Positions 1 to 64,000 of a stretch of 64,000 nt of DNA are shown here, in pieces. Each line of letters begins with the position of its first letter. Positions within the stretch are counted from its first letter, which is position 1. The notes below the pieces were generated by a model. It made no database searches. It was not told where the DNA came from and was given only the letters and a program-made list of their open reading frames with translations. The DNA is from Salinibacter pepae. GTDB lineage: Bacteria; Bacteroidota; Rhodothermia; Rhodothermales; Salinibacteraceae. The position numbers and the translations under genes are program-made. The stretch lies in assembly GCF_947077775.1 (NCBI RefSeq), contig NZ_CAMTTE010000001.1, forward strand, positions 3,314,501-3,378,500, given 5' to 3'.

Positions 1-156
1 CTGCTCCGGGAGCAGCCGGACGTCCGAGGCCTCAGCGTGCCGGGCATGCCCGTCGGGTCCCCGGGCATGGAGCGGGGGAATCGGGTGGAACCGTACGAGG
101 TTGTGACGTTCACCCCATCGGGGGAGACCACGGTGTTTGCCCAATACGGACAGTAG
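1..156 (+). CDS. DUF411 domain metal-binding protein (C-terminal part)
   Basis: The gene is cut by the left edge; 51 codons remain, read in frame from base 1 to the TAG at 154-156. The translation contains VPGMPVGSPGME followed by PYEVVTF and TVFAQYG, which is the C-terminal signature of DUF411 proteins, small periplasmic proteins often found near copper-handling genes. The catalytic or metal site of this family is not established, so a copper role is only an association. The next gene starts 3 bases after the stop, so the two are probably co-transcribed. The N-terminus, including any signal peptide and the family's CxxC-type motif, lies outside the window. Confidence 0.8.
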   Translation: MLREQPDVRGLSVPGMPVGSPGMERGNRVEPYEVVTFTPSGETTVFAQYGQ

Positions 157-159
157 GCC

Positions 160-795
160 ATGTCTCGTCCCCCTTCCCGCCGCCGGATGATGTGCGCTCG
201 GGTTCTGCTACTGCTGTCCGTGACCGGGCTCGTCCTGGCCTGCGGGACGGGGCCATCGTCGGGGGGCTACGAGCAGGCCGTCATGCAGGACCGCGTGCAG
301 CGGGACATGCAGATGCGGGAGAAGGAGAGCGTACTGCCCCCCGGCCGCCGGGAGGCCTTCCGAGGGCTCAACTTCTACGAGGTGGACCCGGCCTACCGGT
401 ACACAGTGCCGCTCCGGCGGTTCGAGACGCCCGACACGGTGATGATCCCCGAGAGCACGGGCGATCTGCGCCCCCAGCAGCGGGTCGGGGAGGTCACGGT
501 GCCGCTCCCGGAGGGGCCGGAAGAGCTGGTCGTGTTTCGCGGCGAGGGCGATATGCCGCGCGGGCGACTGTGGATTCCGTTTGCCGACTCCACCAACCGC
601 CACGCCACGTACAAGGGAGGGCGCTATGTGGACCTGCGCCCGACCGATTCGGACTCGGTCGTGGTCGACTTCAACCGGGCGTACAATCCCACCTGCGCCT
701 ACAATCCGGACTTCGCGTGCCCGCTGCCGCCCCCGAAGAACCGAATCGCCGTGCCGGTGGGGGCGGGGGAGAAGCGCCCCACCTTCGGAGGATAG
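160..795 (+). CDS. DUF1684 domain lipoprotein
   Basis: 211 residues. The N-terminus has Arg residues, a hydrophobic stretch and a lipobox LVLAC near residue 28, so it is probably a lipoprotein anchored at the cell envelope. The mature part fits DUF1684: FRGLNFYEVD, a hydrophobic strand region, RLWIPFADSTN, the segment GGRYVDLRP, and the conserved block DFNRAYNPTCAYN with CPLPPPKNRI and AGEK near the C-terminus. DUF1684 proteins are widespread in Bacteroidota and their activity is unknown to me. It follows the DUF411 gene by 3 bases, suggesting a two-gene envelope operon. It is followed by the TPP riboswitch, so transcription of the next gene is probably separate. Confidence 0.85.
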   Translation: MSRPPSRRRMMCARVLLLLSVTGLVLACGTGPSSGGYEQAVMQDRVQRDMQMREKESVLPPGRREAFRGLNFYEVDPAYRYTVPLRRFETPDTVMIPESTGDLRPQQRVGEVTVPLPEGPEELVVFRGEGDMPRGRLWIPFADSTNRHATYKGGRYVDLRPTDSDSVVVDFNRAYNPTCAYNPDFACPLPPPKNRIAVPVGAGEKRPTFGG

Positions 796-801
796 GGCGA
801 A

Positions 802-830
802 TTGCATCTGCGAGCCGAGGCAAATACCTT
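802..830 (+). promoter_or_regulatory. Candidate promoter for the TPP-riboswitch transcript
   Basis: TTGCAT at 802-807 and TACCTT at 825-830 are separated by 17 bases, a sigma-70-like arrangement. The predicted start would be near 837, just before the conserved aptamer core. The -10 box is imperfect, so this is a weak call supported mainly by its position. Confidence 0.35.
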
Positions 831-836
831 GCAGGC

Positions 837-922
837 CTGGCCAGGGGTACCCGTTGCTCGTCGAGCACGGGCTGAGACATACCCTTCGAACCTGATCCGG
901 CTCGCACCGGCGCAGGAAGTGC
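837..922 (+). promoter_or_regulatory. TPP riboswitch (THI element)
   Basis: The conserved thiamin pyrophosphate aptamer core is present in order: AGGGGT at 843-848, a P3 stem (CCCGT with ACGGG around an inner GCTCG hairpin), CTGAGA, then ACCCTT pairing back to GGGT (P2), GAACCTGATCCGG, and CACCGGCGCAGGAAG, which forms P4 (CCTG/CAGG) and P5 (CCGG/CCGG). The P1 stem is short and I could not place it with certainty. Downstream, GTGC-TTCG-GCAC at 919-930 overlaps the aptamer's 3' end, and CGTC-CGGA-GACG at 931-942 would put the GGAGA in front of the ATG at 948 inside a hairpin. This suggests translational control; I see no U-rich terminator. Confidence 0.93.
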
Positions 923-947
923 TTCGGCACCGTCCGGAGACGCGTGC

Positions 948-1769
948 ATGAGCGACGTACCGTCTGGCTCTACCGTATTCCTCGTACCAGGAAGCCAGTC
1001 TCTCATGCGTGATCTCGACTCGCAAGTTGTCGTCATCACCGGGGCCAGCCGTGGGCTCGGCGCCGCCATTGCCCGGGCCTTCGGGCGGGAGGGCGCCCGC
1101 GTGGTGGTCAACTACTACCAGAGCCCGGATCGGGCCGAGGCCGTCGCCGCCGACATCGGCGACCGGGCCCTGCCCGTCCAGGCCGATGTGCGCGACCCGG
1201 ACGCCGTGCAGGCGATGATCGACACCGCCACGGGCCACTTCGGGGCGCCCGTCACGACCGCCGTCCACAATGCCCTGATCGACTACCAGTTCGACGCGGC
1301 ACATCGGGAGACCGCCGATACCATCGACTGGGCGGACTATCAGGCGCAGGTGGAGGGGTCGGTGAAGGGGGCCCTGCACCTGCTCCAGGCCTGCCTTCCC
1401 GAGATGCGGGCGGCGGGGGAGGGGCGGTTTGTGGGCATCAGCTCCAACCTCGTACAGGCCCCGGCCGTCCCGTACCACGACTACACCACCGGCAAGGCGG
1501 CCCTTCTCGGGTTCACGCGCAACATGGCGGGCGAGCTCGGAGCGGAGGGCATCACCGTGAACCTGGTGTCGGGCGGGCTGCTCGACGAGACGGACGCCAG
1601 CGCGGCCTCGTCGGACGCCGTGTTCGACGCCATCCGCCAGAACACCCCGCGCGGCACGGTGACCACCCCGGAGGAGGTGGCCGACGCGGTGCTCTTCTTC
1701 GCGTCCCCCTGGGCCCGGGCCGTCACGGGGCAGAACCTGATCGTGGACGGCGGCCTCGTGATGCAGTAG
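948..1769 (+). CDS. SDR family oxidoreductase under TPP riboswitch control
   Basis: 273 residues. Classical short-chain dehydrogenase/reductase: the nucleotide-binding TGASRGLGAA motif lies at residues 31-40, the catalytic Ser in GISSN, and the YxxxK pair in YTTGK. The usual NNAG is replaced by VHNA. The C-terminal VTGQNLIVDGG fits FabG-like SDRs, so it is commonly labelled 3-oxoacyl-ACP reductase, but the substrate is unknown. The start at 948 sits 7 bases after GGAGA and inside the riboswitch expression platform; an alternative ATG at 1005, with AGGAAG upstream, gives a more typical SDR N-terminus. Control by thiamin pyrophosphate suggests a role in thiamin synthesis, salvage or precursor metabolism. 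That is inference from the leader only. Confidence 0.9.
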   Translation: MSDVPSGSTVFLVPGSQSLMRDLDSQVVVITGASRGLGAAIARAFGREGARVVVNYYQSPDRAEAVAADIGDRALPVQADVRDPDAVQAMIDTATGHFGAPVTTAVHNALIDYQFDAAHRETADTIDWADYQAQVEGSVKGALHLLQACLPEMRAAGEGRFVGISSNLVQAPAVPYHDYTTGKAALLGFTRNMAGELGAEGITVNLVSGGLLDETDASAASSDAVFDAIRQNTPRGTVTTPEEVADAVLFFASPWARAVTGQNLIVDGGLVMQ

Positions 1770-1811
1770 CCCCCGCCCGAATCGTGCTCCCCTCACCTCC
1801 ATCCCGCGCTC

Positions 1812-2513
1812 GTGATTCTTCTTGCCCTCGAAACCGCAACTTCCACCTGTGGCGCGGCCGTCCTGGACGGCGACACGGTGGTTGCGGAGGCCCACCTCCA
1901 CCGCCCCCGTGTGCACGCCGAGCGCCTGACCCCGCTGGTCGAAGATGTGCTCGACCACGCCGACGCGACGCCGGCGGCCCTGGATGCCGTGGCCGCATCG
2001 ATGGGGCCGGGGTCGTACACGGGCCTCCGCATCGGGGTGAGCACGGCAAAGGGATGGGCGCTGTCCACCGACGCGGCGTTCGTGGGGGTGCCGACGCTGG
2101 CGGCCTACGCCGCCCAACTGCGTCCGGTCGCCGCGCCCGGAGATGTAGTGTGCGCACTGCTCGACGCCCGTCGGGACGAGGTGTACGCCGGGGCGTACCG
2201 GCGAACGATCGAGGGAATGGAGGAGCACGCGTCCCCGACGGCGCTGCCGGTCGACGACCTGTCCGGCTGGGTGGGGAGGGTGGACGGGCGGCTGTGGCTC
2301 GTCGGGGACGGGGCGCCGAAGAGTCGGGCGGCTCTCGGCGACGCGTTCACGTGCACGGTGCTCCCCGCCGACGAGAGGCCCCCGTCGGCGGGGGGGGTGG
2401 CCCGCTGCGGCCGCCGGCAGCTTGCGATGCACGGCCCCGACGACATGGCGACGGTCGAACCGTTGTACGTAAAAGACGTGCATGCCACCCCGGCCCCGTC
2501 CCCCTTCGACTGA
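1812..2513 (+). CDS. tsaB: tRNA threonylcarbamoyladenosine biosynthesis protein TsaB
   Basis: 233 residues, GTG start at 1812. TsaB is the non-catalytic ASKHA-fold partner that binds TsaD in the complex making t6A37 in tRNAs that read ANN codons. The family hallmarks are visible: N-terminal LLALETATSTCGAAVL, HAERLTPLV, and MGPGSYTGLRIG near residue 66-77, followed by AKGWAL. Its C-terminal half is divergent, as usual. It starts 42 bases after the SDR gene on the same strand and may be co-transcribed with it, which would put it downstream of the TPP riboswitch. There is no Shine-Dalgarno in its C-rich leader. Confidence 0.93.
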   Translation: MILLALETATSTCGAAVLDGDTVVAEAHLHRPRVHAERLTPLVEDVLDHADATPAALDAVAASMGPGSYTGLRIGVSTAKGWALSTDAAFVGVPTLAAYAAQLRPVAAPGDVVCALLDARRDEVYAGAYRRTIEGMEEHASPTALPVDDLSGWVGRVDGRLWLVGDGAPKSRAALGDAFTCTVLPADERPPSAGGVARCGRRQLAMHGPDDMATVEPLYVKDVHATPAPSPFD

Positions 2514-2626
2514 GTTTCGTTTGGACTTTACGGGCGGCGTTTCTGATTTTCTGCTAGGGCGATCCCCGCCCCCTGGGCCCCCTGCTGGTTCGCACACGAT
2601 TTTTCCCACTCGTCACCTCCCCTGCT

Positions 2627-3472
2627 ATGCCCTGGTTTCGGCGCGAGAAGGCCGGCATTCGTACCACCCGCGAAGAACAGAATGAAATGCCGGAGGGGCA
2701 GTGGGTGAAGTGCCCGGAGACCGGCGAAATCACCAACCGGCGCGAACTGGAAGAAAACCTGCTCGTCTTCCCCGGGTCGGGGTACCACTTCGGGATGGAC
2801 AGCCACCAGTACTTCGGCTTCCTGTTTGACGACGGCGACTACGACCTGCACGACACCGACCTCCGCTCGGTGGACGCCCTCAATTTTGAGGACCGCAAGC
2901 CCTACAGCCAGCGGCTGGAGAGCGCCGTGGAGGAGACGGGCCAAAACGAGGCCGTTCAGGCGGCCACCGGCTCCGTTGGGGGACATCCCGTGTCGATGGC
3001 GGGCATGGACTTTAGCTTCATTGGGGGATCGATGGGATCGGTCGTTGGGGAAACTGTGGCCCGGGCGATCAAGCGCGCCTACACGGAGGGCATGCCGCTT
3101 ATTACCATTGCCCAGAGCGGCGGGGCCCGCATGATGGAAGGGGCCCTCAGCCTCATGCAGATGGCCAAGACGAGTGCGCACCTTACCCGGCTCGACGAGG
3201 CGGGGCTGCCGTTCATCTCCATCCTAACGCACCCCACCACGGGCGGCGTCACGGCCTCCTTCGCAATGCTCGGGGACATCCACATCGCCGAGCCGGACGC
3301 GCTGATCGGGTTTGCCGGGCCGCGCGTGATCCGGGAAACGATTGGGTCCGATCTGCCGGAGGGGTTCCAGAAGTCGGAGTTTTTGCAGGAGCACGGGTTC
3401 GTCGACATGATCGTGGACCGGCGTCGCCTCCGCCGTCGCATCATCCGGCTGCTCAACCTCCTGATGGAGTAG
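2627..3472 (+). CDS. accD: Acetyl-CoA carboxylase carboxyltransferase subunit beta (zinc ribbon degenerate)
   Basis: 281 residues, about the normal AccD length. AccD pairs with AccA to move the carboxyl group from biotin to acetyl-CoA, giving malonyl-CoA for fatty acid synthesis. The carboxyltransferase core is intact: FIGGSMGSVVGE, the oxyanion segment QSGGARMMEGALSLMQMAKT, and HPTTGGVTASFAMLGD followed by IGFAGPRVI. The N-terminal zinc ribbon, normally four Cys in two CxxC pairs, keeps only Cys29; the other three positions read Thr32, Phe48 and Ser51 in an otherwise well-aligned segment (WVKCPETGE and VFPGSGYH). Zinc is therefore probably not bound. The leader is C-rich without a Shine-Dalgarno. 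Confidence 0.95.
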   Translation: MPWFRREKAGIRTTREEQNEMPEGQWVKCPETGEITNRRELEENLLVFPGSGYHFGMDSHQYFGFLFDDGDYDLHDTDLRSVDALNFEDRKPYSQRLESAVEETGQNEAVQAATGSVGGHPVSMAGMDFSFIGGSMGSVVGETVARAIKRAYTEGMPLITIAQSGGARMMEGALSLMQMAKTSAHLTRLDEAGLPFISILTHPTTGGVTASFAMLGDIHIAEPDALIGFAGPRVIRETIGSDLPEGFQKSEFLQEHGFVDMIVDRRRLRRRIIRLLNLLME

Positions 3473-3503
3473 GCTGCCCCCTCCATTTTCGCCCCGTCTT
3501 GGT

Positions 3504-3542
3504 GCCGGCCTCCGCTCGTTGAGACCGGCCCTTTATTTTTTT
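3504..3542 (+). terminator. Intrinsic terminator after accD
   Basis: GCCGGCCTC at 3504-3512 pairs with GAGACCGGC at 3521-3529 (one C-A mismatch) around an 8-base loop, followed by CCTTTATTTTTTT. It lies 32 bases after the accD stop. Confidence 0.8.
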
Positions 3543-3820
3543 GTGCGGCGAAACGTTATCCTTCCCGACGGGCAGAGAAGATTGGTCGGGTCCCGTCCCG
3601 ACCCGCCACCTCCAGACCGGGAGGCCCTCTGCGTGGGGGCCGGACATCAGGCCACGATCGGACCGTGAAAGGCCTTCCCGAGCGCCCAGGTCTCATTACG
3701 AGGGTGTGAAGAATGCCTGGTGGCATCTCCGAAACCCCATCGACGGAGATGGCTATCATGGAATGTCGTTCGGTCTTGATTCTCGCTTCGTACTTTCCGC
3801 GGATACCTCCTCCGATCCTC
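3543..3820. other. Intergenic leader before the propeller cluster
   Basis: No gene is supported here. It holds a 7-bp hairpin (GGTCGGG at 3584-3590 with CCCGACC at 3597-3603, loop TCCCGT) without a T-run, so probably a leader structure, not a terminator. An in-frame ATG at 3713 would extend the next gene by 36 residues, but that extension has no signal-peptide character and the ATG at 3821 does. Confidence 0.5.
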
Positions 3821-6211
3821 ATGAAACGAATATCGCTCCTCCTCAGCATCGCACTTTGTCTCGTGGTCTGGGGCCTCCCCGCTTCGGCCCAGACGACGCC
3901 CACCGGTTCGGCCGTTCAGATGAACGGCTTTAGCCGTGCCCTGGATGTGGAGGGCGACCGGGTGTTCGTTGGGGAATCGCAGAACATCCACACCCCTGGG
4001 CGGGTGTACGTCTACGAAGACGAAATGGACGGCTGGACGGAAGCCGCCTACTTCGAGGCGACCGACGGTGAAGTCGGCGACAGCTTTGGCTCGGCCCTCG
4101 ACGCGGCGGGCGATCAGGTCGTTGTGGGGGCCCCGTCGGCCAACGCTGCCTACGTGTTTGAACCGGGCGCGGACGGGTGGGCCCAGAGCGCCCGCCTGAC
4201 GGCTGCCGACAGCACCTCGGACTTCGGGCAGAGCGTGGTGCTGGACGGCGATCGGCTCTTCGTCGGTACCTCCGCGACCGTGTCGATGACGGAGGGGGAC
4301 ACGCTGACGACTGGTGCCGTCCACGTCTTCGAGCGGCAGGACGGGACTTGGCAACAGACCGAAACGCTCCGGAGTGAGAAGGTGGGGGCGGACGCCGGGT
4401 TTGCGAGTGCCCTGCTCACGTCCGGGGACCACCTGCTCGCCACGGCGCCGCAGCACGAGGGAGGGGCCGTCGTGGCCTTCCACCAGGGCACCGACGGCTG
4501 GACGGAGCTCCAGACCATCACGCCCGGAGAGCTAAGCAGCAACGCCCGATTTGGTACGGCGATCGAGGCGGTCGGGGATCAGGTGCTCGTCGGCGCCCCG
4601 CGGGCCTACGACGCAACGGGGCTGGCGTACACCCTCTCGTTCGACGCGGAGGCGGAGAGCTGGACCGTCGACGGCCGGCTTCTTCCGTTCGACGGTGCAT
4701 CCCGTCACCTCTTCGGGGCGGCCTTCGCCTACAACGGCACGGACCTGTGGGTCGGGGCGCCGGGCGCGTCGGACCGGAGCGGGGCCCTCTACCGCTACGG
4801 ACACAGCGAGGGGGCCTGGACCGGCGTCACCCGGGTGACGCACCCCGGGACGGAATCCGGCAATGGACTGGGGGCTACGCTCGCAGGCAATGAGGACGTG
4901 CTTGCGACGGGGCTGCCAGGGGACGACCACGGAGCCGGCACGATGGGGCTCTACGCCATCGCGTCCGGCGAGTGGACTCGCACGACCCCCATTGCCCCCT
5001 CGACCGGACAGGCCCTCAGTGCCATGACGGGCGAGGAGCGAGACTGCACGGACGGCAGCGTCGCCCAGTTCTCCTGTGAAGGCGTCGACATGAAATCCTT
5101 CCTCCCCATCAAGGCCATTGGCGGTGAGCGCGGCATCAGCCTGAACGACATCTGGGGCTGGACCGACCCGGAGACGGGAACGGAGTACGCCCTCGTAGGC
5201 CGGACCGACGGAACGGCCTTCGTGGACGTGAGCAACCCAACCAATCCGCGATTCGTGGGCGAACTGCCGCTGACGGAGGGCGCCCGGATTAACTCCTGGC
5301 GGGACATCAAGGTCTACGACAACCACGCGTTCGTGGTGGCGGACAACGCCGGGGATCACGGCATGCAGGTCTTCGACCTGACCCGTCTCCGCGACGTGGA
5401 CGCCGACCAGATGCCCGTGACGTTCGACCACGACACCCTCTACGATCAGGTCAACAGCGTCCACAACGTGGTCATCAACGAGCAGACGGGCTACGCCTAC
5501 GCCGTGGGCAGTAGCGGCGGCGGCAAGACCTGTGGCGGCGGGCTCCACATGATCAACATTCAGGACCCACTCAATCCCACCTTTGAGGGCTGCTTCTCCG
5601 ACCCCTCCACGGGCCGCTCCGGCACCGGCTACAGCCACGATGCCCAGTGTGTCGTCTACGAAGGCCCGGATCCCGAGTATCAGGGCCGCGAGATCTGCGT
5701 CGGCTCCAACGAGACGGCGATCAGCGTCGCGGACGTCACCAACAAGGACAGCACCTCGGCCATCTCGACGGCCTCGTACCCGGATTACGGCTACGTTCAC
5801 CAGGGCTGGTTCGACGAACAGCAGCGCTACTTTTACCAGAACGACGAGCTGGACGAGCTGCAGGGCAAGGCGGGTCAGACCCGGACGCTGGTGTGGGACA
5901 TGAAGGACCTCGACAACCCGAAGCTGGTGAACCAGCTGTACCTGTCCAACGAGTCCTCCGACCACAACCTTTACGTGCGGGGCACCACGATGTACCAGTC
6001 CAACTACAAAAGTGGACTGCGCATCCTCGACATCAGCGACCGCGAAAGCCCAGAAGAGGTGGCCCACTTCGACACGCAGCCGTACGACAGCAATGAGGCG
6101 GGCTTCCAGGGCTCCTGGAGCAACTACCCGTACTTCGAAAGCGGCATCATCATCGTGTCGAGCATTGGCGAGGGCCTGTTCGTGTTGGAGGAATCACAGC
6201 AGGAGCTCTAG
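3821..6211 (+). CDS. Secreted protein: FG-GAP-like propeller plus choice-of-anchor B domain
   Basis: 796 residues from the ATG at 3821, chosen because it opens a clear signal peptide (MKRISLLLSIALCLVVWG, cleavage near ASAQ). The N-terminal ~380 residues repeat units such as DRVFVG, DQVVVGAP, DRLFVGT, DQVLVGAP and DLWVGAPG about every 50-60 residues, resembling integrin-like FG-GAP propeller blades. From about residue 395 it matches the choice-of-anchor B family: ISLNDIWGWTDPETGTEYALVG, FVDVSNPTNPRFVG, NSVHNVVINEQTGYAYAVG, GYSHDAQCVVY, YGYVHQGWFDEQQRYF, SDHNLYVRG and SGLRILDIS. Despite the family name I see no C-terminal sorting domain; it ends VLEESQQEL. Function unknown; surface or secreted. 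Confidence 0.85.
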   Translation: MKRISLLLSIALCLVVWGLPASAQTTPTGSAVQMNGFSRALDVEGDRVFVGESQNIHTPGRVYVYEDEMDGWTEAAYFEATDGEVGDSFGSALDAAGDQVVVGAPSANAAYVFEPGADGWAQSARLTAADSTSDFGQSVVLDGDRLFVGTSATVSMTEGDTLTTGAVHVFERQDGTWQQTETLRSEKVGADAGFASALLTSGDHLLATAPQHEGGAVVAFHQGTDGWTELQTITPGELSSNARFGTAIEAVGDQVLVGAPRAYDATGLAYTLSFDAEAESWTVDGRLLPFDGASRHLFGAAFAYNGTDLWVGAPGASDRSGALYRYGHSEGAWTGVTRVTHPGTESGNGLGATLAGNEDVLATGLPGDDHGAGTMGLYAIASGEWTRTTPIAPSTGQALSAMTGEERDCTDGSVAQFSCEGVDMKSFLPIKAIGGERGISLNDIWGWTDPETGTEYALVGRTDGTAFVDVSNPTNPRFVGELPLTEGARINSWRDIKVYDNHAFVVADNAGDHGMQVFDLTRLRDVDADQMPVTFDHDTLYDQVNSVHNVVINEQTGYAYAVGSSGGGKTCGGGLHMINIQDPLNPTFEGCFSDPSTGRSGTGYSHDAQCVVYEGPDPEYQGREICVGSNETAISVADVTNKDSTSAISTASYPDYGYVHQGWFDEQQRYFYQNDELDELQGKAGQTRTLVWDMKDLDNPKLVNQLYLSNESSDHNLYVRGTTMYQSNYKSGLRILDISDRESPEEVAHFDTQPYDSNEAGFQGSWSNYPYFESGIIIVSSIGEGLFVLEESQQEL

Positions 6212-6295
6212 AACAGGGTGTCGGGGCCCGCGGCGGCATCGTCCGCGCGGCCGCACTGGTTTGATTTTCCCGAACCGATATTCTCACGCGTGATC

Positions 6296-7369
6296 ATGCG
6301 TCGTTTCCTTTCGCTTTTGATCGTCGGCATGCTCCTGTGCGCCACACTTCCGGCGTGGGGGCAGGCCTCAAGCCCGAAGCTGTACGTGTGCAATCAGGGC
6401 GAGGCCACCGTCTCGGTGATCGACATGGCGTCGATGGCCGTCGAGACGACCGTTGACCTCAAGGAACGCGGGTTCTCGGAGAACGCGAAGCCGCACCACG
6501 TCGTGGCCGAGCCCGACGGGAGCCACTGGTACGTGAGCCTGATCGGGGCGAACACGATCCTCAAGATAAACCGGCAGAATGAGATCGTTGCGCGCCTCGA
6601 CGACTTCGAGGTGCCGGGGCTTCTGGCCCTCGATCCGTCGAAGGACGTGCTGTACGCGGGCCGATCGATGAGCGCCGTGAACCCGCCGAAGAGCCTGGGC
6701 ATGATTCAGCGGTCCGACATGGAGATCATGGAACGGGTCGGGACGTTTTTTCCGCGTCCTCATCCCCTGGCCGTGACGCCAAACGGGGAGCACGCCTTCA
6801 TTGCGAGCCTGGGCACCAACCAGTTGATGGGCATCAACACGGACACGCGCGAGACGCAGCTGACGCGGCTGGAGGGGACGACCCAAACCCCGGTCCAGTT
6901 TGCGGCGACGGCCGACGGGGCAACGCTCATTGCCGGGGGCCAGAAGACGGGCCAGCTCCTCGTGTTCGACGCCAGTGAAGCCCCGTCCCTGTCCGTGACC
7001 GACACCCTCGCGGTGGGGAGCCAGCCGTGGCATCCCGTCATCGGTCGCCAAAGCGGCCTGGCTTACGTCCCGAACAAGATGTCGAACTCGATTAGTGTGG
7101 TGGACGTCGACAACGCGTCGGTGCAGGCTACGATTCGGGGGGACGGCCTCGCCCAGCCCCACGGCACGGTCCTCTCGGCCGACGGACGGCATCTCTTCGT
7201 GTCCAACAACAACCGCGAGGGCACCTACGAGCCCCGTGGAGACAATCCCGAGGCCGGAACGGTGACGGTGATCGACACGCGAACCAACGAGATCGTGAAG
7301 GTAATCGAGGTGGGGACTTATCCCACCGGGGTTGGCACCTTTGGCGGGGCGCAGCCCACTGGCTCCTAG
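6296..7369 (+). CDS. YVTN/YncE-type beta-propeller secreted protein
   Basis: 357 residues from the ATG at 6296, which begins a signal peptide (RRFLSLLIVGMLLCATLPAWGQA). The mature protein is built of repeats typical of YVTN-family seven-bladed propellers: LYVCNQGEATVSVIDMAS, HHVVAEPDG, HPLAVTPNGEHAFIAS, GLAYVPNKMSNSISVVDVD, PHGTVLSADGRHLFVSNNN and GTVTVIDTRTNEIVKVIEVG. No catalytic residues are assignable; such propellers usually bind ligands or proteins, and YncE itself is periplasmic. It lies 84 bases after the preceding propeller gene and 51 before the next, all on the same strand, so the three probably form one secreted-protein cluster. Confidence 0.85.
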   Translation: MRRFLSLLIVGMLLCATLPAWGQASSPKLYVCNQGEATVSVIDMASMAVETTVDLKERGFSENAKPHHVVAEPDGSHWYVSLIGANTILKINRQNEIVARLDDFEVPGLLALDPSKDVLYAGRSMSAVNPPKSLGMIQRSDMEIMERVGTFFPRPHPLAVTPNGEHAFIASLGTNQLMGINTDTRETQLTRLEGTTQTPVQFAATADGATLIAGGQKTGQLLVFDASEAPSLSVTDTLAVGSQPWHPVIGRQSGLAYVPNKMSNSISVVDVDNASVQATIRGDGLAQPHGTVLSADGRHLFVSNNNREGTYEPRGDNPEAGTVTVIDTRTNEIVKVIEVGTYPTGVGTFGGAQPTGS

Positions 7370-7420
7370 CGGCCGGTCGAATCCTCGTGCTCCGCTGACG
7401 TGACTGCCCTTGTCGTCTCG

Positions 7421-9259
7421 ATGCCACATGCTCGTGCCTTCCTCGTCGGCCTCATCGGAATCTTCCTGGTGGGCTGTGCCGGGTCCTCGCAATCGGTGTC
7501 TCCGGACGCCTCGTCGGCCTCGTTTCCGGACGACTACCAGCGCGTAGTGGCGCCGTCCATTGAGGTCGCCGACACCGACGGCGCCCTCATTTCGAACCCG
7601 TTCTACGGCGGCTTCAACGCGCCGCGCCCGCAGTTTGTGGACATTGACGGGGACGAGGACTCGGATCTCTTTGTCCAGGAACGTCCCGGCCAGCTCGCGT
7701 TTTTCGAGCACGTCACCGAGGGGGACTCCTCGCGCCTCGTGTGGCGCACGGACCACTACCGGGACCTGCAAATCGGCGAATGGTACCGGTTTGCGGACCT
7801 TGACCAGGACGGGGTGCCCGATCTGCTCACGGAAGAGCCGTACAGCCATCTCCGCGCCTATCGGAACGTCGGCTCGGCCACGGCGCCGACGTTTGAGCTG
7901 TACGCCGACACGTTGCGGACCGTGGAGGGGGAGCCCATCTTCTCGGACCGTCAGAACATCCCGAACGTCACGGACCTTGGCTGCAACGGTCGGCTGGACC
8001 TCTTCCTGGGGCGGCTCGACGGGACCATCACCCGCTACGAGTCGGTCGACGGGACGGAAGGCATGCCCCAGTTCGCCCACGTGACGGACGAGTTTGAGGG
8101 CATTAGGATTGTCGGGGGGACGGGCCAGAAGGGGCCGTCGCTTCACGGGGCCAACACCCTCACCTTTGCGGACGTGGACGGCGACGGCGATTCCGACTTG
8201 TTCTGGGGCGACTTCTTCGAGCCTGGACTGCTCCTCATCGAGAACACGGGGACCTGCGGCAACCCCGTTCTCAGTGGACAGCCGGAGCGCTTTCCGTCGT
8301 CGAATCCGCTTTTGACCAGCGGGTACAACGCCCCCGCCTTTACCGACTGGTCCGGCAACGGACGCCCGGATTTGTTCGTGGGGGTCCTCGGGGGATCGAG
8401 CGGGTCCAACAGCAGTCTCGCGGACAACTTCTACTTCTACGAGCACACGGCGGACGGATATCAGCTCCGGACGCGCCAGTTTGCGGGGGGAATCGACGTG
8501 GGGAGCGAAAGCACCGTCGCCCTCGGGGACATTCAGGGAGACGGCCAGACCGACGTGCTCGTGGCAAACAAAATCGACCCGACCCAGGGCGAGACTTCTC
8601 TGGTGTACCCGCTGACCCCCACCGGTGACGACGGCCCCCCTCGCCTCCGGAAACGTTCGCCCCTGGACCTGCCGGACGCGTACCGTTACGCCCCGGCCCT
8701 CGCTGACCTGAACGGCGACGGGACCGACGACCTCATTCTCGGGACCTGGCAGGGCGCCCTCTCCTACCACGAGAACCAGGGCGACGGCACGTTTGACGCG
8801 GTCGATGGGGCCCTGGAAGGCCTGTCGGGCGGGAGCAACGTCGTGCCGGCCCTGGGAGACGTGACGGACAATGGCGCGCCGGACCTCGTGCTGGGCACTG
8901 CCAGCGGGACCCTCACGCTCCACCGCAACACGGGGGGGGAGGCGTCCCCGAATTTCGCCTCGGAGGGCGTCACGCTCGCAGAGCTGAACGGACGGGCCGC
9001 CCCCACGCTCCACGACGCGACCGGCGATGGGCGGTTGGACCTGCTGGTCGGGACGAAGACGGGGCTGGTCCTGCTTCGCAACCAGGGCGGCACCGATGGC
9101 TTGAAGTTCGGGCCGCCCACCTCAGTTAACCTCGACGGCATTCCCCGAAATGCTACGCCAGCCTGGGGGGACCTGGACGGGGATCGCAGAACGGACCTCG
9201 TCGTGGGGGGGAAGCGTGGCGGGCTTGTCCTCTTCCAGCCCTCGTCCGCCACGGAGTAG
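7421..9259 (+). CDS. FG-GAP/VCBS-repeat lipoprotein
   Basis: 612 residues from the ATG at 7421; the ATG at 7400 is also possible. The signal sequence ends in the lipobox LVGC, so the protein is probably lipid-anchored. About ten calcium-loop-like repeats can be read: DIDGDEDSDLF, DLDQDGVPDLL, DLGCNGRLDLF, DVDGDGDSDLF, DWSGNGRPDLF, DIQGDGQTDVL, DLNGDGTDDLI, DVTDNGAPDLVL, DATGDGRLDLLVG and DLDGDRRTDLVVG. This is the FG-GAP/VCBS propeller pattern, in which Asp/Asn at alternating positions bind Ca2+. Enzymatic activity is not indicated; a scaffold or ligand-binding role at the outer surface is likely. Confidence 0.87.
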   Translation: MPHARAFLVGLIGIFLVGCAGSSQSVSPDASSASFPDDYQRVVAPSIEVADTDGALISNPFYGGFNAPRPQFVDIDGDEDSDLFVQERPGQLAFFEHVTEGDSSRLVWRTDHYRDLQIGEWYRFADLDQDGVPDLLTEEPYSHLRAYRNVGSATAPTFELYADTLRTVEGEPIFSDRQNIPNVTDLGCNGRLDLFLGRLDGTITRYESVDGTEGMPQFAHVTDEFEGIRIVGGTGQKGPSLHGANTLTFADVDGDGDSDLFWGDFFEPGLLLIENTGTCGNPVLSGQPERFPSSNPLLTSGYNAPAFTDWSGNGRPDLFVGVLGGSSGSNSSLADNFYFYEHTADGYQLRTRQFAGGIDVGSESTVALGDIQGDGQTDVLVANKIDPTQGETSLVYPLTPTGDDGPPRLRKRSPLDLPDAYRYAPALADLNGDGTDDLILGTWQGALSYHENQGDGTFDAVDGALEGLSGGSNVVPALGDVTDNGAPDLVLGTASGTLTLHRNTGGEASPNFASEGVTLAELNGRAAPTLHDATGDGRLDLLVGTKTGLVLLRNQGGTDGLKFGPPTSVNLDGIPRNATPAWGDLDGDRRTDLVVGGKRGGLVLFQPSSATE

Positions 9260-9289
9260 AGGGACTTGGGGCGCTCGTGCCCGGGATCA

Positions 9290-9697
9290 TCACCACAGCC
9301 CCGTGAGCACATCCCCGAGCGAGGTCGACGAGGAGGTGCCGTCGTCCGGGGGGGACGCCCCTGCCTCGTCCAGTGCCTGATTCAAGGCGCGCAGGCCAGA
9401 GCGGAACTGATTCGTAAGCCGATCGCGCGTCTCCTCCGATAGGGCCTCGTACGCCCCGTCCCGAAGGGCCGTCAGGGCGCGGCGGTGGTGTTTCCGGGCC
9501 CGTTGCAGTTCCTCCTCGGGCCGGCCCTGCAACTGCTCGACCGCCTCCTCAAGACTCGATGCGGGACGGTCGAGAGGCAGCTTGGCGGGCGAAAACGAGC
9601 CCTCGGAATCGGGAGACGCCTCGTCAGACTGAGCGGACACCGTGGGGGCAAGCATATTGGAAAGAGCGCAGGCGATGGGCGACGTACCGACGGGCAT
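9290..9697 (-). CDS. Hypothetical exported protein, helical
   Basis: 135 residues on the minus strand, convergent with the FG-GAP gene. A moderately hydrophobic N-terminus with a possible cleavage site after TVSAQ is followed by an acidic linker and a predicted amphipathic helical stretch (SSLEEAVEQLQ through ALNQALDEAG), then an SSSTSLGD tail. I recognise no domain. Acidic composition and GC3 agree with neighbouring genes, and there is no competing frame on the plus strand, but no homology supports it, so it may not be expressed. Confidence 0.5.
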   Translation of the reverse strand: MPVGTSPIACALSNMLAPTVSAQSDEASPDSEGSFSPAKLPLDRPASSLEEAVEQLQGRPEEELQRARKHHRRALTALRDGAYEALSEETRDRLTNQFRSGLRALNQALDEAGASPPDDGTSSSTSLGDVLTGLW

Positions 9698-10000
9698 GCG
9701 AATTCGCGCCGGCCTGCTGACTTAGGCCGACACAGAATAGAAATAGGCATCCTTTAAATATGGAACCGCTTCCAAACTAGGAGTGCGCCCACATCTTTTT
9801 GTCAGAAACCGGTCAAGATTCAGCGACGAGTTCTGGAATGTACGGTACCTCTCCGTTGAACCGCCTGATAGAGCCCCCGACTGGACCGTGACGCGGACGA
9901 TGACGTCGGTGAAATTTCTGAAGGACCGGTCAAAACCCAACAGATGCGAGCGGATTCAATTCCTTTGTGACTCTTCTCTGCAAACAATCGCGATGCGGAC
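9698..10000. other. Intergenic region upstream of uvrB
   Basis: Divergent spacer of about 300 bases, AT-richer than the flanks. It contains two copies of ACCGGTCAA (9808-9816 and 9926-9934) and the string GTTCTGGAATGTACGGTACC beginning at 9830. No canonical LexA box of the CTGT-N8-ACAG or GAAC-N4-GTTC type is present. Confidence 0.4.
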
Positions 10001-12076
10001 ATGACGGAGGTCCTGAACGACCGGACGGATCAGTTTCAGCTCGAGTCGGACTTTGAGCCCATGGGCGACCAGCCGCAGGCGATCCGCGAGCTCGTGGACG
10101 GGGTTGGGCGGGGCGACGAGCACCAGACCCTGCTCGGGGCCACGGGGACGGGCAAGACCTTCACCGTGGCAAACGTGATCGAGGAGGTGAACAAGCCGAC
10201 CCTCGTCATGAGTCACAACAAAACCCTGGCGGCCCAGCTCTACGGGGAGCTGAAGCAGTTCTTCCCCGATAATGCTGTTGAGTATTTTATCTCGTACTAC
10301 GACTACTACCAGCCGGAGTCGTACATCGTCCCCAACGACACCTACATCGAGAAGGACGTGGCCATCAACGACCGCATCGAGCGGCTGCGGCTCCGGGCCA
10401 CGTCCGAACTCGTCAGCGGGCGGGACGACGTGATCGTGGTGGCGAGCGTGTCGTGCATCTACGGCCTCGGTTCGCCCGCGGAATTCCAGAAAGAGATCCT
10501 GCCGCTGGAGCGGGGCCTGGAGGTGGAGCGCAACGACCTGCTGCGCCGTTTCATCGACCTGTTCTACGAGCGCAACGACATCGAATTCACGCCCGGCACC
10601 TTTCGGGTCCGTGGGGACGTGGTGGACATCTTCCCGGCCTACCGCGAGGAGATCGCCCTTCGAATCGAGTTCTGGGGCGACGAGATCGACCGCCTGGCCC
10701 TGTTCGAGCCGGAGAGCGGGCGCGAACTGGAGGAGGTGAACCAGTTTACCCTGTACCCGGCGCAGATCTTCGTCACCCCGGACGATCGCCTGGAACGGGC
10801 CATCGAGGACATCAAGGAGGAGCTGCGCTGGCGGCTGGCGGTGCTGCGGGAGGAAGGCAAGATGGTGGAGGCCCAGCGCCTGGAGCAGCGCACCATGTTC
10901 GACCTTGAGATGATGCAGGAGGTCGGCTACTGCTCGGGCATTGAGAACTACTCGCGGCACCTGACCGGCCGCGAGCCGGGCGAGCGCCCCTACTGCCTGC
11001 TCGACTACTTCCCCGACGACTTCATGCTGGTGGTGGACGAGAGCCACGTCACGATCCCGCAGGTGCGGGCCATGTACAACGGCGACCGGCAGCGCAAGCT
11101 GAAGCTGGTGGAGCACGGCTTTCGCCTCCCGTCGGCCCTCGACAACCGCCCCCTCACGTTCGAGGAGTTCGAGGAGCTGACGCCGCAGACCATCTACATG
11201 AGCGCCACCCCGGCCGACTACGAGCTGGAGCAGAGTGGGGGCGTCTTCGTCGAACAGGTGGTGCGCCCCACCGGCATTCCCGACCCCGAGGTCGACGTCC
11301 GGCCGACCGGGAATCAGGTGGACGACCTGATGGAGGAGATTCGCAAACGCGCCGAGAAGGGCGAGCGCGTGCTCGTAACGACCCTTACGAAGCGGATGAC
11401 CGAGGACCTGGCCGACTACCTCGACAGCTACGGGGTGGACGTCCGCTGGATGCACTCCGACATCGACGCCCTCGAACGGGTGGACATCATTCGCGGGCTG
11501 CGCCTGGGGGAGTACGACGTGCTCGTGGGCGTGAATCTCCTGCGGGAGGGGCTGGACCTGCCGGAGGTATCGCTCGTGGCCATCCTCGACGCGGACCAGC
11601 AGGGCTTTCTGCGCTCGGAGACCTCGCTGATCCAGACGGCCGGCCGTGCCGCCCGCAACGTGAACGGGGAGGTGATTCTGTACGCCGACGAAATCACCGA
11701 CGCGATGCAGAAAATGATCGACGAGACCGAGCGGCGGCGCGAGCGGCAGCTTGAGTACAACGAGACACACGACGTAACGCCGGAACCGATCCGGAAGTCC
11801 CCCGACGAGATCAAGATGGGCACGGCGATCGCCGACGAGAAGAGCGAGGGAGAAGAGTCCGGCTCCCGGCACCACTACGGCAGCCCGGATCAGCTCTCCA
11901 GCGAGGTGGCCGACCCGGTGGTCGAGTACCTCTCGGAGGACCAGAAGGAGGACCTCGTCGACCAGATGCGAGAAGAAATGGAAGAGGCCGCCGAGAACCT
12001 CGAGTTTGAGCGGGCCGCCGAGCTCCGAGACAGCATCGAAGAGCTGGAGGAGGAGCTCGCCGAGAGCGGAGAGTAG
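10001..12076 (+). CDS. uvrB: Excinuclease ABC subunit UvrB
   Basis: 691 residues, normal UvrB length. UvrB is the damage-verifying helicase of nucleotide excision repair; it receives DNA from UvrA and recruits UvrC. Visible features are Walker [11 protein letters not shown] near residue 47, the beta-hairpin [13 protein letters not shown], the DEAD-like box VVDESHVT, the motif [24 protein letters not shown], and helicase motif VI region [11 protein letters not shown]-terminal UVR domain ([17 protein letters not shown]) is the UvrC/UvrA contact. Between the helicase core and UVR is an acidic linker typical of this proteome. The leader lacks a Shine-Dalgarno. A damage-inducible operator is possible but not identified. 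Confidence 0.98.
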
Positions 12077-12152
12077 AATGTCGAGGCGGGGGAGCAGGGA
12101 GGGCAACGGCCGCTCGCTTCCGACCCCCCGCCGGGACCGTGGATGCAGCCTC

Positions 12153-13376
12153 TCAGCACGCTCCCTCTGAGGACGGGACTTGGGCCTCTGCGGGAGCGGG
12201 CGTGTCGTGCCCGCTCGCCGCCGCCTCGGCGCCTGCCGTGAGGGCCTGACTCAGGTCCGCCCGGAGGTCGTCGGTCGACTCGATGCCCACGGAGAGGCGG
12301 ATGAGCCCGTCGGTGATGCCCGCGTCCTCGCGCTGCTCGGGGGCCATGGAGGCGTGGCTCATGGTGGCGGGGTGCTCGATGAGCGACTCCACGCCGCCTA
12401 GCGATTCGGCAAGCGCAAAGACGTCGGTGGAGCGCAGCAGTTCGTTCACGTCGACCTGCTCCTCGTCCACGAAAAAAGAGACCATGCCGCCGTATCCGTT
12501 CTGCTGGGCGCGTGCGAGCTCGTGGCTGGGATGGGTGCGGAGGCCGGGGTAGCAGACGCGGTCCACCGCCGAGTGGTCGTCCAAGAAGTGGGCGAGGGCT
12601 CGGGCGTTGGTCTCGTGCTGGCGCAGGCGGACCGGCAGCGTCTTCGCCCCGCGCTGCACGAGCCAGCTGTCGAACGGGGCGGCGACGGTGCCGTGCGCGT
12701 TTGCGGTGAAGTCGAGTTGGTCGGCCAGAGCCTCCGTGCGGGCGATGATGGCGCCGCCCACCACGTCCGAGTGGCCGTTCAGGTACTTCGTCGTCGAGTA
12801 CACCACGAGGTCGGCCCCGTAGTCGAGGGGCCGCTGCAGGAGCGGGGAGAGGAACGTGTTGTCGACGATGAGGCGCAGGCCATGCGCGTCGGCAAACTCG
12901 GCGAGCGCCTCCAGATCGACGATGCGAAGGAGGGGATTAGAGGGCGTTTCCACCCAGAGGGCTTCCGTTTCGGGGCGCACGGCGTCCGCCAGCGCGTCGT
13001 GGTCGGACAGGTCCTCGTACGAGACCGAGAGCTTGCCCTGGTCGTCGAGGTGGGAGAAAAGGCGCTCCGTGCCGCCGTAACAGTCGTGGGCACAGATCAG
13101 GTGCGCATCGGCGCCGAAGAGCGAGGTGACCGTCGACACGGCGGCCATGCCCGTGGCACAGGCCACGGCGCCCGCCCCGCCGTCGAGCTCGGCGAGGGTC
13201 TCTTCCAGGGAGGCACGTGTCGGGTTGCCGCTGCGCGTGTAGTCGTAGCCTTTCGTCTCGCCGACGTCCTCGAACTGAAAGATTGCCGACTGATAGAGGG
13301 GCGGGACGACGCTGTTGTAGGAATCGTCGACGTCTTGGCCCGCCAGGGAGAGAATGGTTTCCGGGTCCAGGTCCAT
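12153..13376 (-). CDS. metB: Cystathionine gamma-synthase family PLP enzyme
   Basis: 407 residues. Member of the Cys/Met-metabolism PLP-dependent family; the likely reaction joins cysteine to an activated homoserine to form cystathionine, although a gamma-lyase or O-acylhomoserine sulfhydrylase cannot be separated by eye. Visible motifs are VVPPLYQSAIF, YDYTRSGNPTR (phosphate and PLP contacts), ACATGMAAVST, ETPSNPLLRIVD, VDNTFLSPLLQ and the PLP-lysine segment STTKYLNGHSDVVGG. The C-terminus carries SLGGVESLIEHPATMSH. A SAM-I riboswitch and terminator immediately upstream on the same strand support a methionine-biosynthetic role. The tail (about 30 residues, Ala/Pro/Glu-rich) is an extension beyond the family. 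Confidence 0.9.
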   Translation of the reverse strand: MDLDPETILSLAGQDVDDSYNSVVPPLYQSAIFQFEDVGETKGYDYTRSGNPTRASLEETLAELDGGAGAVACATGMAAVSTVTSLFGADAHLICAHDCYGGTERLFSHLDDQGKLSVSYEDLSDHDALADAVRPETEALWVETPSNPLLRIVDLEALAEFADAHGLRLIVDNTFLSPLLQRPLDYGADLVVYSTTKYLNGHSDVVGGAIIARTEALADQLDFTANAHGTVAAPFDSWLVQRGAKTLPVRLRQHETNARALAHFLDDHSAVDRVCYPGLRTHPSHELARAQQNGYGGMVSFFVDEEQVDVNELLRSTDVFALAESLGGVESLIEHPATMSHASMAPEQREDAGITDGLIRLSVGIESTDDLRADLSQALTAGAEAAASGHDTPAPAEAQVPSSEGAC

Positions 13377-13377
13377 A

Positions 13378-13426
13378 AGAAAAGTCGTCTCGGTGAGCAG
13401 AAGCGTGGAGCCTCACCAAGACGACA
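13378..13426 (-). terminator. Riboswitch-controlled intrinsic terminator of metB
   Basis: On the minus strand GTCGTCTTGGTGAG pairs along 14 positions (one G-U) with CTCACCGAGACGAC around a 14-base loop, followed directly by TTTTCTT and then the metB ATG. It is the expression platform of the SAM-I riboswitch. The U-tract abuts the start codon, leaving no room for a Shine-Dalgarno. Confidence 0.9.
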
Positions 13427-13469
13427 GAGGACGAGCCCTGGAACGCAGATGGCCGCGGCCGAAGCACTC

Positions 13470-13593
13470 CTCTCATCTGTCCCCAGAGGCGTTCGGGGCA
13501 GGAGTTGGCACCAGGACGATCGCTCCGATGGGCGAAGCGATCCGGTTGCCACGACGTCGACGGGCCTGTTCCCTCGGTCGTTCTTGATGAGAC
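13470..13593 (-). promoter_or_regulatory. SAM-I riboswitch (S box)
   Basis: Read on the minus strand: CTCATCAAGAACGACCGAGG, GAACAGGCCC, GTGGCAACC, a GC-rich P3 arm, GGTGCCAACTCCTGCCC and GGACAGATGAGAG. These are the S-box conserved blocks in the right order, with P1 formed by CTCATC and GATGAG. S-adenosylmethionine binding would favour the downstream terminator and shut off metB. Confidence 0.95.
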
Positions 13594-13599
13594 ACCATA

Positions 13600-13628
13600 A
13601 CTCTAAGGAACGGGAGGCGGGGTGTCAA
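13600..13628 (-). promoter_or_regulatory. Sigma-70-type promoter of the SAM-I/metB unit
   Basis: On the minus strand TTGACA (13628-13623) and TAGAGT (13605-13600) are exactly 17 bases apart. The predicted transcription start, about 7 bases downstream, falls near 13593, the first base of the riboswitch P1 stem. The agreement of spacing and position makes this the best promoter call in the window. Confidence 0.65.
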
Positions 13629-13771
13629 GAAGCCGATGCGTTGGGGCGCGTGGCCCTCGCTCGTTCTTCACGCACGGGCGACACGTCCCCGAAACTTTCG
13701 GGGGACAATGTCGTGCACCAATGTCGACGATGCTTCTTGACTGACTGAGCGAGTCCACCGACGGCCCCATT

Positions 13772-14026
13772 ATGCAAAACGACCTGCATCCTGAGTACAG
13801 CGAAGTCACCATCCAACTCGCGGACGGAACCGAGATGACGACCCGGTCCACCATGGAAACCGACTCGTACGAGACCGAGGTCGACTCGACAAACCACCCC
13901 TTTTACACCGGCCGCCGTCAGTTCGTCGACACGGCCGGCCGCGTCGAGAAGTTCAACCGCCGGTACGGGCTTACCGATGACGACGAGGGAGACGACGAAG
14001 AGACGGAAGACACCGCCGACGAGTAG
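13772..14026 (+). CDS. rpmE: 50S ribosomal protein bL31, cysteine-free
   Basis: 84 residues. bL31 bridges the central protuberance and the small subunit head. The family pattern is clear: DLHPEYSEVTIQ, TTRSTM, HPFYTGRRQFVDTAGRVEKFNRRYG. It contains no cysteine, so it is the zinc-independent (C-) form. A 15-residue acidic tail (DDDEGDDEETEDTADE) is an extension typical of the acidic proteome of salt-in halophiles. A GC-rich hairpin (GTCCCC at 13685-13690 with GGGGAC ending 13706) lies in its leader. The leader shows no Shine-Dalgarno. Confidence 0.93.
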   Translation: MQNDLHPEYSEVTIQLADGTEMTTRSTMETDSYETEVDSTNHPFYTGRRQFVDTAGRVEKFNRRYGLTDDDEGDDEETEDTADE

Positions 14027-14053
14027 GCCACGGGTCCCATTTCGAATGGCGAA

Positions 14054-14089
14054 GGTCACCTGCGCCCAGCGGGTGGCCTTTTCGTTTTT
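14054..14089 (+). terminator. Intrinsic terminator after rpmE
   Basis: GGTCACC at 14054-14060 pairs (one U-G) with GGTGGCC at 14072-14078, loop of 11 bases, followed by TTTTCGTTTTT. Confidence 0.85.
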
Positions 14090-14174
14090 CAGGGGAGAGC
14101 CTGTCGGAGGCCGGCGGTCGGAATCCAGGCATGCCCCCGCCCCTCGTTCCACCCACCCACCATTCTCCAGTCGT

Positions 14175-15560
14175 ATGAGCAGTGTCAACCCCGTCCCCCT
14201 CATCGCGGCCAAACGTGACGACGAGTCGCTGTCGAAGGCCGATCTCAGGGCCCTCGTGGACGGCTACACCGAAGGCACCGTCCCCGATTATCAGATGAGC
14301 GCGTTTTTGATGGCGGCGTACCTCAACGGGCTCTCCGCCGCGGAGGCGGCCGCCCTGACCGACGCGATGCTCCACTCGGGCACCCACATCGACCTCTCCT
14401 CGGTGCCGGGCACCAAGGTGGGCAAGCACTCGACGGGCGGGGTGGGCGACAAGGTGTCCCCGATTCTCGTGCCCCTCGTCGCCAGTTGCGGCGTGCCGGT
14501 GGCCAAGCTCAGCGGGCGCGGGCTCGGCCACACCGGCGGCACCATCGACAAGCTCGAATCCATTCCCGGCTTCGGTACGGACCTGGGCGTGGAGCGGTAT
14601 CGGCGGCAGGTGGAAGAGGTGGGCGGGGTCATTGCCGGGCAGACCGGGGCGGTGGCCCCCGCCGACAAGAAGATTTACGCGCTCCGCGACGTCACGGCCA
14701 CCGTCGACTCGATCCCGCTCATTGCCGCCTCGATCATGAGCAAGAAGCTCGCGGAGGGCAACGACGCCCTCGTGCTCGACGTGAAGTGCGGGCGCGGGGC
14801 CTTCATGAAGACGGACGCCGACGCGCGAACGCTGGCCGAGACGCTGGTTGCCATCGGGGCCGAGCACGACACGCCCGTCGTGGCGGTCATGACGAACATG
14901 GACGTGCCGCTGGGGCGGGCCGTGGGAAACTGGCCCGAGATTCGAGAGGCGATTGCCTGCCTGCAGGGGGAGCACGCCGACTCCGCCCTCATGGAAATTG
15001 TCCGCGGCCTGGCCGGCGAGATGATTGTTCTGGGCGGCGCCGCGGAGACGCCGGCGGAGGGCCGGGAGAGGGCCCGCGCGGCCATCGCGAGCGGGGCGGC
15101 GCTGGATCAGTTCCGGTCCCTCGTTGAGGCACAGGGAGGAGACCCAATGGTCCTCGACGATCCGGACGGGCGGCCTGACAGTGCATCGGTGGCCGAAGTA
15201 ACCGCGCCGCCCGAGGCGGGGGGCTACGTCGCGGATCTCGACGCCCTGTCGATCGGACAGGCCGCCGTAAGGCTCGGGGCCGGACGCCAGACGAAAGAGG
15301 CGTCGGTCGACCCGATCGCCGGCCTGAGCCGGCTCAAGAAGCCGGGAGATCCGGTCGACGACGGGGACGTGCTCGCCCGGCTCCACGCCGGCGGAACGCC
15401 CGACCTGGAGGCCGTTCGGGCCGCCGTGCGTAGCGCGTACACCTTCTCCGACACACCTCCGTCCGCCGCCCCGGCCCTGCAGGCCCGCTACGACGCCGAG
15501 GGCTGGACCCGTCTGTCGGAGGGCGCCGCGGAATCGGAGGGCGCCGCGGAAGAGGTGTAA
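14175..15560 (+). CDS. deoA: Thymidine/pyrimidine-nucleoside phosphorylase
   Basis: 461 residues from the ATG at 14175; upstream in-frame codons back to 13977 run through the rpmE terminator and are not credible as coding. The enzyme cleaves thymidine or other pyrimidine nucleosides with phosphate, in nucleoside salvage. Motifs: KHSTGGVGDKVS (phosphate-binding), SGRGLGHTGGTIDKLESIPG (family signature), IAASIMSKKLAEG and LDVKCGRGAFM. The C-terminal domain (from about residue 345) carries RLGAGRQTKE and DPIAGLSRLKKPGD. Whether it is thymidine-specific or broad (Pdp) cannot be judged by eye. Confidence 0.95.
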   Translation: MSSVNPVPLIAAKRDDESLSKADLRALVDGYTEGTVPDYQMSAFLMAAYLNGLSAAEAAALTDAMLHSGTHIDLSSVPGTKVGKHSTGGVGDKVSPILVPLVASCGVPVAKLSGRGLGHTGGTIDKLESIPGFGTDLGVERYRRQVEEVGGVIAGQTGAVAPADKKIYALRDVTATVDSIPLIAASIMSKKLAEGNDALVLDVKCGRGAFMKTDADARTLAETLVAIGAEHDTPVVAVMTNMDVPLGRAVGNWPEIREAIACLQGEHADSALMEIVRGLAGEMIVLGGAAETPAEGRERARAAIASGAALDQFRSLVEAQGGDPMVLDDPDGRPDSASVAEVTAPPEAGGYVADLDALSIGQAAVRLGAGRQTKEASVDPIAGLSRLKKPGDPVDDGDVLARLHAGGTPDLEAVRAAVRSAYTFSDTPPSAAPALQARYDAEGWTRLSEGAAESEGAAEEV

Positions 15561-15627
15561 CAATCCACTTCCGTGCAAAGTATATGAACTGCACATTCGC
15601 CGATCCTTCGATACCGCTCCCCGTGCC

Positions 15628-16416
15628 ATGTCTATCTGGTCCCGATTCAAGCGTGCAGTAAAGTCGCTCTTCGGCGGCGCCGTCTCGGCGATGGAGGATC
15701 CGCGGACGATTCTCGAACAAAACATCCGGGAGCTCAACGATCAGGTCCCGGAGATGAACGAGAACATCGCCACGGTGAAGGCGAACAAGATCATGCTCGA
15801 GAAGGAGGTCAAGAAGACAAGAGACCGGGTCGAGCAGCTTTCCAACCGCATCAAGACCGCCCTCAAGTCCGACCGCGAAGACATTGCCAAAAAGTACGCG
15901 AAGCGGCTGGAGGACCAGAAGGAAAGCCTCGAGCGGACGGAGGAACAGCTCACGGGCGCCGAGCGGGCCTACGAGAAAGCCCTTAAGGTCAAAAAGGCCT
16001 TCATGCGCGAGAAGGAGCAGAAAATTCAGGAGGCGAAGGATGCCCTCCGCCAGCACGAGCGGGCGCAGTGGCAGGCCGAGATTGCCGACACGATGGAGCA
16101 GTTTGAGGTGTCGGGGCTGGACCAGACCCACGACGAGATGGTGCGGCGCCTGGATGAGGAATCCGCCAAGAACGAGGCCCGGATGGAGATGGCCCTCGAT
16201 TCGGTGGACACCGAGGCCCTCCAGATTGAGGAAGACGCCGAGGAGCTGCGGGCCCAGCAGGTCGTCGACGAGTTCAAGGCCGACATGGGCATGGTCGAGG
16301 AGGAGGAGTCGCTGGACTCGGAGTCCGTGGAGGAAGAGACGATCGACCTGCCCGAGGACGAAGAACTTGAGGAGCCGTCGAAGACCATCGGCAAGCAGCG
16401 CAACAAGTCGGAGTAG
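15628..16416 (+). CDS. pspA: PspA/IM30 family membrane-stress protein
   Basis: 262 residues. PspA/IM30 proteins are ESCRT-III-like coiled coils that polymerise on the inner membrane and protect it under stress. The N-terminal amphipathic helix (MSIWSRFKRAVKSLFGG) and the segment AMEDPRTILEQNIREL are diagnostic, followed by nearly continuous charged helix to about residue 220. The C-terminal 40 residues are acidic and end with KTIGKQRNKSE; a KTIG motif also ends the next gene. No pspF, pspB or pspC is nearby. First gene of a three-gene run with spacings of 76 and 36 bases. Confidence 0.92.
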   Translation: MSIWSRFKRAVKSLFGGAVSAMEDPRTILEQNIRELNDQVPEMNENIATVKANKIMLEKEVKKTRDRVEQLSNRIKTALKSDREDIAKKYAKRLEDQKESLERTEEQLTGAERAYEKALKVKKAFMREKEQKIQEAKDALRQHERAQWQAEIADTMEQFEVSGLDQTHDEMVRRLDEESAKNEARMEMALDSVDTEALQIEEDAEELRAQQVVDEFKADMGMVEEEESLDSESVEEETIDLPEDEELEEPSKTIGKQRNKSE

Positions 16417-16492
16417 TTCGGTTTCGGGCGATTGCTGATTGACAAGTCTGAACGCCCCGACCCAGCGCGCACAACCCGCCCTCGACCTAGCC

Positions 16493-16960
16493 ATGACCGA
16501 CGACGAATTTCAGCGGCTGAAGGAGACCGAGAAGCGGCACCTGCGGGCCAAAAAACGCCTCCAAGCGACCCTCGACCAACTGAAGCAGCAAGAGGAGGTC
16601 CAGGGCGTCGTGCGGCGCATGACGCAGGGCGCCCGGCGCCTGCTGGCCGAGACCGAGTCGCTCGTGGATCGGCTCCGGGGGGCAGTCGCGGAGCAGGAGG
16701 CCCGCTTCGAGGTGGCTCTCGACGACGAGTGGGAGGAGGATGAAGGGCTCCGCGAGGCCGAAGAGGCCCTCCGGGACGAGCGCGCCGAGCAGCTCGTCCG
16801 TCGGATGAAGGCGGAGGAGACCGAATCGTCCACGCGTCCGGGGGCGGCGCCCGATGCCGACGAATCGGCTGCCTCCGAGGCGGCAGACGAGCCGCATCCG
16901 GAGGGGCCCGACAAAACCATCGGCCGCATGGGCGACCTCCGTGCCGACGACGCTTCGTAG
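16493..16960 (+). CDS. PspA-operon coiled-coil protein, unknown
   Basis: 155 residues from the ATG at 16493. No known domain is recognised. Residues 1-110 are predicted charged helix (DEFQRLKETEKRHLRAKKR, ARRLLAETESLVDRLRG, LREAEEALRDERAEQLVRRM), then an acidic, Ala/Glu-rich linker and a C-terminal DKTIGRMGDLRADDAS. The KTIG segment matches the tail of the preceding PspA protein, which suggests a common binding partner or shared assembly. No membrane segment or signal peptide. The function is unknown; operon context points to membrane-stress. Confidence 0.8.
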   Translation: MTDDEFQRLKETEKRHLRAKKRLQATLDQLKQQEEVQGVVRRMTQGARRLLAETESLVDRLRGAVAEQEARFEVALDDEWEEDEGLREAEEALRDERAEQLVRRMKAEETESSTRPGAAPDADESAASEAADEPHPEGPDKTIGRMGDLRADDAS

Positions 16961-16985
16961 CCCGAACAGCTTCGTAGCCCGAACA
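16952..16985 (+). repeat. Perfect 17-bp tandem duplication over a stop codon
   Basis: GCTTCGTAGCCCGAACA occurs twice head to tail at 16952-16968 and 16969-16985. The first copy contains the TAG stop of the upstream gene, so the duplication leaves its protein unchanged and lengthens the spacer to the next ATG at 16997. Confidence 0.95.
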
Positions 16986-16996
16986 ACTGCCCCGTC

Positions 16997-17947
16997 ATGG
17001 ACGACGACATCAACTACACGAAGGAGGCCCTCTTCAACACCTGGAATTTGGTGTTTCTGATCACGGTCGTGGCCGTGGCGGCGGGCCTCGGGTTGATCGG
17101 GGTTCTTCCCGCCTGGCTGCCGGAGCTCCTCCTGTTGCTGGGGGGCGGGGCGGAGCTCCTCTACCTGGGGGTGATGCCGCGGCACGACCGGTTCCAGCGG
17201 TACGTTCGCGCCGAGAAGCGCTCCGAGCAGCACCAGGCCCCGTCCCAGCGCGAAATTTTCAGCCAGCTCCGCAACCAGAGCCAGCGCCGCTACGCCAAGC
17301 TCCGGAAGCTCAAAGAGCAAATCCAGGCGAACTACCAAAAGCTCAGCTACGCCTCGCAGGGCCTTTTGGGGAGTCACGTCGACAAGATTGACGGCCTGCT
17401 GGACTCGTACCTCGATCTGCTTCACCAGCGGGAGCGGTATCGGGCCTTTATGGACAGCGCCACGGAGGCGCAGATCCTCGAGTCCATCGATGCGCTGAAG
17501 AAGGACATGGCCGATGACGCCGAGCGGGTGCGGGCCGTCAAGCAGCGACGGCTGAAGGTACTGGAGCGCCGGCTGGCGCGCCTCCGCAAGGCCCACGAAA
17601 ACCTGGAGATCATCGGTGCGCAGCTCAGCACCATCGAGGACGTGGTGCGGTACATCCACGAGCAGTCCTGGACGCTGCAGAACCCGGAGGAGGTGACGGC
17701 CCAGCTCGACACCCTGCTGCAGGAGGTGGAGGAAACCCAGAGCTCCATCCGCGAGATCGAAGACGTATTCGCCGCCCCCACCGACTACCTCGACGACGAG
17801 ATGGCGGAGGACCTGGATGCGCTTGACGCGGAGCTGGATGGGGCCACGGACGGGGCACTTGACGTGCCCGACAGCGCCACTGGGGCCCCGTCCGATCCCG
17901 AAGACACGGCGACGGAGCGGGCGTCCCAGTCCCGAGTCCGGGAGTAG
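16997..17947 (+). CDS. Membrane-anchored coiled-coil protein of the PspA operon
   Basis: 316 residues. Two adjacent hydrophobic segments at about residues 18-38 and 41-61 (LVFLITVVAVAAGLGLIGVL and LPELLLLLGGGAELLYLGV) anchor a long cytoplasmic helical region from about 65 to 255, rich in Arg/Lys/Glu (QREIFSQLRNQSQRRYAKLR, KKDMADDAERVRAVKQRRLK). The last 55 residues are acidic and disordered. I recognise no family. As the only membrane protein of the three-gene run it is a candidate membrane receptor or anchor for PspA, analogous in position, not sequence, to PspB/PspC. Inference only. Confidence 0.82.
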   Translation: MDDDINYTKEALFNTWNLVFLITVVAVAAGLGLIGVLPAWLPELLLLLGGGAELLYLGVMPRHDRFQRYVRAEKRSEQHQAPSQREIFSQLRNQSQRRYAKLRKLKEQIQANYQKLSYASQGLLGSHVDKIDGLLDSYLDLLHQRERYRAFMDSATEAQILESIDALKKDMADDAERVRAVKQRRLKVLERRLARLRKAHENLEIIGAQLSTIEDVVRYIHEQSWTLQNPEEVTAQLDTLLQEVEETQSSIREIEDVFAAPTDYLDDEMAEDLDALDAELDGATDGALDVPDSATGAPSDPEDTATERASQSRVRE

Positions 17948-17972
17948 CCGTTACGGGGGGCTACTGGCAGCC

Positions 17973-18575
17973 TCATTCAGACGATTCGGCTGCGGACCCG
18001 AGGGGCGGTACCCCTCGTCGCCCGTAGGCGAGCACAAGCTTGAGGTGAGCGACCGTCGGGTCGACCAGGCCGAGCGAATCCAATCGTTCTTGAGGGGTCT
18101 CTGGAAGCTTTGGGGGACTCACGCGCCCCATCCACAGCTCCATCTTGTCGCCCAGTGCGTGGGGCCCGGGAAATTGGCCGTCGGGCAAGTGCGTGGTGTA
18201 GAAGGCACGCTTTTCCTCAAGCCGGGCGCGCACCTCCTCGGCCACCTCCGAGAGCTCCGGCCGCTCCTCGGCCACCATTGCCTTCCCGAGGAGGTAGTTC
18301 CGGTACGTGAACGGAAGGTCGAGCAGCGTTTCGATGATCGTTGGGGCCCGGTCGGGCTCCTCTTCGAGCCCGACTTCGGCGGCCCGCGCGGTGGCCGTGG
18401 CGATGAGGCAGAGCGTCTCCTCGGCCACGAGCTCCGGGTCGGCCCCCTCCATGTCGCCGATGCTTTCGAGCACGGCGTGGGTCAGGTCCTGCGTGAGGCC
18501 CAGGGTGCCAACCGTGGCGAACGACGTGAAGCGGGCCACGCGGTTGAGGGCGGCGTCAGGGGCGTCGGAAGACAT
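17973..18575 (-). CDS. Conserved-looking hypothetical protein, 200 aa
   Basis: 200 residues, soluble, no signal peptide or membrane segment. N-terminal half is predicted helical (LNRVARFTSFATVGTLGLTQ, LVAEETLCLIATATARAAEV); the middle contains LPFTYRNYLLGKAMVAEERPEL and a charged helix VAEEVRARLEEKRAFY. The C-terminal 60 residues include LPDGQFPGPHALGDKMELWMGR and PETPQERLDSLGL, which look structured. I recognise no domain. It is 48 bases downstream of moaC on the same strand and may be co-transcribed, but no molybdopterin motif is seen. Confidence 0.72.
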   Translation of the reverse strand: MSSDAPDAALNRVARFTSFATVGTLGLTQDLTHAVLESIGDMEGADPELVAEETLCLIATATARAAEVGLEEEPDRAPTIIETLLDLPFTYRNYLLGKAMVAEERPELSEVAEEVRARLEEKRAFYTTHLPDGQFPGPHALGDKMELWMGRVSPPKLPETPQERLDSLGLVDPTVAHLKLVLAYGRRGVPPLGSAAESSE

Positions 18576-18623
18576 GGGGCGGCCGGCTGAGGGAAAGGAA
18601 ACCGTGGTCGGGCGGAGACAGGG

Positions 18624-19136
18624 CTAGGATTCGGCGGGGGACGTGTCCTCAGACTTGCTCTTCCAGTTCCCACTTTGTCCGCCGGTCTTGGCGCGCAGGT
18701 GCACGTCGCCGATGCGGATGTTCTTGGTGACCGACTTGCACATGTCGTAGATCGTAAGGGAGGCGACCGAAACCGCCGTCAGCGCCTCCATCTCGACCCC
18801 CGTTACGCCGAAGGACTTCGTAAAGGCCCGGACATCGATGGCCTGCTCGTCCTCGTTGAACGTAAAGTCGACCTCCACGCCGTTGATGGTGGCATCGTGG
18901 CAGAGGGGAATGAGCTTGTCGGTCTGTTTGGCCCCCATGATGCCGGCGATCTGGGCGGTCGTGAGGACGTCGCCCTTCTCGATGTCGTGCTCCCGAACGC
19001 GCCGGAACGCCTCCTCGCCCAGGTGAACCCGTCCGGCGGCGACGGCCGTCCGGGCGGAATCCGACTTCTGGGACGCGTCCATCATGCGGACGCCTCCTTC
19101 GGGATCGGGGTGGGTAAGTGTAGAAGGATCGGCCAT
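18624..19136 (-). CDS. moaC: Cyclic pyranopterin monophosphate synthase MoaC
   Basis: 170 residues. With MoaA, MoaC turns GTP into cyclic pyranopterin monophosphate, the first step of molybdenum cofactor synthesis. The family pattern is complete: LTHPDPEGGVRMMDASQK at the N-terminus, GDVLTTAQIAGIMGAKQTDKLIPLCHD (active-site Lys and His), VTGVEMEALTAVSVASLTIYDMCK and the basic C-terminal motif KTGGQSG. The ATG at 19136 gives the standard N-terminus. No other moa gene is in the window. The following gene lies 48 bases downstream. Confidence 0.96.
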   Translation of the reverse strand: MADPSTLTHPDPEGGVRMMDASQKSDSARTAVAAGRVHLGEEAFRRVREHDIEKGDVLTTAQIAGIMGAKQTDKLIPLCHDATINGVEVDFTFNEDEQAIDVRAFTKSFGVTGVEMEALTAVSVASLTIYDMCKSVTKNIRIGDVHLRAKTGGQSGNWKSKSEDTSPAES

Positions 19137-19254
19137 AGGTCAGTCAGCAAAAGCGAAATGAATGCGTACACACGGAGCAAGACCCGGGGAGGATGCTCCG
19201 TCCGTTCGAATCGGGAGGGGGCCCGTTGGTTTCAAAACGCGAGAGGGGGAGTGA

Positions 19255-20895
19255 TTAGTGTGCGTCCGGCCAGTCGGGGGTTGTGTGCACCGGAGTGCCC
19301 CCCAGATACGTCGCCACGACGTCCGTGTCCAGTAGATGGTCGGACGGCACCGTCATGAGGTCCTGAGAGAGTACCACGAAGTCGGCGCGTTTGCCTACGG
19401 ATATGGATCCGATCTCGCCCTCCTGAAACGCAGCGTACGCGGCGCCCTGGGTGTGGGCGTAAAGGGCCGTGGCGCGGGACAGCCGCTCGTCGGGCTGCCA
19501 GCCCCCGTTGGGCGCTCCGCCGGCGTCCCGGCGCGTGACGGCGGCGTAAAAGCCCCGGATCGGGTCGGGGGGCTCGACCGGCGCATCGGACCCGAAGGCG
19601 AGGCGGGCGCCCGCCTCCTGCAGGCTTCGCCACGCGTAGGCGTCGGTGAGTCGGTCTGGGCCGAGCCGCGCCGGGGCCCAGCCGTGATCGCTCGGCGCAA
19701 ATGCCGGCTGGACGGAGGCGATCACGCCGAGGCGGCCGAAGCGGGGGCGGTCGTCGGGGGCCACGACCTGGGCGTGTTCGATCCGAGGCCGGCGGAGCGG
19801 ACGGGTGCTCTCCCGGGCGACGTGTTCGTACGCGTCCAGCACCTGACGGTTGGCCCGGTCGCCGATGGCGTGGGTGTTGACCTGAAACCCACACTCGTGC
19901 GCCACCCGCACGTGCTCCCGGAACGCGTCGCTGTCGTGGAGAAGAAAGCCGCGGGTGCCCGGCGCATCGGCGTAGTCGTCAAGGAGGGCGGCGCCGCGGC
20001 TGCCGAGCGCGCCGTCGGCGAAGAACTTGACCGACTCCACGTCGAGGCGGCCGGACGCGTGGTGCAGCGGGCCCCGATCACAGAAATGCTCGAGCGTCTC
20101 CCCGCCCCCATTGATCATGGCGTACAGCCGGAGCGGGAAGCGATCCTCCTCAAGGAAGTCCTGAACCCGCTGGAGGGCCGAGAGCCCTACCCCGGCGTCG
20201 TGCAGGCTCGTGATGCCGCGTCGGGCAGTATGGCGGAGGGCGGCAGAGAGGGCGCGGTCCTGTTGTGTCTCGCTGGGGGGCGGGATGTGGTCCTCAACGA
20301 GGGCCATCGCGGCATCGATCAGCACGCCCGTAGGGGTGCCGGTGCGGTCGCGGTGGATGTGCCCGCCGCCGGGGTCGCTCATCTCGTAGAGGCGGTCGAG
20401 GCCCACGGTGGCCTCCAGGGCAGCCGTGTTGGCCCACCCGGCATGAACGTCCGTGCGCGTGAGCCAGACGGGACGCTCCGGAAACGCGGCATCCAGAACG
20501 TCACGGGTGGGGAGGCGAGCGGGCGTCCACTCGGTCTGGTCCCACCCGTGGCCCCGCAGCCACGTGGCGGACGGAGGGTCGTGCTCGGCGACGAATGCTT
20601 GGAGCTCTTCAACAACCGCGTCGGGAGAAGCGGCGGTGGTGAGGTCGGCCCGCCGAAGGGCCAGCCCGAGCTCTTGCAGGTGGGCGTGGGCGTCGACGAA
20701 GCCGGGCACGATGGTCCGTCCCTCGGCGTCAATGCGCCGGGCCTCCGGAACGGCCGTCGAGGCCTCTGCGGGCGAGCCCACCCCGGCAATACGGCCGTCG
20801 CGGACGGCCAGGGCCGAGGCGGGGACGGGCCCGCCATCACCGCCATTAACGGGGTACACGCGGGCATTCGTGATCAGGAACTCGGAAGGGGACAT
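19255..20895 (-). CDS. Amidohydrolase family protein, YtcJ-like
   Basis: 546 residues. Metal-dependent hydrolase of the amidohydrolase superfamily: an N-terminal beta-sandwich (ARVYPVNG, IAGVGSPAE), then FVDAHAHLQELG with the HxH metal motif, ARRGITSLHDAGVG, SVKFFADGALGSRGAALLDDYAD, the metal His in QVNTHAIGDRANRQVLDAYE, IEHAQVV, and RLAFGSDAPVEPPDP with the catalytic Asp. The C-terminus (IGSISVGKRADFVVLSQDLM) completes the sandwich. Relatives include YtcJ-like N-substituted formamide deformylases; the substrate here is unknown. No signal peptide. Its start faces gltB across the AT-rich inverted repeat, so both genes may share regulation. Confidence 0.92.
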   Translation of the reverse strand: MSPSEFLITNARVYPVNGGDGGPVPASALAVRDGRIAGVGSPAEASTAVPEARRIDAEGRTIVPGFVDAHAHLQELGLALRRADLTTAASPDAVVEELQAFVAEHDPPSATWLRGHGWDQTEWTPARLPTRDVLDAAFPERPVWLTRTDVHAGWANTAALEATVGLDRLYEMSDPGGGHIHRDRTGTPTGVLIDAAMALVEDHIPPPSETQQDRALSAALRHTARRGITSLHDAGVGLSALQRVQDFLEEDRFPLRLYAMINGGGETLEHFCDRGPLHHASGRLDVESVKFFADGALGSRGAALLDDYADAPGTRGFLLHDSDAFREHVRVAHECGFQVNTHAIGDRANRQVLDAYEHVARESTRPLRRPRIEHAQVVAPDDRPRFGRLGVIASVQPAFAPSDHGWAPARLGPDRLTDAYAWRSLQEAGARLAFGSDAPVEPPDPIRGFYAAVTRRDAGGAPNGGWQPDERLSRATALYAHTQGAAYAAFQEGEIGSISVGKRADFVVLSQDLMTVPSDHLLDTDVVATYLGGTPVHTTPDWPDAH

Positions 20896-20940
20896 CGGAA
20901 GAAAAGCGAGCAGTAGGAGGTATCAAAAGACGATAGGTCC

Positions 20941-21015
20941 AAATCAGGTGATTTTATGAAAGCGCTTTTCGTAAAGAACGGGTGACTGAAAGCGCTTTAC
21001 ACAAAATCATGATTT
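20941..21015. promoter_or_regulatory. Mirror-symmetric operator-like inverted repeat upstream of gltB
   Basis: In an AT-rich 200-base divergent spacer four palindromes are arranged symmetrically: AAATCA-GG-TGATTT (20941-20954), AAAGCGCTTT (20959-20968), AAAGCGCTTT (20989-20998) and AAATCATGATTT (21004-21015). The centres of outer and inner elements are 16 bases apart on both sides and all are symmetric about 20978.5. The arms form one inverted repeat of about 30 bases with small indels. A further pair, GTATCAAA (20920-20927) and TTTGATAC (21013-21020), flanks it. This looks like a multi-site operator for gltB, the amidohydrolase, or both. Confidence 0.75.
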
Positions 21016-21102
21016 GATACTCACAGTTCTTTCACTGACATAAAGATTCCCTTTACACGGAATATAAAAAAAGAGGCCGTTCCGGACGGCTGCCCGGTCC
21101 GC

Positions 21103-24100
21103 ATGGGCAGCTCCCATTGCGGCGCGACCCGCGACACGACCATGGGCTCCTCCCTCCCACCCCCATCCCTCGTGCCATCCCCAGACCGTCCGTCACTAGG
21201 CCCCCGGCGAGAGCGATCCAACTGTGGCGTCGGGGTCCTTATGGACCTCAACGGCACGAAGAGCCACGCAATGGTCGACGAGGCGCTCGGCCTGCTTCGC
21301 CGGCTGGACCACCGTGGGGCGCGCGGCGCCGAAGAAAACACGGGGGACGGGGCGGGTGTCCTGATTCAGAAGCCCCACGCGTTCTACCAAGACGTCGTGC
21401 CGCGCCTGGGTCCTGCGGACTCCTACGGGGTCGGCCAGTTTTTTCTCCCGACCGACAAGCACGTCCAATCGGCGCTCCGCGACTTCGTCGATCAGCAGGT
21501 ACGGGCCGAAGGCTTTGAATCTATTGCGTGGCGCTCTGTGCCGACCGACGCCTCCGACCTCGGCCCCACGGCCCGCGCCACGGAGCCCGACGTGTGGCAG
21601 CTCTTCGTCCGGCCCACCGAGTCGCTTTCGCCCGAGGCCCTGGACGCCCGGCTGTACGTCCTGCGTCGTCTCCTCGAATCGGCGGTGGCGAACAGCGGCT
21701 TCGACGACAATGAGACGTTCTACGTCTGTTCGTTGGATCGGCGCAGGGTGGTCTACAAGGGACTCCTGACCAATGCGCAGGTCGCCAGCTACTACCCGGA
21801 GCTGACCGACGATCGGGTGCAATCGACCCTGGCCCTCGTCCACTCGCGCTTCTCCACGAACACGCTGGGCGCGTGGCGGCTCGCCCACCCCTACCGCACC
21901 GTCGTCCACAATGGAGAGGTCAATACGCTCCGTGGCAACTTCAACTGGATGCGGGCCCGGGCGGCAGACCTGCACACCGACGCCTTTGGGGAGGACCTGG
22001 AGCGAATCCGGCCCATCACCACGGCGGCGCAGAGCGATACGGCGGTGCTCGACAATGTCCTGGAGCTGCTCGTGGAGAGCGGCCGCTCCCTGCCCCACGC
22101 CCTGCGGATGCTCATCCCGGAGGCCTGGACCAAGGACGCCCGCATGAGCGCGGCCCGGCGGGCCTGGTACGAGTACCATTCGACCCTCATCGAGCCCTGG
22201 GACGGGCCGCTCCTCGTGGCCTTTACCGACGGGGACAGCGTGGGGGCAGTGCTCGACCGCAACGGCCTGCGGCCGTGCCGCTACTGGGTCACCCACGACG
22301 ACCGGATCGTGATGGCCAGCGAAGCGGGCGTCGTGGACCTGCCGCCCGACCGGGTGGCCCGGAAGGACCGCCTCCAGCCCGGCCAGCTTTTCCTCGCGGA
22401 CGCGGCGGCGGAGCGCATTGTGCCGGAGGACGAGGTGTTCGGGCGACTGACCGACGAAAAGTACGGGCGGTGGCTCGGCGAGGCGCGCGTGCGGCTCCGC
22501 ACACTGGTGTCCGCCGATCCGTCCTCGGGCGGTGCGATGGCGTCAGGGGCGCCAGGCTCCCTGGACGGAGAGTCGGATGCCGTGCCCCGGCGACAGCGGG
22601 CCTTCGGCTACACGCGGGAGCACGTCCGGCGCCTCGTGCAGCCGATGGTAGACGACGGCACGGACCCGGTGGGCGCGATGGGCAACGACACCCCGCCCGC
22701 CGTGCTCTCGGACCAGAGCAAGACGCTCTTTACCTACTTTAAGCAGCTGTTTGCGCAGGTCTCCAATCCGCCCCTCGACTACATCCGCGAGGAGCTGGTC
22801 ACCTCGCTCGAAAGCCACATCGGGCGCAAGGGCAACCTGCTGACGGAGGGCCCCGAGCACTGCCGACAGGTGCACCTCAACTCGCCCCTCCTGAGCGACG
22901 CGGAGCGGGATGCCCTTCACGACATCGACACGAACGGCATCCGGTCGACAACGATCGACACGACGTTCGGGGATGAGACCGGCCTGGAGGCCGCCGTCGA
23001 GCAGATGTGTCGGGACGCGCGGGAGGCCGTAGCGGCGGGCGACGAAATTCTCCTCCTGTCGGACCGCGGCACGGGGCCGGATCGCCTCCCAATCCCGAGT
23101 TTGCTCGCCGTGGGGGCCGTGCACCACGACCTGATTCGGGCGGGCCGCCGGACGCACGCGGCGCTCGTGGTCGAAAGCGGGCAGCCCTGTGCGGTGCATC
23201 ACGTCTGTACGCTCCTGGGCTACGGGGCCGACGCCATACATCCTTATCTGGCCTACGCCACTGTGCGCGACTGGGCGGGGCGCAGCGACGCGGTCCCCGA
23301 CGCCGAAACGGCCATCGAGCGATACGTCGGGGCCCTCGAACAGGGCCTGCTCAAAGTGATGGCCAAAATGGGCATCTCCACCCTCGAAAGCTACAAGGGG
23401 GCGCAGGTCTTCGAGGCGGTTGGCCTCGACTCGGAATTTGTAGAAACGTACTTCTGCGGCACTCCCTCACGAATTGAGGGGGCGGGCATCGACGAGCTGG
23501 AGGCCGACCTGCGCGATCGTCACGAGAAGGCGTTTGGGAACGCGTTGCCGGGCGCGACGGACCTGGAGAGCGGGGGCGAGCTGTACTGGCGACGGGATGG
23601 GGAGCACCATCAGTGGAACCCGCAGACGATCGGCAGGCTCCAACATGCGGTGCGGCAAAACGACCGCGCGAGCTACGACCAGTTTGCGGCCCTCGTGAAC
23701 GAGCAGGCGAACCGCCATCAGACGCTCCGGGGCCTGCTCGACTTCGACACGGACCCCGACGGGGCCATTCCGCTCTCCGAGGTGGAGCCCGCCGAGTCCA
23801 TCGTCCAGCGCTTCTTCACGGCCTCCATGTCGTTTGGCTCCCTCAGTCCGGAGGCCCACGAGACGCTCGCCGTCGCGATGAATCGGATTGGCGGGCGGGC
23901 CAGCACCGGCGAGGGCGGCGAGCAGGTCGACCGCTTCGGCACCGAGCGCGAATGTGCGATCAAGCAGGTGGCCAGTGGGCGCTTCGGGGTGACGAGCACC
24001 TACCTCAACAGTGCCGACGCCATCGAAATCAAGATGGCGCAGGGCTCGAAGCCGGGGGAGGGCGGCCACCTGCCGGGGGAGAAGGTCAACGACCTCATCG

Positions 24101-25716
24101 CCGAGACGCGCTACACGACCCCGGGGGTGTCGCTCATTTCGCCGCCGCCCCACCACGACATTTACTCGATTGAGGACCTCGCGCAGCTCATCCACGACCT
24201 CAAGAGCGCCAACTCGGCGGCGGACATGCACGTGAAGCTCGTGGCGGCGGCCGGCATTGGGGTCATCGCCGCGGGCGTGTCCAAGGCGAAGGCCGATGCC
24301 CTCCTCATCAGCGGACAGTCCGGCGGGACGGGCGCGTCGCCGAAGACCTCCATCAAGTCGGCGGGCCTCCCGTGGGAGCTGGGCGTGTCGGAGGCGCAGC
24401 AGGTGCTTCTCGAAAACAACCTCCGCTCCCGCATCCGCCTCCGGGTGGACGGCGGCCTCAAAACCGGGCGGGACGTGGCCGTGGCGGCGTTGTTGGGAGG
24501 CGAAGAATTTGGCTTTGGCACCGCGGCCCTCGTCTGTCTGGGGTGCATTATGCTGCGGAAGTGTCACTGCAACACCTGCTCGGTGGGCATCGCCACGCAG
24601 GACCCGGAGTTGCGCGAGCAGTTCGTGGGCGAGCCCGAGCACGTGATGCGCTACATGCACTTTGTGGCGGAGGAGCTGCGCGAGATCATGGCGGATCTTG
24701 GGGTGCGCACCGTTGACGAGATGGTGGGGCGTACCGACTTGCTTCGGCAGCGAGACACTGACCCCCCGAAGGCCCGTCGGCTGGACCTGGGATCGATTTT
24801 GCACCGCCCGGCCAGCGACGACGATCCGCGGAAGACGACAGAACAGGACCACAAGCTGGACGACAAGTTGGACCACGCCCTCATCGAAGAGGCCCGCCCG
24901 GCCCTCGATCAGCAAACCCCGGTCCAGATTGCCCACGACGTTCACAACTGGGACCGGGCAGTCGGGGCCATGATCAGTGCCGAGGTGACCGGTCGCTACG
25001 GGCCGGACGGGCTCCCCGACGGCACCATCGAGATCGATCTGGAGGGGGGGGCGGGGCAGAGCTTTGGGGCCTTCCTGGCCTCCGGGGTGACCCTGCGGCT
25101 CGTGGGAGAGGCCAACGACTACGTCGGGAAAGGCCTGTCCGGGGGCCGGATCATTCTGCGCACCCCAGAGACGGCGGGCTTCGAGGCGGACGAGAACATC
25201 ATCCTGGGCAACGTGGCCCTCTACGGCGCAACCCGGGGGGAGGCGTACGTCAACGGCCAGGCCGGTGAGCGCTTTGCGGTCCGCAACTCCGGCGTACAGG
25301 CGGTCGTGGAGGGCGTGGGCGACCACGGGTGCGAGTACATGACCGGCGGTGTGGTCGTCGTGCTTGGAGGCACAGGCCGCAACTTCGGGGCGGGCATGAG
25401 TGGGGGGGAGGCGTACGTGCTCGACGAGGACGGGACCTTCGAGGACACGGTCAACCGCGGGATGGTGTACGTTGAGGCGCTGTCCGACGAGCGGGACCGC
25501 CGCCTCGTTCGCCGCCTCGTGGAGCACCACCTGCACCACACGGGCAGCGCCAAGGCGGCCCGCGTGCTGGACGCGTGGGACACGCGCGTCGACCAGTTTC
25601 GCAAGGCCATGCCCGACGCCTTTGCCCGACAGGTGGAGGCCCATTTGGAGAACGGGGAGGACATCCGGCCCTCCGTGCCGCCCGCACCGGGGGCCTCCTC
25701 CACTGTTTTGGCCTAG
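21103..25716 (+). CDS. gltB: Glutamate synthase large subunit
   Basis: 1537 residues. GltB makes glutamate from 2-oxoglutarate and glutamine-derived ammonia. After a leader of about 40 residues comes NCGVGVLMD, with the Ntn-type glutaminase Cys that becomes N-terminal after propeptide removal, then [20 protein letters not shown]. Later blocks are [14 protein letters not shown], the FMN domain with [62 protein letters not shown], the 3Fe-4S cysteines in [17 protein letters not shown], and the C-terminal beta-helix with [11 protein letters not shown]. The ATG at 21142 is an alternative start that still keeps a propeptide. gltD follows 176 bases later. Confidence 0.97.
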   Translation: [1537 protein letters not shown]

Positions 25717-25749
25717 CTCCCTTGGTTGAGCCGTTCCCCCGTGAAGCGC

Positions 25750-25819
25750 ATTGCGTAGTGCGTATCGCGTAGGTTCGTCATCGACCTCGTGTGACGATAC
25801 GCAACACGAAATACGCAAT
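25750..25819. repeat. Interrupted inverted repeat between gltB and gltD
   Basis: The left arm reads ATTGCGTA-GT-GCGTATCG from 25750; the complement of the right arm, ending at 25819, reads ATTGCGTA, a 9-base insertion, then GCGTATCG. The arms can pair over 16 positions as two 8-bp blocks. The 12-mer TGCGTATCGCGT inside it (25759-25770) recurs at 63094-63105. Confidence 0.8.
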
Positions 25820-25892
25820 CCCCCGAGTCCGGCGTGGCGCTCCCTGCACGTAGCCCACCAGCGAACCTCTCCTCACCGACCCCATCTGCCCT

Positions 25893-27371
25893 ATGCCCCG
25901 CGAACATCACCCCGACGGATACCGGAAGCACCCGCGCCGTCCCATCGGCAAGCGGCCGGCCCCCGAGCGCACGGCCGACTTTCGCGAAATTTGGGCGCCG
26001 GAGTGGAGCCCCGAGGCCCTGCAGGATCAGGGCGAGCGCTGTGTCGACTGCGGCGTGCCTACCTGCATGAGCGGCTGCCCCATCGGCAACCGCATCCCGG
26101 AATGGAACGACCTCGTCCACAAGGCGGACTGGAAGGAGGCCCTGCGGCAGCTCCACGCCACAAACAACTTTCCGGAGTTTACGGGCTACACGTGCCCGGC
26201 CCCGTGCGAGGACGCCTGTGTCCTGGCCGTCAACGACGATGCCGTGGCCATCAAGAGCATCGAGCGGGCCATCGTGGACAAGGGGTGGGAGGAGGGCTGG
26301 ATTCAGCCGGAGCCGCCGGCCGAGCGGACGGGCTTTCGGGTGGCCGTGGTGGGGAGCGGGCCGGCCGGCCTTGCCGCCGCGCAACAGCTCAATCGGGCCG
26401 GCCACCGCGTGACGGTCTACGAGCGGGACGACGCCCTCGGCGGCCTCATGACGTACGGCATTCCGGACTTCAAATTCGCGAAGCGGCGGGTCGACCAGCG
26501 GATCGATCAGCTCCGGCAGGAGGGCATCACGTTCGAGATGAGCACGGAGGTCGGGACCGACCTCGCGGCGGATCGGCTCCACGACGCGTACGACGCCACC
26601 TGCCTCGCCCTCGGTGCCCAGAAGCACCGCGAGCTTCCGGTGCCGGGCACCGACCTGGACGGCGTACGGCCGGCCATGGAGTTCCTCCCGCAGGAAAACC
26701 GTCGCCAGCAAGGCCAGGCCGCCCCCGGCGGGGGCACGGCCGCCCATAAGAACGTCGTCGTGTTAGGGGGTGGGAGCACCGGGGCCGACTGCGTCGCCAC
26801 GGCCCACCGGCAGGGCGCGAAGCAGGTCGTCCAGATCGGCATCAACGAGCGCGGCCCGACTGAGCGGACGGCGGACAACCCCTGGCCGGAGGCCGCGCAG
26901 GTGTACACCAAGACCTACGCGCAGGAGGAGGGCGGGGCGCAGGAGTTTGCGGTCAATACCCAGGCGCTGGTCGACCTCGACGGCGACGGCCGCGTCGACG
27001 AGCTGCGGGCCGAGCGCGTGGACTGGACCTACGAAAATGGCGCCCGCGCCGACAAGACGGTCGTGGACCCCGACGTTCGGGTGCCGGCCGACCTCGTCCT
27101 CGTGGTCATCGGGTTCGTGGGGCCGGAGCGCAATCCGTTTGTAGACCTCGGCGTCCGGCAGGCCGACGACGGCACGGTCGCGACCGACGACCGCCTCATG
27201 ACCGATGTCGAGGGCGTCTTCGCCGCGGGGGACGCCCGGATGGGGGCCTCGCTCGTCGTGTGGGCCATTGGGGAGGGGCGCGATGCGGCCCGCCAGGTCG
27301 ACCGGTACCTTACCGGCGATACAGCGCTTCCGGCGAGCCTCCAGACCGCCAACCCGCCGCTCGGGCGGTAG
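25893..27371 (+). CDS. gltD: Glutamate synthase small subunit
   Basis: 492 residues. GltD is the FAD- and NAD(P)H-binding subunit that feeds electrons to GltB. The N-terminal Cys-rich region for 4Fe-4S clusters is visible: CVDCGVPTCMSGCPIGN and YTCPAPCEDACVLAV. Then follow the FAD-binding VVGSGPAGLAAAQQL, YERDDALGGLMTYGIPDFK, the NAD(P)H-binding VLGGGSTGADCVATA and the C-terminal FAD contact VFAAGDARMGASLVVWAIGEGR. About 20 residues around 265-285 (QQGQAAPGGGTAAHK) form a local insertion. It follows gltB on the same strand with a 176-base spacer that contains an inverted repeat. Confidence 0.96.
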   Translation: MPREHHPDGYRKHPRRPIGKRPAPERTADFREIWAPEWSPEALQDQGERCVDCGVPTCMSGCPIGNRIPEWNDLVHKADWKEALRQLHATNNFPEFTGYTCPAPCEDACVLAVNDDAVAIKSIERAIVDKGWEEGWIQPEPPAERTGFRVAVVGSGPAGLAAAQQLNRAGHRVTVYERDDALGGLMTYGIPDFKFAKRRVDQRIDQLRQEGITFEMSTEVGTDLAADRLHDAYDATCLALGAQKHRELPVPGTDLDGVRPAMEFLPQENRRQQGQAAPGGGTAAHKNVVVLGGGSTGADCVATAHRQGAKQVVQIGINERGPTERTADNPWPEAAQVYTKTYAQEEGGAQEFAVNTQALVDLDGDGRVDELRAERVDWTYENGARADKTVVDPDVRVPADLVLVVIGFVGPERNPFVDLGVRQADDGTVATDDRLMTDVEGVFAAGDARMGASLVVWAIGEGRDAARQVDRYLTGDTALPASLQTANPPLGR

Positions 27372-27416
27372 GACGGACCGACACGACCGATCGCCGCTTG
27401 TCAACGATCTGCCCAG

Positions 27417-27869
27417 CTACTCGTCCGCCCGGCGCTCCACCCAGAGCGTCACCGGGCCGTCGTTTGTGAGGCGGACGTCCATCATCGCGCCAAACTTGCC
27501 GGTGGGGACGTCTTGACCGAGGTGCCCTTCGAGCTCGCGAACGAAGTGCTCGTAGAGCCGGTCGGCCCGGTCGGGCGGCGCGGCCTCCGTAAAGGAGGGC
27601 CGGTTCCCCGCACTCGTGTCGCCGTAGAGCGTGAACTGGGGCACCACCAGGGCGTCGCCTCCGGTGTCGAGGAGCGACTCGTCCATCTTGCCGTCGGCGT
27701 CGGGAAAGACGCGGAGGCGTGCGCACTTCTCGGCGCACCAGGCGCTTTCGGTGCGGGTGTCGTCCTCGTGCACACCGAGCAGGATCAGCAGGCCGTGTTC
27801 GATGGCCCCAACCGGGGTGCCGTCGATCTCGACGGCGGCCTCGGAGACGCGCTGGACGAGGGCAACCAT
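27417..27869 (-). CDS. dtd: D-aminoacyl-tRNA deacylase
   Basis: 150 residues, normal Dtd length. It hydrolyses D-amino acids from mischarged tRNA (and glycine from tRNA-Ala). Family motifs are present: MVALVQRVSEAAVEIDG at the N-terminus, LLILLGVHEDD, the active-site block PQFTLYGDTSAGNRPSF (usually SQFTL; here Pro replaces Ser), FGAMMDVRLTNDGPVT with the cross-subunit GPVT motif. It lies 45 bases after rdgB on the same strand; the two probably form a quality-control operon convergent with gltD. Confidence 0.95.
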   Translation of the reverse strand: MVALVQRVSEAAVEIDGTPVGAIEHGLLILLGVHEDDTRTESAWCAEKCARLRVFPDADGKMDESLLDTGGDALVVPQFTLYGDTSAGNRPSFTEAAPPDRADRLYEHFVRELEGHLGQDVPTGKFGAMMDVRLTNDGPVTLWVERRADE

Positions 27870-27914
27870 ACGGAATGACGTGTAAGCGTGACAGACAGAG
27901 ACGAACGGCGGGGG

Positions 27915-28526
27915 TCAGTGGCCCCGGTCGGATTTCAGGCCCGAAAGGAAGGTCCGAAGGGCGTCGAGGGCCTTTCGGCGGTGGCTAATCTCGTTCTTCT
28001 CTTCCGCCGGCATCTCGGCGAACGTCTGGTCGGAGCCGTCCGGGCGGAAGAGGGGGTCGTACCCAAAGCCCCCGTCGCCGTGGGACGCAGTCGTGATGGC
28101 GCCTGCACAGCGGCCCTCGAAGGTGTGTGCGGTTCCGTCCGCGTCGATGAGGGCCACCACGGTGCGAAAGCGCGCCCGTCGGTCGTCCACCTCCTCCAGG
28201 ACTCTCAATAGCTTCTGCTTGTTGTCTTCCGGGGTGGCGTCGGCACCGGCGAATCGGGCCGTATGGACGCCCGGCCCGCCGTTGAGTGCCGCCACCTCCA
28301 GGCCCGTATCGTCGGCGAGGGCGGCATGGCCGGTGTGTTCGTGGTACGCCCGGGCTTTCTTCTGGGCGTTGCCGGCGAGGGTGTCGGCGTCCTCCACCAC
28401 GGTGAAGGAGTCGTCGAGGTCGCTGGCGGGGAGGAGCGTCAGGTCGAGGTCGGCCAGCAGGGCGCGGAGCTCCTCGACCTTTCCGGCGTTGCCGGTTGCC
28501 AGCACCAGGGGAGAGCGGGTCGTCAT
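27915..28526 (-). CDS. rdgB: Non-canonical purine NTP pyrophosphatase (RdgB/HAM1)
   Basis: 203 residues from the ATG whose first base is 28526; a longer frame to 28622 lacks family similarity. The enzyme removes dITP, ITP and XTP from the nucleotide pool. Motifs: LVLATGNAGKVEELRALL at the N-terminus, DTLAGNAQKKARAYHEHTG, LADDTGLEVAALNGGPGVHTARFAG, and the substrate-binding GGFGYDPLFRPDG plus EISHRRKAL at the end. The tail GLKSDRGH is short. First gene of a probable rdgB-dtd operon and divergent from rpsU. Confidence 0.95.
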   Translation of the reverse strand: MTTRSPLVLATGNAGKVEELRALLADLDLTLLPASDLDDSFTVVEDADTLAGNAQKKARAYHEHTGHAALADDTGLEVAALNGGPGVHTARFAGADATPEDNKQKLLRVLEEVDDRRARFRTVVALIDADGTAHTFEGRCAGAITTASHGDGGFGYDPLFRPDGSDQTFAEMPAEEKNEISHRRKALDALRTFLSGLKSDRGH

Positions 28527-28647
28527 GCGGAAAAGGGATTGGGGGGAAGTGACACCGGAACACGGAAAAGAAACATGCCTCTCACATTCGCGTTTCCACT
28601 TCGCAGTTTGATTAACATCCACTCTATTTCAAAACCAAACTCCCTAC

Positions 28648-28654
28648 GGAGGGA
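28648..28654 (+). promoter_or_regulatory. Strong Shine-Dalgarno of rpsU
   Basis: GGAGGGA at 28648-28654, six bases before the TTG start at 28661. Other gene leaders in this window (accD, pspA, gltD, obg, lexA, uvrB) are C-rich and lack any such sequence, so this site is exceptional. Confidence 0.85.
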
Positions 28655-28660
28655 TCTACC

Positions 28661-28873
28661 TTGGCTGTTGGTGTAAAAGTCCGAAACAACGAAGACATTG
28701 ATCGTGCGCTCAAGCGCTTCCGGCGTCAGGTGAACCGGAGTCGTGTGCTGCAGGAGTATCGGCAGAACATGACCTACATGAAGCCCTCGGAGGAGAAGCG
28801 GCTCGAAGAGAAGCGGTCCCGCCGGCGGCGCCACCGCCAACGGAAGCGGGGCGACAACCGGAAGCGCAAGTAG
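28661..28873 (+). CDS. rpsU: 30S ribosomal protein bS21 (TTG start)
   Basis: 70 residues starting with TTG at 28661, decided by the strong SD six bases upstream and by the family N-terminus (AVGVKVRNNEDIDRALKRFRRQV). bS21 sits near the 3' end of 16S rRNA. The middle (RVLQEYRQNMTYMKPSEEKR) matches the conserved helix, and the last 20 residues are almost all Arg/Lys/His/Gln. In Bacteroidota, bS21 with bS18 and bS6 is reported to hide the anti-SD, and rpsU in some members is autoregulated through a strong SD; this gene has the expected architecture. It is followed by a strong terminator. Confidence 0.95.
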   Translation: MAVGVKVRNNEDIDRALKRFRRQVNRSRVLQEYRQNMTYMKPSEEKRLEEKRSRRRRHRQRKRGDNRKRK

Positions 28874-28928
28874 AGCGCCGCCCATTTGGCCGCCGGCGTC
28901 GGTGAATCGGCGTCCGGCACCGTTGTTG

Positions 28929-28964
28929 GGGACGGGCCCGAGCGGGTCCGTCCCTTTTTCTTTT
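28929..28964 (+). terminator. Intrinsic terminator of rpsU
   Basis: GGGACGG plus GCCCG (28929-28940) pairs with CGGGT plus CCGTCCC (28943-28954), a 12-bp stem with one G-U and a 2-base tip, followed by TTTTTCTTTT. Confidence 0.92.
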
Positions 28965-29008
28965 GGGACTTCTTCGGGCCCCTCAAGCCAAAGGGCCCCG
29001 TCAACACA

Positions 29009-29036
29009 AAAGCCCCACCGCACGGGGTGGGGCTTT
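29009..29036 (-). terminator. Intrinsic terminator after the 2-oxoglutarate decarboxylase gene
   Basis: AAAGCCCCACC (29009-29019) pairs with GGTGGGGCTTT (29026-29036), loop of 6 bases. Read on the minus strand the hairpin ends in TTTTGTGTTG, so it most likely ends the minus-strand gene at 29070; on the plus strand its T-run is shorter. Confidence 0.85.
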
Positions 29037-29069
29037 CGCTGTTGACAAGAGAGTGACAAGAGGGGGGTG

Positions 29070-32000
29070 TTAGAGGCCAAGGGCATCCCCAACCAGTTGC
29101 TCCTGTTCCCGGTCGTGCACCTTGGCCGATCCGGTGGCGGGACTGGCACTGGCGGGCCGCCCCACGTACTGGATGCGCTGCTCGCAGGGGCCGTGAATCT
29201 CGTCCAGGAGCGTCTCGAAGCGGGGAGACACGAACGACCAGGCGCCCATGTTCTGAGGCTCCTCCTGCACCCACACCGTCTCGTCCGCCTCAGAGTAGCG
29301 TTCCAGCTCCTCCTGCAGGTCCGATGCGGGGAAGGGATAGAACTGCTCCAGGCGCGTGATGGCGATCGCGTCGCGCCGATCGGAGTCCTCCAACGCCGTC
29401 ACGAGGTCGTAGTACACCTTGCCACTGCAGAGAATGTGCCGCGTGGTGCCTGCAGGGTCCGCCTCGGCCGGAATGATCTCCTGCACACCGCCCGCCATGA
29501 GGTCCTCGGGCGTCGAGACGCACTTCGGGTGGCGCAGCAGGCTCTTGGGCGTCATGATGATGAGCGGCTTCTTCACGTCGCGCTTCACCTGCCGGCGCAG
29601 GGCGTGAAAGTAGTTGGCCGGCGTGGAGAAGTTGGCGACGATCATGTTCTGCTCCGCACAGAGCTGCAGAAAGCGCTCCAGGCGGGCCGAGGAGTGCTCC
29701 GGGCCCTGTCCTTCGTAGGCGTGGGGCAGCAGGGCCACGAGGCCGGAGGTCTGGCCCCACTTCTCCTCGGCGGCGCTTACGAACTGGTCCCACACGATCT
29801 CCGCTCCGTTCGCGAAGTCCCCAAACTGGGCCTCCCAACAGGTGAGGGCGTTTTTGTCCACCACCGAGTAGCCGTACTCGAACCCGGCCACGGCGTACTC
29901 CGAAAGGAGGCTGTCGTAGATGAGGAGCCGCTCCTGGTCGTCGCTCAGGTTGTTGAGGGGCGTGTACTCCTCGCCGGTCTCCTGGTCGATGAGGACGGCG
30001 TGCCGCTGGCTAAAGGTGGCGCGGCGCGAGTCCTGGCCGCTCAGCCGGACGCGCGTGCCCTCCTGCAGCAGCGAGCCGAACGCCAGGGTTTCGGAGAAGG
30101 CCCAGTCGATGCGCTTCTCGTCGTAGAAGAGGTCGTCGCGCTTGCCGAACAGCCGCTCGAGCTTCCGGTGGACGTTGAAATCGTCCGGAAAGTCGGTGAG
30201 GACCGCCACGACCCGTTCCAGGTGCTCGCGCTGGGCCGTGGTGTCGACCGTGGGCAGGCGATCGTCGGCCGTGCGCTGGACCCGCTCCTCCAGCGCCTCG
30301 TCGGCGTCCTTTTCTTCCAGGTCCTTGGTGCGCTCGAAGGCTTCCTGCAGCCGGCCCCGGTAGTCGTCGAGCATCTGCTCGGCCTCGTCCGGCTCAATCT
30401 CGCCGCGCCGGAGCAGCATCTCGGTGTAGAGCTTGCGCGGCGAGCGCTTCTCTTCAATTTTCTCGTAGAGGAGCGGCTGCGTGAAGGTCGGCTCGTCGCC
30501 CTCGTTGTGCCCGTGAACGCGGTAGCACATCATGTCGATCACCACGTCCTTGTTGAAGCGCTGGCGGTACTCGAACGCCAGCCGCGCGATGCGGACGCAG
30601 GTCTCGGGGTCGTCGCCGTTGACGTGGAAGATCGGCGCCTCGATGGCGCGGGCGAGGTCGGTGGCGTAGGTCGAGCTGCGGGCGTCGCCGGGCGGCGTGG
30701 TAAAGCCGATCTGGTTGTTGATGACCAGGTGGACGGTGCCGCCGGTCGTGTAGCCGCGCAGCTTGCTGAGGTTGAGGGTCTCCGCCACCACGCCCTGTCC
30801 GGCGAAGCCGGCGTCGCCGTGGATCAGGAGCGGCATCACGGCGTCGTGGTAGTCGTCCTCCGCCGCCTCGGGGTGTTCGTCGCGCAGCAGATTCTGCTTG
30901 GCGCGGGACATGCCCTCCACGACCGGGTTGACGGCCTCCAGGTGACTGGGGTTCGAGGCGAGCGTCACGGAAATCTCGTTGCCGTCGGGCGAGGTCACGT
31001 CCCCTTCGGCCCCCAGGTGGTACTTCACGTCGCCCGAGCCCTGGGTCGTGTTGGGGTCGATGTTGCCCTCGAATTTGGAGAAGATCTCCTCATAGGGCTT
31101 GCCGATGATGTTGGCCAACACGTTGAGGCGACCGCGGTGGGCCATGCCCATCACCACCTCCTCCACGCCCTCGTCGGCGGCGTCGGAGAGGAGGGTATCG
31201 ATGAGGGGGATCATGGTCTCCGACCCCTCCAAGGAAAAGCGCTTGTGGCCGATGTACTTGGTGTGCAGGAAGCGCTCGAACGCCTCGGCCGCGTTGAGCT
31301 TCTGGACAATCCGGTGGCGCTCCTCCTCCGACGGCGACCCGGCGTTCCGCATCGGCTCGATCCGGTTCTGGATCCACGTCTTCTCTTCGGGGTCGGAGAT
31401 GTGCATGAAGGCCGTCCCCACCTTGCTGGTGTAGGACTTCCGCAGGATGGAGAGAATCTCGCGCAGGGGCAGCTTGTCCTCGCCCCCGAGGCCGCCGGTG
31501 ATGAATTCCCGGTCCAGGTCCCAAACCGTAAGGCCGTAGGTGGCGGGGTCGAGCTCCTCGTGGTACTGCCACTCGTAGCCGAGCGGGTTGATGTCCGCCT
31601 GCAGGTGGCCGCGCACCCGGTAGGCCCGAATCAGCTGAAGGACGGCCGCCTGCTTCTCGGTCATGTCGAGCTCGTCCTGGGGCCGCGACCGCCCGAGCTG
31701 CGGGGTGGAGTCGGTGGCCATCCGGAACGGCTGATAGGGCACGCCCAGGTCGGAGAAGATCCGCTGGTAAAAGTCGTGGGTGCCCATCAGGAGCTCCTCA
31801 ATGTGGTTGAGGAAGGCCCCGCTGGTGGCGCCCTGAATGACGCGGTGGTCGTAGGTGGAGGTCAACGTCATGACCGGGGAGACCCCAGCCTTGCTCGCCA
31901 CTTCCGAGTCGTACCCGCGGTACTCGGGCGGGAAGTCGATGGCCCCGGCCCCCATGATGACGCCCTGTCCGGGCATCAGGCGCGCCACGCTCATCGACGT

Positions 32001-32801
32001 GCCGATCATGCCCGGGTTGGTGAGGGTGGCCGTGGTGCCCTGAAAGTCGGACAGGTCGAGGTCGCCCTCCAGCGCGCGGCCAACGATGTTGTTGTAGGTC
32101 CCGAGGAACTCGGCGAAGTTGAGGCTGCCCGCGTCCTTGAGGTTGGGAACCAGGAGCGTGCGCTCGCCCCGCCGCTCCACGTCAATGGCGAGTCCCAGGT
32201 TGATCTGGTCGGGCTTGACGTGCTCCGGCGTGCCGTCCTCATTTCGCCGAAACGTGGTGTTCATGTCGGGGTGCTTCTGCATCGCCTGGACCATCGCGTA
32301 GGCGATGATGTGGGTGTACGACACCTTCTCGCCACCGACCTGCTTCTGATAGTCGTTCAGGAGATTGCGATTCTCGTCGAGCAGCTTGACCGGAATCGTA
32401 CGGGCGGAGGTGGCCGTCGGGATGCCGAGGCTGTCTTCCATGTTCTCGACGACCTTGGCCGACGGGCCGGTCATGGCCGTCACGTCGGCCTGGTCCTCGT
32501 CGACCGCCGGGGCCGAGGCGGGGCGCAGGGGCTCCACGACGCCGTCGTCGGCCTCCGCCGGCGGGGCCGGGGACGCGTCGGGCGAGGAGTCGCGATCTGT
32601 CGGCTCCGGTTCCGTGGGTTCTTCGGGGGGGGTGGTGGCCTCCCCGTCGCCCGCGGTGGTCCGGTCGACCGGGATGAAGGAGGCGTCCGGGTCGTAATCG
32701 GCAAAGAACTCGCGCCAGCTTTCGCTTACGCTGTCGGGATTGTCCTGATACTGCTTGTAGAGCTCTTCGATATAGCCCGTGTTGAATCCGAGGCTGCTCA
32801 C
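29070..32801 (-). CDS. Multifunctional 2-oxoglutarate dehydrogenase: E2 catalytic domain fused to E1
   Basis: 1243 residues from the GTG whose first base is 32801, chosen because GFNTGYIEELYKQYQDNP then sits at the N-terminus as in E1o proteins. Order: N-terminal E1o segment (1-40), an acidic Pro/Glu linker (45-105), an acyltransferase core of the E2 type (about 110-350, with SYTHIIAYAMVQAM and the catalytic DHRVIQG near 318-324), then ThDP-dependent E1 (from about 390) with GMAHRGRLNVLANI, SNPSHLEAVNPVVEG and HGDAGFAGQGVVAETLNL. No lipoyl domain is present. This is the Kgd/OdhA architecture best known from Actinobacteria, here outside that phylum. It feeds the TCA cycle via succinyl-CoA (or decarboxylation). 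Confidence 0.93.
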   Translation of the reverse strand: MSSLGFNTGYIEELYKQYQDNPDSVSESWREFFADYDPDASFIPVDRTTAGDGEATTPPEEPTEPEPTDRDSSPDASPAPPAEADDGVVEPLRPASAPAVDEDQADVTAMTGPSAKVVENMEDSLGIPTATSARTIPVKLLDENRNLLNDYQKQVGGEKVSYTHIIAYAMVQAMQKHPDMNTTFRRNEDGTPEHVKPDQINLGLAIDVERRGERTLLVPNLKDAGSLNFAEFLGTYNNIVGRALEGDLDLSDFQGTTATLTNPGMIGTSMSVARLMPGQGVIMGAGAIDFPPEYRGYDSEVASKAGVSPVMTLTSTYDHRVIQGATSGAFLNHIEELLMGTHDFYQRIFSDLGVPYQPFRMATDSTPQLGRSRPQDELDMTEKQAAVLQLIRAYRVRGHLQADINPLGYEWQYHEELDPATYGLTVWDLDREFITGGLGGEDKLPLREILSILRKSYTSKVGTAFMHISDPEEKTWIQNRIEPMRNAGSPSEEERHRIVQKLNAAEAFERFLHTKYIGHKRFSLEGSETMIPLIDTLLSDAADEGVEEVVMGMAHRGRLNVLANIIGKPYEEIFSKFEGNIDPNTTQGSGDVKYHLGAEGDVTSPDGNEISVTLASNPSHLEAVNPVVEGMSRAKQNLLRDEHPEAAEDDYHDAVMPLLIHGDAGFAGQGVVAETLNLSKLRGYTTGGTVHLVINNQIGFTTPPGDARSSTYATDLARAIEAPIFHVNGDDPETCVRIARLAFEYRQRFNKDVVIDMMCYRVHGHNEGDEPTFTQPLLYEKIEEKRSPRKLYTEMLLRRGEIEPDEAEQMLDDYRGRLQEAFERTKDLEEKDADEALEERVQRTADDRLPTVDTTAQREHLERVVAVLTDFPDDFNVHRKLERLFGKRDDLFYDEKRIDWAFSETLAFGSLLQEGTRVRLSGQDSRRATFSQRHAVLIDQETGEEYTPLNNLSDDQERLLIYDSLLSEYAVAGFEYGYSVVDKNALTCWEAQFGDFANGAEIVWDQFVSAAEEKWGQTSGLVALLPHAYEGQGPEHSSARLERFLQLCAEQNMIVANFSTPANYFHALRRQVKRDVKKPLIIMTPKSLLRHPKCVSTPEDLMAGGVQEIIPAEADPAGTTRHILCSGKVYYDLVTALEDSDRRDAIAITRLEQFYPFPASDLQEELERYSEADETVWVQEEPQNMGAWSFVSPRFETLLDEIHGPCEQRIQYVGRPASASPATGSAKVHDREQEQLVGDALGL

Positions 32802-32928
32802 GGTGGAACGAGTGCATTTGGTCGTAAAAGAGACGTGGGCTCCCCGCCTGGAGCGACTACCATGTACGACGCATTCGCGACGAGGATTCGCGGGGGGCTG
32901 GGGCGGGGACTGGGGCGGGGGGCCCGTG

Positions 32929-33948
32929 CTACAGCCACCCGTGCTCCTCGTACCAGCGAAGGGTGCGGGCCACCCCATCGTCGAGGGGGATCGACGGGTC
33001 GTAGTCGAAGTCGTGCGCGGCCTTCTCGCTGGAGCAGGCCGTACAGGCGTGCCGAATTTCGCGGGTCTTATCGCGGTTGAGGGGCGGGTGGGTGCCGGTG
33101 GCCCAGCCCCAGGCCTCGGCCATCGTCCCCACGGCGCCGAGTAGGGGCCCCGGCACTGGGAGGGGGACCGCCCAGGTGTCGAGGGCCGCGGTCGCGGCCC
33201 GCTTCACCTCGTTCCAGGCGTGGGGCCGCGTGCTGCCGAGGAAGTAGGTCTTCCCGCGCGCGCCGGGATGGCGGGCGGCGTCGACCATGCCGGTGGCGAG
33301 GTCCCGCACGTGAACGAGGCTCAGGGTGCGAGCGGAGCCCCCGCCCACGATGGGGCACACGTGCCGCTTGACGGCCCGGAAGAAGTCGAGGATGTCGCGG
33401 TCGCGGGGCCCGTAGACGGCGGGGGGGCGCACGACGGTGAGGGGAAGGGTCTCCGCGTACGATTCCGGGGTCGTCTCGGGCCGTTCACGGAGCGCCTGTT
33501 CCATCTGCGCCTTGCTCCGCCCGTACAGGCTGACGGGCCGGAGCGGCACCTCCTCCGTCGCCACGTCGTCGTGGCACCGCCCCACGGCGGCCAGGCTGCT
33601 CGTCACCAGCACGCGGTCGAGATCCGGCGCGGCGTGCTGGACGGCGCCCAGGAGGTTGAGGGTGGCCTGCACGTTGGCCTCGTAAAACGCGTCCTCGGTC
33701 GGGGCGCGGGTCCGGCCCGCCACGTGGTACACCTCGTCCACGCCATCGAGCGCCTCCCAGAGCACCTCCACGTCCGAGAGGTCCCCGCGGACGGGCGTCA
33801 CGTTCAGGTCCGAGAGCCACTTCGGGTCGGTGCGGACCAGGCATCGCACCTCGTCCATGCCACGGTGCAGGAGTTCCTCCACGAGGTGACTCCCAACGAA
33901 GCCGGTGCCGCCGGTGACAAACGCTGTTCGTTCTGCGTACGAGGCCAT
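32929..33948 (-). CDS. NAD-dependent epimerase/dehydratase (extended SDR)
   Basis: 339 residues. Extended SDR: TGGTGFVGSHLVEELL at the N-terminus, DLSDVEVLWEALDGVDEVYHVAGRT, TSSLAAVG, and the catalytic YGRSKAQMEQAL (YxxxK). VVRPPAVYGPRDRDILDFF fits dihydroflavonol reductase/3-beta-HSD-like members. Substrate unknown. The last 60 residues (HACTACSSEKAAHDFDYDPS and TLRWYEEHGWL) match the usual C-terminal end of this group. It is upstream of the 2-oxoglutarate dehydrogenase gene by 127 bases on the same strand; no functional connection is apparent. Confidence 0.88.
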   Translation of the reverse strand: MASYAERTAFVTGGTGFVGSHLVEELLHRGMDEVRCLVRTDPKWLSDLNVTPVRGDLSDVEVLWEALDGVDEVYHVAGRTRAPTEDAFYEANVQATLNLLGAVQHAAPDLDRVLVTSSLAAVGRCHDDVATEEVPLRPVSLYGRSKAQMEQALRERPETTPESYAETLPLTVVRPPAVYGPRDRDILDFFRAVKRHVCPIVGGGSARTLSLVHVRDLATGMVDAARHPGARGKTYFLGSTRPHAWNEVKRAATAALDTWAVPLPVPGPLLGAVGTMAEAWGWATGTHPPLNRDKTREIRHACTACSSEKAAHDFDYDPSIPLDDGVARTLRWYEEHGWL

Positions 33949-34238
33949 CAGTTACAAACGGAGAGGGCAATGGGAACGAAAAACGAGGGGGAGAATGGGT
34001 GCGGCCCCCTTCTGGGAAGGGCGAATCTGCGACGAAATCGTCCGCATGTCCGCCCGTCTCGACAGGCGCGCTGGGGGCATGCCTGGATGCCGACGGGACT
34101 GTCCACACGGGCCACACGGGCGTCGCTATCGGGGGGCTGCGTGTGGCAGCCACGGCGTCCCCCGCCAACTCCAGGGCGCCTTTTCTCTTCGGGAAGGGCC
34201 GACCGGTGGCGTCGTAGGTTCTCTGGGGGGGATAGGTA

Positions 34239-35000
34239 TTAGTCCGTCTGCGAGGCGGACGGGGAGGGGCCGGGGGCATCGTCCGTGACGAACTTGTACC
34301 CGATGCCGTAGACCGTCTGCAGGTAGGCGGGCTCGTCCGGCGTGGGCTCAATTTTCTTGCGCAGCGACGCCACGTGGCGGTCGATGGTGCGGGTGGTAAT
34401 GTCGCCACTGATGCCCCACACGTCCCGGAGCAGCTGCTCGCGGCTCACCGTGCGGCCCCGGTGCTCGATGAAGTAGGTTAGGATGTCGAACTCCAGGTCG
34501 GTCAGACCGATCCGTTTACTGTCCCTCGTGACGGTTTCGTCCGGAAAGTGGACGCTCACCTTTCCAAACGCAAATACGTCTCCGGTATCGGGGAGGGTCG
34601 ATTGGCTCCGGGACAAGACCGCCTCGACGCGGGCCGCGAGCTCCTTCGCATCGAAGGGCTTGGTGACGTAGTCGTCCGCCCCGAGGTCGAAGGCCCGCAG
34701 TTTGTGCTCGTGTTCGTCCTTGACTGTGAGCACAATCACAGGGGAGTCCACCCCGGACTGCCGCGCCTCCCGCAACACTTCAAACCCGTCCTTCTGCGGC
34801 AGTCGCACGTCGAGGAGCACGAGATCGTAGGGGGGGAGGGTCGTCATCTCTTGGAGGGCATCCTCGCCCTCCACGGTGTGATGCACCTCGTAGCCGTGCC
34901 GGGCAAAAAACGACGCCAGGCTGCTTCCCAGGTCCGGATCGTCCTCCGCAATGAGGAGCCGAGCCCCAGAGGCCCCTGTTATGTTACTGGAGCAAGGCAT
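34239..35000 (-). CDS. OmpR-family response regulator
   Basis: 253 residues. Receiver domain at about 13-125 with the acidic pair in IAEDDPD, phospho-acceptor Asp64 in VLLDVRLPQKDG, Thr in VIVLTVKDE and Lys in YVTKPFDAKEL; then an OmpR/PhoB winged helix with LTDLEFDILTYFIEHRGRTVSREQLL, TTRTIDRHVASLRKKIEP and YLQTVYGIGYKFV. No histidine kinase is adjacent, so it is an orphan regulator within this window. Targets unknown. Its upstream side carries an 11-bp inverted repeat at 35058-35103 shared with the divergent small membrane protein. Confidence 0.93.
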   Translation of the reverse strand: MPCSSNITGASGARLLIAEDDPDLGSSLASFFARHGYEVHHTVEGEDALQEMTTLPPYDLVLLDVRLPQKDGFEVLREARQSGVDSPVIVLTVKDEHEHKLRAFDLGADDYVTKPFDAKELAARVEAVLSRSQSTLPDTGDVFAFGKVSVHFPDETVTRDSKRIGLTDLEFDILTYFIEHRGRTVSREQLLRDVWGISGDITTRTIDRHVASLRKKIEPTPDEPAYLQTVYGIGYKFVTDDAPGPSPSASQTD

Positions 35001-35057
35001 GACGGTGCCTGTGGCTTACGAGAATTGCAAGTGGAGTGAGGCACTCCAAAAAATTAC

Positions 35058-35103
35058 CCTTCCGGTGTTCAAAGTGCAAGATGCGCGAGGGCACACCGGA
35101 AGG
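35058..35103. repeat. 11-bp inverted repeat between divergent genes
   Basis: CCTTCCGGTGT (35058-35068) and ACACCGGAAGG (35093-35103) are perfect complements 24 bases apart, between the response-regulator start (35000) and the membrane protein start (35179). It has no T-run, so it is a transcript hairpin or a pair of operator half sites, not a terminator. Confidence 0.75.
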
Positions 35104-35178
35104 CGGGGATGCAGAACGGCCAAGCAGATTGCACGTACACGGAAGCACATAGAATTTCCTTGGTACGTGCCTTCACGC

Positions 35179-35445
35179 ATGGACGCATCGCCGCTCTTCG
35201 ATCCCGAATACCTTCCTATCATCGCCGGAACGCTCATCGGGTTCGCGTTGCTAGCCGCCCTGCTCCTCGTGCCGATTTGGCGGTTTCTCGACCGGGAGGA
35301 GGAAGTGGCGGAGGAATGGACCCCGGAGGCCGTTGCGGAACGGATGCGTGAGCACGAAGCCTCGACAAGCGCACCAGAGAGCGCGGAGGAGACCGATCCG
35401 TCCCCCGAGCGGGGCGAAGCGGCCCCGCGCCCCCCCGGGGCGTAA
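35179..35445 (+). CDS. Small single-pass membrane protein
   Basis: 88 residues from the ATG at 35179. One hydrophobic segment (about 13-36: IIAGTLIGFALLAALLLVPIWRF) followed by an acidic cytoplasmic or periplasmic tail with EEEVAEEWTPEAVAERMREHE and a Pro-rich end. No family recognised. Frame extension to 34951 crosses the inverted repeat and lacks coding character. It is divergent from the orphan response regulator, which may control it; that is inference from position only. Confidence 0.65.
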   Translation: MDASPLFDPEYLPIIAGTLIGFALLAALLLVPIWRFLDREEEVAEEWTPEAVAERMREHEASTSAPESAEETDPSPERGEAAPRPPGA

Positions 35446-35471
35446 GCGTACAGGAGGGCGCGCCCGGGTCG

Positions 35472-35909
35472 CTATTTGGAGGCGCTGTCGGGGGCGGTGA
35501 CGCGGACCATTGGGCGGAGGGTCGAAAGGGTCTCCGGGCCAATGCCACTGACGCGCTCCAGCTCGTCGACGCGTTGGAACGGGCGCTGGGTCGACCGATA
35601 CGTCACGATCCGCTCTGACAGGGCCGGTCCAATTCCCGGAAGGGCGTCCAAGGCCTTCGGCGGTGCCGTATTCACATTGAGGGGCTGCTCCGCGGAGGGG
35701 GACCGTGGCCCCGGAGACGCCAACGACGGGGGAATCGAGTCTGTTGGGGACGGGGCGACGAGCGAGTCGGCGGCCACGGGGGGAACCTGTTGCTGCTGCA
35801 GGTGGCGCACCGCGAGGCCGAGCAGAAACAGCACCGCCAGGGTGAGAATGGCAAGCCCCTCCTGACGGGTAATGGAGAGCCGCTGTTGCAGTCGGTAGAG
35901 CCAAACCAT
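35472..35909 (-). CDS. ComEA-like helix-hairpin-helix protein
   Basis: 145 residues. An N-terminal cytoplasmic stub, one membrane segment at about 18-36 (GLAILTLAVLFLLGLAV), a Pro/Ser-rich linker, then a ComEA-type double HhH domain from about residue 78 with PLNVNTAPPKALDALPGIGPALSERIVTYRS and RVDELERVSGIGPETLSTLRPMV. ComEA proteins bind incoming DNA at the membrane in natural transformation. dprA, a second transformation gene, lies at 48.6 kb. It is convergent with the small membrane protein gene and divergent from recO. Confidence 0.9.
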   Translation of the reverse strand: MVWLYRLQQRLSITRQEGLAILTLAVLFLLGLAVRHLQQQQVPPVAADSLVAPSPTDSIPPSLASPGPRSPSAEQPLNVNTAPPKALDALPGIGPALSERIVTYRSTQRPFQRVDELERVSGIGPETLSTLRPMVRVTAPDSASK

Positions 35910-36094
35910 GGCGGCGACGAACCTGTGGGGACATGCACCACGCCGTGCCCGTTCGGGGAGGAAGACACATGCGGAGGCGGAACGTAACGTGTGTGGCTCG
36001 GGAGGGGCGGGGCGTCAGCCCGGATTCTGCCGCCGACGCGCGGTCGTTCCCCGAACAGGGATCGTGCCCCCGAACCTGTCAGCATCTCACGACC

Positions 36095-36877
36095 ATGGCA
36101 CAGCGTTCAATCGTCCGGACGAAGGCCGTCGTCCTCCGGAGCATCGACTACGGCGAGACGAGCCAGATTGTGACCCTCTTCACGCAGGCGAAGGGCAAGC
36201 TCGGCGTGATGGCGAAGGGGGCCCGGCGCCCCAAAAGTTCGTTCGGGGCGACCCTGCAGCCGATGGCCTACACGCAGGTGGTGTTCTACCACAAGCCCTC
36301 CCGCACGCTACAGACCCTCAGCGAGAGCAGTCACGTGCAGTCGTTCCACCGCCTTCGCGAGACCCTGCCGACCATCACGGTGGGGCTGCGCATCGTCGAG
36401 CTGGTCGACGCCCTGATGGAGGAGGAGGACCCGCAGCCCGCCGCGTTTGCGCTGGTCGTCCGGTCCCTTCATCGACTCAATACTGCGGAGGCCCGGGTGA
36501 GCAACCTCTGGCCGTATGTGCAGCTCCAACTGGCTCAGATCTTGGGGGTGGCACCGGCCGTCGACCGGACACGGGTGGAGGCCGTGACCGGGGACGAGGG
36601 GCTCCTCTCCCTCGCGGACGGAGGGGTGTACCCGGCGGACGGGACGCCGGAACAGCCGAAGCGAGCCTCCCGGGCTGCCCTCCGGGCCTACGCCGTCTGC
36701 GCCCGTGCCGACCTCGACACCGTGATGCGCCTAACCATGTCCCCCGCCGTTCGGCGCGAGGTGGAGGCCCTCGTGCGTGACTTTCTGCGGTACCAGTTCG
36801 ACGACGCCTACCCGGATCGGAGCCGCTCGGTCATTGCGCAGATTGAGGGGGCGAAGCCGACCGACCGGGCCACTTGA
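36095..36877 (+). CDS. recO: DNA repair protein RecO
   Basis: 260 residues from the ATG at 36095; the longer frame to 35933 lacks similarity. RecO loads RecA onto SSB-coated DNA with RecR. The N-terminal OB domain is typical: RTKAVVLRSIDYGETSQIVTLFTQAKGKLGVMAKGARRPKS, then the helical domain with FHRLRETLPTITVGLRIVELVDAL. The C-terminal zinc-finger Cys found in some RecO proteins are absent (only one Cys near YAVCARADLD). It precedes lexA by 109 bases on the same strand. Confidence 0.94.
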   Translation: MAQRSIVRTKAVVLRSIDYGETSQIVTLFTQAKGKLGVMAKGARRPKSSFGATLQPMAYTQVVFYHKPSRTLQTLSESSHVQSFHRLRETLPTITVGLRIVELVDALMEEEDPQPAAFALVVRSLHRLNTAEARVSNLWPYVQLQLAQILGVAPAVDRTRVEAVTGDEGLLSLADGGVYPADGTPEQPKRASRAALRAYAVCARADLDTVMRLTMSPAVRREVEALVRDFLRYQFDDAYPDRSRSVIAQIEGAKPTDRAT

Positions 36878-36986
36878 CCTTTTCCGGCGTTCTGGATACC
36901 CTACTGTGTGGAATATGTGGCCGTCTCTGCTTCCGTAGAGTACACCGGCACGCCATTCATCAGCTGAGTGCCACCGCCTCTCCGCC

Positions 36987-37637
36987 ATGGGTCGGAAGAA
37001 GCTCACTGCCAAGCAACACGAATTTCTGCAATTCCTGATCGATCACACCCGGAAGACGGGGGTGTGGCCGACCTACCGGGAGATCATCGATCACTTCGGT
37101 TACAGCTCCCCCAACAGCGTCACCCAGAACCTGAAGGCGCTTCACCGCAAGGGGCACCTCACACGGGACGATCAGGGCTACCACCTCGCCACGCGCTACC
37201 AGGAGCAGGAGGAACCGGGCATCCCGGTCAAGGGCATCATCTCGGCCGGTACGCTCCAGGAAGCCGTGGAGGCGGATCTGGGAACCATCACGCTCGACAT
37301 GCTCTTCCCGAACCTGGACCAGATCTTCGCGATTCGAGTGTCGGGGCAGTCCATGCGGGGGGCGAACATCCGTGATGGCGACTACGTGCTGCTCATTGAC
37401 GAGGACATTCCGGAGGGGGGGATCGGTGCGGTGCTGTACGACGGAGAGACCTCCCTAAAACGCGTGCACCACGACGACGAAGGCCTCCGCCTGGAGCCCT
37501 GTAATCCGGAGTACGACGACATCCACATCCAGCCCGACGTGTTCGAAGAAGTGACCATCCTCGGGCGCTACGTGGGCCACATCAACGACGAGGGCATTCA
37601 TAAAAAGAGCGGCCAAGGGGCTCCGGCAGTCCGCTAG
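36987..37637 (+). CDS. lexA: LexA repressor
   Basis: 216 residues. N-terminal winged helix (LTAKQHEFLQFLIDH, GVWPTYREIIDHFGYSSPNSVTQNLKAL) binds DNA; the C-terminal S24 domain self-cleaves when RecA is activated. The cleavage site Ala87-Gly88 is seen in IISAGTL, the nucleophile Ser122 in VSGQSMRGA and the general-base Lys158 in TSLKRV. It is therefore a full, autocleavable LexA controlling SOS genes. The operator is not identified: no CTGT-N8-ACAG or GAAC-N4-GTTC is upstream. GTTCTGGA (36889-36896) recurs upstream of uvrB. Shared strand with recO and the methyltransferase. Confidence 0.95.
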   Translation: MGRKKLTAKQHEFLQFLIDHTRKTGVWPTYREIIDHFGYSSPNSVTQNLKALHRKGHLTRDDQGYHLATRYQEQEEPGIPVKGIISAGTLQEAVEADLGTITLDMLFPNLDQIFAIRVSGQSMRGANIRDGDYVLLIDEDIPEGGIGAVLYDGETSLKRVHHDDEGLRLEPCNPEYDDIHIQPDVFEEVTILGRYVGHINDEGIHKKSGQGAPAVR

Positions 37638-37694
37638 CGCCCCGCGAGTGCCCGTGCACGCCTCCGATTGCTTCGATCTCACCCCTTTGCGCTT

Positions 37695-38321
37695 ATGAGT
37701 GACCTGCCGAATTGGAGAGACAATCTGCGCCGTGAGGGGGGGCACTGGAACGACGGCCGCTGGTACGACATCCATCTTGAGCGGCGGCTTCCGCAGGCCG
37801 TCCCGATGCTCGAAGAGTTGGCCATGGCCCTTCCGCCCCTGCCGCCCGGCGCCACCGTCTGCGACCTTGCGTGCGGCACCGGCAATGCGGCCGCGACTGT
37901 GCTCGATGCGTATCCGCAGGTGGAGCTCGTGCTGCTGGACGAAGACCCGGACCTGCTCTCCATCGCCCACGAGAAGGTGGGGCAACTCACGCGCAACGCC
38001 GAGCCGCTGCAGGTGGCCGTGCCCTCCGACGGGGCGCCGCTCCCCGGTGGGCCCTACGACCTCGTCGTGGCCTCGCTGGCCCTTCACGCCATCGTGGGGC
38101 ACGAGGTGGACCCGGCAGAGGCGGAGTCGCGCTACGAGCTGCTCTTCCGCAGCGTCCTTGAGCCCCTACGCCCCGGCGGGCACTGCCTCATCGGCGACCA
38201 CGTGGGTACCCTGCCGCTCTATCCGCAGCTCAAGGCCATGGAGCGCGCCGGCTTTACGGAGGTCGATTGTGCGTGGCGCCAGGACGACTTCTTCGTAGCG
38301 GGCGGCCGAAAGAGCCCCTGA
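37695..38321 (+). CDS. Class I SAM-dependent methyltransferase
   Basis: 208 residues from the ATG at 37695. The Rossmann SAM-binding motif VCDLACGTGNAAATVL (motif I), an acidic residue after strand 2 (VELVLLDEDPDLLSIA), and YDLVVASLALHAI with a post-motif LRPGGHCLIGDHVG fit class I methyltransferases. Substrate unknown. The N-terminal 30 residues (WRDNLRREGGHWNDGRWYDI) are not assignable. It lies 57 bases after lexA but there is no evidence of SOS function. Confidence 0.9.
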   Translation: MSDLPNWRDNLRREGGHWNDGRWYDIHLERRLPQAVPMLEELAMALPPLPPGATVCDLACGTGNAAATVLDAYPQVELVLLDEDPDLLSIAHEKVGQLTRNAEPLQVAVPSDGAPLPGGPYDLVVASLALHAIVGHEVDPAEAESRYELLFRSVLEPLRPGGHCLIGDHVGTLPLYPQLKAMERAGFTEVDCAWRQDDFFVAGGRKSP

Positions 38322-38545
38322 GTCGGTGAGCAGGCCACGGTGGGCGGCGCAGGTGTTTCCTGCAGGTCGCCGTTCGCGGGGCTCGCCGGGCTCGGGGGGG
38401 CTGCCTCCGTTCGGAGGCTGCCGTGCGAAGGGGGGGATGCAGCGAGGGACGACGGGGGGCGGCCGCGGCCCCTGTCGGTGTGGGGCCCGTGGCTTCCCGG
38501 AACGAGACGTGGAGGCGAAGCGCGCGACGTGCGAGGACTCTGTGC
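38322..38545. other. Convergent spacer, no gene seen
   Basis: GC-rich spacer of about 220 bases between two converging genes. Open frames here have no coding character and only extend over the photolyase gene on the opposite strand. No clear terminator hairpin with a T-run is seen. Confidence 0.4.
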
Positions 38546-39997
38546 TCAACCGCGCTCGTTCCGAATTCGCTGGTACGTCTTGTCCAGGTCCACGACGGGC
38601 TTCGGGTAGTCGGCCCCGAGGACGCAGCCGTACTTCTTCTGCTGCTCGTGACTCATGCGGTGGGGCTCGTGCACGTACTTGTCGGGCACGTCCGCCAGCT
38701 CGGGGAGCCAGTAGCGGACGTACTCCCCGTTCTCGTCGTAGCGCTTCGCCTGCTTCACGATGTTGAAGTATCGGGCCCGCGGGTCGTTGCCCACCCGGGA
38801 GTTGTAGGCCCAGTTGCCCCAGTTGGAGGCCACGTCGTAGTCCACGAGGCGCGACTCGAAGTAGGCCGCCCCCATCCGCCAATCCAGCTTCAGGCTCTGG
38901 GAGAGCATGCTGGCGACATTCTGGCGGCCCCGGTTGGACATGTAGCCGGTTCGGTTGAGCTCCCGCATGTTGGCGTCGACGAACGGAATGCCGGTCGTGC
39001 CGGCGGCCCACCGCTCGAAGGACTTGTCGTAGTAGCGCCAGTCGATGTCGTTGCCGTTGATGCCACCGGGACGGAAGAGGCGCTCGCCGGCCTTCCACGT
39101 GACGTAGCTGAAGAAGTCGCGCCAGATCAGCTCAAACTTCATCCAGTACGTCGACTTGTTGTCGACCCGTTGGTCCTCGTAGCGCTCCACCGCCTCGTGG
39201 ATCTGCCGGGGCGTAATGCAACCGTGGGCGAGCCAGGCACTGAACTTCGCGGAGTAGTTGGCCCCGAGCAGGCCGTTGCGTGTGGCCTTGTACTTCTTCA
39301 AAAAGTCCCCGCGCCAGATGTACTCGTCGATGCGGTCGTGCCCGCGGGTCTCGCCGCCACGAAAGGGGAGCACGCCCCGCTCGTCGACGGTCCCGTCGTC
39401 GTCGAAGCCGAGTTCGTCGAGGGTCGGGATCGCCCCTGGATTGAGGTCTTCGGGCAGGGGGAGCAGCGAGTCCGGCGCGTCCAGGGTGGGCCGGACCGTG
39501 CTCTTTTTTTCTACGGCCTTTCGAAAGTTCGTGTAGACCTTCGGAATGTCATCGGGGCCGTCGAAGGGAACGTCGTCGATGTGGTAGAGCGTCTTTCCCC
39601 AGAAGAAGCCGGGCGTGGCGCCGGTGTCCCGGAGCGCATCCTCCACGGCCGTCTCTACGTCCTCCTCCTCGCCCCCGATCTCCTGGAACTGAAGCACCTC
39701 GTTGGCGCCGGTTTGCCGCACGAGCTCCGGCAGGATGTCTTCGGGACGCCCCCGGCGGACCACGAGGTCCGCCCCGAGGTCCTGAACCGAGTCGCGGAGG
39801 TCCTGCACGCTTTCGCGGAGAAAACGGGCCCGGATGGGGCTCATCTTCGGCAGGTCGAACATCGTCGTGCCGAAGTGACGCGGATCGAAGCAGTAGACCG
39901 GAATGACCTGGTCGTAGTGGTCGGCCGCGTAGCGGAGGGGGGCGTGGTCGCGCACGCGGAGGTCATTCCGAATCCAAACGAGGGCGGTTGAAAGCAC
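38546..39997 (-). CDS. DASH-type cryptochrome/photolyase
   Basis: 483 residues. Photolyase/cryptochrome family: N-terminal Rossmann domain (LVWIRNDLRVRDHAPL, VIPVYCFDPRHFGTT, LGADLVVRRGRPEDILPEL) and C-terminal FAD domain with AKFSAWLAHGCITPRQIH, ELIWRDFFSY, TGIPFVDANMRELNRTGYMSNRGRQNVAS, DWRMGAAYFES and DVASNWGNWAYNSRVGNDPR. The VGNDPR and TYWMKFELIWRDFF segments indicate the DASH branch, which repairs cyclobutane dimers mainly in single-stranded DNA. The DUF2256 gene lies 84 bases upstream on the same strand. Confidence 0.94.
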   Translation of the reverse strand: MLSTALVWIRNDLRVRDHAPLRYAADHYDQVIPVYCFDPRHFGTTMFDLPKMSPIRARFLRESVQDLRDSVQDLGADLVVRRGRPEDILPELVRQTGANEVLQFQEIGGEEEDVETAVEDALRDTGATPGFFWGKTLYHIDDVPFDGPDDIPKVYTNFRKAVEKKSTVRPTLDAPDSLLPLPEDLNPGAIPTLDELGFDDDGTVDERGVLPFRGGETRGHDRIDEYIWRGDFLKKYKATRNGLLGANYSAKFSAWLAHGCITPRQIHEAVERYEDQRVDNKSTYWMKFELIWRDFFSYVTWKAGERLFRPGGINGNDIDWRYYDKSFERWAAGTTGIPFVDANMRELNRTGYMSNRGRQNVASMLSQSLKLDWRMGAAYFESRLVDYDVASNWGNWAYNSRVGNDPRARYFNIVKQAKRYDENGEYVRYWLPELADVPDKYVHEPHRMSHEQQKKYGCVLGADYPKPVVDLDKTYQRIRNERG

Positions 39998-40081
39998 GGT
40001 GTCGGTACGGTGGACTGGTGAGGAGCGGGGCGACGCACGCCGAAAGAAGAACGGGCAGGGACGTCTCGGTTTGTCTACGGG

Positions 40082-40243
40082 TTATTCCTCCTTGGCCCAG
40101 GGGATGTGGTCGCGGTCCTTGTTGCGGCGGCAGCGTTCGCTGCAGTACTTCACGTTTTCCCAGTCGTCCTCCCACTTCTTGCGCCACTCAAACTCGCGAT
40201 TGCACACGGGACATGTTTTCGTGGGGAGATTTTGGTGGCTCAT
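40082..40243 (-). CDS. DUF2256 zinc-finger-like protein
   Basis: 53 residues from the ATG with first base at 40243; the longer frame to 40396 is not family-like. Pattern [30 protein letters not shown], with two Cys pairs likely to bind zinc, is DUF2256. This tiny family is commonly encoded next to photolyases or cryptochromes; here it precedes the DASH gene in the same orientation. Molecular role unknown. Confidence 0.9.
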
Positions 40244-40489
40244 GGCACGCGGACGCTTATGTCTGAGAATGTCGTTCGGGCATACGGTCCCGGCGAAGGG
40301 GCGTGCCTGAGCGGTGGGGCTTCTTACACGCTCGTCAAGACCGGCCGACTTCGCACGGTTCTCACGACATTTCGGCCGATGAGCGGACGCAGGCACGCGC
40401 CGCGCAGGAACAGACGCAAAAAAGGGACCGTATTTCCTGTGTCATACAAAAGAGGCCAGCAGCAATTGTAGCTGGTTGCCTATCTGTCT

Positions 40490-40562
40490 GGGGCCATAGC
40501 TCAGTTGGTAGAGCGCTGGAATCGCACTCCAGAGGTCCTGGGTTCGAATCCCAGTGGCTCCA
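40490..40562 (+). tRNA. tRNA-Ala (anticodon CGC)
   Basis: 73 bases, cloverleaf complete. Acceptor GGGGCCA pairs with TGGCTCC, including the G3-U70 wobble that is the alanine identity element; D arm GCTCAGTTGGTAGAGC; anticodon stem CTGGA/TCCAG with loop ATCGCAC (CGC); T arm CTGGGTTCGAATCCCAG; discriminator A. CCA is not encoded. It reads GCG codons, common in this GC-rich genome. A terminator follows. Confidence 0.98.
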
Positions 40563-40591
40563 CTCTTCCGGCCGATCGGATCCACGACACG

Positions 40592-40629
40592 AAACCCCCG
40601 CTCTTGCCCTTCGGCAGGAGCGGGGGTTT
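40592..40629. terminator. Bidirectional terminator after tRNA-Ala
   Basis: AAACCCCCGCTC pairs with GAGCGGGGGTTT around an inner TGCC/GGCA hairpin, a very stable stem. It serves the tRNA on the plus strand and can also end the minus-strand methyltransferase/RND operon, which stops at 40685. Confidence 0.85.
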
Positions 40630-40672
40630 GGTGTTGAAACGGGTTGGTATTGAACTGGGTTGGTATTGAACC
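40626..40672. repeat. Degenerate 15-16-bp tandem repeat
   Basis: GGGTTGGTATTGAAC occurs perfectly at 40641-40655 and 40657-40671, with a degenerate first copy GTTTGGTGTTGAAAC at 40626-40640. It sits between the terminator and the end of the minus-strand gene. Confidence 0.9.
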
Positions 40673-40684
40673 GAGAAAGGAGGC

Positions 40685-41356
40685 CTATTCCCGTAGGTGG
40701 TCGGGAACCTCTTCCGGAATGGTCCACAGGTACAGCACGTCCCCGTCCACGGTGACCGTCGAGTCGGGCTCCCAGCCGTTCATGTCGAAGCTGTGGGAGA
40801 CCACCCGCGTGCCCGGGTCGAGCTGCTCGAAGAGCATTGGACGAAGCCTCAGGTTGACCTCTGGGAAGAGGTACATCGTCACGACGGTCGCGTCGCTGAA
40901 GTCCGCTTCGAAGAGGTCCTGGCGCCGGAATTCCACCCGGTCGCTCACCCCGGCGAGTTTGGCCCGCTTCCGGGCCCGCTGGACGAGGTCGGGCTTGATC
41001 TCGATTCCGACACCGCGGGCGCCGTGCTGCTCGGCGGCCGCGATGGGGACCCGCCCGTCGCCACTGCCGAGGTCGTACACCGTGTCGGACCCCGTGACGC
41101 CGGCGAGCTGCAGCATGCCCTCGACCGTCTTCTCGGGACTCACGACGAAGGGGACGTCGGCGTTGACCGTCGAGTCCACGATTGAGGGGGACGTCGCGGG
41201 CGCAGGGCCCTGCACGGCCGCGGTGTCCGGCCCACGGGTCGACGATGGGTCCGGGTCCTGCGCACAGCCGGCGAGGGGAAGGAGGCCGGCCCCCACGAGA
41301 CTGCACACGAGGAGCGGAGCGACCAGTGTGTGCGTGAAACAGCGGGGGGGACGCAT
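40685..41356 (-). CDS. Lipoprotein-like class I methyltransferase
   Basis: 223 residues. The N-terminus is a lipoprotein signal (hydrophobic stretch and lipobox LAGC near residue 31), followed by a 30-residue Pro/Ser/Asp linker. The rest is a class I SAM methyltransferase: VYDLGSGDGRVPIAAAEQHGARGVGIEI with acidic loop residue, KRAKLAGVSDRVEFRRQDLF and VVTMYLFPEVNLRLRP. SAM is not known to be available in the periplasm, so either the protein is retained in the cytoplasm or its activity there is different. Last gene of an operon with the RND permease (39 bases). Confidence 0.85.
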   Translation of the reverse strand: MRPPRCFTHTLVAPLLVCSLVGAGLLPLAGCAQDPDPSSTRGPDTAAVQGPAPATSPSIVDSTVNADVPFVVSPEKTVEGMLQLAGVTGSDTVYDLGSGDGRVPIAAAEQHGARGVGIEIKPDLVQRARKRAKLAGVSDRVEFRRQDLFEADFSDATVVTMYLFPEVNLRLRPMLFEQLDPGTRVVSHSFDMNGWEPDSTVTVDGDVLYLWTIPEEVPDHLRE

Positions 41357-41395
41357 GGTCAGGGCTCAGACGAGCGAAGGGAAGCGAGTGGGGGG

Positions 41396-44300
41396 CTACG
41401 CCCGCCGCGGCTGCACCGTCGAGTCGGGAAGCCAGGACCAGTCCGGAAGCTTCGACCGCACGGTGCGGGCCGTCAGCTCGAGGCTCACGTACGCCGTGGG
41501 GATGAGCACAAGGGTGATCAGGGTTGAGGCCAGGAGGCCGCCGATTACGACCCGGGCGAGCGCCGCCTGGATTTCGGCCCCGGCCCCGATCCCCAGGGCC
41601 AGCGGCACCAGGCCCAGCACGGTCGTGAGCGTGGTCATCAGGATCGGCCGCAGGCGCAGGCGCCCGGCCTCGGCCACCGCGGGGAGGAGGTCCATCCCGT
41701 GCTCGCGCCGCATCAGGTTGATGTAGTCGACCAGCACGATGGCGTTGTTCACCACGATGCCGATGAGCATCACGAGGCCCATCACGCTCTGGATGTTGAC
41801 GGTGGTGCCCGTGAGCACGAGCGTCGGCAGGACGCCGATGAGCACCAGGGGCACGCTAAACATGACGACGAACGGGTCGAGGAAGCGCTCGAACTGACCG
41901 GCCATCACCATGTAGATGAGCACCAGGGCCATGATGATCGCAATGAGGAAGTCGGTCTGGGCCTTTTGCTGCTCGCGGTACTCCCCGCCGAAGGTGACGG
42001 AGAAGCCCTCCGGCAGATTGAGGTCGGCCAGGTCGCCGCGGGCGCGCTGCACAACCTCGCCGAGCACCGCGTCGCTGTTGAGGGTGGCCGAAATGTAGGT
42101 TACCCGCTGGCCGTTGATGCGCTGGATCTCCGTGGGCCCCCGTCCGCGATTCGTCTCGACGAGGGTAGAAAGGGGGACCGATCCGCCCTCGGGGGGCTGG
42201 ATCGACACGTTGTCCAGGTCGTCCACCGACAGTCGGTCCTCGGGGCGGAGGCGGACAGTAATGGGAAATTGCTCGCCGCCGGACCGGTAGGACGCCGCGC
42301 GGCTCCCGCCCACATTGGTCTGCACGGCGGCGGCGACCTCCCGGACCGTGAGGCCGAGCGAGGAAATCTTGTCGCGCAGGAAGCGAATGTTTTGCTCGGG
42401 GCGCCCCTCCCGGCGGCCGGTCCGGGCGGAGGCGATCCCCGCGACGCCCTCCAGGCGCGACTCAATGCGTTCGGAAATGGAGCGGGCCCGGTCCAGGTCG
42501 TACCCGCGGAGTTCCACCTGGAGCGCCTCGTTGCCCCCGCCGGTGCTAAAGACGCGCCGCAGGATCCAGAGGCCCGACTGGGCCCCGACGCGGATGTCGG
42601 CGCCGGGAACGGACCCGAGCACCTCCGAACGGATGCTGTCGGCCAGCGCGAACGTGTTGACCGACCGCTCGCTGGCCGACTTGAGCCGGATCTCGACCTC
42701 CGCCCCCCACGGCTGCACCTGCTTGGCGAAGTTCTCCATGTCCTCTTCCGGAAGGTGCGGCTTCACGTTTTGCTCCAGCTCGTCGAGGTACTCCATGACG
42801 ACGGCGATATTGGTCCCCTGCGCCATTTGCAGGTCGATGTCGATCTGGTTGGCGTCGGTCTGGGGGGCCAGTTCGACCGACACCAGGGGCCAGAGCGCTA
42901 CGGCACCGCCGAGCAGAACCACGGTCGTCCCAAATACCAGCCAGCGACGCCCAAGGAGCAACTCGATCAGCCTCGAGTAGCGATTTTCCAGTCGGGCGAA
43001 CGCACGCTGAAACCACGACTTCGACGCGTCCTGGTCGATGGCCTGCTCCCCGGCGTCCACCGTCAGGAAGCGGCTCGCCATCATCGGCACGAGCGTGAGC
43101 GCCACGAGCAGCGAACACACCAGGGCGAAGACCACAACCAGCGCCAGGGACTGAAAGAGCGCCGCCGTGGTGGTCCGGGCAAAGACCAGGGGCAGGAAGA
43201 TGACCGAGGTGGTCAGGGTGGAGGCGACGATGGCGCCGGCCACCTCGCGGGTCCCGATGGAGGCGGCCTCCTTCAGCGATCGGCCGTTCTCCTCCCGTTG
43301 TCGGATAATGTTCTCCAAGACCACGATTGCATTGTCGACGATCAGGCCCACCCCCAGGGCCAGCCCCCCGAACGTCATTTGGTTCAACGTGAGGTCGTTG
43401 AAGAACAGCAGGGCGAACGTCGCGATGATCGAGATGGGAATCGACAGCGCGATGATGAACGTCGTCGATCCGTTCCGGAGAAACAGGTACAGCACCAGGA
43501 TGGCCAGGAGGGAGCCCCAGATGGCCGAGTTCTGGACGTTGTTGATCGACTTGCGGATAAAGTCGCTCTGGTCGCTGACGACGGTCAGCCTCACGTCGGA
43601 GCGCGCCTTGTTGATGCGCTCCACCTCGGCACGAATGTTGTCCGCCACGGTGACCGTATTGGCCCCGCTTTGCTTCTGGATGTCGAGGCGAACCACCGGA
43701 ACGCCGTTCAGCTCCGCGATGCGGTCAAGGTCTTCGTAGCCGTCCACGACCTCGGCCACGTCGTCCACGCGGATGGGGGTCTGCCCGGCCGTCGTGACGA
43801 CCGTGCGCCGGATCTCCCTGAGCGACTCGTACTCCCCCTGCGTCCGGACGTACAGGTCCTTTAGGCCCTCCTTCACGTTGCCGCCGGGCAGGGCCACGTT
43901 CGACTGGGAAATGGCCTGCTGCACCTGTGCGGCGGAGAGGTTGTAGGACTTCAGGCGGTCCCGGTCGATGTTGACGCGGACCTGCCGGTAGATGCCGCCT
44001 TGGATGTTGAGGGTGCCCACGCCCGGGATTTGTTCAAACTGCTTGCCAAGGTTGCGCTCCAGCAGCCGCGTGAGCGACTCCATGTCGCGGCTCGACTCCA
44101 CCGCGATGGTCACGATCTCCTGACTGTTGGGGTCGAACTTCCAGATGCCCGGCGGTTCGGCCTCGACCGGCAGGTCGTCGCGAATGCGGTCGAGCGCGGC
44201 CCGCACGTCGTTGGCCGCCGCATTGAGGTCGGTGCCCTGGGCGAATTCCAGGTTTACGCGGCTCTCGCCTTCCTCGGAGCTGGACGTCATGCGCTCCACG

Positions 44301-44527
44301 TTGGGGACGCTGGAGACGGCATTCGACACCGGGTCGGTGACAATGGTCTCCATCTCCTCGGGCCCCACGTTCGCGTAGTTCGTGTAGACCGTCACGCGCG
44401 GGTACTCGATCTCCGGAAGGAGGTCCACCGGCAGGTAGTAGAAGCTGACGCTGCCGACCACCAGGATGGCGAGGAACGTCATCGCCGTCGCGACCGGGCG
44501 TCGAATGGAGGCGTCGTAGAGGGACAT
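41396..44527 (-). CDS. RND efflux transporter permease (HAE1-like)
   Basis: 1043 residues, the length of AcrB-type permeases. Inner-membrane proton/drug antiporter working as a trimer with the adaptor encoded immediately upstream. The twelve membrane segments are visible in two pseudo-repeats; N-terminus RRPVATAMTFLAILVVGSVSF; TM4 motif ALGVGLIVDNAIVVLENIIRQ, where the canonical DD reads DN; second-half motif VMLIGIVVNNAIVLVDYINLMR. The large periplasmic porter loops lie at about 40-330 and 560-860. No outer-membrane factor is in the window. Substrate unknown. Confidence 0.95.
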   Translation of the reverse strand: MSLYDASIRRPVATAMTFLAILVVGSVSFYYLPVDLLPEIEYPRVTVYTNYANVGPEEMETIVTDPVSNAVSSVPNVERMTSSSEEGESRVNLEFAQGTDLNAAANDVRAALDRIRDDLPVEAEPPGIWKFDPNSQEIVTIAVESSRDMESLTRLLERNLGKQFEQIPGVGTLNIQGGIYRQVRVNIDRDRLKSYNLSAAQVQQAISQSNVALPGGNVKEGLKDLYVRTQGEYESLREIRRTVVTTAGQTPIRVDDVAEVVDGYEDLDRIAELNGVPVVRLDIQKQSGANTVTVADNIRAEVERINKARSDVRLTVVSDQSDFIRKSINNVQNSAIWGSLLAILVLYLFLRNGSTTFIIALSIPISIIATFALLFFNDLTLNQMTFGGLALGVGLIVDNAIVVLENIIRQREENGRSLKEAASIGTREVAGAIVASTLTTSVIFLPLVFARTTTAALFQSLALVVVFALVCSLLVALTLVPMMASRFLTVDAGEQAIDQDASKSWFQRAFARLENRYSRLIELLLGRRWLVFGTTVVLLGGAVALWPLVSVELAPQTDANQIDIDLQMAQGTNIAVVMEYLDELEQNVKPHLPEEDMENFAKQVQPWGAEVEIRLKSASERSVNTFALADSIRSEVLGSVPGADIRVGAQSGLWILRRVFSTGGGNEALQVELRGYDLDRARSISERIESRLEGVAGIASARTGRREGRPEQNIRFLRDKISSLGLTVREVAAAVQTNVGGSRAASYRSGGEQFPITVRLRPEDRLSVDDLDNVSIQPPEGGSVPLSTLVETNRGRGPTEIQRINGQRVTYISATLNSDAVLGEVVQRARGDLADLNLPEGFSVTFGGEYREQQKAQTDFLIAIIMALVLIYMVMAGQFERFLDPFVVMFSVPLVLIGVLPTLVLTGTTVNIQSVMGLVMLIGIVVNNAIVLVDYINLMRREHGMDLLPAVAEAGRLRLRPILMTTLTTVLGLVPLALGIGAGAEIQAALARVVIGGLLASTLITLVLIPTAYVSLELTARTVRSKLPDWSWLPDSTVQPRRA

Positions 44528-44576
44528 GGGCAGGGGCGATCAGGCAAGGGCGAGAGCGACGAGGGGGGAAGAGCAA

Positions 44577-45989
44577 CTACCGGCGTTGGGTCGTCGCCAT
44601 GTTGGGGGCGGTGGTGTCTGCGGACGCGTCCGGGGGGGAGACGGACGACCGGGCCGTGTCGTCGGGCGCCGTGTCGGGCCCAAACCGCTGGTCCGCGAGG
44701 CGCTGCTGCCGTTCGAGCACCCGGTTCAGAAGGTCGGTGTCCTGTAGGCGCTGCAGCGCCATGAGGCGCGACCAGGGCACCGGACGCACCCGGGCGTCCA
44801 CTCGCTCGCCCGCGCCGCTTTCGAGTAGGTTCTGACCCACCGTCACGACCCAGTCGCCAGGCTCGACGCCCCGGATGCCGGCGGTCTGTTGGCCCTCCGC
44901 GAGCACCTCCACCTCCCGAAACGTGGTGGGGGTCGGCGGCGTGAGCGGCGGTGGATTGGCCTCGTCAAAGCTCTCGGGCACGTCTACAGGGATTTCCGTT
45001 CCCAGTGTCGGGGCCACGAAGACGCCGCGGGCATTCGAGCCGGGGTTCTCGTAGAGGGCGCTGAGGGGGACGATCGTGGCCCGTTCGCTCTCCCCGTAGG
45101 CCACGTCCACCTCAACGAACATGCCCGGGTTCAGGAGGCCGGACGCGTTCGGGACCACAATTTCGGCCTCGGCGCTGTACGATTCCTCGCTCAGAAACGG
45201 GGACATGCGGGTCACCGACGCCTGAATGACGGTGTCCTGTTGCGGCACGTGGAGGCGGGCCGTCTGTCCGGGGCGGACGCGGCCAAACATCCGGTCCGTC
45301 ACCTCCACGTGCACCTTCACAGAGTCGAGGTCGCCGATGGTGTAGAGGCGGGTGTCGGGGCCCACCCGCTGGCCCACCTGCACGTTGCGCTGCCCCACAT
45401 GTCCACTGATGGGGGCGCGCACGACCGTCCGGCGGAGGGTTGTCTCCCGTTCCTGCAGGGCGGACTCGGCCTGTTCCACCTGGGCCTGAGCCTGCTCGTA
45501 GGTCGCCTCGGCCTGCTCCACCTGGGCCCGCAGCGATTCGAGCTGCTGCTGGCTCTCGAAGTCCTGGTCGGCGAGGCGTTCGGTCCGTTTCAGCTGAGAG
45601 CGGAGCTCGCGGAGGCTGGCCCGAGCGCCCTGCGCTTCCGCCTTGGCGGTTCGGAGGGCGGCTTTCGCCTGTCGAACCTGTTGCTCGTAGGTGACGCGCC
45701 GGAGCCGCACGAGGGGCTCGCCCTTCTCCACGTAGTCGCCCGTCTGGGCCTCCACGGCGACGACCGGCTGGCTTAGCTCCGCGTAGATGGCGACCTGGTT
45801 GCGCGCCCGGACCGTGCCGCTCATCCGTTCCTCCAGCGGGAGGGTTCCGTCGCGGGCCTGCACGGCCTCCACGGAGGGGGGGGAGCTGTTGCCCTGTCCC
45901 CGGCGGGGGGCGTCTCCCTCGTCGGAGGACGAGCCACAACCGCTTAGCAAGAGGAAAAACGTGAGACCGACGAAAGCCAACCGGGCCAT
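44577..45989 (-). CDS. RND efflux adaptor (membrane-fusion protein)
   Basis: 470 residues from the ATG at 45989, chosen for its lipoprotein signal (ARLAFVGLTFFLLLSGCG, lipobox LSGC). Periplasmic adaptor: barrel-sandwich halves around YAELSQPVVAVEAQTGDYVEKGEPLVRL and RAPISGHVGQRNVQVGQRVGPDTRLYTI flanking a coiled-coil hairpin (about 105-180, repeats of QVEQAEATYEQAQAQ). Then come beta-barrel and membrane-proximal domains. The last 60 residues (DTDLLNRVLERQQRLADQRFG and a Ser/Asp/Thr tail) are an extension beyond the family. First gene of the three-gene operon, 49 bases before the permease. Confidence 0.93.
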   Translation of the reverse strand: MARLAFVGLTFFLLLSGCGSSSDEGDAPRRGQGNSSPPSVEAVQARDGTLPLEERMSGTVRARNQVAIYAELSQPVVAVEAQTGDYVEKGEPLVRLRRVTYEQQVRQAKAALRTAKAEAQGARASLRELRSQLKRTERLADQDFESQQQLESLRAQVEQAEATYEQAQAQVEQAESALQERETTLRRTVVRAPISGHVGQRNVQVGQRVGPDTRLYTIGDLDSVKVHVEVTDRMFGRVRPGQTARLHVPQQDTVIQASVTRMSPFLSEESYSAEAEIVVPNASGLLNPGMFVEVDVAYGESERATIVPLSALYENPGSNARGVFVAPTLGTEIPVDVPESFDEANPPPLTPPTPTTFREVEVLAEGQQTAGIRGVEPGDWVVTVGQNLLESGAGERVDARVRPVPWSRLMALQRLQDTDLLNRVLERQQRLADQRFGPDTAPDDTARSSVSPPDASADTTAPNMATTQRR

Positions 45990-46274
45990 GAGTGGATGCG
46001 GAGGAACTGGGAAAGGGATGGGAAAATAATACCGAATGGGCACCGATGATGTGTCCCCAGCACCGGGGACGGCAGCATCGTTGCGCTTGCAGGAGGGGGC
46101 CTCTTTGGATCGAACAGGGCACACGCACCCGTCCCTTCACTGCAGGTTTCTAGGCCGTCGATCAGTTGCACGACTGACGGTTCCAACTACACCTCGGCGC
46201 CGCGGAAATCAGACGGTTCCGCTTCGGAGAGCCGCCTGGGGGGATTGTCTTTCACACACGCTGGCCCATAGGTC

Positions 46275-46886
46275 ATGACGGACACGTATCGCACCCTTGA
46301 CGGCTCGGGGCGGGCCGAGCACACCGTCGACGGGTCCCGGTTCCTGGCGGAGGCGGCCGCGGTGGCGAGCCGGACGGCGGCCGAAGAGACAATTGCTGCC
46401 GTCCGCGCCCGGGAGCACAAGGCCACGCACCACTGTTCGGCCTACCGGCTGGGCGTGACCGGCGACACGTTTCGGTACGACGACGATGGGGAGCCGAGCG
46501 GCACTGCGGGCCGGCCCATCCTCCGTCAGATCGACGCGCGCGATCTTACAAGCACACTCGTCGTGGTGACGCGCTACTTTGGCGGCACGGAGTTGGGCAC
46601 GGGGGGGCTGGCACGGGCCTACGGCGACGCCGCGGCCGCGGCGCTGGAGCGGGCGGACAAGGTCGAGCGCGTCGTGCGGACGCCGCTTCGGATTCGGTAC
46701 GACTACGACGACACCGCCCCTGCGGAGCGGGTGCTCCGGCAGTTCGACGCGGACGTGCGGGCCAGTGAGTACACCGACGTGACGACCCTGACCGTTGGCG
46801 TGCGACAATCAGAGGTGGACGCGTTCGTTGACGCCTTTAGGAATGCCCTCTCCGATCGCGGCGACGTGTTGCGAGTTGGGCGTTGA
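46275..46886 (+). CDS. yigZ: YigZ/IMPACT family protein (UPF0029)
   Basis: 203 residues. The UPF0029 N-terminal domain is clear: GSRFLAEAAAV, HKATHHCSAYRLG, DDDGEPSGTAGRPILRQI and STLVVVTRYFGGTELGTGGLARAYGDAA, followed by a ferredoxin-like C-terminal domain (DUF1949). The biochemical role of YigZ is not settled. Divergent from the RND operon across about 285 bases in which I see no gene. Confidence 0.92.
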   Translation: MTDTYRTLDGSGRAEHTVDGSRFLAEAAAVASRTAAEETIAAVRAREHKATHHCSAYRLGVTGDTFRYDDDGEPSGTAGRPILRQIDARDLTSTLVVVTRYFGGTELGTGGLARAYGDAAAAALERADKVERVVRTPLRIRYDYDDTAPAERVLRQFDADVRASEYTDVTTLTVGVRQSEVDAFVDAFRNALSDRGDVLRVGR

Positions 46887-46897
46887 GGGGTGGGCGT

Positions 46898-46926
46898 TGC
46901 GCAAGTGTGCGCACTTTTTTCTTTTT
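46898..46926 (+). terminator. Intrinsic terminator after yigZ
   Basis: TGCGCA (46898-46903) and TGCGCA (46908-46913) form a 6-bp hairpin with loop AGTG, followed by CTTTTTTCTTTTTCC. Confidence 0.7.
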
Positions 46927-46944
46927 CCACCCGTTCCTCCACGC

Positions 46945-47391
46945 TCACTTGAACCGCTCCATCGCGGCCACGGCCAACTCGTCGGCCATAATGTTCAATT
47001 CGTCGTCGGCGTGGCCCTTCACCCAGACCCAGTCGACCTCGTGCCGGTCCGCCTCCTCGAGAAGCGCCTTCCACAGGTCCTGGTTCTTGACGTCGTCGTT
47101 CGAGGCGGTCTGCCAGTTGTTGTCCTGCCAGCTGTCGAGCCACCCCTCGTTGAACGCCTTCGAGAGGTACTCGCTGTCGGTGTGGAGCGCGACCCGACTC
47201 CGGTCGTCGAGGGCCCGGAGGGCCTCCAGGGCGGCCGTCAGCTCCATCCGGTTGTTGGTGGTGTGGGGCTCCCCGCCGGTGAGCGGATCGGTGGCGTCCG
47301 AGTCGTCGTCGGGAAGGAGAATGGCGGCCCAGCCGCCGGGCCCCGGATTCCCGCTGCAGGCGCCGTCGGTGTAGATGGTGACCTCGTTCAT
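46945..47391 (-). CDS. rnhA: Ribonuclease HI
   Basis: 148 residues from the ATG with first base 47391; upstream in-frame codons to 47529 lack family similarity. Degrades RNA in RNA-DNA hybrids. Motifs and catalytic acids: IYTDGACSGNPGPGGWAAIL (Asp), TNNRMELTAALEAL (Glu), ALHTDSEYLSKAFNEGW (Asp), WVWVKGHADDELNIMADELA (His and Asp). It has a small acidic insertion (DDDSDATDPLTGGE). Convergent with yigZ. Confidence 0.96.
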   Translation of the reverse strand: MNEVTIYTDGACSGNPGPGGWAAILLPDDDSDATDPLTGGEPHTTNNRMELTAALEALRALDDRSRVALHTDSEYLSKAFNEGWLDSWQDNNWQTASNDDVKNQDLWKALLEEADRHEVDWVWVKGHADDELNIMADELAVAAMERFK

Positions 47392-47567
47392 AAAGCCGAG
47401 AAAGCAAAAGAGAAAACGAATGCCTTCAAACGTACGCGGCGGGGCCGGACAGGTCCAGGACCGCGCCGAAAAAGCCCCGTGAAAACCTTGAGTGCAGAGC
47501 GGGCGTAAAGCAGAATCACGCATTTCCAAATCTAGACCAACCCGGGACTCATCCCTTCGGGCCCAGC

Positions 47568-48587
47568 ATGAAGTTTCTTGATCAGGTCGATCTCAGGGTA
47601 AGCAGTGGCGACGGCGGCAAAGGCGTCGTGGCGTGGCGCCGGGAAAAGTATGTCCCCAAAGGCGGCCCGTCGGGGGGCGACGGGGGAGACGGGGGCTCGG
47701 TGTACGTCGAGGCCGACGAGAACCTCTACACGCTGATGGACCTGAGTCACAACACCCAGGTCTTTGCGGGGGACGGCGAGCCGGGCGGACGCCGCGAGCA
47801 GACGGGGGCTTCGGGCGCGGACAAGGTCATTCGGGTGCCGCCCGGAACCGTGGTGAAAAAACAGACGGGGGAAGTCCTGGGGGAGGTCGTGGAGCCGGGC
47901 CAGCGCATCTGCGTGGCCGAAGGGGGACAGGGCGGGCGGGGCAACGCCTTCTTCAAATCGAGCACGAACCAGGCCCCCCGCGAGTCGCAGCCGGGGGAGC
48001 CCGGCGAGGAGCGCGATCTGACGTTCGAGCTCAAGCTGATGGCGGACGTGGGGCTCGTCGGCTTCCCGAATGCGGGCAAGAGCACGCTCGTGTCGTCCGT
48101 GTCGGCTGCGGAGCCGGAGGTGGCGGACTACCCGTTTACGACGCTCACCCCCCAGCTGGGCATGGTCTACGTGAGCGAGTACGAAACCTTCGTGATGGCC
48201 GATATTCCCGGCATCATCGAGGACGCACACGAGGGAAAGGGCCTCGGGCTCCAATTCCTCCGCCATATCGAGCGCACGTCGGTCCTATTGTTCGTCATTC
48301 CCATTACGTCGCAGGACCTGGGCGAAGAGTACGAGGCGCTCCTCCACGAGCTGGAGTCCCACGAGGCCAGCCTTCTCGACAAGCCTCGTGTCGTGGCGCT
48401 GTCGAAGATTGATATCCTGGCGCCCGACGAGCGGGAGCTCCTGCCCGACGTGGTGGCCGATGAGTTTCCGGACGATGTGCCCCTGCTTCCGATTAGCGCC
48501 GTGGCCGACGTGGGCCTCGACCCGCTGAGGTACACCCTCTTCGACACCGTCCACTCCACGCAATCGGCGGACGCACTCGACGCATGA
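47568..48587 (+). CDS. obgE: Obg/CgtA GTPase
   Basis: 339 residues. Ribosome-assembly and stress GTPase acting at the 50S subunit. The Gly-rich Obg domain (1-158: FLDQVDLRVSSGDGGKGV, KGGPSGGDGGDGGSVYV, AEGGQGGRGNAFFKSSTNQAP) precedes the G domain: P-loop VGFPNAGKST, switch II ADIPGIIEDAHEGKGLG, NKxD-type motif as SKID, SAV motif ISAVADVG. It has no extra C-terminal domain. The stop overlaps the next gene's start (ATGA), so the two are translationally coupled. Confidence 0.97.
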   Translation: MKFLDQVDLRVSSGDGGKGVVAWRREKYVPKGGPSGGDGGDGGSVYVEADENLYTLMDLSHNTQVFAGDGEPGGRREQTGASGADKVIRVPPGTVVKKQTGEVLGEVVEPGQRICVAEGGQGGRGNAFFKSSTNQAPRESQPGEPGEERDLTFELKLMADVGLVGFPNAGKSTLVSSVSAAEPEVADYPFTTLTPQLGMVYVSEYETFVMADIPGIIEDAHEGKGLGLQFLRHIERTSVLLFVIPITSQDLGEEYEALLHELESHEASLLDKPRVVALSKIDILAPDERELLPDVVADEFPDDVPLLPISAVADVGLDPLRYTLFDTVHSTQSADALDA

Positions 48588-49747
48588 GACTTCCCCTACC
48601 GGACGACGACGAACCGCCGGGCCAACACCAGGCCCGCGACCAGCGGGCCCTGATCGGCCTCTCGCTCGTGCCGGGGGTGGGTCCCCAGCGGCTCCGGGCC
48701 CTCCTGGCGGCCTTTGAAACCCCCACTGCGATCTTTCGGGCCTCGCGGTCGACCCTGACGCAGGTGGACGGGGTGGGCGACCAGACCGCCGAGGCCATTC
48801 TCACGTTCGACGACCGGGCGGCGGTGCAGCGGGAGATGACACGGGCCGACGACCTGGACGCGTCGCTCGTCTCGCCGTGGGACGCGCGCTTCCCCGATCG
48901 CCTCCGCGAAATCTACGACCCGCCCGCGTTCCTGTGGATGCGGGGCACGCTGCCCGAGGGCGACCGCCCAATGGTAACGGTCGTGGGCACCCGCCGCTGC
49001 ACGGACTACGGGCGGACCCAGGCGCATCACTTTGGGGCCGAGCTGGCCCGCCGCGGCTTTACGGTGGTGAGCGGGCTGGCCTACGGCATCGATGCCGCCG
49101 CGCACAAGGGCGCGCTCGACGCCGGGGGGCGCACGATTGCGGTCCTCGGGTCGGGGGTCGGCCGCATCTATCCGAAGAAGCACACGGCCCTCGCGGAGCG
49201 GATCACCGAACACGGGGCGGTGCTGTCCGAGTACGGGCTCGACGCGGAGCCGGACGCGCCCCACTTCCCGGAGCGGAACCGCATCCTGAGCGGGCTCGCC
49301 CTGGGCACGCTCGTGGTGGAGTCGTACTCGGAAGGCGGGGCCCTCATTACGGCCCGCCTGGCGCTGGAGCAGAACCGAGAAGTGTTCGCCGTGCCGGGCG
49401 CCATCACGAAGGACTCCAGCCGGGGGACCAACCGGCTCATCCAGAAGGGCCACGCCAAGCTGGTGATGGGGATGGACGACCTGCTGGAGGAGCTTCCGGC
49501 GATGACGGTAGAGGAGCCCGGCGACGTGGACGCGAACACCGTGGCCACCGGGGCTGGGCCCGACCCCGACGACCTGTCGGGCGACGCAAAGGTGCTGTAC
49601 GACGCCCTGTCGGACACGCCCGTTCACGTCGACGCGCTGTGCGAGGAAACGGGCCTCGACCCGTCGTCGGTGCTCCCCACTCTTCTCGAGCTGGAGTTCA
49701 AGGGCCTCGTCCGTCAGCTCGCGGGCAAGCAATTTCGGCGCTCGTAA
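48584..49747 (+). CDS. dprA: DNA-processing protein DprA
   Basis: 387 residues, starting at an ATGA overlap with obgE. DprA loads RecA onto incoming single-stranded DNA during natural transformation. The N-terminal HhH-like region (LIGLSLVPGVGPQRLRALL) is followed by the Rossmann-like domain: VTVVGTRRCTDYGR, VSGLAYGIDAAAHKGALDAGGRTIAVLGSG, FPERNRILSGLALGTLVVES and REVFAVPGAITKDSSRGTN. A C-terminal winged helix (VHVDALCEETGLDPSSVLPTLLELEFKGLVRQLAGKQF) is present. The comEA-like gene is also in this window. Confidence 0.96.
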   Translation: MRLPLPDDDEPPGQHQARDQRALIGLSLVPGVGPQRLRALLAAFETPTAIFRASRSTLTQVDGVGDQTAEAILTFDDRAAVQREMTRADDLDASLVSPWDARFPDRLREIYDPPAFLWMRGTLPEGDRPMVTVVGTRRCTDYGRTQAHHFGAELARRGFTVVSGLAYGIDAAAHKGALDAGGRTIAVLGSGVGRIYPKKHTALAERITEHGAVLSEYGLDAEPDAPHFPERNRILSGLALGTLVVESYSEGGALITARLALEQNREVFAVPGAITKDSSRGTNRLIQKGHAKLVMGMDDLLEELPAMTVEEPGDVDANTVATGAGPDPDDLSGDAKVLYDALSDTPVHVDALCEETGLDPSSVLPTLLELEFKGLVRQLAGKQFRRS

Positions 49748-49915
49748 ATTGGTGCTGCTCCGTCTTCAATGTTCCGTGCACAATATCGGATCTGACTCCC
49801 TGCGCCGGTCACGCCTCGCGTGTCAAAACGGCGCGCAGGTCGAGATGCGGCGAACGCCGGCGGGGAAGAACACGTGGTAGTGTCGTTGCTTCTTCGCAAA
49901 GGGACCCCGCTCTCC

Positions 49916-51052
49916 ATGACCCCCGAAGCGCTCCGGAGCCACTACCCCCACACCGAGCACCAGACCTACCTCAACCACGCGGCGGTGAGCCCCATGAGCC
50001 GGCCGGTGCGTGAGGCCATCGACGCGTACGTGGGCGAACGGCACGGGGCCGACCCCGACGCCCCGATTGCCAACTTCGAGTCCTTCTTTCCGGTGATGGA
50101 GGAGACGAAGGAGCGGCTGGCGAGGGTCCTCGGCACCGACTCGGCCCGCGTCGAGTTTGTCCCCAACACCTCCGCCGGCCTCAACGTGCTCGCCCGCGGG
50201 CTCGATTGGGAGGCGGGCGACCGCATTGCCGTGCCCGACGGCGCCTTCCCAACCAACGTGTATCCGTTCCTAAACCTGGAGGCCGAAGGGGTCGAGGTGG
50301 ACTTCGTGCCGACCGAGGAAGGGGCGTACACCGTCGACGACGTGGCGGACACCCTCCGGCCCGAGACGCGGGTGCTGAGTGTGTCCTGGGTGCACTTCCT
50401 CTCGGGCTTTCGGGCCGACCTGGCGGCGCTCGGCGCGCTCTGCGAAAAGCACGACGTGATCTTCTGCGTGGATGCCATCCAGGGGCTCGGCGCGCTCCAG
50501 ATCGACGTGGAGGCGGCGGGCATCGACTTTTTGACCGCCGGCGGGCACAAGTGGCTGATGGCCGCGCAGGGGATCGGCGTGCTGTACTGCGCCGAGGCCT
50601 TGCAGGACCACCTCCGTCCGCCGACGGGCTGGCTCCACGGGCCGGTCGACTGGGAGCACCTCGACGAGTACGAGCTCACGTTCCACGACGACGCCCGCCA
50701 GTTCCGGACCGGCACCCTGAACAGCGTCGGCGTGGCGGCCCTGCACGCCGCGCTCGGGCTCTACCTTGAGGCCGGCCCGGAGTGGTGTGAGGAACGGGTC
50801 CTCTCGCTGTCGGGAACCCTCGCGGACGAGCTGAGCGACCGCGGACTGCCCCGCTACGGCACCGACGACCCGGCCCACGCGAGCGGCATCGTGACGATTG
50901 CGCCGGATGCCCCGGAGGCCCTGTTTGAGCACCTGAAGGCCCACGGCATCACGGGCGCCCTCCGCAACCGGAAGCTGCGCCTTGCGCCGACGTATTACAA
51001 CGATGACGCTGACCTCGGCGCTATTCTCGACGCTGTTGACTCGTTCCGGTGA
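49916..51052 (+). CDS. Aminotransferase class V family protein
   Basis: 378 residues from the ATG at 49916; the frame opens at 49820 but the earlier residues are unlike the family. Fold-type I PLP enzyme: QTYLNHAAVSPMSRPVREAI at the N-terminus, FVPNTSAGLNVLARGLDWEAGD, SVSWVHFLSGFRADLAALG, FCVDAIQGLGALQID (Asp binding the PLP ring nitrogen), and the PLP-lysine in TAGGHKWLMAAQGIGVLY. Class V includes cysteine desulfurases and kynureninase-like enzymes; no catalytic Cys loop typical of SufS is seen, so substrate is open. Confidence 0.92.
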   Translation: MTPEALRSHYPHTEHQTYLNHAAVSPMSRPVREAIDAYVGERHGADPDAPIANFESFFPVMEETKERLARVLGTDSARVEFVPNTSAGLNVLARGLDWEAGDRIAVPDGAFPTNVYPFLNLEAEGVEVDFVPTEEGAYTVDDVADTLRPETRVLSVSWVHFLSGFRADLAALGALCEKHDVIFCVDAIQGLGALQIDVEAAGIDFLTAGGHKWLMAAQGIGVLYCAEALQDHLRPPTGWLHGPVDWEHLDEYELTFHDDARQFRTGTLNSVGVAALHAALGLYLEAGPEWCEERVLSLSGTLADELSDRGLPRYGTDDPAHASGIVTIAPDAPEALFEHLKAHGITGALRNRKLRLAPTYYNDDADLGAILDAVDSFR

Positions 51053-51086
51053 GAGGAAGCATGGACGGACGGTCGCTGCCCCGTGA

Positions 51087-51155
51087 TGCGTGACGCGTGA
51101 TCGGCGAGCCGCTCCCCGTTTTCATGCTTCACTCTTCATGCTTTACGCTTCACGC
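51087..51155. repeat. GCGTGA/TCACGC-rich intergenic repeat
   Basis: In the 126-base spacer before the RluA-family gene the sequence runs TGATGCGTGACGCGTGATC and then CATGCTTCACTCTTCATGC and TTTACGCTTCACGC. The halves are rough complements of each other. It resembles the other TGCGT-rich intergenic segments at 25750 and 63094. Confidence 0.6.
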
Positions 51156-51178
51156 ACAGTAGGGACATAGGGCAGGTC

Positions 51179-52309
51179 ATGACACAGACGCCGGACGCAT
51201 TTGACCCAGCTGACTACGAGGCCGACGTCCGTCGGGAGGAGAACGTCGTTGAGGTCGTCGTGCCGGAGACCGAAACCGGCGGGCCGCGCATCGACAAGTA
51301 CCTCACGCGCTTCTACCCCGAGGCCTCCCGTACCAAGATTCAGCGGGCGATTAAAAAAGGGCACCTCAAGGTGAACGGGGCGGACGTCAAAAAGTCGTAC
51401 CCGGTGGCGCCGGGGGATGAGATTGTCTTTCGGCTCATTCGCAAGCCGCCGATGCGGGCGGAGCCGGAGGCGATTCCGCTCGACGTCGTGTACGAGGATG
51501 AGGATCTCCTCGTGGTCAACAAGCCGGCGGGCATGGTCGTGCATCCGGCGCCGGGCCACCGGTCGGGCACGCTCGTGCACGCCCTGCTCCACCACGTGGA
51601 CGGGGGGACGGTGGCCGCGGACGATGCACGGGAGGCGGTGTCGGAAGACGACGTTGGCCTTTCCCTGGTCAATGCGCTTCCGGAGTCGCCGGACCATCCG
51701 GTCGTACGGCCCGGCATCGTGCACCGGCTCGACAAGGGCACGTCCGGCCTGCTGGTCGTGGCGAAGCGGGGCCGCGCCCACCAGCCGTTGGCCGAGCAAT
51801 TCAAAGCCCATACGGTGGACCGGCGGTACCGGGCAGTCGTCTGGGGACGCCTTGCCCCTCCGGACGGGACGATCGAGGGGGCCATCGGGCGGGATCCGCA
51901 CCATCGCCAGCGCATGGCGGTCGTGCCCGACGAGAAGGGCAAGCGGGCCCGGACGCACTACGAGACCGTAGAGGCCCACGCCCATACGTCCGTCGTGGAG
52001 TTCGAGCTGGAGACCGGGCGCACCCACCAGATCCGGGTCCACGCCCGCGCCCAGGGGCACCCGCTCCTCGGCGACCCGAAGTACGGCGGGCAGCGGGTCC
52101 GGTACGGGACGCAGAGCGGGAAGCGCCGGGCCTTTTACGATCAGCTCTTCAGGACGCTTCCTCATCCCGCGCTTCATGCGTATCGCATTGGCTTCGACCA
52201 TCCCACCATGGGGGAGCGCCTCCGGTTCGAGGCCGATCCGCCCCCGGCGTGGCGCCGCGTCCTGCGCGCGTTGAGACGGAAGGAGGGAGCAGGGACGACG
52301 GACCCGTGA
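51179..52309 (+). CDS. rluD: RluA-family 23S rRNA pseudouridine synthase
   Basis: 376 residues. N-terminal S4 domain (RIDKYLTRFYPEASRTKIQRAIKKGHLKVNG), then the pseudouridine synthase core: DEDLLVVNKPAGMVVHPAPGH, PGIVHRLDKGTSGLLVVAK with the catalytic Asp, HTVDRRYRAVVWG, and TGRTHQIRVHARAQGHPLLGDPKYGG. S4 plus length favours the RluD type (large-subunit helix 69) over RluA or RluC, but this is not certain. An insertion of about 30 acidic residues (DGGTVAADDAREAVSED) lies before the catalytic loop. Leader contains the repeat at 51087-51155. Confidence 0.92.
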   Translation: MTQTPDAFDPADYEADVRREENVVEVVVPETETGGPRIDKYLTRFYPEASRTKIQRAIKKGHLKVNGADVKKSYPVAPGDEIVFRLIRKPPMRAEPEAIPLDVVYEDEDLLVVNKPAGMVVHPAPGHRSGTLVHALLHHVDGGTVAADDAREAVSEDDVGLSLVNALPESPDHPVVRPGIVHRLDKGTSGLLVVAKRGRAHQPLAEQFKAHTVDRRYRAVVWGRLAPPDGTIEGAIGRDPHHRQRMAVVPDEKGKRARTHYETVEAHAHTSVVEFELETGRTHQIRVHARAQGHPLLGDPKYGGQRVRYGTQSGKRRAFYDQLFRTLPHPALHAYRIGFDHPTMGERLRFEADPPPAWRRVLRALRRKEGAGTTDP

Positions 52310-52575
52310 CCCAGGCTTTACGAAAAGAGAAACGTTACAGGCCTGCGGACTTGCGAGGCATCTCGCGGAGAAACAAAGGGCCCCACCCTTTGATACGGCA
52401 TCGTGAACTTTTGGCTCTGCTTACAGCGTTGGTATCCCGAATAATCACCGGGCATGCCGGTGGAGGCTCTCCTCTTCCGTACTGATTCTACACAGGTCGT
52501 GCCACAGGTCCGTCCCGTCCCCACCGAGGTGGGGAGTGAACGACAGCCCTGCACTGCACGGGAGGCTCGCTGCCG

Positions 52576-53076
52576 ATGAACGGGCATGTTCTCGTGCTAA
52601 ACCAGGACTACAGCGCCCTCACCGTCTGCAGCGTGCAGCGGGCCGTCGTGCTCATGCACCTGCAGAAGGTCCACCTCGTGGAATCGGCGGACGATCAGTA
52701 CGTGCGTTCGCCGAGCGTGGAGCTGCCGTGGCCAAGCATCGTGCGGCTGAAGCAGTACGCCAACGTCCCGTACAAGCGGGTCATGCTCTCCCGCAAGAAC
52801 GTCCTCAAGCGGGACCGCAACACGTGTCAGTACTGCGGGGCCCAGAGCAACCTGACCATCGACCACGTGGTGCCCAAGTCGCGGGGCGGGCGCGACACGT
52901 GGGAGAACCTCGTGGCGGCCTGCGTCACCTGCAACAATCAGAAGGGAGACTCGACGCCCGAGGAGGCAGACATGGAACTGGCACGCCAGCCGTTCCGGCC
53001 CAGCTACGTGATGTTTCTGCGGGACTTCGCCGGCGAGATCGAGGACACCTGGAAGCCGTACCTCTTTTTGTCATAA
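52576..53076 (+). CDS. HNH endonuclease family protein
   Basis: 166 residues. HNH fold: RDRNTCQYCGAQSNLTIDHVVPKSRGGRDTWENLVAACVTCNNQKGD, with the CxxC zinc knuckle pairs, the catalytic DHVVP His and the N-H block. N-terminal 90 residues (VLVLNQDYSALTVCSVQRAVVLMHLQKVHLVE) are conserved in a widespread single-gene family that is not attached to mobile elements. Its true cellular role is not clear. A 265-base leader precedes it, with a short GC hairpin (CCCCACC/GGTGGGG near 52540) and no visible gene. Confidence 0.9.
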   Translation: MNGHVLVLNQDYSALTVCSVQRAVVLMHLQKVHLVESADDQYVRSPSVELPWPSIVRLKQYANVPYKRVMLSRKNVLKRDRNTCQYCGAQSNLTIDHVVPKSRGGRDTWENLVAACVTCNNQKGDSTPEEADMELARQPFRPSYVMFLRDFAGEIEDTWKPYLFLS

Positions 53077-53211
53077 AGCGGTTTCTGTCATGAAGCGGAC
53101 CAGGGGCGACTTTTCACGCACAATCCCCGACGCCCCCCGATCGACCGTAGGCCGCCACCGTACAGACCCACTCCCTACCCCGTTCCCTCTCGTTAGGTCA
53201 ACTCGCTTCCG

Positions 53212-53736
53212 ATGATCCGCTGGATTGCCCGTGCTGCCTGGCTTGTCCCCGTCCTGATGGTGGTGCTGTCGCTGCACCAGGGGAAGGTGGCGTACGACCT
53301 GCACAGCACCAAGACCCAGGGCACCACGGCCACCGCAAAGGTCCAGACGGTTCACGCCTCGAACCGGACGCAGGTGACGTACGACTACGTGAGCCTCCGC
53401 GTCCCCATGCCCGACGGCTCTACGCTCACGCGAGAACGGCTCTCGCTCCCCCACGGCATCGTGCCCGCCCTCAAGGGACGAGAAACCCTGCAGGTGCGGG
53501 TGATGTCGGGGGGCAGCCGGTCCATCGTGGTGACGGAGGCCATCAATTCGACGCCGGTCGTGGACACCCAAATCCGGATCGCCGGGATCAACGGCCTCAT
53601 GAGCTTCGGGGCGGCCCTGCTCTTCGGCATCGTCATTTGGTTCTGGAACCGAAGCCTGCGCCGAGACGGGGACCCGGCGGAACGCGGACTCACGGAGGCC
53701 GACCCCAACCACCCGGCGCGGCAGGTGGTGCGGTAG
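53212..53736 (+). CDS. DUF3592-like two-pass membrane protein
   Basis: 174 residues. Hydrophobic segments at about 5-20 and 122-144 flank a soluble beta-rich region (TATAKVQTVHAS, VTYDYVSLRVPMPDGSTLTRERLSL, LQVRVMSGGSRSIVV), the arrangement of DUF3592 proteins. Function unknown. Ends with a short charged cytoplasmic tail. Convergent with the M56 gene. Confidence 0.75.
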   Translation: MIRWIARAAWLVPVLMVVLSLHQGKVAYDLHSTKTQGTTATAKVQTVHASNRTQVTYDYVSLRVPMPDGSTLTRERLSLPHGIVPALKGRETLQVRVMSGGSRSIVVTEAINSTPVVDTQIRIAGINGLMSFGAALLFGIVIWFWNRSLRRDGDPAERGLTEADPNHPARQVVR

Positions 53737-53751
53737 AGCGTGGACGACAGT

Positions 53752-53786
53752 GGAAAAAGTGCCGAGTTCTACAATGGAGACTCGGC
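53752..53786 (-). terminator. Intrinsic terminator of the M56/BlaI operon
   Basis: On the minus strand GCCGAGT and ACTCGGC (7 bp, 12-base loop) are followed by ACTTTTTCC. It lies 42 bases past the M56 stop. Confidence 0.75.
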
Positions 53787-53827
53787 GCCTCTGCGTGTGG
53801 AGGTCGCGACGGATCCGTGGTGGGGCC

Positions 53828-55534
53828 TCACACCGCCGGCTTGATGTAGACCATCTGGAGGTCAAGTGCCCTGAGGCGGGCCTCGGCGGCGTCAACGCGG
53901 TCGCCGGGCGCCCCGTCGGCATAGATGAGTGCAGCCCGGGCGGCATCCGCGGTGATGCGCTGGCGGACCGCGTCGGTCAAGCTGGACATCTCTACCGGTT
54001 CGTCGTCGATGAGGAGACGGCCCTCCTCGTTCATGAGGACGCGGACACGTTGAATCCCGGCCTTCTTGAAGAGGCGACCGCTGGCGTCTGTCCTAGACGA
54101 CGGACTGGACGCAGTGGCATCGCTACCGGATCCATTTACTGCCCCGCCGGATGCGTTGGGGAGCCGGAAGGTGACCGGCAGCGACATCTGGACCTTCACC
54201 GGCTCGCCGTCCTGCCGGCCCGGGCTGAACGCCTGCTGCTTGACCGCTTCGAGGGCGGCCTCATTTAACTGCTCGTGCACGCCCCGGGCAACGGTCGGAT
54301 TCGTTACGGCACCGTCCTTGTCGACGATGAACTGGACGATCACCCGGCCCTCAATCCCGGCCTCCTTGGCCATTTCAGGGTACTGGATGGACTTCTGGAG
54401 GGCCTTCATGCCCCCAGAGAGTTCGGGCGGGTCCTCGGCGACCATGTAAACCTCACCGTCGTCACCGGTGGCTGAAGAAGAGGACTCCGCGGTGGTGGAA
54501 GCCTCCGGTGACGGGGAGGGCCCGACGCTATCGGAGCAGGCCACCAGGCCGAGCGTGAGGCCGACCCCGACCACCACGAGGGCGGCGCCCAGGGCGAGGC
54601 GGGAGGAGAGAAACGAGGGCATCGAGGAGCGCATGGCGGAAAGTCGGTCGATGAGGGAAGAGGGCGATTCGGAGAGGGAAAGGGCACTGAGGCGCGGAGA
54701 GGAGGCCCGGTCCGCGAAGGCCGTCAGGAGGCGGGCGTAATCGCCCACGGGCGTCTCCCCGTCGTCGAGGACGGCCGCGTCGCAGGCCCGCTCCCGCGCC
54801 TCGTCAATCTGCCGCCGGAGACGGCCCACGAGCGGGTGCGCGGCGAACAGGGCGGCCACGAATCGCTCGAGCAGCTGCGCGCAGTCGTCCCAGCGGCGGA
54901 CGTGGATGAGCTCGTGGCGGAGGGTCATGCGGAGGTCCGTCGTCGCCTCTGCGAGCCGATCTGGCACCAGAATCATGGGGGGGAGGCCGCCAAGTGTCAT
55001 GGGCACGGCCGCGTCTGCGGAAGAGCAGACCTGGACCGGGCGACGGACGCCGAGCCGCTCCTGAAGGCGATCCGCCTCGGCGTCCAGGGACGGTGTCGTC
55101 GTCTCTAATTCCCGCCGCACGCGCCCCACGGCTGCGACCCCCAGCGCAAGGCGCCCCAGACGAATCAGGCCGATTCCCAGGGCGCCGACGGTGAGGAGCC
55201 CGAGCGCGTGCATCCACGTCCATGAGCCGGCCGGGACCGATACGGGGCCCGTCTCGACCGCCGGCACCACGAGGGCCGACCGGGCAGGAAGCAGGGCGGA
55301 TTGTGAGGCGCCGGGCAGCATCTCGATGACGCAGACCACACCAAGACCGACCGGCAGGGCCGCAAGGAGGAGCTGCGAGAGGCGGTACTCCGCATTCGGG
55401 TGCAGCCGATCCGTCCACCGGAGGAGCGTCCAGAGAGGGAGCCCGAGGGCAGTCCATGCCAGAACCGGGCGCCACAGTGGATCGATCGTTGCCGTGCCGA
55501 GGGCGGAGAGCCCGTCAAGAATCATCTGCATCAT
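53828..55534 (-). CDS. M56 (BlaR1-type) peptidase fused to TonB and ExbD-like domains
   Basis: 568 residues. N-terminal membrane helices (about 25-40, 52-72, 108-136) and a zinc-peptidase domain with HELIH at 207-211 and a downstream Glu in DEARERACDAAV make an M56 peptidase. A further membrane segment (314-333) leads to a periplasmic TonB C-terminal-like domain (365-457: YPEMAKEAGIEGRVIVQFIVDKDGAV, AALEAVKQQAFSPGRQDGEPVKV). After a Ser/Gly linker the last 80 residues (VRVLMNEEGRLLIDDEPVEMSSL, AALIYADGAPGDRVDAAEARLRAL) look like the periplasmic part of ExbD/TolR. It overlaps BlaI by 20 bases: a BlaR1/BlaI-type signalling pair. Confidence 0.88.
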   Translation of the reverse strand: MMQMILDGLSALGTATIDPLWRPVLAWTALGLPLWTLLRWTDRLHPNAEYRLSQLLLAALPVGLGVVCVIEMLPGASQSALLPARSALVVPAVETGPVSVPAGSWTWMHALGLLTVGALGIGLIRLGRLALGVAAVGRVRRELETTTPSLDAEADRLQERLGVRRPVQVCSSADAAVPMTLGGLPPMILVPDRLAEATTDLRMTLRHELIHVRRWDDCAQLLERFVAALFAAHPLVGRLRRQIDEARERACDAAVLDDGETPVGDYARLLTAFADRASSPRLSALSLSESPSSLIDRLSAMRSSMPSFLSSRLALGAALVVVGVGLTLGLVACSDSVGPSPSPEASTTAESSSSATGDDGEVYMVAEDPPELSGGMKALQKSIQYPEMAKEAGIEGRVIVQFIVDKDGAVTNPTVARGVHEQLNEAALEAVKQQAFSPGRQDGEPVKVQMSLPVTFRLPNASGGAVNGSGSDATASSPSSRTDASGRLFKKAGIQRVRVLMNEEGRLLIDDEPVEMSSLTDAVRQRITADAARAALIYADGAPGDRVDAAEARLRALDLQMVYIKPAV

Positions 55535-55928
55535 CGGTCTCGGAGTCCTTCTCGTCGAGGGCGTCGATGAGGGCCTTGATCTCTTCCCGCTCGTCGTCGC
55601 TTAGGTCCTCCCGCCGCACGAGCGTCTGCACCAGGGCCGATGGGGAGCCCTGGAAAACCTTGTCCATGAGGCGCCGCAACAGGCTGTGCTGTACAGCGTC
55701 CGGGTCCTCCGCGGGCTGATAGACGTACGAGCGGCCCTCCTTGTGGTAGTTGAGGTAGTCTTTCTCGGCCAGGGTCTTGAGCACCGTCATGACGGTGGTG
55801 TACGCCACGTCGCGGTCCTCCAGGATGCGTTCGCGCACGTCGGCGACAGTGGCCTCGCCGAGGTCCCACACGTGATGGAGGACCTCCATTTCCGTTTCGC
55901 CGAGATGGGTCAGAGACTTTCGCTGCAT
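55515..55928 (-). CDS. BlaI/MecI-family transcriptional repressor
   Basis: 137 residues. Winged helix: LGETEMEVLHHVWDLGEATVADVRERILEDRDVAYTTVMTVLKTLAEKDYLNYHKEGRSYVYQP, followed by the dimerisation helices (HSLLRRLMDKVFQGS, LSDDEREEIKALIDAL). Repressors of this type are cleaved or released after signal from the M56 partner, whose gene overlaps its 3' end by 20 bases. The acidic tail (DEKDSETDDADDS) is a halophile-like extension. Candidate autoregulatory operator at 55951-55966. Confidence 0.94.
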   Translation of the reverse strand: MQRKSLTHLGETEMEVLHHVWDLGEATVADVRERILEDRDVAYTTVMTVLKTLAEKDYLNYHKEGRSYVYQPAEDPDAVQHSLLRRLMDKVFQGSPSALVQTLVRREDLSDDEREEIKALIDALDEKDSETDDADDS

Positions 55929-55950
55929 GGATCAGTGCCTTTTGGTTTAT

Positions 55951-55966
55951 TACTATCTTCTTAGTA
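55951..55966. promoter_or_regulatory. Candidate BlaI-family operator
   Basis: TACTA-N6-TAGTA, 23-38 bases upstream of the blaI start codon, overlapping a second TACTAC repeat that leads into TACGTA (55965-55973). BlaI/MecI proteins bind TACA/TGTA- or TACTA-like inverted repeats, so autoregulation is plausible. The match is by eye. Confidence 0.5.
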
Positions 55967-56027
55967 CTACGTAAGCCGTATTAATTCAAGCGTGTTTGTC
56001 GGGTATTCATATTGGGGCGGGTATCCG

Positions 56028-56741
56028 TCAGGAACGGGGCTGCTGGTCGACGGGGCCGGGTCGGTCGGGGTACAGGGACGCCAGTCGGTCCGGGTCGGTG
56101 CCCCACAGGTAGCGGCCCCACAGGTACAGGTTGAGGAGCTGCTGGCGGAGCGGGCCGTGGCGCCGAAACCGGCGGGCCGATGTCGTGACGGCTGCGTCCA
56201 AAAAACGAATCCCTCCGTGTCCCTGAAGCCGGGCGGCCAGCTCCAGGTCTTCGAAGAGGGGCCAGTCCGGGAAGCCGCCCACGGCCTCGAACGCCGACCG
56301 CTCCACGAACTGGCCCCGGTCGCCGAAGCAGAGACGAATCCACGGCCATCGGGTGCACCACGCGTAGAAGCGAAGAAGCGGCGTCGGGTCGTCGAAACAC
56401 AAACGAAACGTGCCGGCGATGGCATCCGGTGCGGCCAGGGCCCGCCGAATCCGAGATAGTCCGTTCGGGGGAAGCCGGGTGTCCGCGTGCAGAAAGAGAA
56501 GAATATCGCCGCTGCTGCGGTTGGCCCCGTGGTTCATCTGGGGCGCCCGGCCCCGTGGGGCCTGCAGGACGGTCGCGCCGCGGGCCTGTGCCACCGACCG
56601 AGTGTCGTCGGTAGACCCCCCGTCCGCGACCAGAATCTCAACGGGCCCCTCCTGGCGGCGGGCCTGGCGCAGCGTGGGGGCGATCGCGTCTTCCTCGTTC
56701 AGGGTCGGGATGATAATCGAGACGAGCCGTGGGGCAATCAC
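56028..56741 (-). CDS. Glycosyltransferase family 2 (TIGR04283-like)
   Basis: 237 residues. GT-A fold: SIIIPTLNEEDAIAPTLRQ, ILVADGGSTDDTRSVAQARGA, LLFLHADTRLPPNGL (metal-binding DxD), GRGQ-like segment GDRGQFVERSAFEAVGGFPDWPLFEDLELAARLQ. The ordering and short length fit TIGR04283, a group linked by annotation with arsenosugar synthesis, but the activity here is unproven. No adjacent arsenic gene is visible. It trails the guanidino-enzyme gene by 153 bases. Confidence 0.87.
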   Translation of the reverse strand: MIAPRLVSIIIPTLNEEDAIAPTLRQARRQEGPVEILVADGGSTDDTRSVAQARGATVLQAPRGRAPQMNHGANRSSGDILLFLHADTRLPPNGLSRIRRALAAPDAIAGTFRLCFDDPTPLLRFYAWCTRWPWIRLCFGDRGQFVERSAFEAVGGFPDWPLFEDLELAARLQGHGGIRFLDAAVTTSARRFRRHGPLRQQLLNLYLWGRYLWGTDPDRLASLYPDRPGPVDQQPRS

Positions 56742-56894
56742 GCCGACGCGGTCGGGCGTTGTGACAAAGGAGCGCTAGGGGCGTCGAGGCACCGAGGACA
56801 CGTATTGGTGCTGGGGGGCTGTTCTGGAGGCATCTCCCCACGCGTCCCACACTGTGCAGCCCCCTATGTTTGGGGCGCGACCCCCTATGTGCCC

Positions 56895-57788
56895 TCACCA
56901 GATCATCTGTTTCATGCAGAAGACCGACCCGCCGGACTTCATAAACTCGCTGGTGTCGAGCTCCACCGGGACGAAGTCGTGATTCCGCAGTTGGGCGTTG
57001 GTCCCTTCACAGCCTTCCTGGATCAGGACGTGCGCCCCGTCGGGGCAGTGAGCATTGCAGGCAAACTGGTGCCGCGCCTCGTGGTCCGGCACCTCGATGA
57101 CCGTTTCGAAGAGGGCATCGATGAGGGCACGGCCCGCGTCGTCGAAGGCCTCCGGGGCCACGAGTGCGTGCCGGGCGTCCAGGGGACACAGGCAGGTATC
57201 GAGGTGGTAGTAGTCCGGGTCGACGAGGCGGAGGGCCACAATGGGCACGTCGAGCAGGTCCCCGAGTGCCTCGTACGCCTCCGGGCTCGTCCGGTAGCCG
57301 TACCCGCCCCACAGGAGGTGGTGGCCCGGATGCCAGAGGGCATCCCCCATGCCTTCGAAGTCTGCGTCCAGGTCCTCCGGCAGGGTTTCCACGGCATACC
57401 CGTCTTGCTCAAAAAACCGGGCGTAGTACGGCACCTCGTCCGCCCGTTGTTCGCTGTGCATGCGGCTGAGCACCACGCCCTTCGAGTCGGACGCGGGGTC
57501 GTAGAAGGGGAGGGTCTGGTTCGCGCAGAAGACCATGTCGGGCAGCCCGGACTGGCCGTTGACCAGGACGGGCGTGTGGTCGAGGGCCGTATAGGCGGCG
57601 CGGAGGGCCTTCCACTGCTGCCAGGCGACGTCCGTGTTCACCGCGCCCACGTTCTCCGACATGTGCGGGTTGATGACGTATTCGACGTCGAAGTGGGTCG
57701 GGGTCGTCAGAACGACGCGCCGCGGAGGGGGGAGCGGGGGAATTCGATCGAGCTGGAGGTCGAGGGCATCGGGCGTCTGGTAGATCAT
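56895..57788 (-). CDS. Amidinotransferase/arginine-deiminase superfamily hydrolase
   Basis: 297 residues. Pentein-fold guanidino-modifying enzyme: NQTLPFYDP and MVFCANQ near 85-95, the substrate-binding block FEGMGDALWH, the catalytic His in YYHLDTCLCPLD, and the C-terminal nucleophile Cys in GGSVFCMKQ. Arginine deiminase, dimethylarginine hydrolase and related activities share this pattern; substrate not assignable by eye. No arginine operon genes lie nearby. Confidence 0.88.
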   Translation of the reverse strand: MIYQTPDALDLQLDRIPPLPPPRRVVLTTPTHFDVEYVINPHMSENVGAVNTDVAWQQWKALRAAYTALDHTPVLVNGQSGLPDMVFCANQTLPFYDPASDSKGVVLSRMHSEQRADEVPYYARFFEQDGYAVETLPEDLDADFEGMGDALWHPGHHLLWGGYGYRTSPEAYEALGDLLDVPIVALRLVDPDYYHLDTCLCPLDARHALVAPEAFDDAGRALIDALFETVIEVPDHEARHQFACNAHCPDGAHVLIQEGCEGTNAQLRNHDFVPVELDTSEFMKSGGSVFCMKQMIW

Positions 57789-57879
57789 GGGGGGACGGAC
57801 CGTGGATGGGCGATGGGGCTAAAAATAAGGAACGCGGCGGGGGAAGTCCACGCCCGGAGCGAAGCGGGCCGCCCCACGG

Positions 57880-58728
57880 TCAGAAGTCCCGTCGCACGAA
57901 CCAGTAGCCGGTCACCGCGTAGGCGGTGCCGCCAAAGAGCAGCGACGAGACGAATGGATACCAGGACGACACCGCCTCGCCCTTCGCCAGGGTAGAGACA
58001 ATCTGCGTGACTTCTGTGAAGTTGGGCAGGCCGTGGTACAGCCCCCAAAACACGGGGCCGCCGACGGGGCCGAGGGTGGGGCCAATCTGGTCGGCGGCGG
58101 CCAGCACCATCGAGATGAAGATGAGGCCGTACGAGACGATGAGCCCCAGCGCCGTGCTTTCGGTCCAGACCCCCATCAGCATGACGGCCGCGTACATCAC
58201 GGCAAACATGCCCACGACCAGGAGCAGCGAGAGGAGAAAGCGCGGATTCCACACCCCCGTTTTGAGGGACATGATGACCCACACGCCGCCCAGCAGGTAG
58301 ACCGCGAGGATGCCGATCGCGCTCCAGACCCCCAGCATGTGGCCGAAGAGCACGTTCAGGCGGCCGATGGGCTTTGACAGCAGCAGCTCCACGCGCCCGT
58401 CGGACTGGAGGTCGGGGAAGAGCGAAGCCGAGGCGAAGAGCGCCAGCAGGATGCCAATCCAGTACGCCACGCCGGCCACGACGGACTCCACCGCGACAAC
58501 CACGCGCGAGAGCGTGAGCGGCGGGGCGTCCTCCCCGCCCATGTCCTCGGGGGCGGCCTCCTGGCCAAACAGGCGGATGCCCGCGAGCGATCCCTCCACC
58601 ACGTCTAGGTTCAGGGCGAACGTGACCGCCAGCAGCACCAGGGAGCTGACGATGAACAGCCCCAGCACGATCTTCCGGGCCCAGAGCTCCCGGAACGTAA
58701 TCAGGACGAGACCAAGTAGGGGGCGCAT
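57880..58728 (-). CDS. ABC-2 type transporter permease
   Basis: 282 residues with six or more hydrophobic segments (VLGLFIVSSLVLLAVTFAL, VAGVAYWIGILLALFAS, AIGILAVYLLGGVWVIMSL, LLSLLLVVGMFAVMYAAVMLMGVW, GLIVSYGLIFISMVLAAAD, FVSSLLFGGTAYAVTGYWFV). The pair with the ATP-binding gene, 5 bases upstream, makes an ABC-2-type exporter. Cargo unknown. The N-terminal segment (MRPLLGLVLITFRELWARK) resembles NosY-like permeases. Confidence 0.9.
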   Translation of the reverse strand: MRPLLGLVLITFRELWARKIVLGLFIVSSLVLLAVTFALNLDVVEGSLAGIRLFGQEAAPEDMGGEDAPPLTLSRVVVAVESVVAGVAYWIGILLALFASASLFPDLQSDGRVELLLSKPIGRLNVLFGHMLGVWSAIGILAVYLLGGVWVIMSLKTGVWNPRFLLSLLLVVGMFAVMYAAVMLMGVWTESTALGLIVSYGLIFISMVLAAADQIGPTLGPVGGPVFWGLYHGLPNFTEVTQIVSTLAKGEAVSSWYPFVSSLLFGGTAYAVTGYWFVRRDF

Positions 58729-58733
58729 GATGC

Positions 58734-59678
58734 TCAGGTCGGGGAATCGACCACGTCGATGAAGTAGTCTTCGAGGGACTGCCGAAGGGGGGTGATGGAC
58801 TCAATTTCCACGCCGGCACTGCGCAACCGGTCCACGACCGCATTGAGTGTGGCCCGGTCGTCGGCGTGGACCCGATACTGATCGAGGCCCGACGCTGCGG
58901 ACGAGCCGTCGGGTCCGGGGGTCAGGGGAAGCTCGGACGTATTCAGGAGCGAATCGGGCACGGACGTGGCGACGAGGTCGTATACCCGATCCACGGCGGT
59001 CAGCTCCTCGACGCTGCCCTGCCGCACCAGCGACCCGTCCCGCAGAATCGCGATCTGCGTGCACACCTTCTCCACCTCGGAGAGCAGGTGTGAGTTGAGG
59101 AAGATCGTTTTGCCCTCGTCTCGAAGCTCCAGTACGATGTCGCGAATGGCACGGCGCCCCACCGGATCGACGCCGCCGGTGGGCTCGTCGAGAAAGAGCA
59201 GGTCGGGCTCGTTGAGGAGCGCCTGGGCCAGCCCGAGTCGCTGAAGCATGCCCTTCGAGAAGGTCTCCACCTTCGTGTCCCCCCGCCCGTCGAGGGCGAG
59301 GCGGTCCAGCAGGTGAGGAATGCGATCATTGCGCTCGGCCCGGGGCACGTCGGCCAGGCGCCCGTAGGCGTGAAGCGTCTGGGTGGCCGTGAAGAAGCCC
59401 GGAAAGCGGTGGTTCTCGGGGACGAACCCGATCCGGTGGCGGGCGGCCGGGGTGCCGGCGGGCCGGCCGAAGAGGCGCGCGGTGCCGGCGGAGGGGCGGA
59501 CGAGCCCGAGCAGAATCTTGACGAGGGTCGTTTTCCCCGCGCCGTTGGGGCCAAGGAGCCCAAAAATTGCGCCCTCCTTCACCGCGAGCGAGATGCCGTC
59601 GAGCGCCCGCACCGTCGAGCGACGCAGGAGTCCGGTGCGGTAGGTCTTCGACAGCGACGAGACGGAGAGGGCGGGCAT
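58734..59678 (-). CDS. ABC transporter ATP-binding protein
   Basis: 314 residues. Walker A LGPNGAGKTTLVKILL, Q-loop region FVPENHRFPG, signature FSKGMLQRLGLAQALL, Walker B LLFLDEPTGGVDP and H-loop LNSHLLSEVE. The extra 90-residue C-terminal domain is common in ABC-2 exporters. Co-transcribed with the permease (5-base gap) and, 5 bases upstream, with the MscS gene. Confidence 0.95.
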   Translation of the reverse strand: MPALSVSSLSKTYRTGLLRRSTVRALDGISLAVKEGAIFGLLGPNGAGKTTLVKILLGLVRPSAGTARLFGRPAGTPAARHRIGFVPENHRFPGFFTATQTLHAYGRLADVPRAERNDRIPHLLDRLALDGRGDTKVETFSKGMLQRLGLAQALLNEPDLLFLDEPTGGVDPVGRRAIRDIVLELRDEGKTIFLNSHLLSEVEKVCTQIAILRDGSLVRQGSVEELTAVDRVYDLVATSVPDSLLNTSELPLTPGPDGSSAASGLDQYRVHADDRATLNAVVDRLRSAGVEIESITPLRQSLEDYFIDVVDSPT

Positions 59679-59683
59679 GGGAA

Positions 59684-60625
59684 TTATCGATTCGCGTCCG
59701 GTTCCGGGGACGTCGGAGGATCTGGTGCGTCGCCTGCCCCAGGGGTGCGGGCCGGCGCCTCACGCCGAGCGACGTGCATGGTGCGCTGCGGGAACGGAAT
59801 CCTGATGCCCTTTGCGTCGAAGGCCCGTTTCAGTCGCTGGCGCAGCTCGCGCTCCGCGGCGTACTGCTCCCCAGGCTTTACGCGAACGACCACCCGCGCT
59901 GTTACAGACGAGTCGCCAAAGTCCATCAGCCCCTGTACCCGGGGCGTCTCGTCCAGGACAATCTCCTCGTGTGCAGCCACCCACTCGTTCGCAACGCGTT
60001 CCATGACGGGGAGGATGGCGTCCACGTCCTGCTCGTAGCTGAGGCCCACCGGCACGATGGCACGGGCCCACTGCACGCTCTTGTTGCCGAAGGTGCGCAC
60101 CTCTCCGGCGGGAATCATCACGAGCTCGCCGTCGAACGTCCGCAGCTTGATGAGCCGCACCCCGATCTCCTCGATCGTGCCGGTGTGCCCGTCAATCGTG
60201 ACGAGGTCGCCGACGTGGAGAATGTCGTCGAAGAGCAGAAAAATGCCCCCGATGACGTCCTTCACGAGGGTCTGGGCCCCAACCCCCACGGCGAGACCGG
60301 CGATGCCGGCGGTGGCAATCAGCGCCCCGATGTCGAGCCCCACTTCGCTGAGCACCATGATGCCCGCAATCGCCCATACGACGTAGCCCGCCGTGGACCG
60401 GAGCAGGGCGCCGAGCGTGACGGCCCGCTGGCGCTTCGGGTCGGTTGCCGGACGGTCCGCGACGGTCGCGATCCACCGTTCCGTCCCCCGCCGGACCAGG
60501 GCGAGCACCAGCGCCGCCAGGGCGAGGATAATGACGATCCGCACCGCCCCCAGCAGAAGGACCTGCAGGCCGGGCGAGTCGAGCCACGCCTGCGGAGTAC
60601 CGAGCTGGAGGAGGAGATCGATCAA
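59684..60625 (-). CDS. Mechanosensitive ion channel, MscS family
   Basis: 313 residues. N-terminal helices (about 20-42 and 70-108), then the pore helix with small residues (GALIATAGIAGLAVGVGAQTLVKDVIGG) and the MscS beta domain (LVTIDGHTGTIEEIGVRLIKLRTFDGELVMIPAGEVRTFGNKS). The C-terminal domain follows to residue 275, with an acidic Pro-rich tail. MscS channels release osmolytes on hypoosmotic shock, important for a halophile. It sits 5 bases before the ABC transporter genes and 45 after pgk. Confidence 0.92.
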   Translation of the reverse strand: MIDLLLQLGTPQAWLDSPGLQVLLLGAVRIVIILALAALVLALVRRGTERWIATVADRPATDPKRQRAVTLGALLRSTAGYVVWAIAGIMVLSEVGLDIGALIATAGIAGLAVGVGAQTLVKDVIGGIFLLFDDILHVGDLVTIDGHTGTIEEIGVRLIKLRTFDGELVMIPAGEVRTFGNKSVQWARAIVPVGLSYEQDVDAILPVMERVANEWVAAHEEIVLDETPRVQGLMDFGDSSVTARVVVRVKPGEQYAAERELRQRLKRAFDAKGIRIPFPQRTMHVARREAPARTPGAGDAPDPPTSPEPDANR

Positions 60626-60670
60626 GGCAGGAAGCGGGCCGTCGGGAAGACAAAGGAACGCCGGGATGGG

Positions 60671-61867
60671 CTAGGCATCCGTGAGGGCCTCAATGCCGGG
60701 AAGGGGGGCACCCTCAAGAAACGTAAGCAGGGCGCCGCCGCCGGTCGAGACGTGACTGATGCGGTCGTCGCACCCGGACCGGGTCAGCGCCGACACCGAA
60801 TCGCCGCCCCCGACCACCGAAAAGGCACCGTCGTCCGTGGCGTCGGCCATGGCCTCTGCGATCGCGGTCGTGCCGTCCGCGAACGGGCCGACCTCAAACA
60901 CGCCCATGGGCCCGTTCCAGACCACCGTTGCCGCGCCGAGGATGCGGTCGCGGTAGGCGTCGATGGTGGCGGGGCCGATGTCGAGGCCCATGAGCTCCGC
61001 CGGGATGTCCCCCTCCACGACCGAGGCCGTAGCGTCGGCCTCCGGCGCCTCGGCCACGACGTGATCCGTGGGGAGGGTGATGGTCCCCTCGGCCTGTTCG
61101 TACAGGTCCTCGGCCGTCTCCAGCCGGTCGGCCTCCACGCGGGAGGCGCCCACCTCGTGCCCGAGCACCTTGAGGAAGGTGTAGCTCATGGCGCCCCCAA
61201 TGAGCAGGTGGTCCGCCGTCTCCGACAGGGCCCGGATCGTCCCCAGTTTGTCGGAGACCTTGGAGCCGCCGAGGATGGCAACCATGGGGTGGGCCGGGTC
61301 GTCCCGGACGCGCGTCAGGGCCTCGATCTCGTCCTCCATCAGGCGCCCCAGGGCCGCCACGTCCATGAACTCGGCCACCCCGGCGGTGGAGGCGTGCGCC
61401 CGGTGGGCCGCGCCGAAGGCATCGTTGACGTACACGTCGGCCAGGTTGGCCAGGGCCGTCGCGAAGGCCTCGTCGTTCGCCTTCTCGCCGGCGTCGAAGC
61501 GCGTGTTCTCCAGCAAGATCACGCTCCCCTCGCTCATGCCGTTGATCACCTCCTCGACGGTATCCCCCACCGTGTTGCTGGAGAACCGGACCCGTTCTTC
61601 GATGAGGGTGCCGAGGTGATCCGCCACGCAGGCGAGGCTCAGGTCCGGGTCGGGCTGACCGCCTGGACGCCCCAGGTGGCTCACGAGGATGGCCTTGCCG
61701 CCGTGGTCGAGGACGTGGCGAATGGTGGGAAGGGCCGCGCGGATGCGGGTGTCGTCCCCCACGCAGGGGCTTCCGTCCTCGGAGGTGTCGAGCGGCACGT
61801 TGAAGTCGACCCGGATGAGGACGCGCTGGCCGCGTACGTCGACGTCGTCGAGGGTGAACTTGTGCAT
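60671..61867 (-). CDS. pgk: Phosphoglycerate kinase
   Basis: 398 residues from the ATG with first base 61867; the frame runs further to 61963 without family similarity. Glycolytic enzyme converting 1,3-bisphosphoglycerate and ADP to 3-phosphoglycerate and ATP. Signature RVLIRVDFNVPLD, HLGRPGG, LENTRFDAGEKAND, YVNDAFGAAHRAHAST, GGSKVSDKL, GPMGVFEVGPFADGT and the C-terminal GGGDSVSAL with HVSTGGGALLTFLEG. Downstream of gapA by 106 bases in the same orientation. Confidence 0.98.
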   Translation of the reverse strand: MHKFTLDDVDVRGQRVLIRVDFNVPLDTSEDGSPCVGDDTRIRAALPTIRHVLDHGGKAILVSHLGRPGGQPDPDLSLACVADHLGTLIEERVRFSSNTVGDTVEEVINGMSEGSVILLENTRFDAGEKANDEAFATALANLADVYVNDAFGAAHRAHASTAGVAEFMDVAALGRLMEDEIEALTRVRDDPAHPMVAILGGSKVSDKLGTIRALSETADHLLIGGAMSYTFLKVLGHEVGASRVEADRLETAEDLYEQAEGTITLPTDHVVAEAPEADATASVVEGDIPAELMGLDIGPATIDAYRDRILGAATVVWNGPMGVFEVGPFADGTTAIAEAMADATDDGAFSVVGGGDSVSALTRSGCDDRISHVSTGGGALLTFLEGAPLPGIEALTDA

Positions 61868-61973
61868 GGAACGGGGAAGTTGGGCGACAGAACGGGCGAT
61901 GGGGCACGCCGCCCCGGACGGGCCACAACCGGACGGGCCATAGCCTGGGCCGCGGGGCGGCACGAGGGCACAG

Positions 61974-63314
<1,341 letters not shown>

Positions 63315-64000
63315 ATGGCTGCCCTCAAAACGCCCGAAAAGACATCGCGTCGCCAAGAGCTTCGACAAAACATTTTTGTCGACCTCTACGCGCGGGCCCT
63401 TCTGTTCTACGATGAGTACAAGCAACTCGCGCAGGGGCTTGGGGTGGCGCTTCTGGTGTTGATCCTGGCCATTCCGGGATACATCTACTACCATCAACAG
63501 CAAGAACAGGCGGCCAACCAGCAGCTCGGTCAGATTCTCCCGGTGTACGAGCAGGGCAATTTTCAGCAGGCCCTCGACGGGGCGGGCGACCGGGCGGGGC
63601 TTCTCGCAATTGCCGACGACTACGGTGGCACCGACGCGGGCAACCTTGCTACCTTCTACGCCGCAAACGCCCTCTACCAGCGAGGCGACTACGACCGGGC
63701 GCTCACCTACTACCAGCGGTTCGAGAAGGAGAACGACTTCATCGGCGCCAGCGCGTACGCGGCCCAGGCGGCCATTCAGGAAACCCGGGGGGCCTTTGAG
63801 CGGGCGGCCGGTCTTTACGAACAGGCCGCCTCACAGTACCAGAACAAATTGACGGCCCCCCGATATCTGCTCAACGCGGGACAGGCCTACGAAGAGGCCG
63901 GCCAGTACGAGGCGGCCATTGGGGTCTACGAGCGGATTCAGGAGGAGTACCCGGACTCCGAGCAGGCCCGCAACGCCGAGCGGTACCTAGCGCGGGCGAA
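63315..64000 (+). CDS. TPR-containing membrane protein (truncated at window end)
   Basis: The ATG at 63315 opens a frame that is still open at 64000 (228 codons visible). A cytoplasmic N-terminus (about 1-42) is followed by one membrane segment near 43-59 (LGVALLVLILAIPGYIYYH) and then tetratricopeptide-like repeats (NLATFYAANALYQRGDYDRALTYYQ, RYLLNAGQAYEEAGQYEAAIGVYERI, with YPDSEQARNAERYLA). This resembles YfgM- or Tol-Pal-system-type TPR proteins that scaffold envelope complexes. Divergent from gapA. Confidence 0.88.
   Translation, partial: MAALKTPEKTSRRQELRQNIFVDLYARALLFYDEYKQLAQGLGVALLVLILAIPGYIYYHQQQEQAANQQLGQILPVYEQGNFQQALDGAGDRAGLLAIADDYGGTDAGNLATFYAANALYQRGDYDRALTYYQRFEKENDFIGASAYAAQAAIQETRGAFERAAGLYEQAASQYQNKLTAPRYLLNAGQAYEEAGQYEAAIGVYERIQEEYPDSEQARNAERYLARA

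Follow-up and report, generated by a model that had tools for sequence, protein, structure and literature searches.

Candidate tandem LacI/GalR-type operators upstream of gltB in Salinibacter pepae and a possible link to carbon-nitrogen control

Among LacI-family regulators, a central CG in the operator is described for 1173 regulators and an even palindrome for 1251 of 1303, with peaks in the distance between neighboring sites at 13, 22, and 32 bp (PMC4052901). By the recognition rules described for the family, R20 is associated with G at NT-6 and A51/L54 with the central CG (PMC2978694). One member, CcpA of Firmicutes, uses cre boxes upstream of the -35 element to activate ackA, pta, and ilvB, in a manner that depends on the face of the helix, and its activation of ackA needs an extra conserved upstream sequence (both as described in PMC3463425). 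Here, we analyze a 64,000-nucleotide stretch of the Salinibacter pepae genome (contig NZ_CAMTTE010000001.1, positions 3,314,501 to 3,378,500; henceforth "the window"), in which the intergenic stretch in front of gltB carries two copies of an even palindrome with a central CG, as in operators of the LacI/GalR type.

The gltB promoter region

An earlier note on this DNA had described a mirror-symmetric element of four palindromes in an AT-rich island. The geometry is real (Table 1): the palindromes are centered at 20947.5, 20963.5, 20993.5, and 21009.5 (read from the letters), such that the outer and the inner pair share the midpoint 20978.5 with 16 bp from outer to inner palindrome on each side, and the 246-base intergenic stretch has a GC content of 48.4% versus 66.7% for the window. 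The note's further claim, that such order is unlikely by chance, holds for the repeated inner palindrome only. None of 2000 dinucleotide shuffles of the stretch contains one 10-nt palindrome twice, the inner palindrome is matched four times with at most one mismatch in the whole window (0.74 expected), and two of the six copies of AAAGCGCTTT in the 3.63-Mb genome are those at gltB. By contrast, 116 of 2000 shuffles of the intergenic stretch contain at least two 6+6 palindromes like the outer ones. Mirror symmetry, moreover, comes with any palindrome that is present twice, and the symmetry seen here thus amounts to a single coincidence, namely the equal 16-bp offsets. A mobile-element remnant, which the note had named as an origin of the repeat that would refute its reading, is rejected, as copies elsewhere in the genome were not found: when the genome was searched with the intergenic stretch, the other 13 matches were just 14–24 bases long (best E 0.35), and no second copy was seen.

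Table 1. Features of the gltB promoter region and neighboring genes (window positions)
Feature	Sequence	Position	Strand	Remarks
Amidohydrolase (Amidohydro_3), facing gene		19255-20895	-	
Left outer palindrome	AAATCAGGTGATTT	20941-20954	none	Probably accidental; exact in 2 of 9 same-family loci only (own locus L013 and L014)
Left operator (putative)	TGAAAGCGCTTTTC	20957-20970		Core palindrome AAAGCGCTTT at 20959-20968; AAGCGCTT core intact in 7 of the family's 9 gltB loci
Conserved spacer	GTAAAGAACGGGTGAC	20971-20986	+	May be a third element, ahead of the right operator
Right operator (putative)	TGAAAGCGCTTTAC	20987-21000		Core AAAGCGCTTT at 20989-20998; best conserved part; all 9 gltB loci of the family have AAGCGCTT without mismatch
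Right outer palindrome	AAATCATGATTT	21004-21015	none	Probably accidental; overlaps TTGATA; exact in 1 of 9 (own locus)
Putative -35 of gltB	TTGATA	21014-21019	+	Predicted
Putative -10 of gltB	CATAAA	21039-21044	+	Predicted; weak match; 19-bp spacer to -35
gltB, glutamate synthase large subunit		21142-25716	+	NF008730, 1638 bits (cut-off 1047)
Probable gltD, glutamate synthase small subunit		25893-27371	+	Fer4_20 and Pyr_redox_2; name from place after gltB

To compare the region among relatives, 29 gltB loci were examined (37 matches gave 30 loci, one of which, L018, ends at a contig edge). In seven of the nine loci from the same family both inner cores are exact and lie 30–31 bp apart; absence of the motifs at gltB in close relatives, which the note had named as a refuting finding, is thus seen for the outer pair and not for the inner pair. 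Among the 20 loci from other families, three (L027, L034, and L036) have paired sites 30 bp apart, each core with a single mismatch, three (L039, L040, and L042) have a single imperfect site, and a convincing site is missing from the remaining 14 upstream regions, one of which (L025) has an isolated exact core at -499. Judged by this conservation, the inner palindromes look like switch sites before gltB, and the outer palindromes are probably accidental and not part of the system. The link to nitrogen control drawn in the earlier note is supported in that the inner sites lie in the gltB promoter region, are kept in the family, and resemble sites before other nitrogen-assimilation genes (see below). 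Its second proposed target, the facing amidohydrolase gene, finds no support: the right site stays in L020 and L022, neither of which shows an amidohydrolase as neighbor, and L021, which does have one beside gltB, is without the left site.

The gltB open reading frame opens at 21103, and the ATG at 21142 was chosen as the presumed start by comparison with relatives. Upstream of it, TTTGATA is present in seven of the nine same-family loci (TTTGATG in L021, absent in L022), and the conserved TTGATA overlapping the right outer palindrome is probably the -35 element; the relatives' version of the putative -10 reads TATAAC, AATAGT, or AATAAT. From the putative -35 to the operator centers, the distance is 20 bp (right) and 50 bp (left). 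A third element in the 16-base spacer between the operators is possible because the spacer pattern outlasts the left palindrome in two loci: GTnAAnAA and the T(G/T)A.T part are kept in L020 and L021, both of which lack the left operator. Consensus patterns of other known promoter and regulator sites were compared with the intergenic stretch. A sigma-54/NtrC promoter was rejected (best matches to TGGCAC-N5-TTGCW and to the NtrC pattern with 4/11 and 5/12 mismatches), the TnrA, NtcA, FNR, and CRP patterns find no good match, and the cre pattern fits best relative to its length, with two of nine fixed positions mismatched.

As for gltB itself, the N terminus of the protein (window 21241-21840) is 47%–50% identical to haloarchaeal GltB (Haloferax, Halolamina, and Halorarius) and only 35%–45% identical to GltB from other families of the same order (different programs gave the two ranges); an exchange of gltB with haloarchaea is possible on this evidence.

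Inner-type sites at nitrogen and carbon genes

We scored upstream regions with the degenerate site [TC]G[GA]AANCGNTT[CT]C[AG], which has 12 fixed positions and was fixed only once sites had been seen, using the same motif with a GC core as control. At a threshold of at least 11/12, a site is present in 22 of 30 amtB loci (control 2; 30 examined of 39 matches), 27 of 50 gdh loci (control 2), 29 of 70 lrp(-glnA) loci (control 4; 70 of 127 listed places), and 7 of 29 gltB loci (control 0). The gdh sample consists of 30 loci, among which the count is 15 versus 1, and 20 hand-chosen by place; exact cores are found in 8 of the 30 and 14 of the 20, the latter count being biased because at least five loci (L230 and L232-L235) were picked after the site had been seen. 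At lrp, the counts are 18 versus 0 of 24 in the same family and 11 versus 4 of 46 in the others. Of the 30 ammonium transporter loci, 15 have an exact core, located 169–291 bp ahead of the start of the domain. In S. pepae itself, amtB has a pair of sites 21 bp apart with one core mismatch each, lrp-glnA has a pair 41 bp apart before a predicted TTGACA-17-TAACGT promoter, and a second gdh (glutamate dehydrogenase by a gene piece below cut-off) has the site TGGAAGCGCTTGCG.

The two gltB sites of the window score 10/12. At this threshold the separation is poor, with 9 versus 5 of 9 same-family gltB loci, 27 versus 14 of 30 amtB loci, and 18 versus 8 of 30 even in a control stretch inside the lrp-glnA operon, and the window's sites therefore rest on conservation rather than on score. 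Across 119 genomes, GGAAGCGCTTCC is found 330 times versus 106 for the backwards pattern (more in 81 genomes, fewer in 11). In the S. pepae genome as a whole AAGCGCTT is not over-represented (65 versus 63), and in the window motifs scoring at least 11 are rarer than the control (2 versus 7). In family f14, good sites are missing from gltB, gdh, and lrp, though two of the three f14 genomes searched keep the LacI protein discussed below. The region directly before glnA, with an exact core within 1000 bp in 1 of 30 loci, resembled a negative control at first sight, but the lrp gene lies between the promoter and glnA. Pairs of the form AAGCGCTT-N19-26-AAGCGCTT are present in 23 of 119 genomes (control 1); pairing alone is nevertheless an unreliable marker because several paired loci other than gltB and amtB are unrelated genes or coding sequence. 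Three loci from families f10 and f13 (L066, L068, and L069) carry two copies of AAGCGCTT 30 bp apart, separated by a spacer that contains GTTAAG or GATTAA, and L068 and L069 have a small open reading frame of 61 or 71 aa nearby. Within the window, an intergenic perfect match, TGGAACCGCTTCCA (12/12), lies at 9761-9774, 227 bp before uvrB (10001, + strand), and is possibly another target site, for uvrB and perhaps for the opposite-strand gene.

In 68 one-mismatch cores with fitting flanks, 40 changes lie beside the CpG and only 8 in it, the tolerance expected for LacI-type operators. Many amtB, gdh, and lrp sites have a G at NT-6 in both halves, whereas the window's gltB sites have it in the left halves only. 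Paired sites are spaced near helical turns, that is, 30–31 bp at gltB, 21 bp at amtB, 41–43 bp at lrp-glnA, and ∼20 bp at lrp of family f4, with 28 bp at amtB in two f13 genomes as the exception. A fixed central CpG, tolerant flanks, and pair spacings near whole turns are LacI/GalR traits. Distances from site center to predicted -35 are often 19–21, 31, or 41–42 bp at amtB and 50–51 together with 91–94 bp at same-family lrp-glnA; exceptions at amtB and lrp are 33–34, 38–39, 55, 62–63, 76, 79, 83, and 103–104 bp, and the gdh distances range from 10 to 128 bp with no order. When distances to predicted promoters are collapsed by gene and family, phasing at 10.5 bp gives R 0.63 (p ∼0.004, n = 14), to be set against altered-core controls that give p values of 0.15 (GC), 0.016 (GG), and 0.011 (CC) and re-find many of the same sites.

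Sites of this kind are also seen at carbon and amino-acid genes. Of the 65 AAGCGCTT sites counted in the S. pepae genome, some of those listed, up to position 2854379, also precede pckA, pfk (phosphofructokinase), ilvB (acetolactate synthase), argG, tyrA (prephenate dehydrogenase), and glpK (glycerol kinase cluster), where the names pckA, argG, tyrA, and ilvB come from gene pieces scoring under whole-protein cut-offs and pfk and glpK pass one; five listed sites (248349, 414024, 496604, 713738, and 791000) were viewed as context only. The site lies 60 bp (pckA) and 144 bp (pfk) from the start codon, and 574 bp (ilvB) and 306 bp (argG) upstream. The glycerol kinase and ABC transport cluster at G000:C1:134500-147500 (L166) has four AAGCGCTT sites, two of which precede CTATACT, a -10-like box. 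At G000:C1:2364500-2376500 (L165), a LacI regulator adjoins a receptor-like gene (by eye) and is flanked by TGTAAGCGCTTACG and TGTAAGCGCTTTCT sites.

A candidate regulator, a proposed mechanism, and rival readings

Four LacI-family genes were found in the S. pepae genome, one of which (G000:C1:95683-96720) lies between a thiD-like gene (below cut-off) and purC. Among the matches listed, 54 of 60 genomes have one to this candidate that reaches at least 300 bits; five of the six genomes without it are 62%–83% complete and one (G039) is 97% complete. The motif ISTVSR is kept in all 28 candidate loci that could be parsed (out of 30, with L195 and L197 left out), mostly adjoining a purC-like gene (by eye). 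With hinge and helix positions numbered as we presume from GalR, the candidate shows TVSR plus A and L at the hinge places, and its recognition helix is common to two of the four LacI genes of the genome. The fold of the candidate is evident from its sequence, the best solved-structure match is CcpA, and the NCBIfam scores are 191 bits for RbsR, 181 for CytR, 175 for PurR, and 155.3 for CcpA, all below cut-off; because RbsR, CytR, and PurR outscore CcpA and none reaches its cut-off, the candidate is not filed as CcpA, for which the TIGR01481 cut-off is 442.35. The candidate's own 400-bp upstream region lacks any core with at most one mismatch in 18 of the 28 loci; a single locus has an exact one. 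We favor the purC-linked LacI regulator as the protein acting on the sites.

Taken together, these data lead us to propose, with moderate confidence, that the inner palindromes are tandem LacI/GalR-type operators upstream of the gltB -35 element that are mainly activating, with the purC-linked LacI protein as the favored regulator and with no part played by the outer palindromes. One LacI-type dimer would occupy each site. At gltB, amtB, and lrp-glnA, the dimer would sit upstream of the -35 element, on the polymerase face, and mainly activate; at gltB the right site lies ∼57 bp upstream of the predicted start point. A second dimer, bound at the left site, would assist activation by the dimer at the right site, neighboring dimers presumably binding cooperatively, while the conserved spacer may hold a site for a helper factor. 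Given the CcpA precedent and the phased sites upstream of -35 elements, activation by a LacI-type dimer is therefore favored. The purC-linked LacI protein would in this way tie the synthesis of glutamate and the uptake of ammonium to carbon status.

Most LacI-family members repress, and the gltB sites could do likewise, as a roadblock or by looping between the operators. Looping would suit tandem pairs, the short distances from site to start codon at pckA (60 bp) and pfk (144 bp) point the same way, and repression is stated as usual for CcpA (PMC3463425); we nonetheless consider repression of gltB rather unlikely, as the gltB, amtB, and lrp sites lie mostly upstream of the predicted -35, near fixed helical phases.

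It is improbable, in our estimate, that the sites are instead those of the Lrp/AsnC protein whose gene immediately precedes glnA, acting as an autoregulated nitrogen regulator. Lrp proteins use phased sites and act on gltBD in E. coli, and the same-family lrp-glnA promoter carries a site, often a pair, but a central CpG that does not vary, next to bases that are free to change, is a trait of LacI-type sites, and the best match to the E. coli Lrp consensus has 4/15 mismatches (other Lrp members may bind other motifs). The lrp gene (L265:591-1085, G000:C1:2406391-2406885) is found at 47%–100% identity in 111 of 119 relatives, a 112th match (G113, 31% identity) being probably a paralogue; however, although Lrp is near-universal, a site scoring at least 11 is present upstream of lrp in just 11 of 46 loci outside the family (control 4). 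Among the 56 genomes with both genes listed, 53 have lrp immediately ahead of a glutamine synthetase match on one contig, whereas the two are on separate contigs in G040, G050, and G059, all from family f15. The glutamine synthetase matches that lrp adjoins are of two very different strengths, strong (type I) and weak (probably type III).

We give equally little credence to the idea that the sites are of the LacI type but serve another family member. Two come into question: the second copy (G000:C1:639570-640559) and the regulator of the sugar cluster, which has a TGTAAGCGCTTACG site of its own. The second copy is 53% identical to the purC-linked protein and has the same recognition helix, but among the matches listed, second copies (at least 270 bits) appear in 7 of 60 genomes. 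The site upstream of the sugar regulator shares the AAGCGCTT core, and gltB of L022 has TGTAAGCGCTTACA; against this, the sugar regulator's site has T-A outside the core versus G-A or A-A in most nitrogen sites, and the protein has T15 A16, positions that we again number on the assumption of a GalR-like layout. An integrase-like open reading frame (by eye) is located a few kb from the second LacI gene. Finally, the reading of the earlier note, in which all four palindromes form one element that serves a tetramer or a pair of unlike dimers and also controls the amidohydrolase, has its geometry present in the window but is highly improbable, since the outer pair is not conserved, its right member overlaps the conserved TTGATA, and the sites do not follow the amidohydrolase.

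Comparison with known systems

Beyond gltB, we tentatively suggest that in the Salinibacter-like order a LacI/GalR protein serves as a master carbon-nitrogen regulator, with a single operator grammar of helically phased TGGAANCGNTTCCA sites, alone or in pairs, that would switch on ammonium uptake together with glutamate synthase, glutamate dehydrogenase, and glutamine synthetase and would further touch gluconeogenesis, glycolysis, and amino-acid synthesis, that is, work done elsewhere by NtrC, TnrA/GlnR, or NtcA. Such operators are known; their use for the nitrogen-assimilation set in this order appears to be undescribed, and no description of nitrogen-assimilation control in Salinibacter-like bacteria or of this regulon was found in the open-licence full-text literature. 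If the suggestion is true, a protein of the sugar-repressor type ties nitrogen uptake directly to carbon status, and both a motif and a named candidate gene are now on offer.

CebR of Streptomyces has a similar motif, TGGGAGCGCTCCCA, with listed variants such as TGGAAGCGCTTCCA, but is a repressor of cellulose utilization with other targets in another phylum (PMC5332605). FruR/Cra, PckR, GapR, GluR, and PurR are likewise LacI proteins that act as global regulators of central metabolism, PurR touches nitrogen assimilation too, and global LacI regulators have tandem sites at helical multiples; their target sets differ from the one proposed here, and the main text of the source does not contain the words Bacteroidetes or Salinibacter (PMC4052901). 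The CcpA/cre system of Firmicutes resembles the present one in its 14-bp palindrome with a central CpG, in sites upstream of the -35 element, and in the extra upstream sequence at ackA, which may be compared with the conserved spacer at gltB (PMC3463425). It differs in that the window's sites deviate from cre at two of nine fixed positions and in that the set of genes here includes amtB, gdh, gltB, and lrp-glnA.
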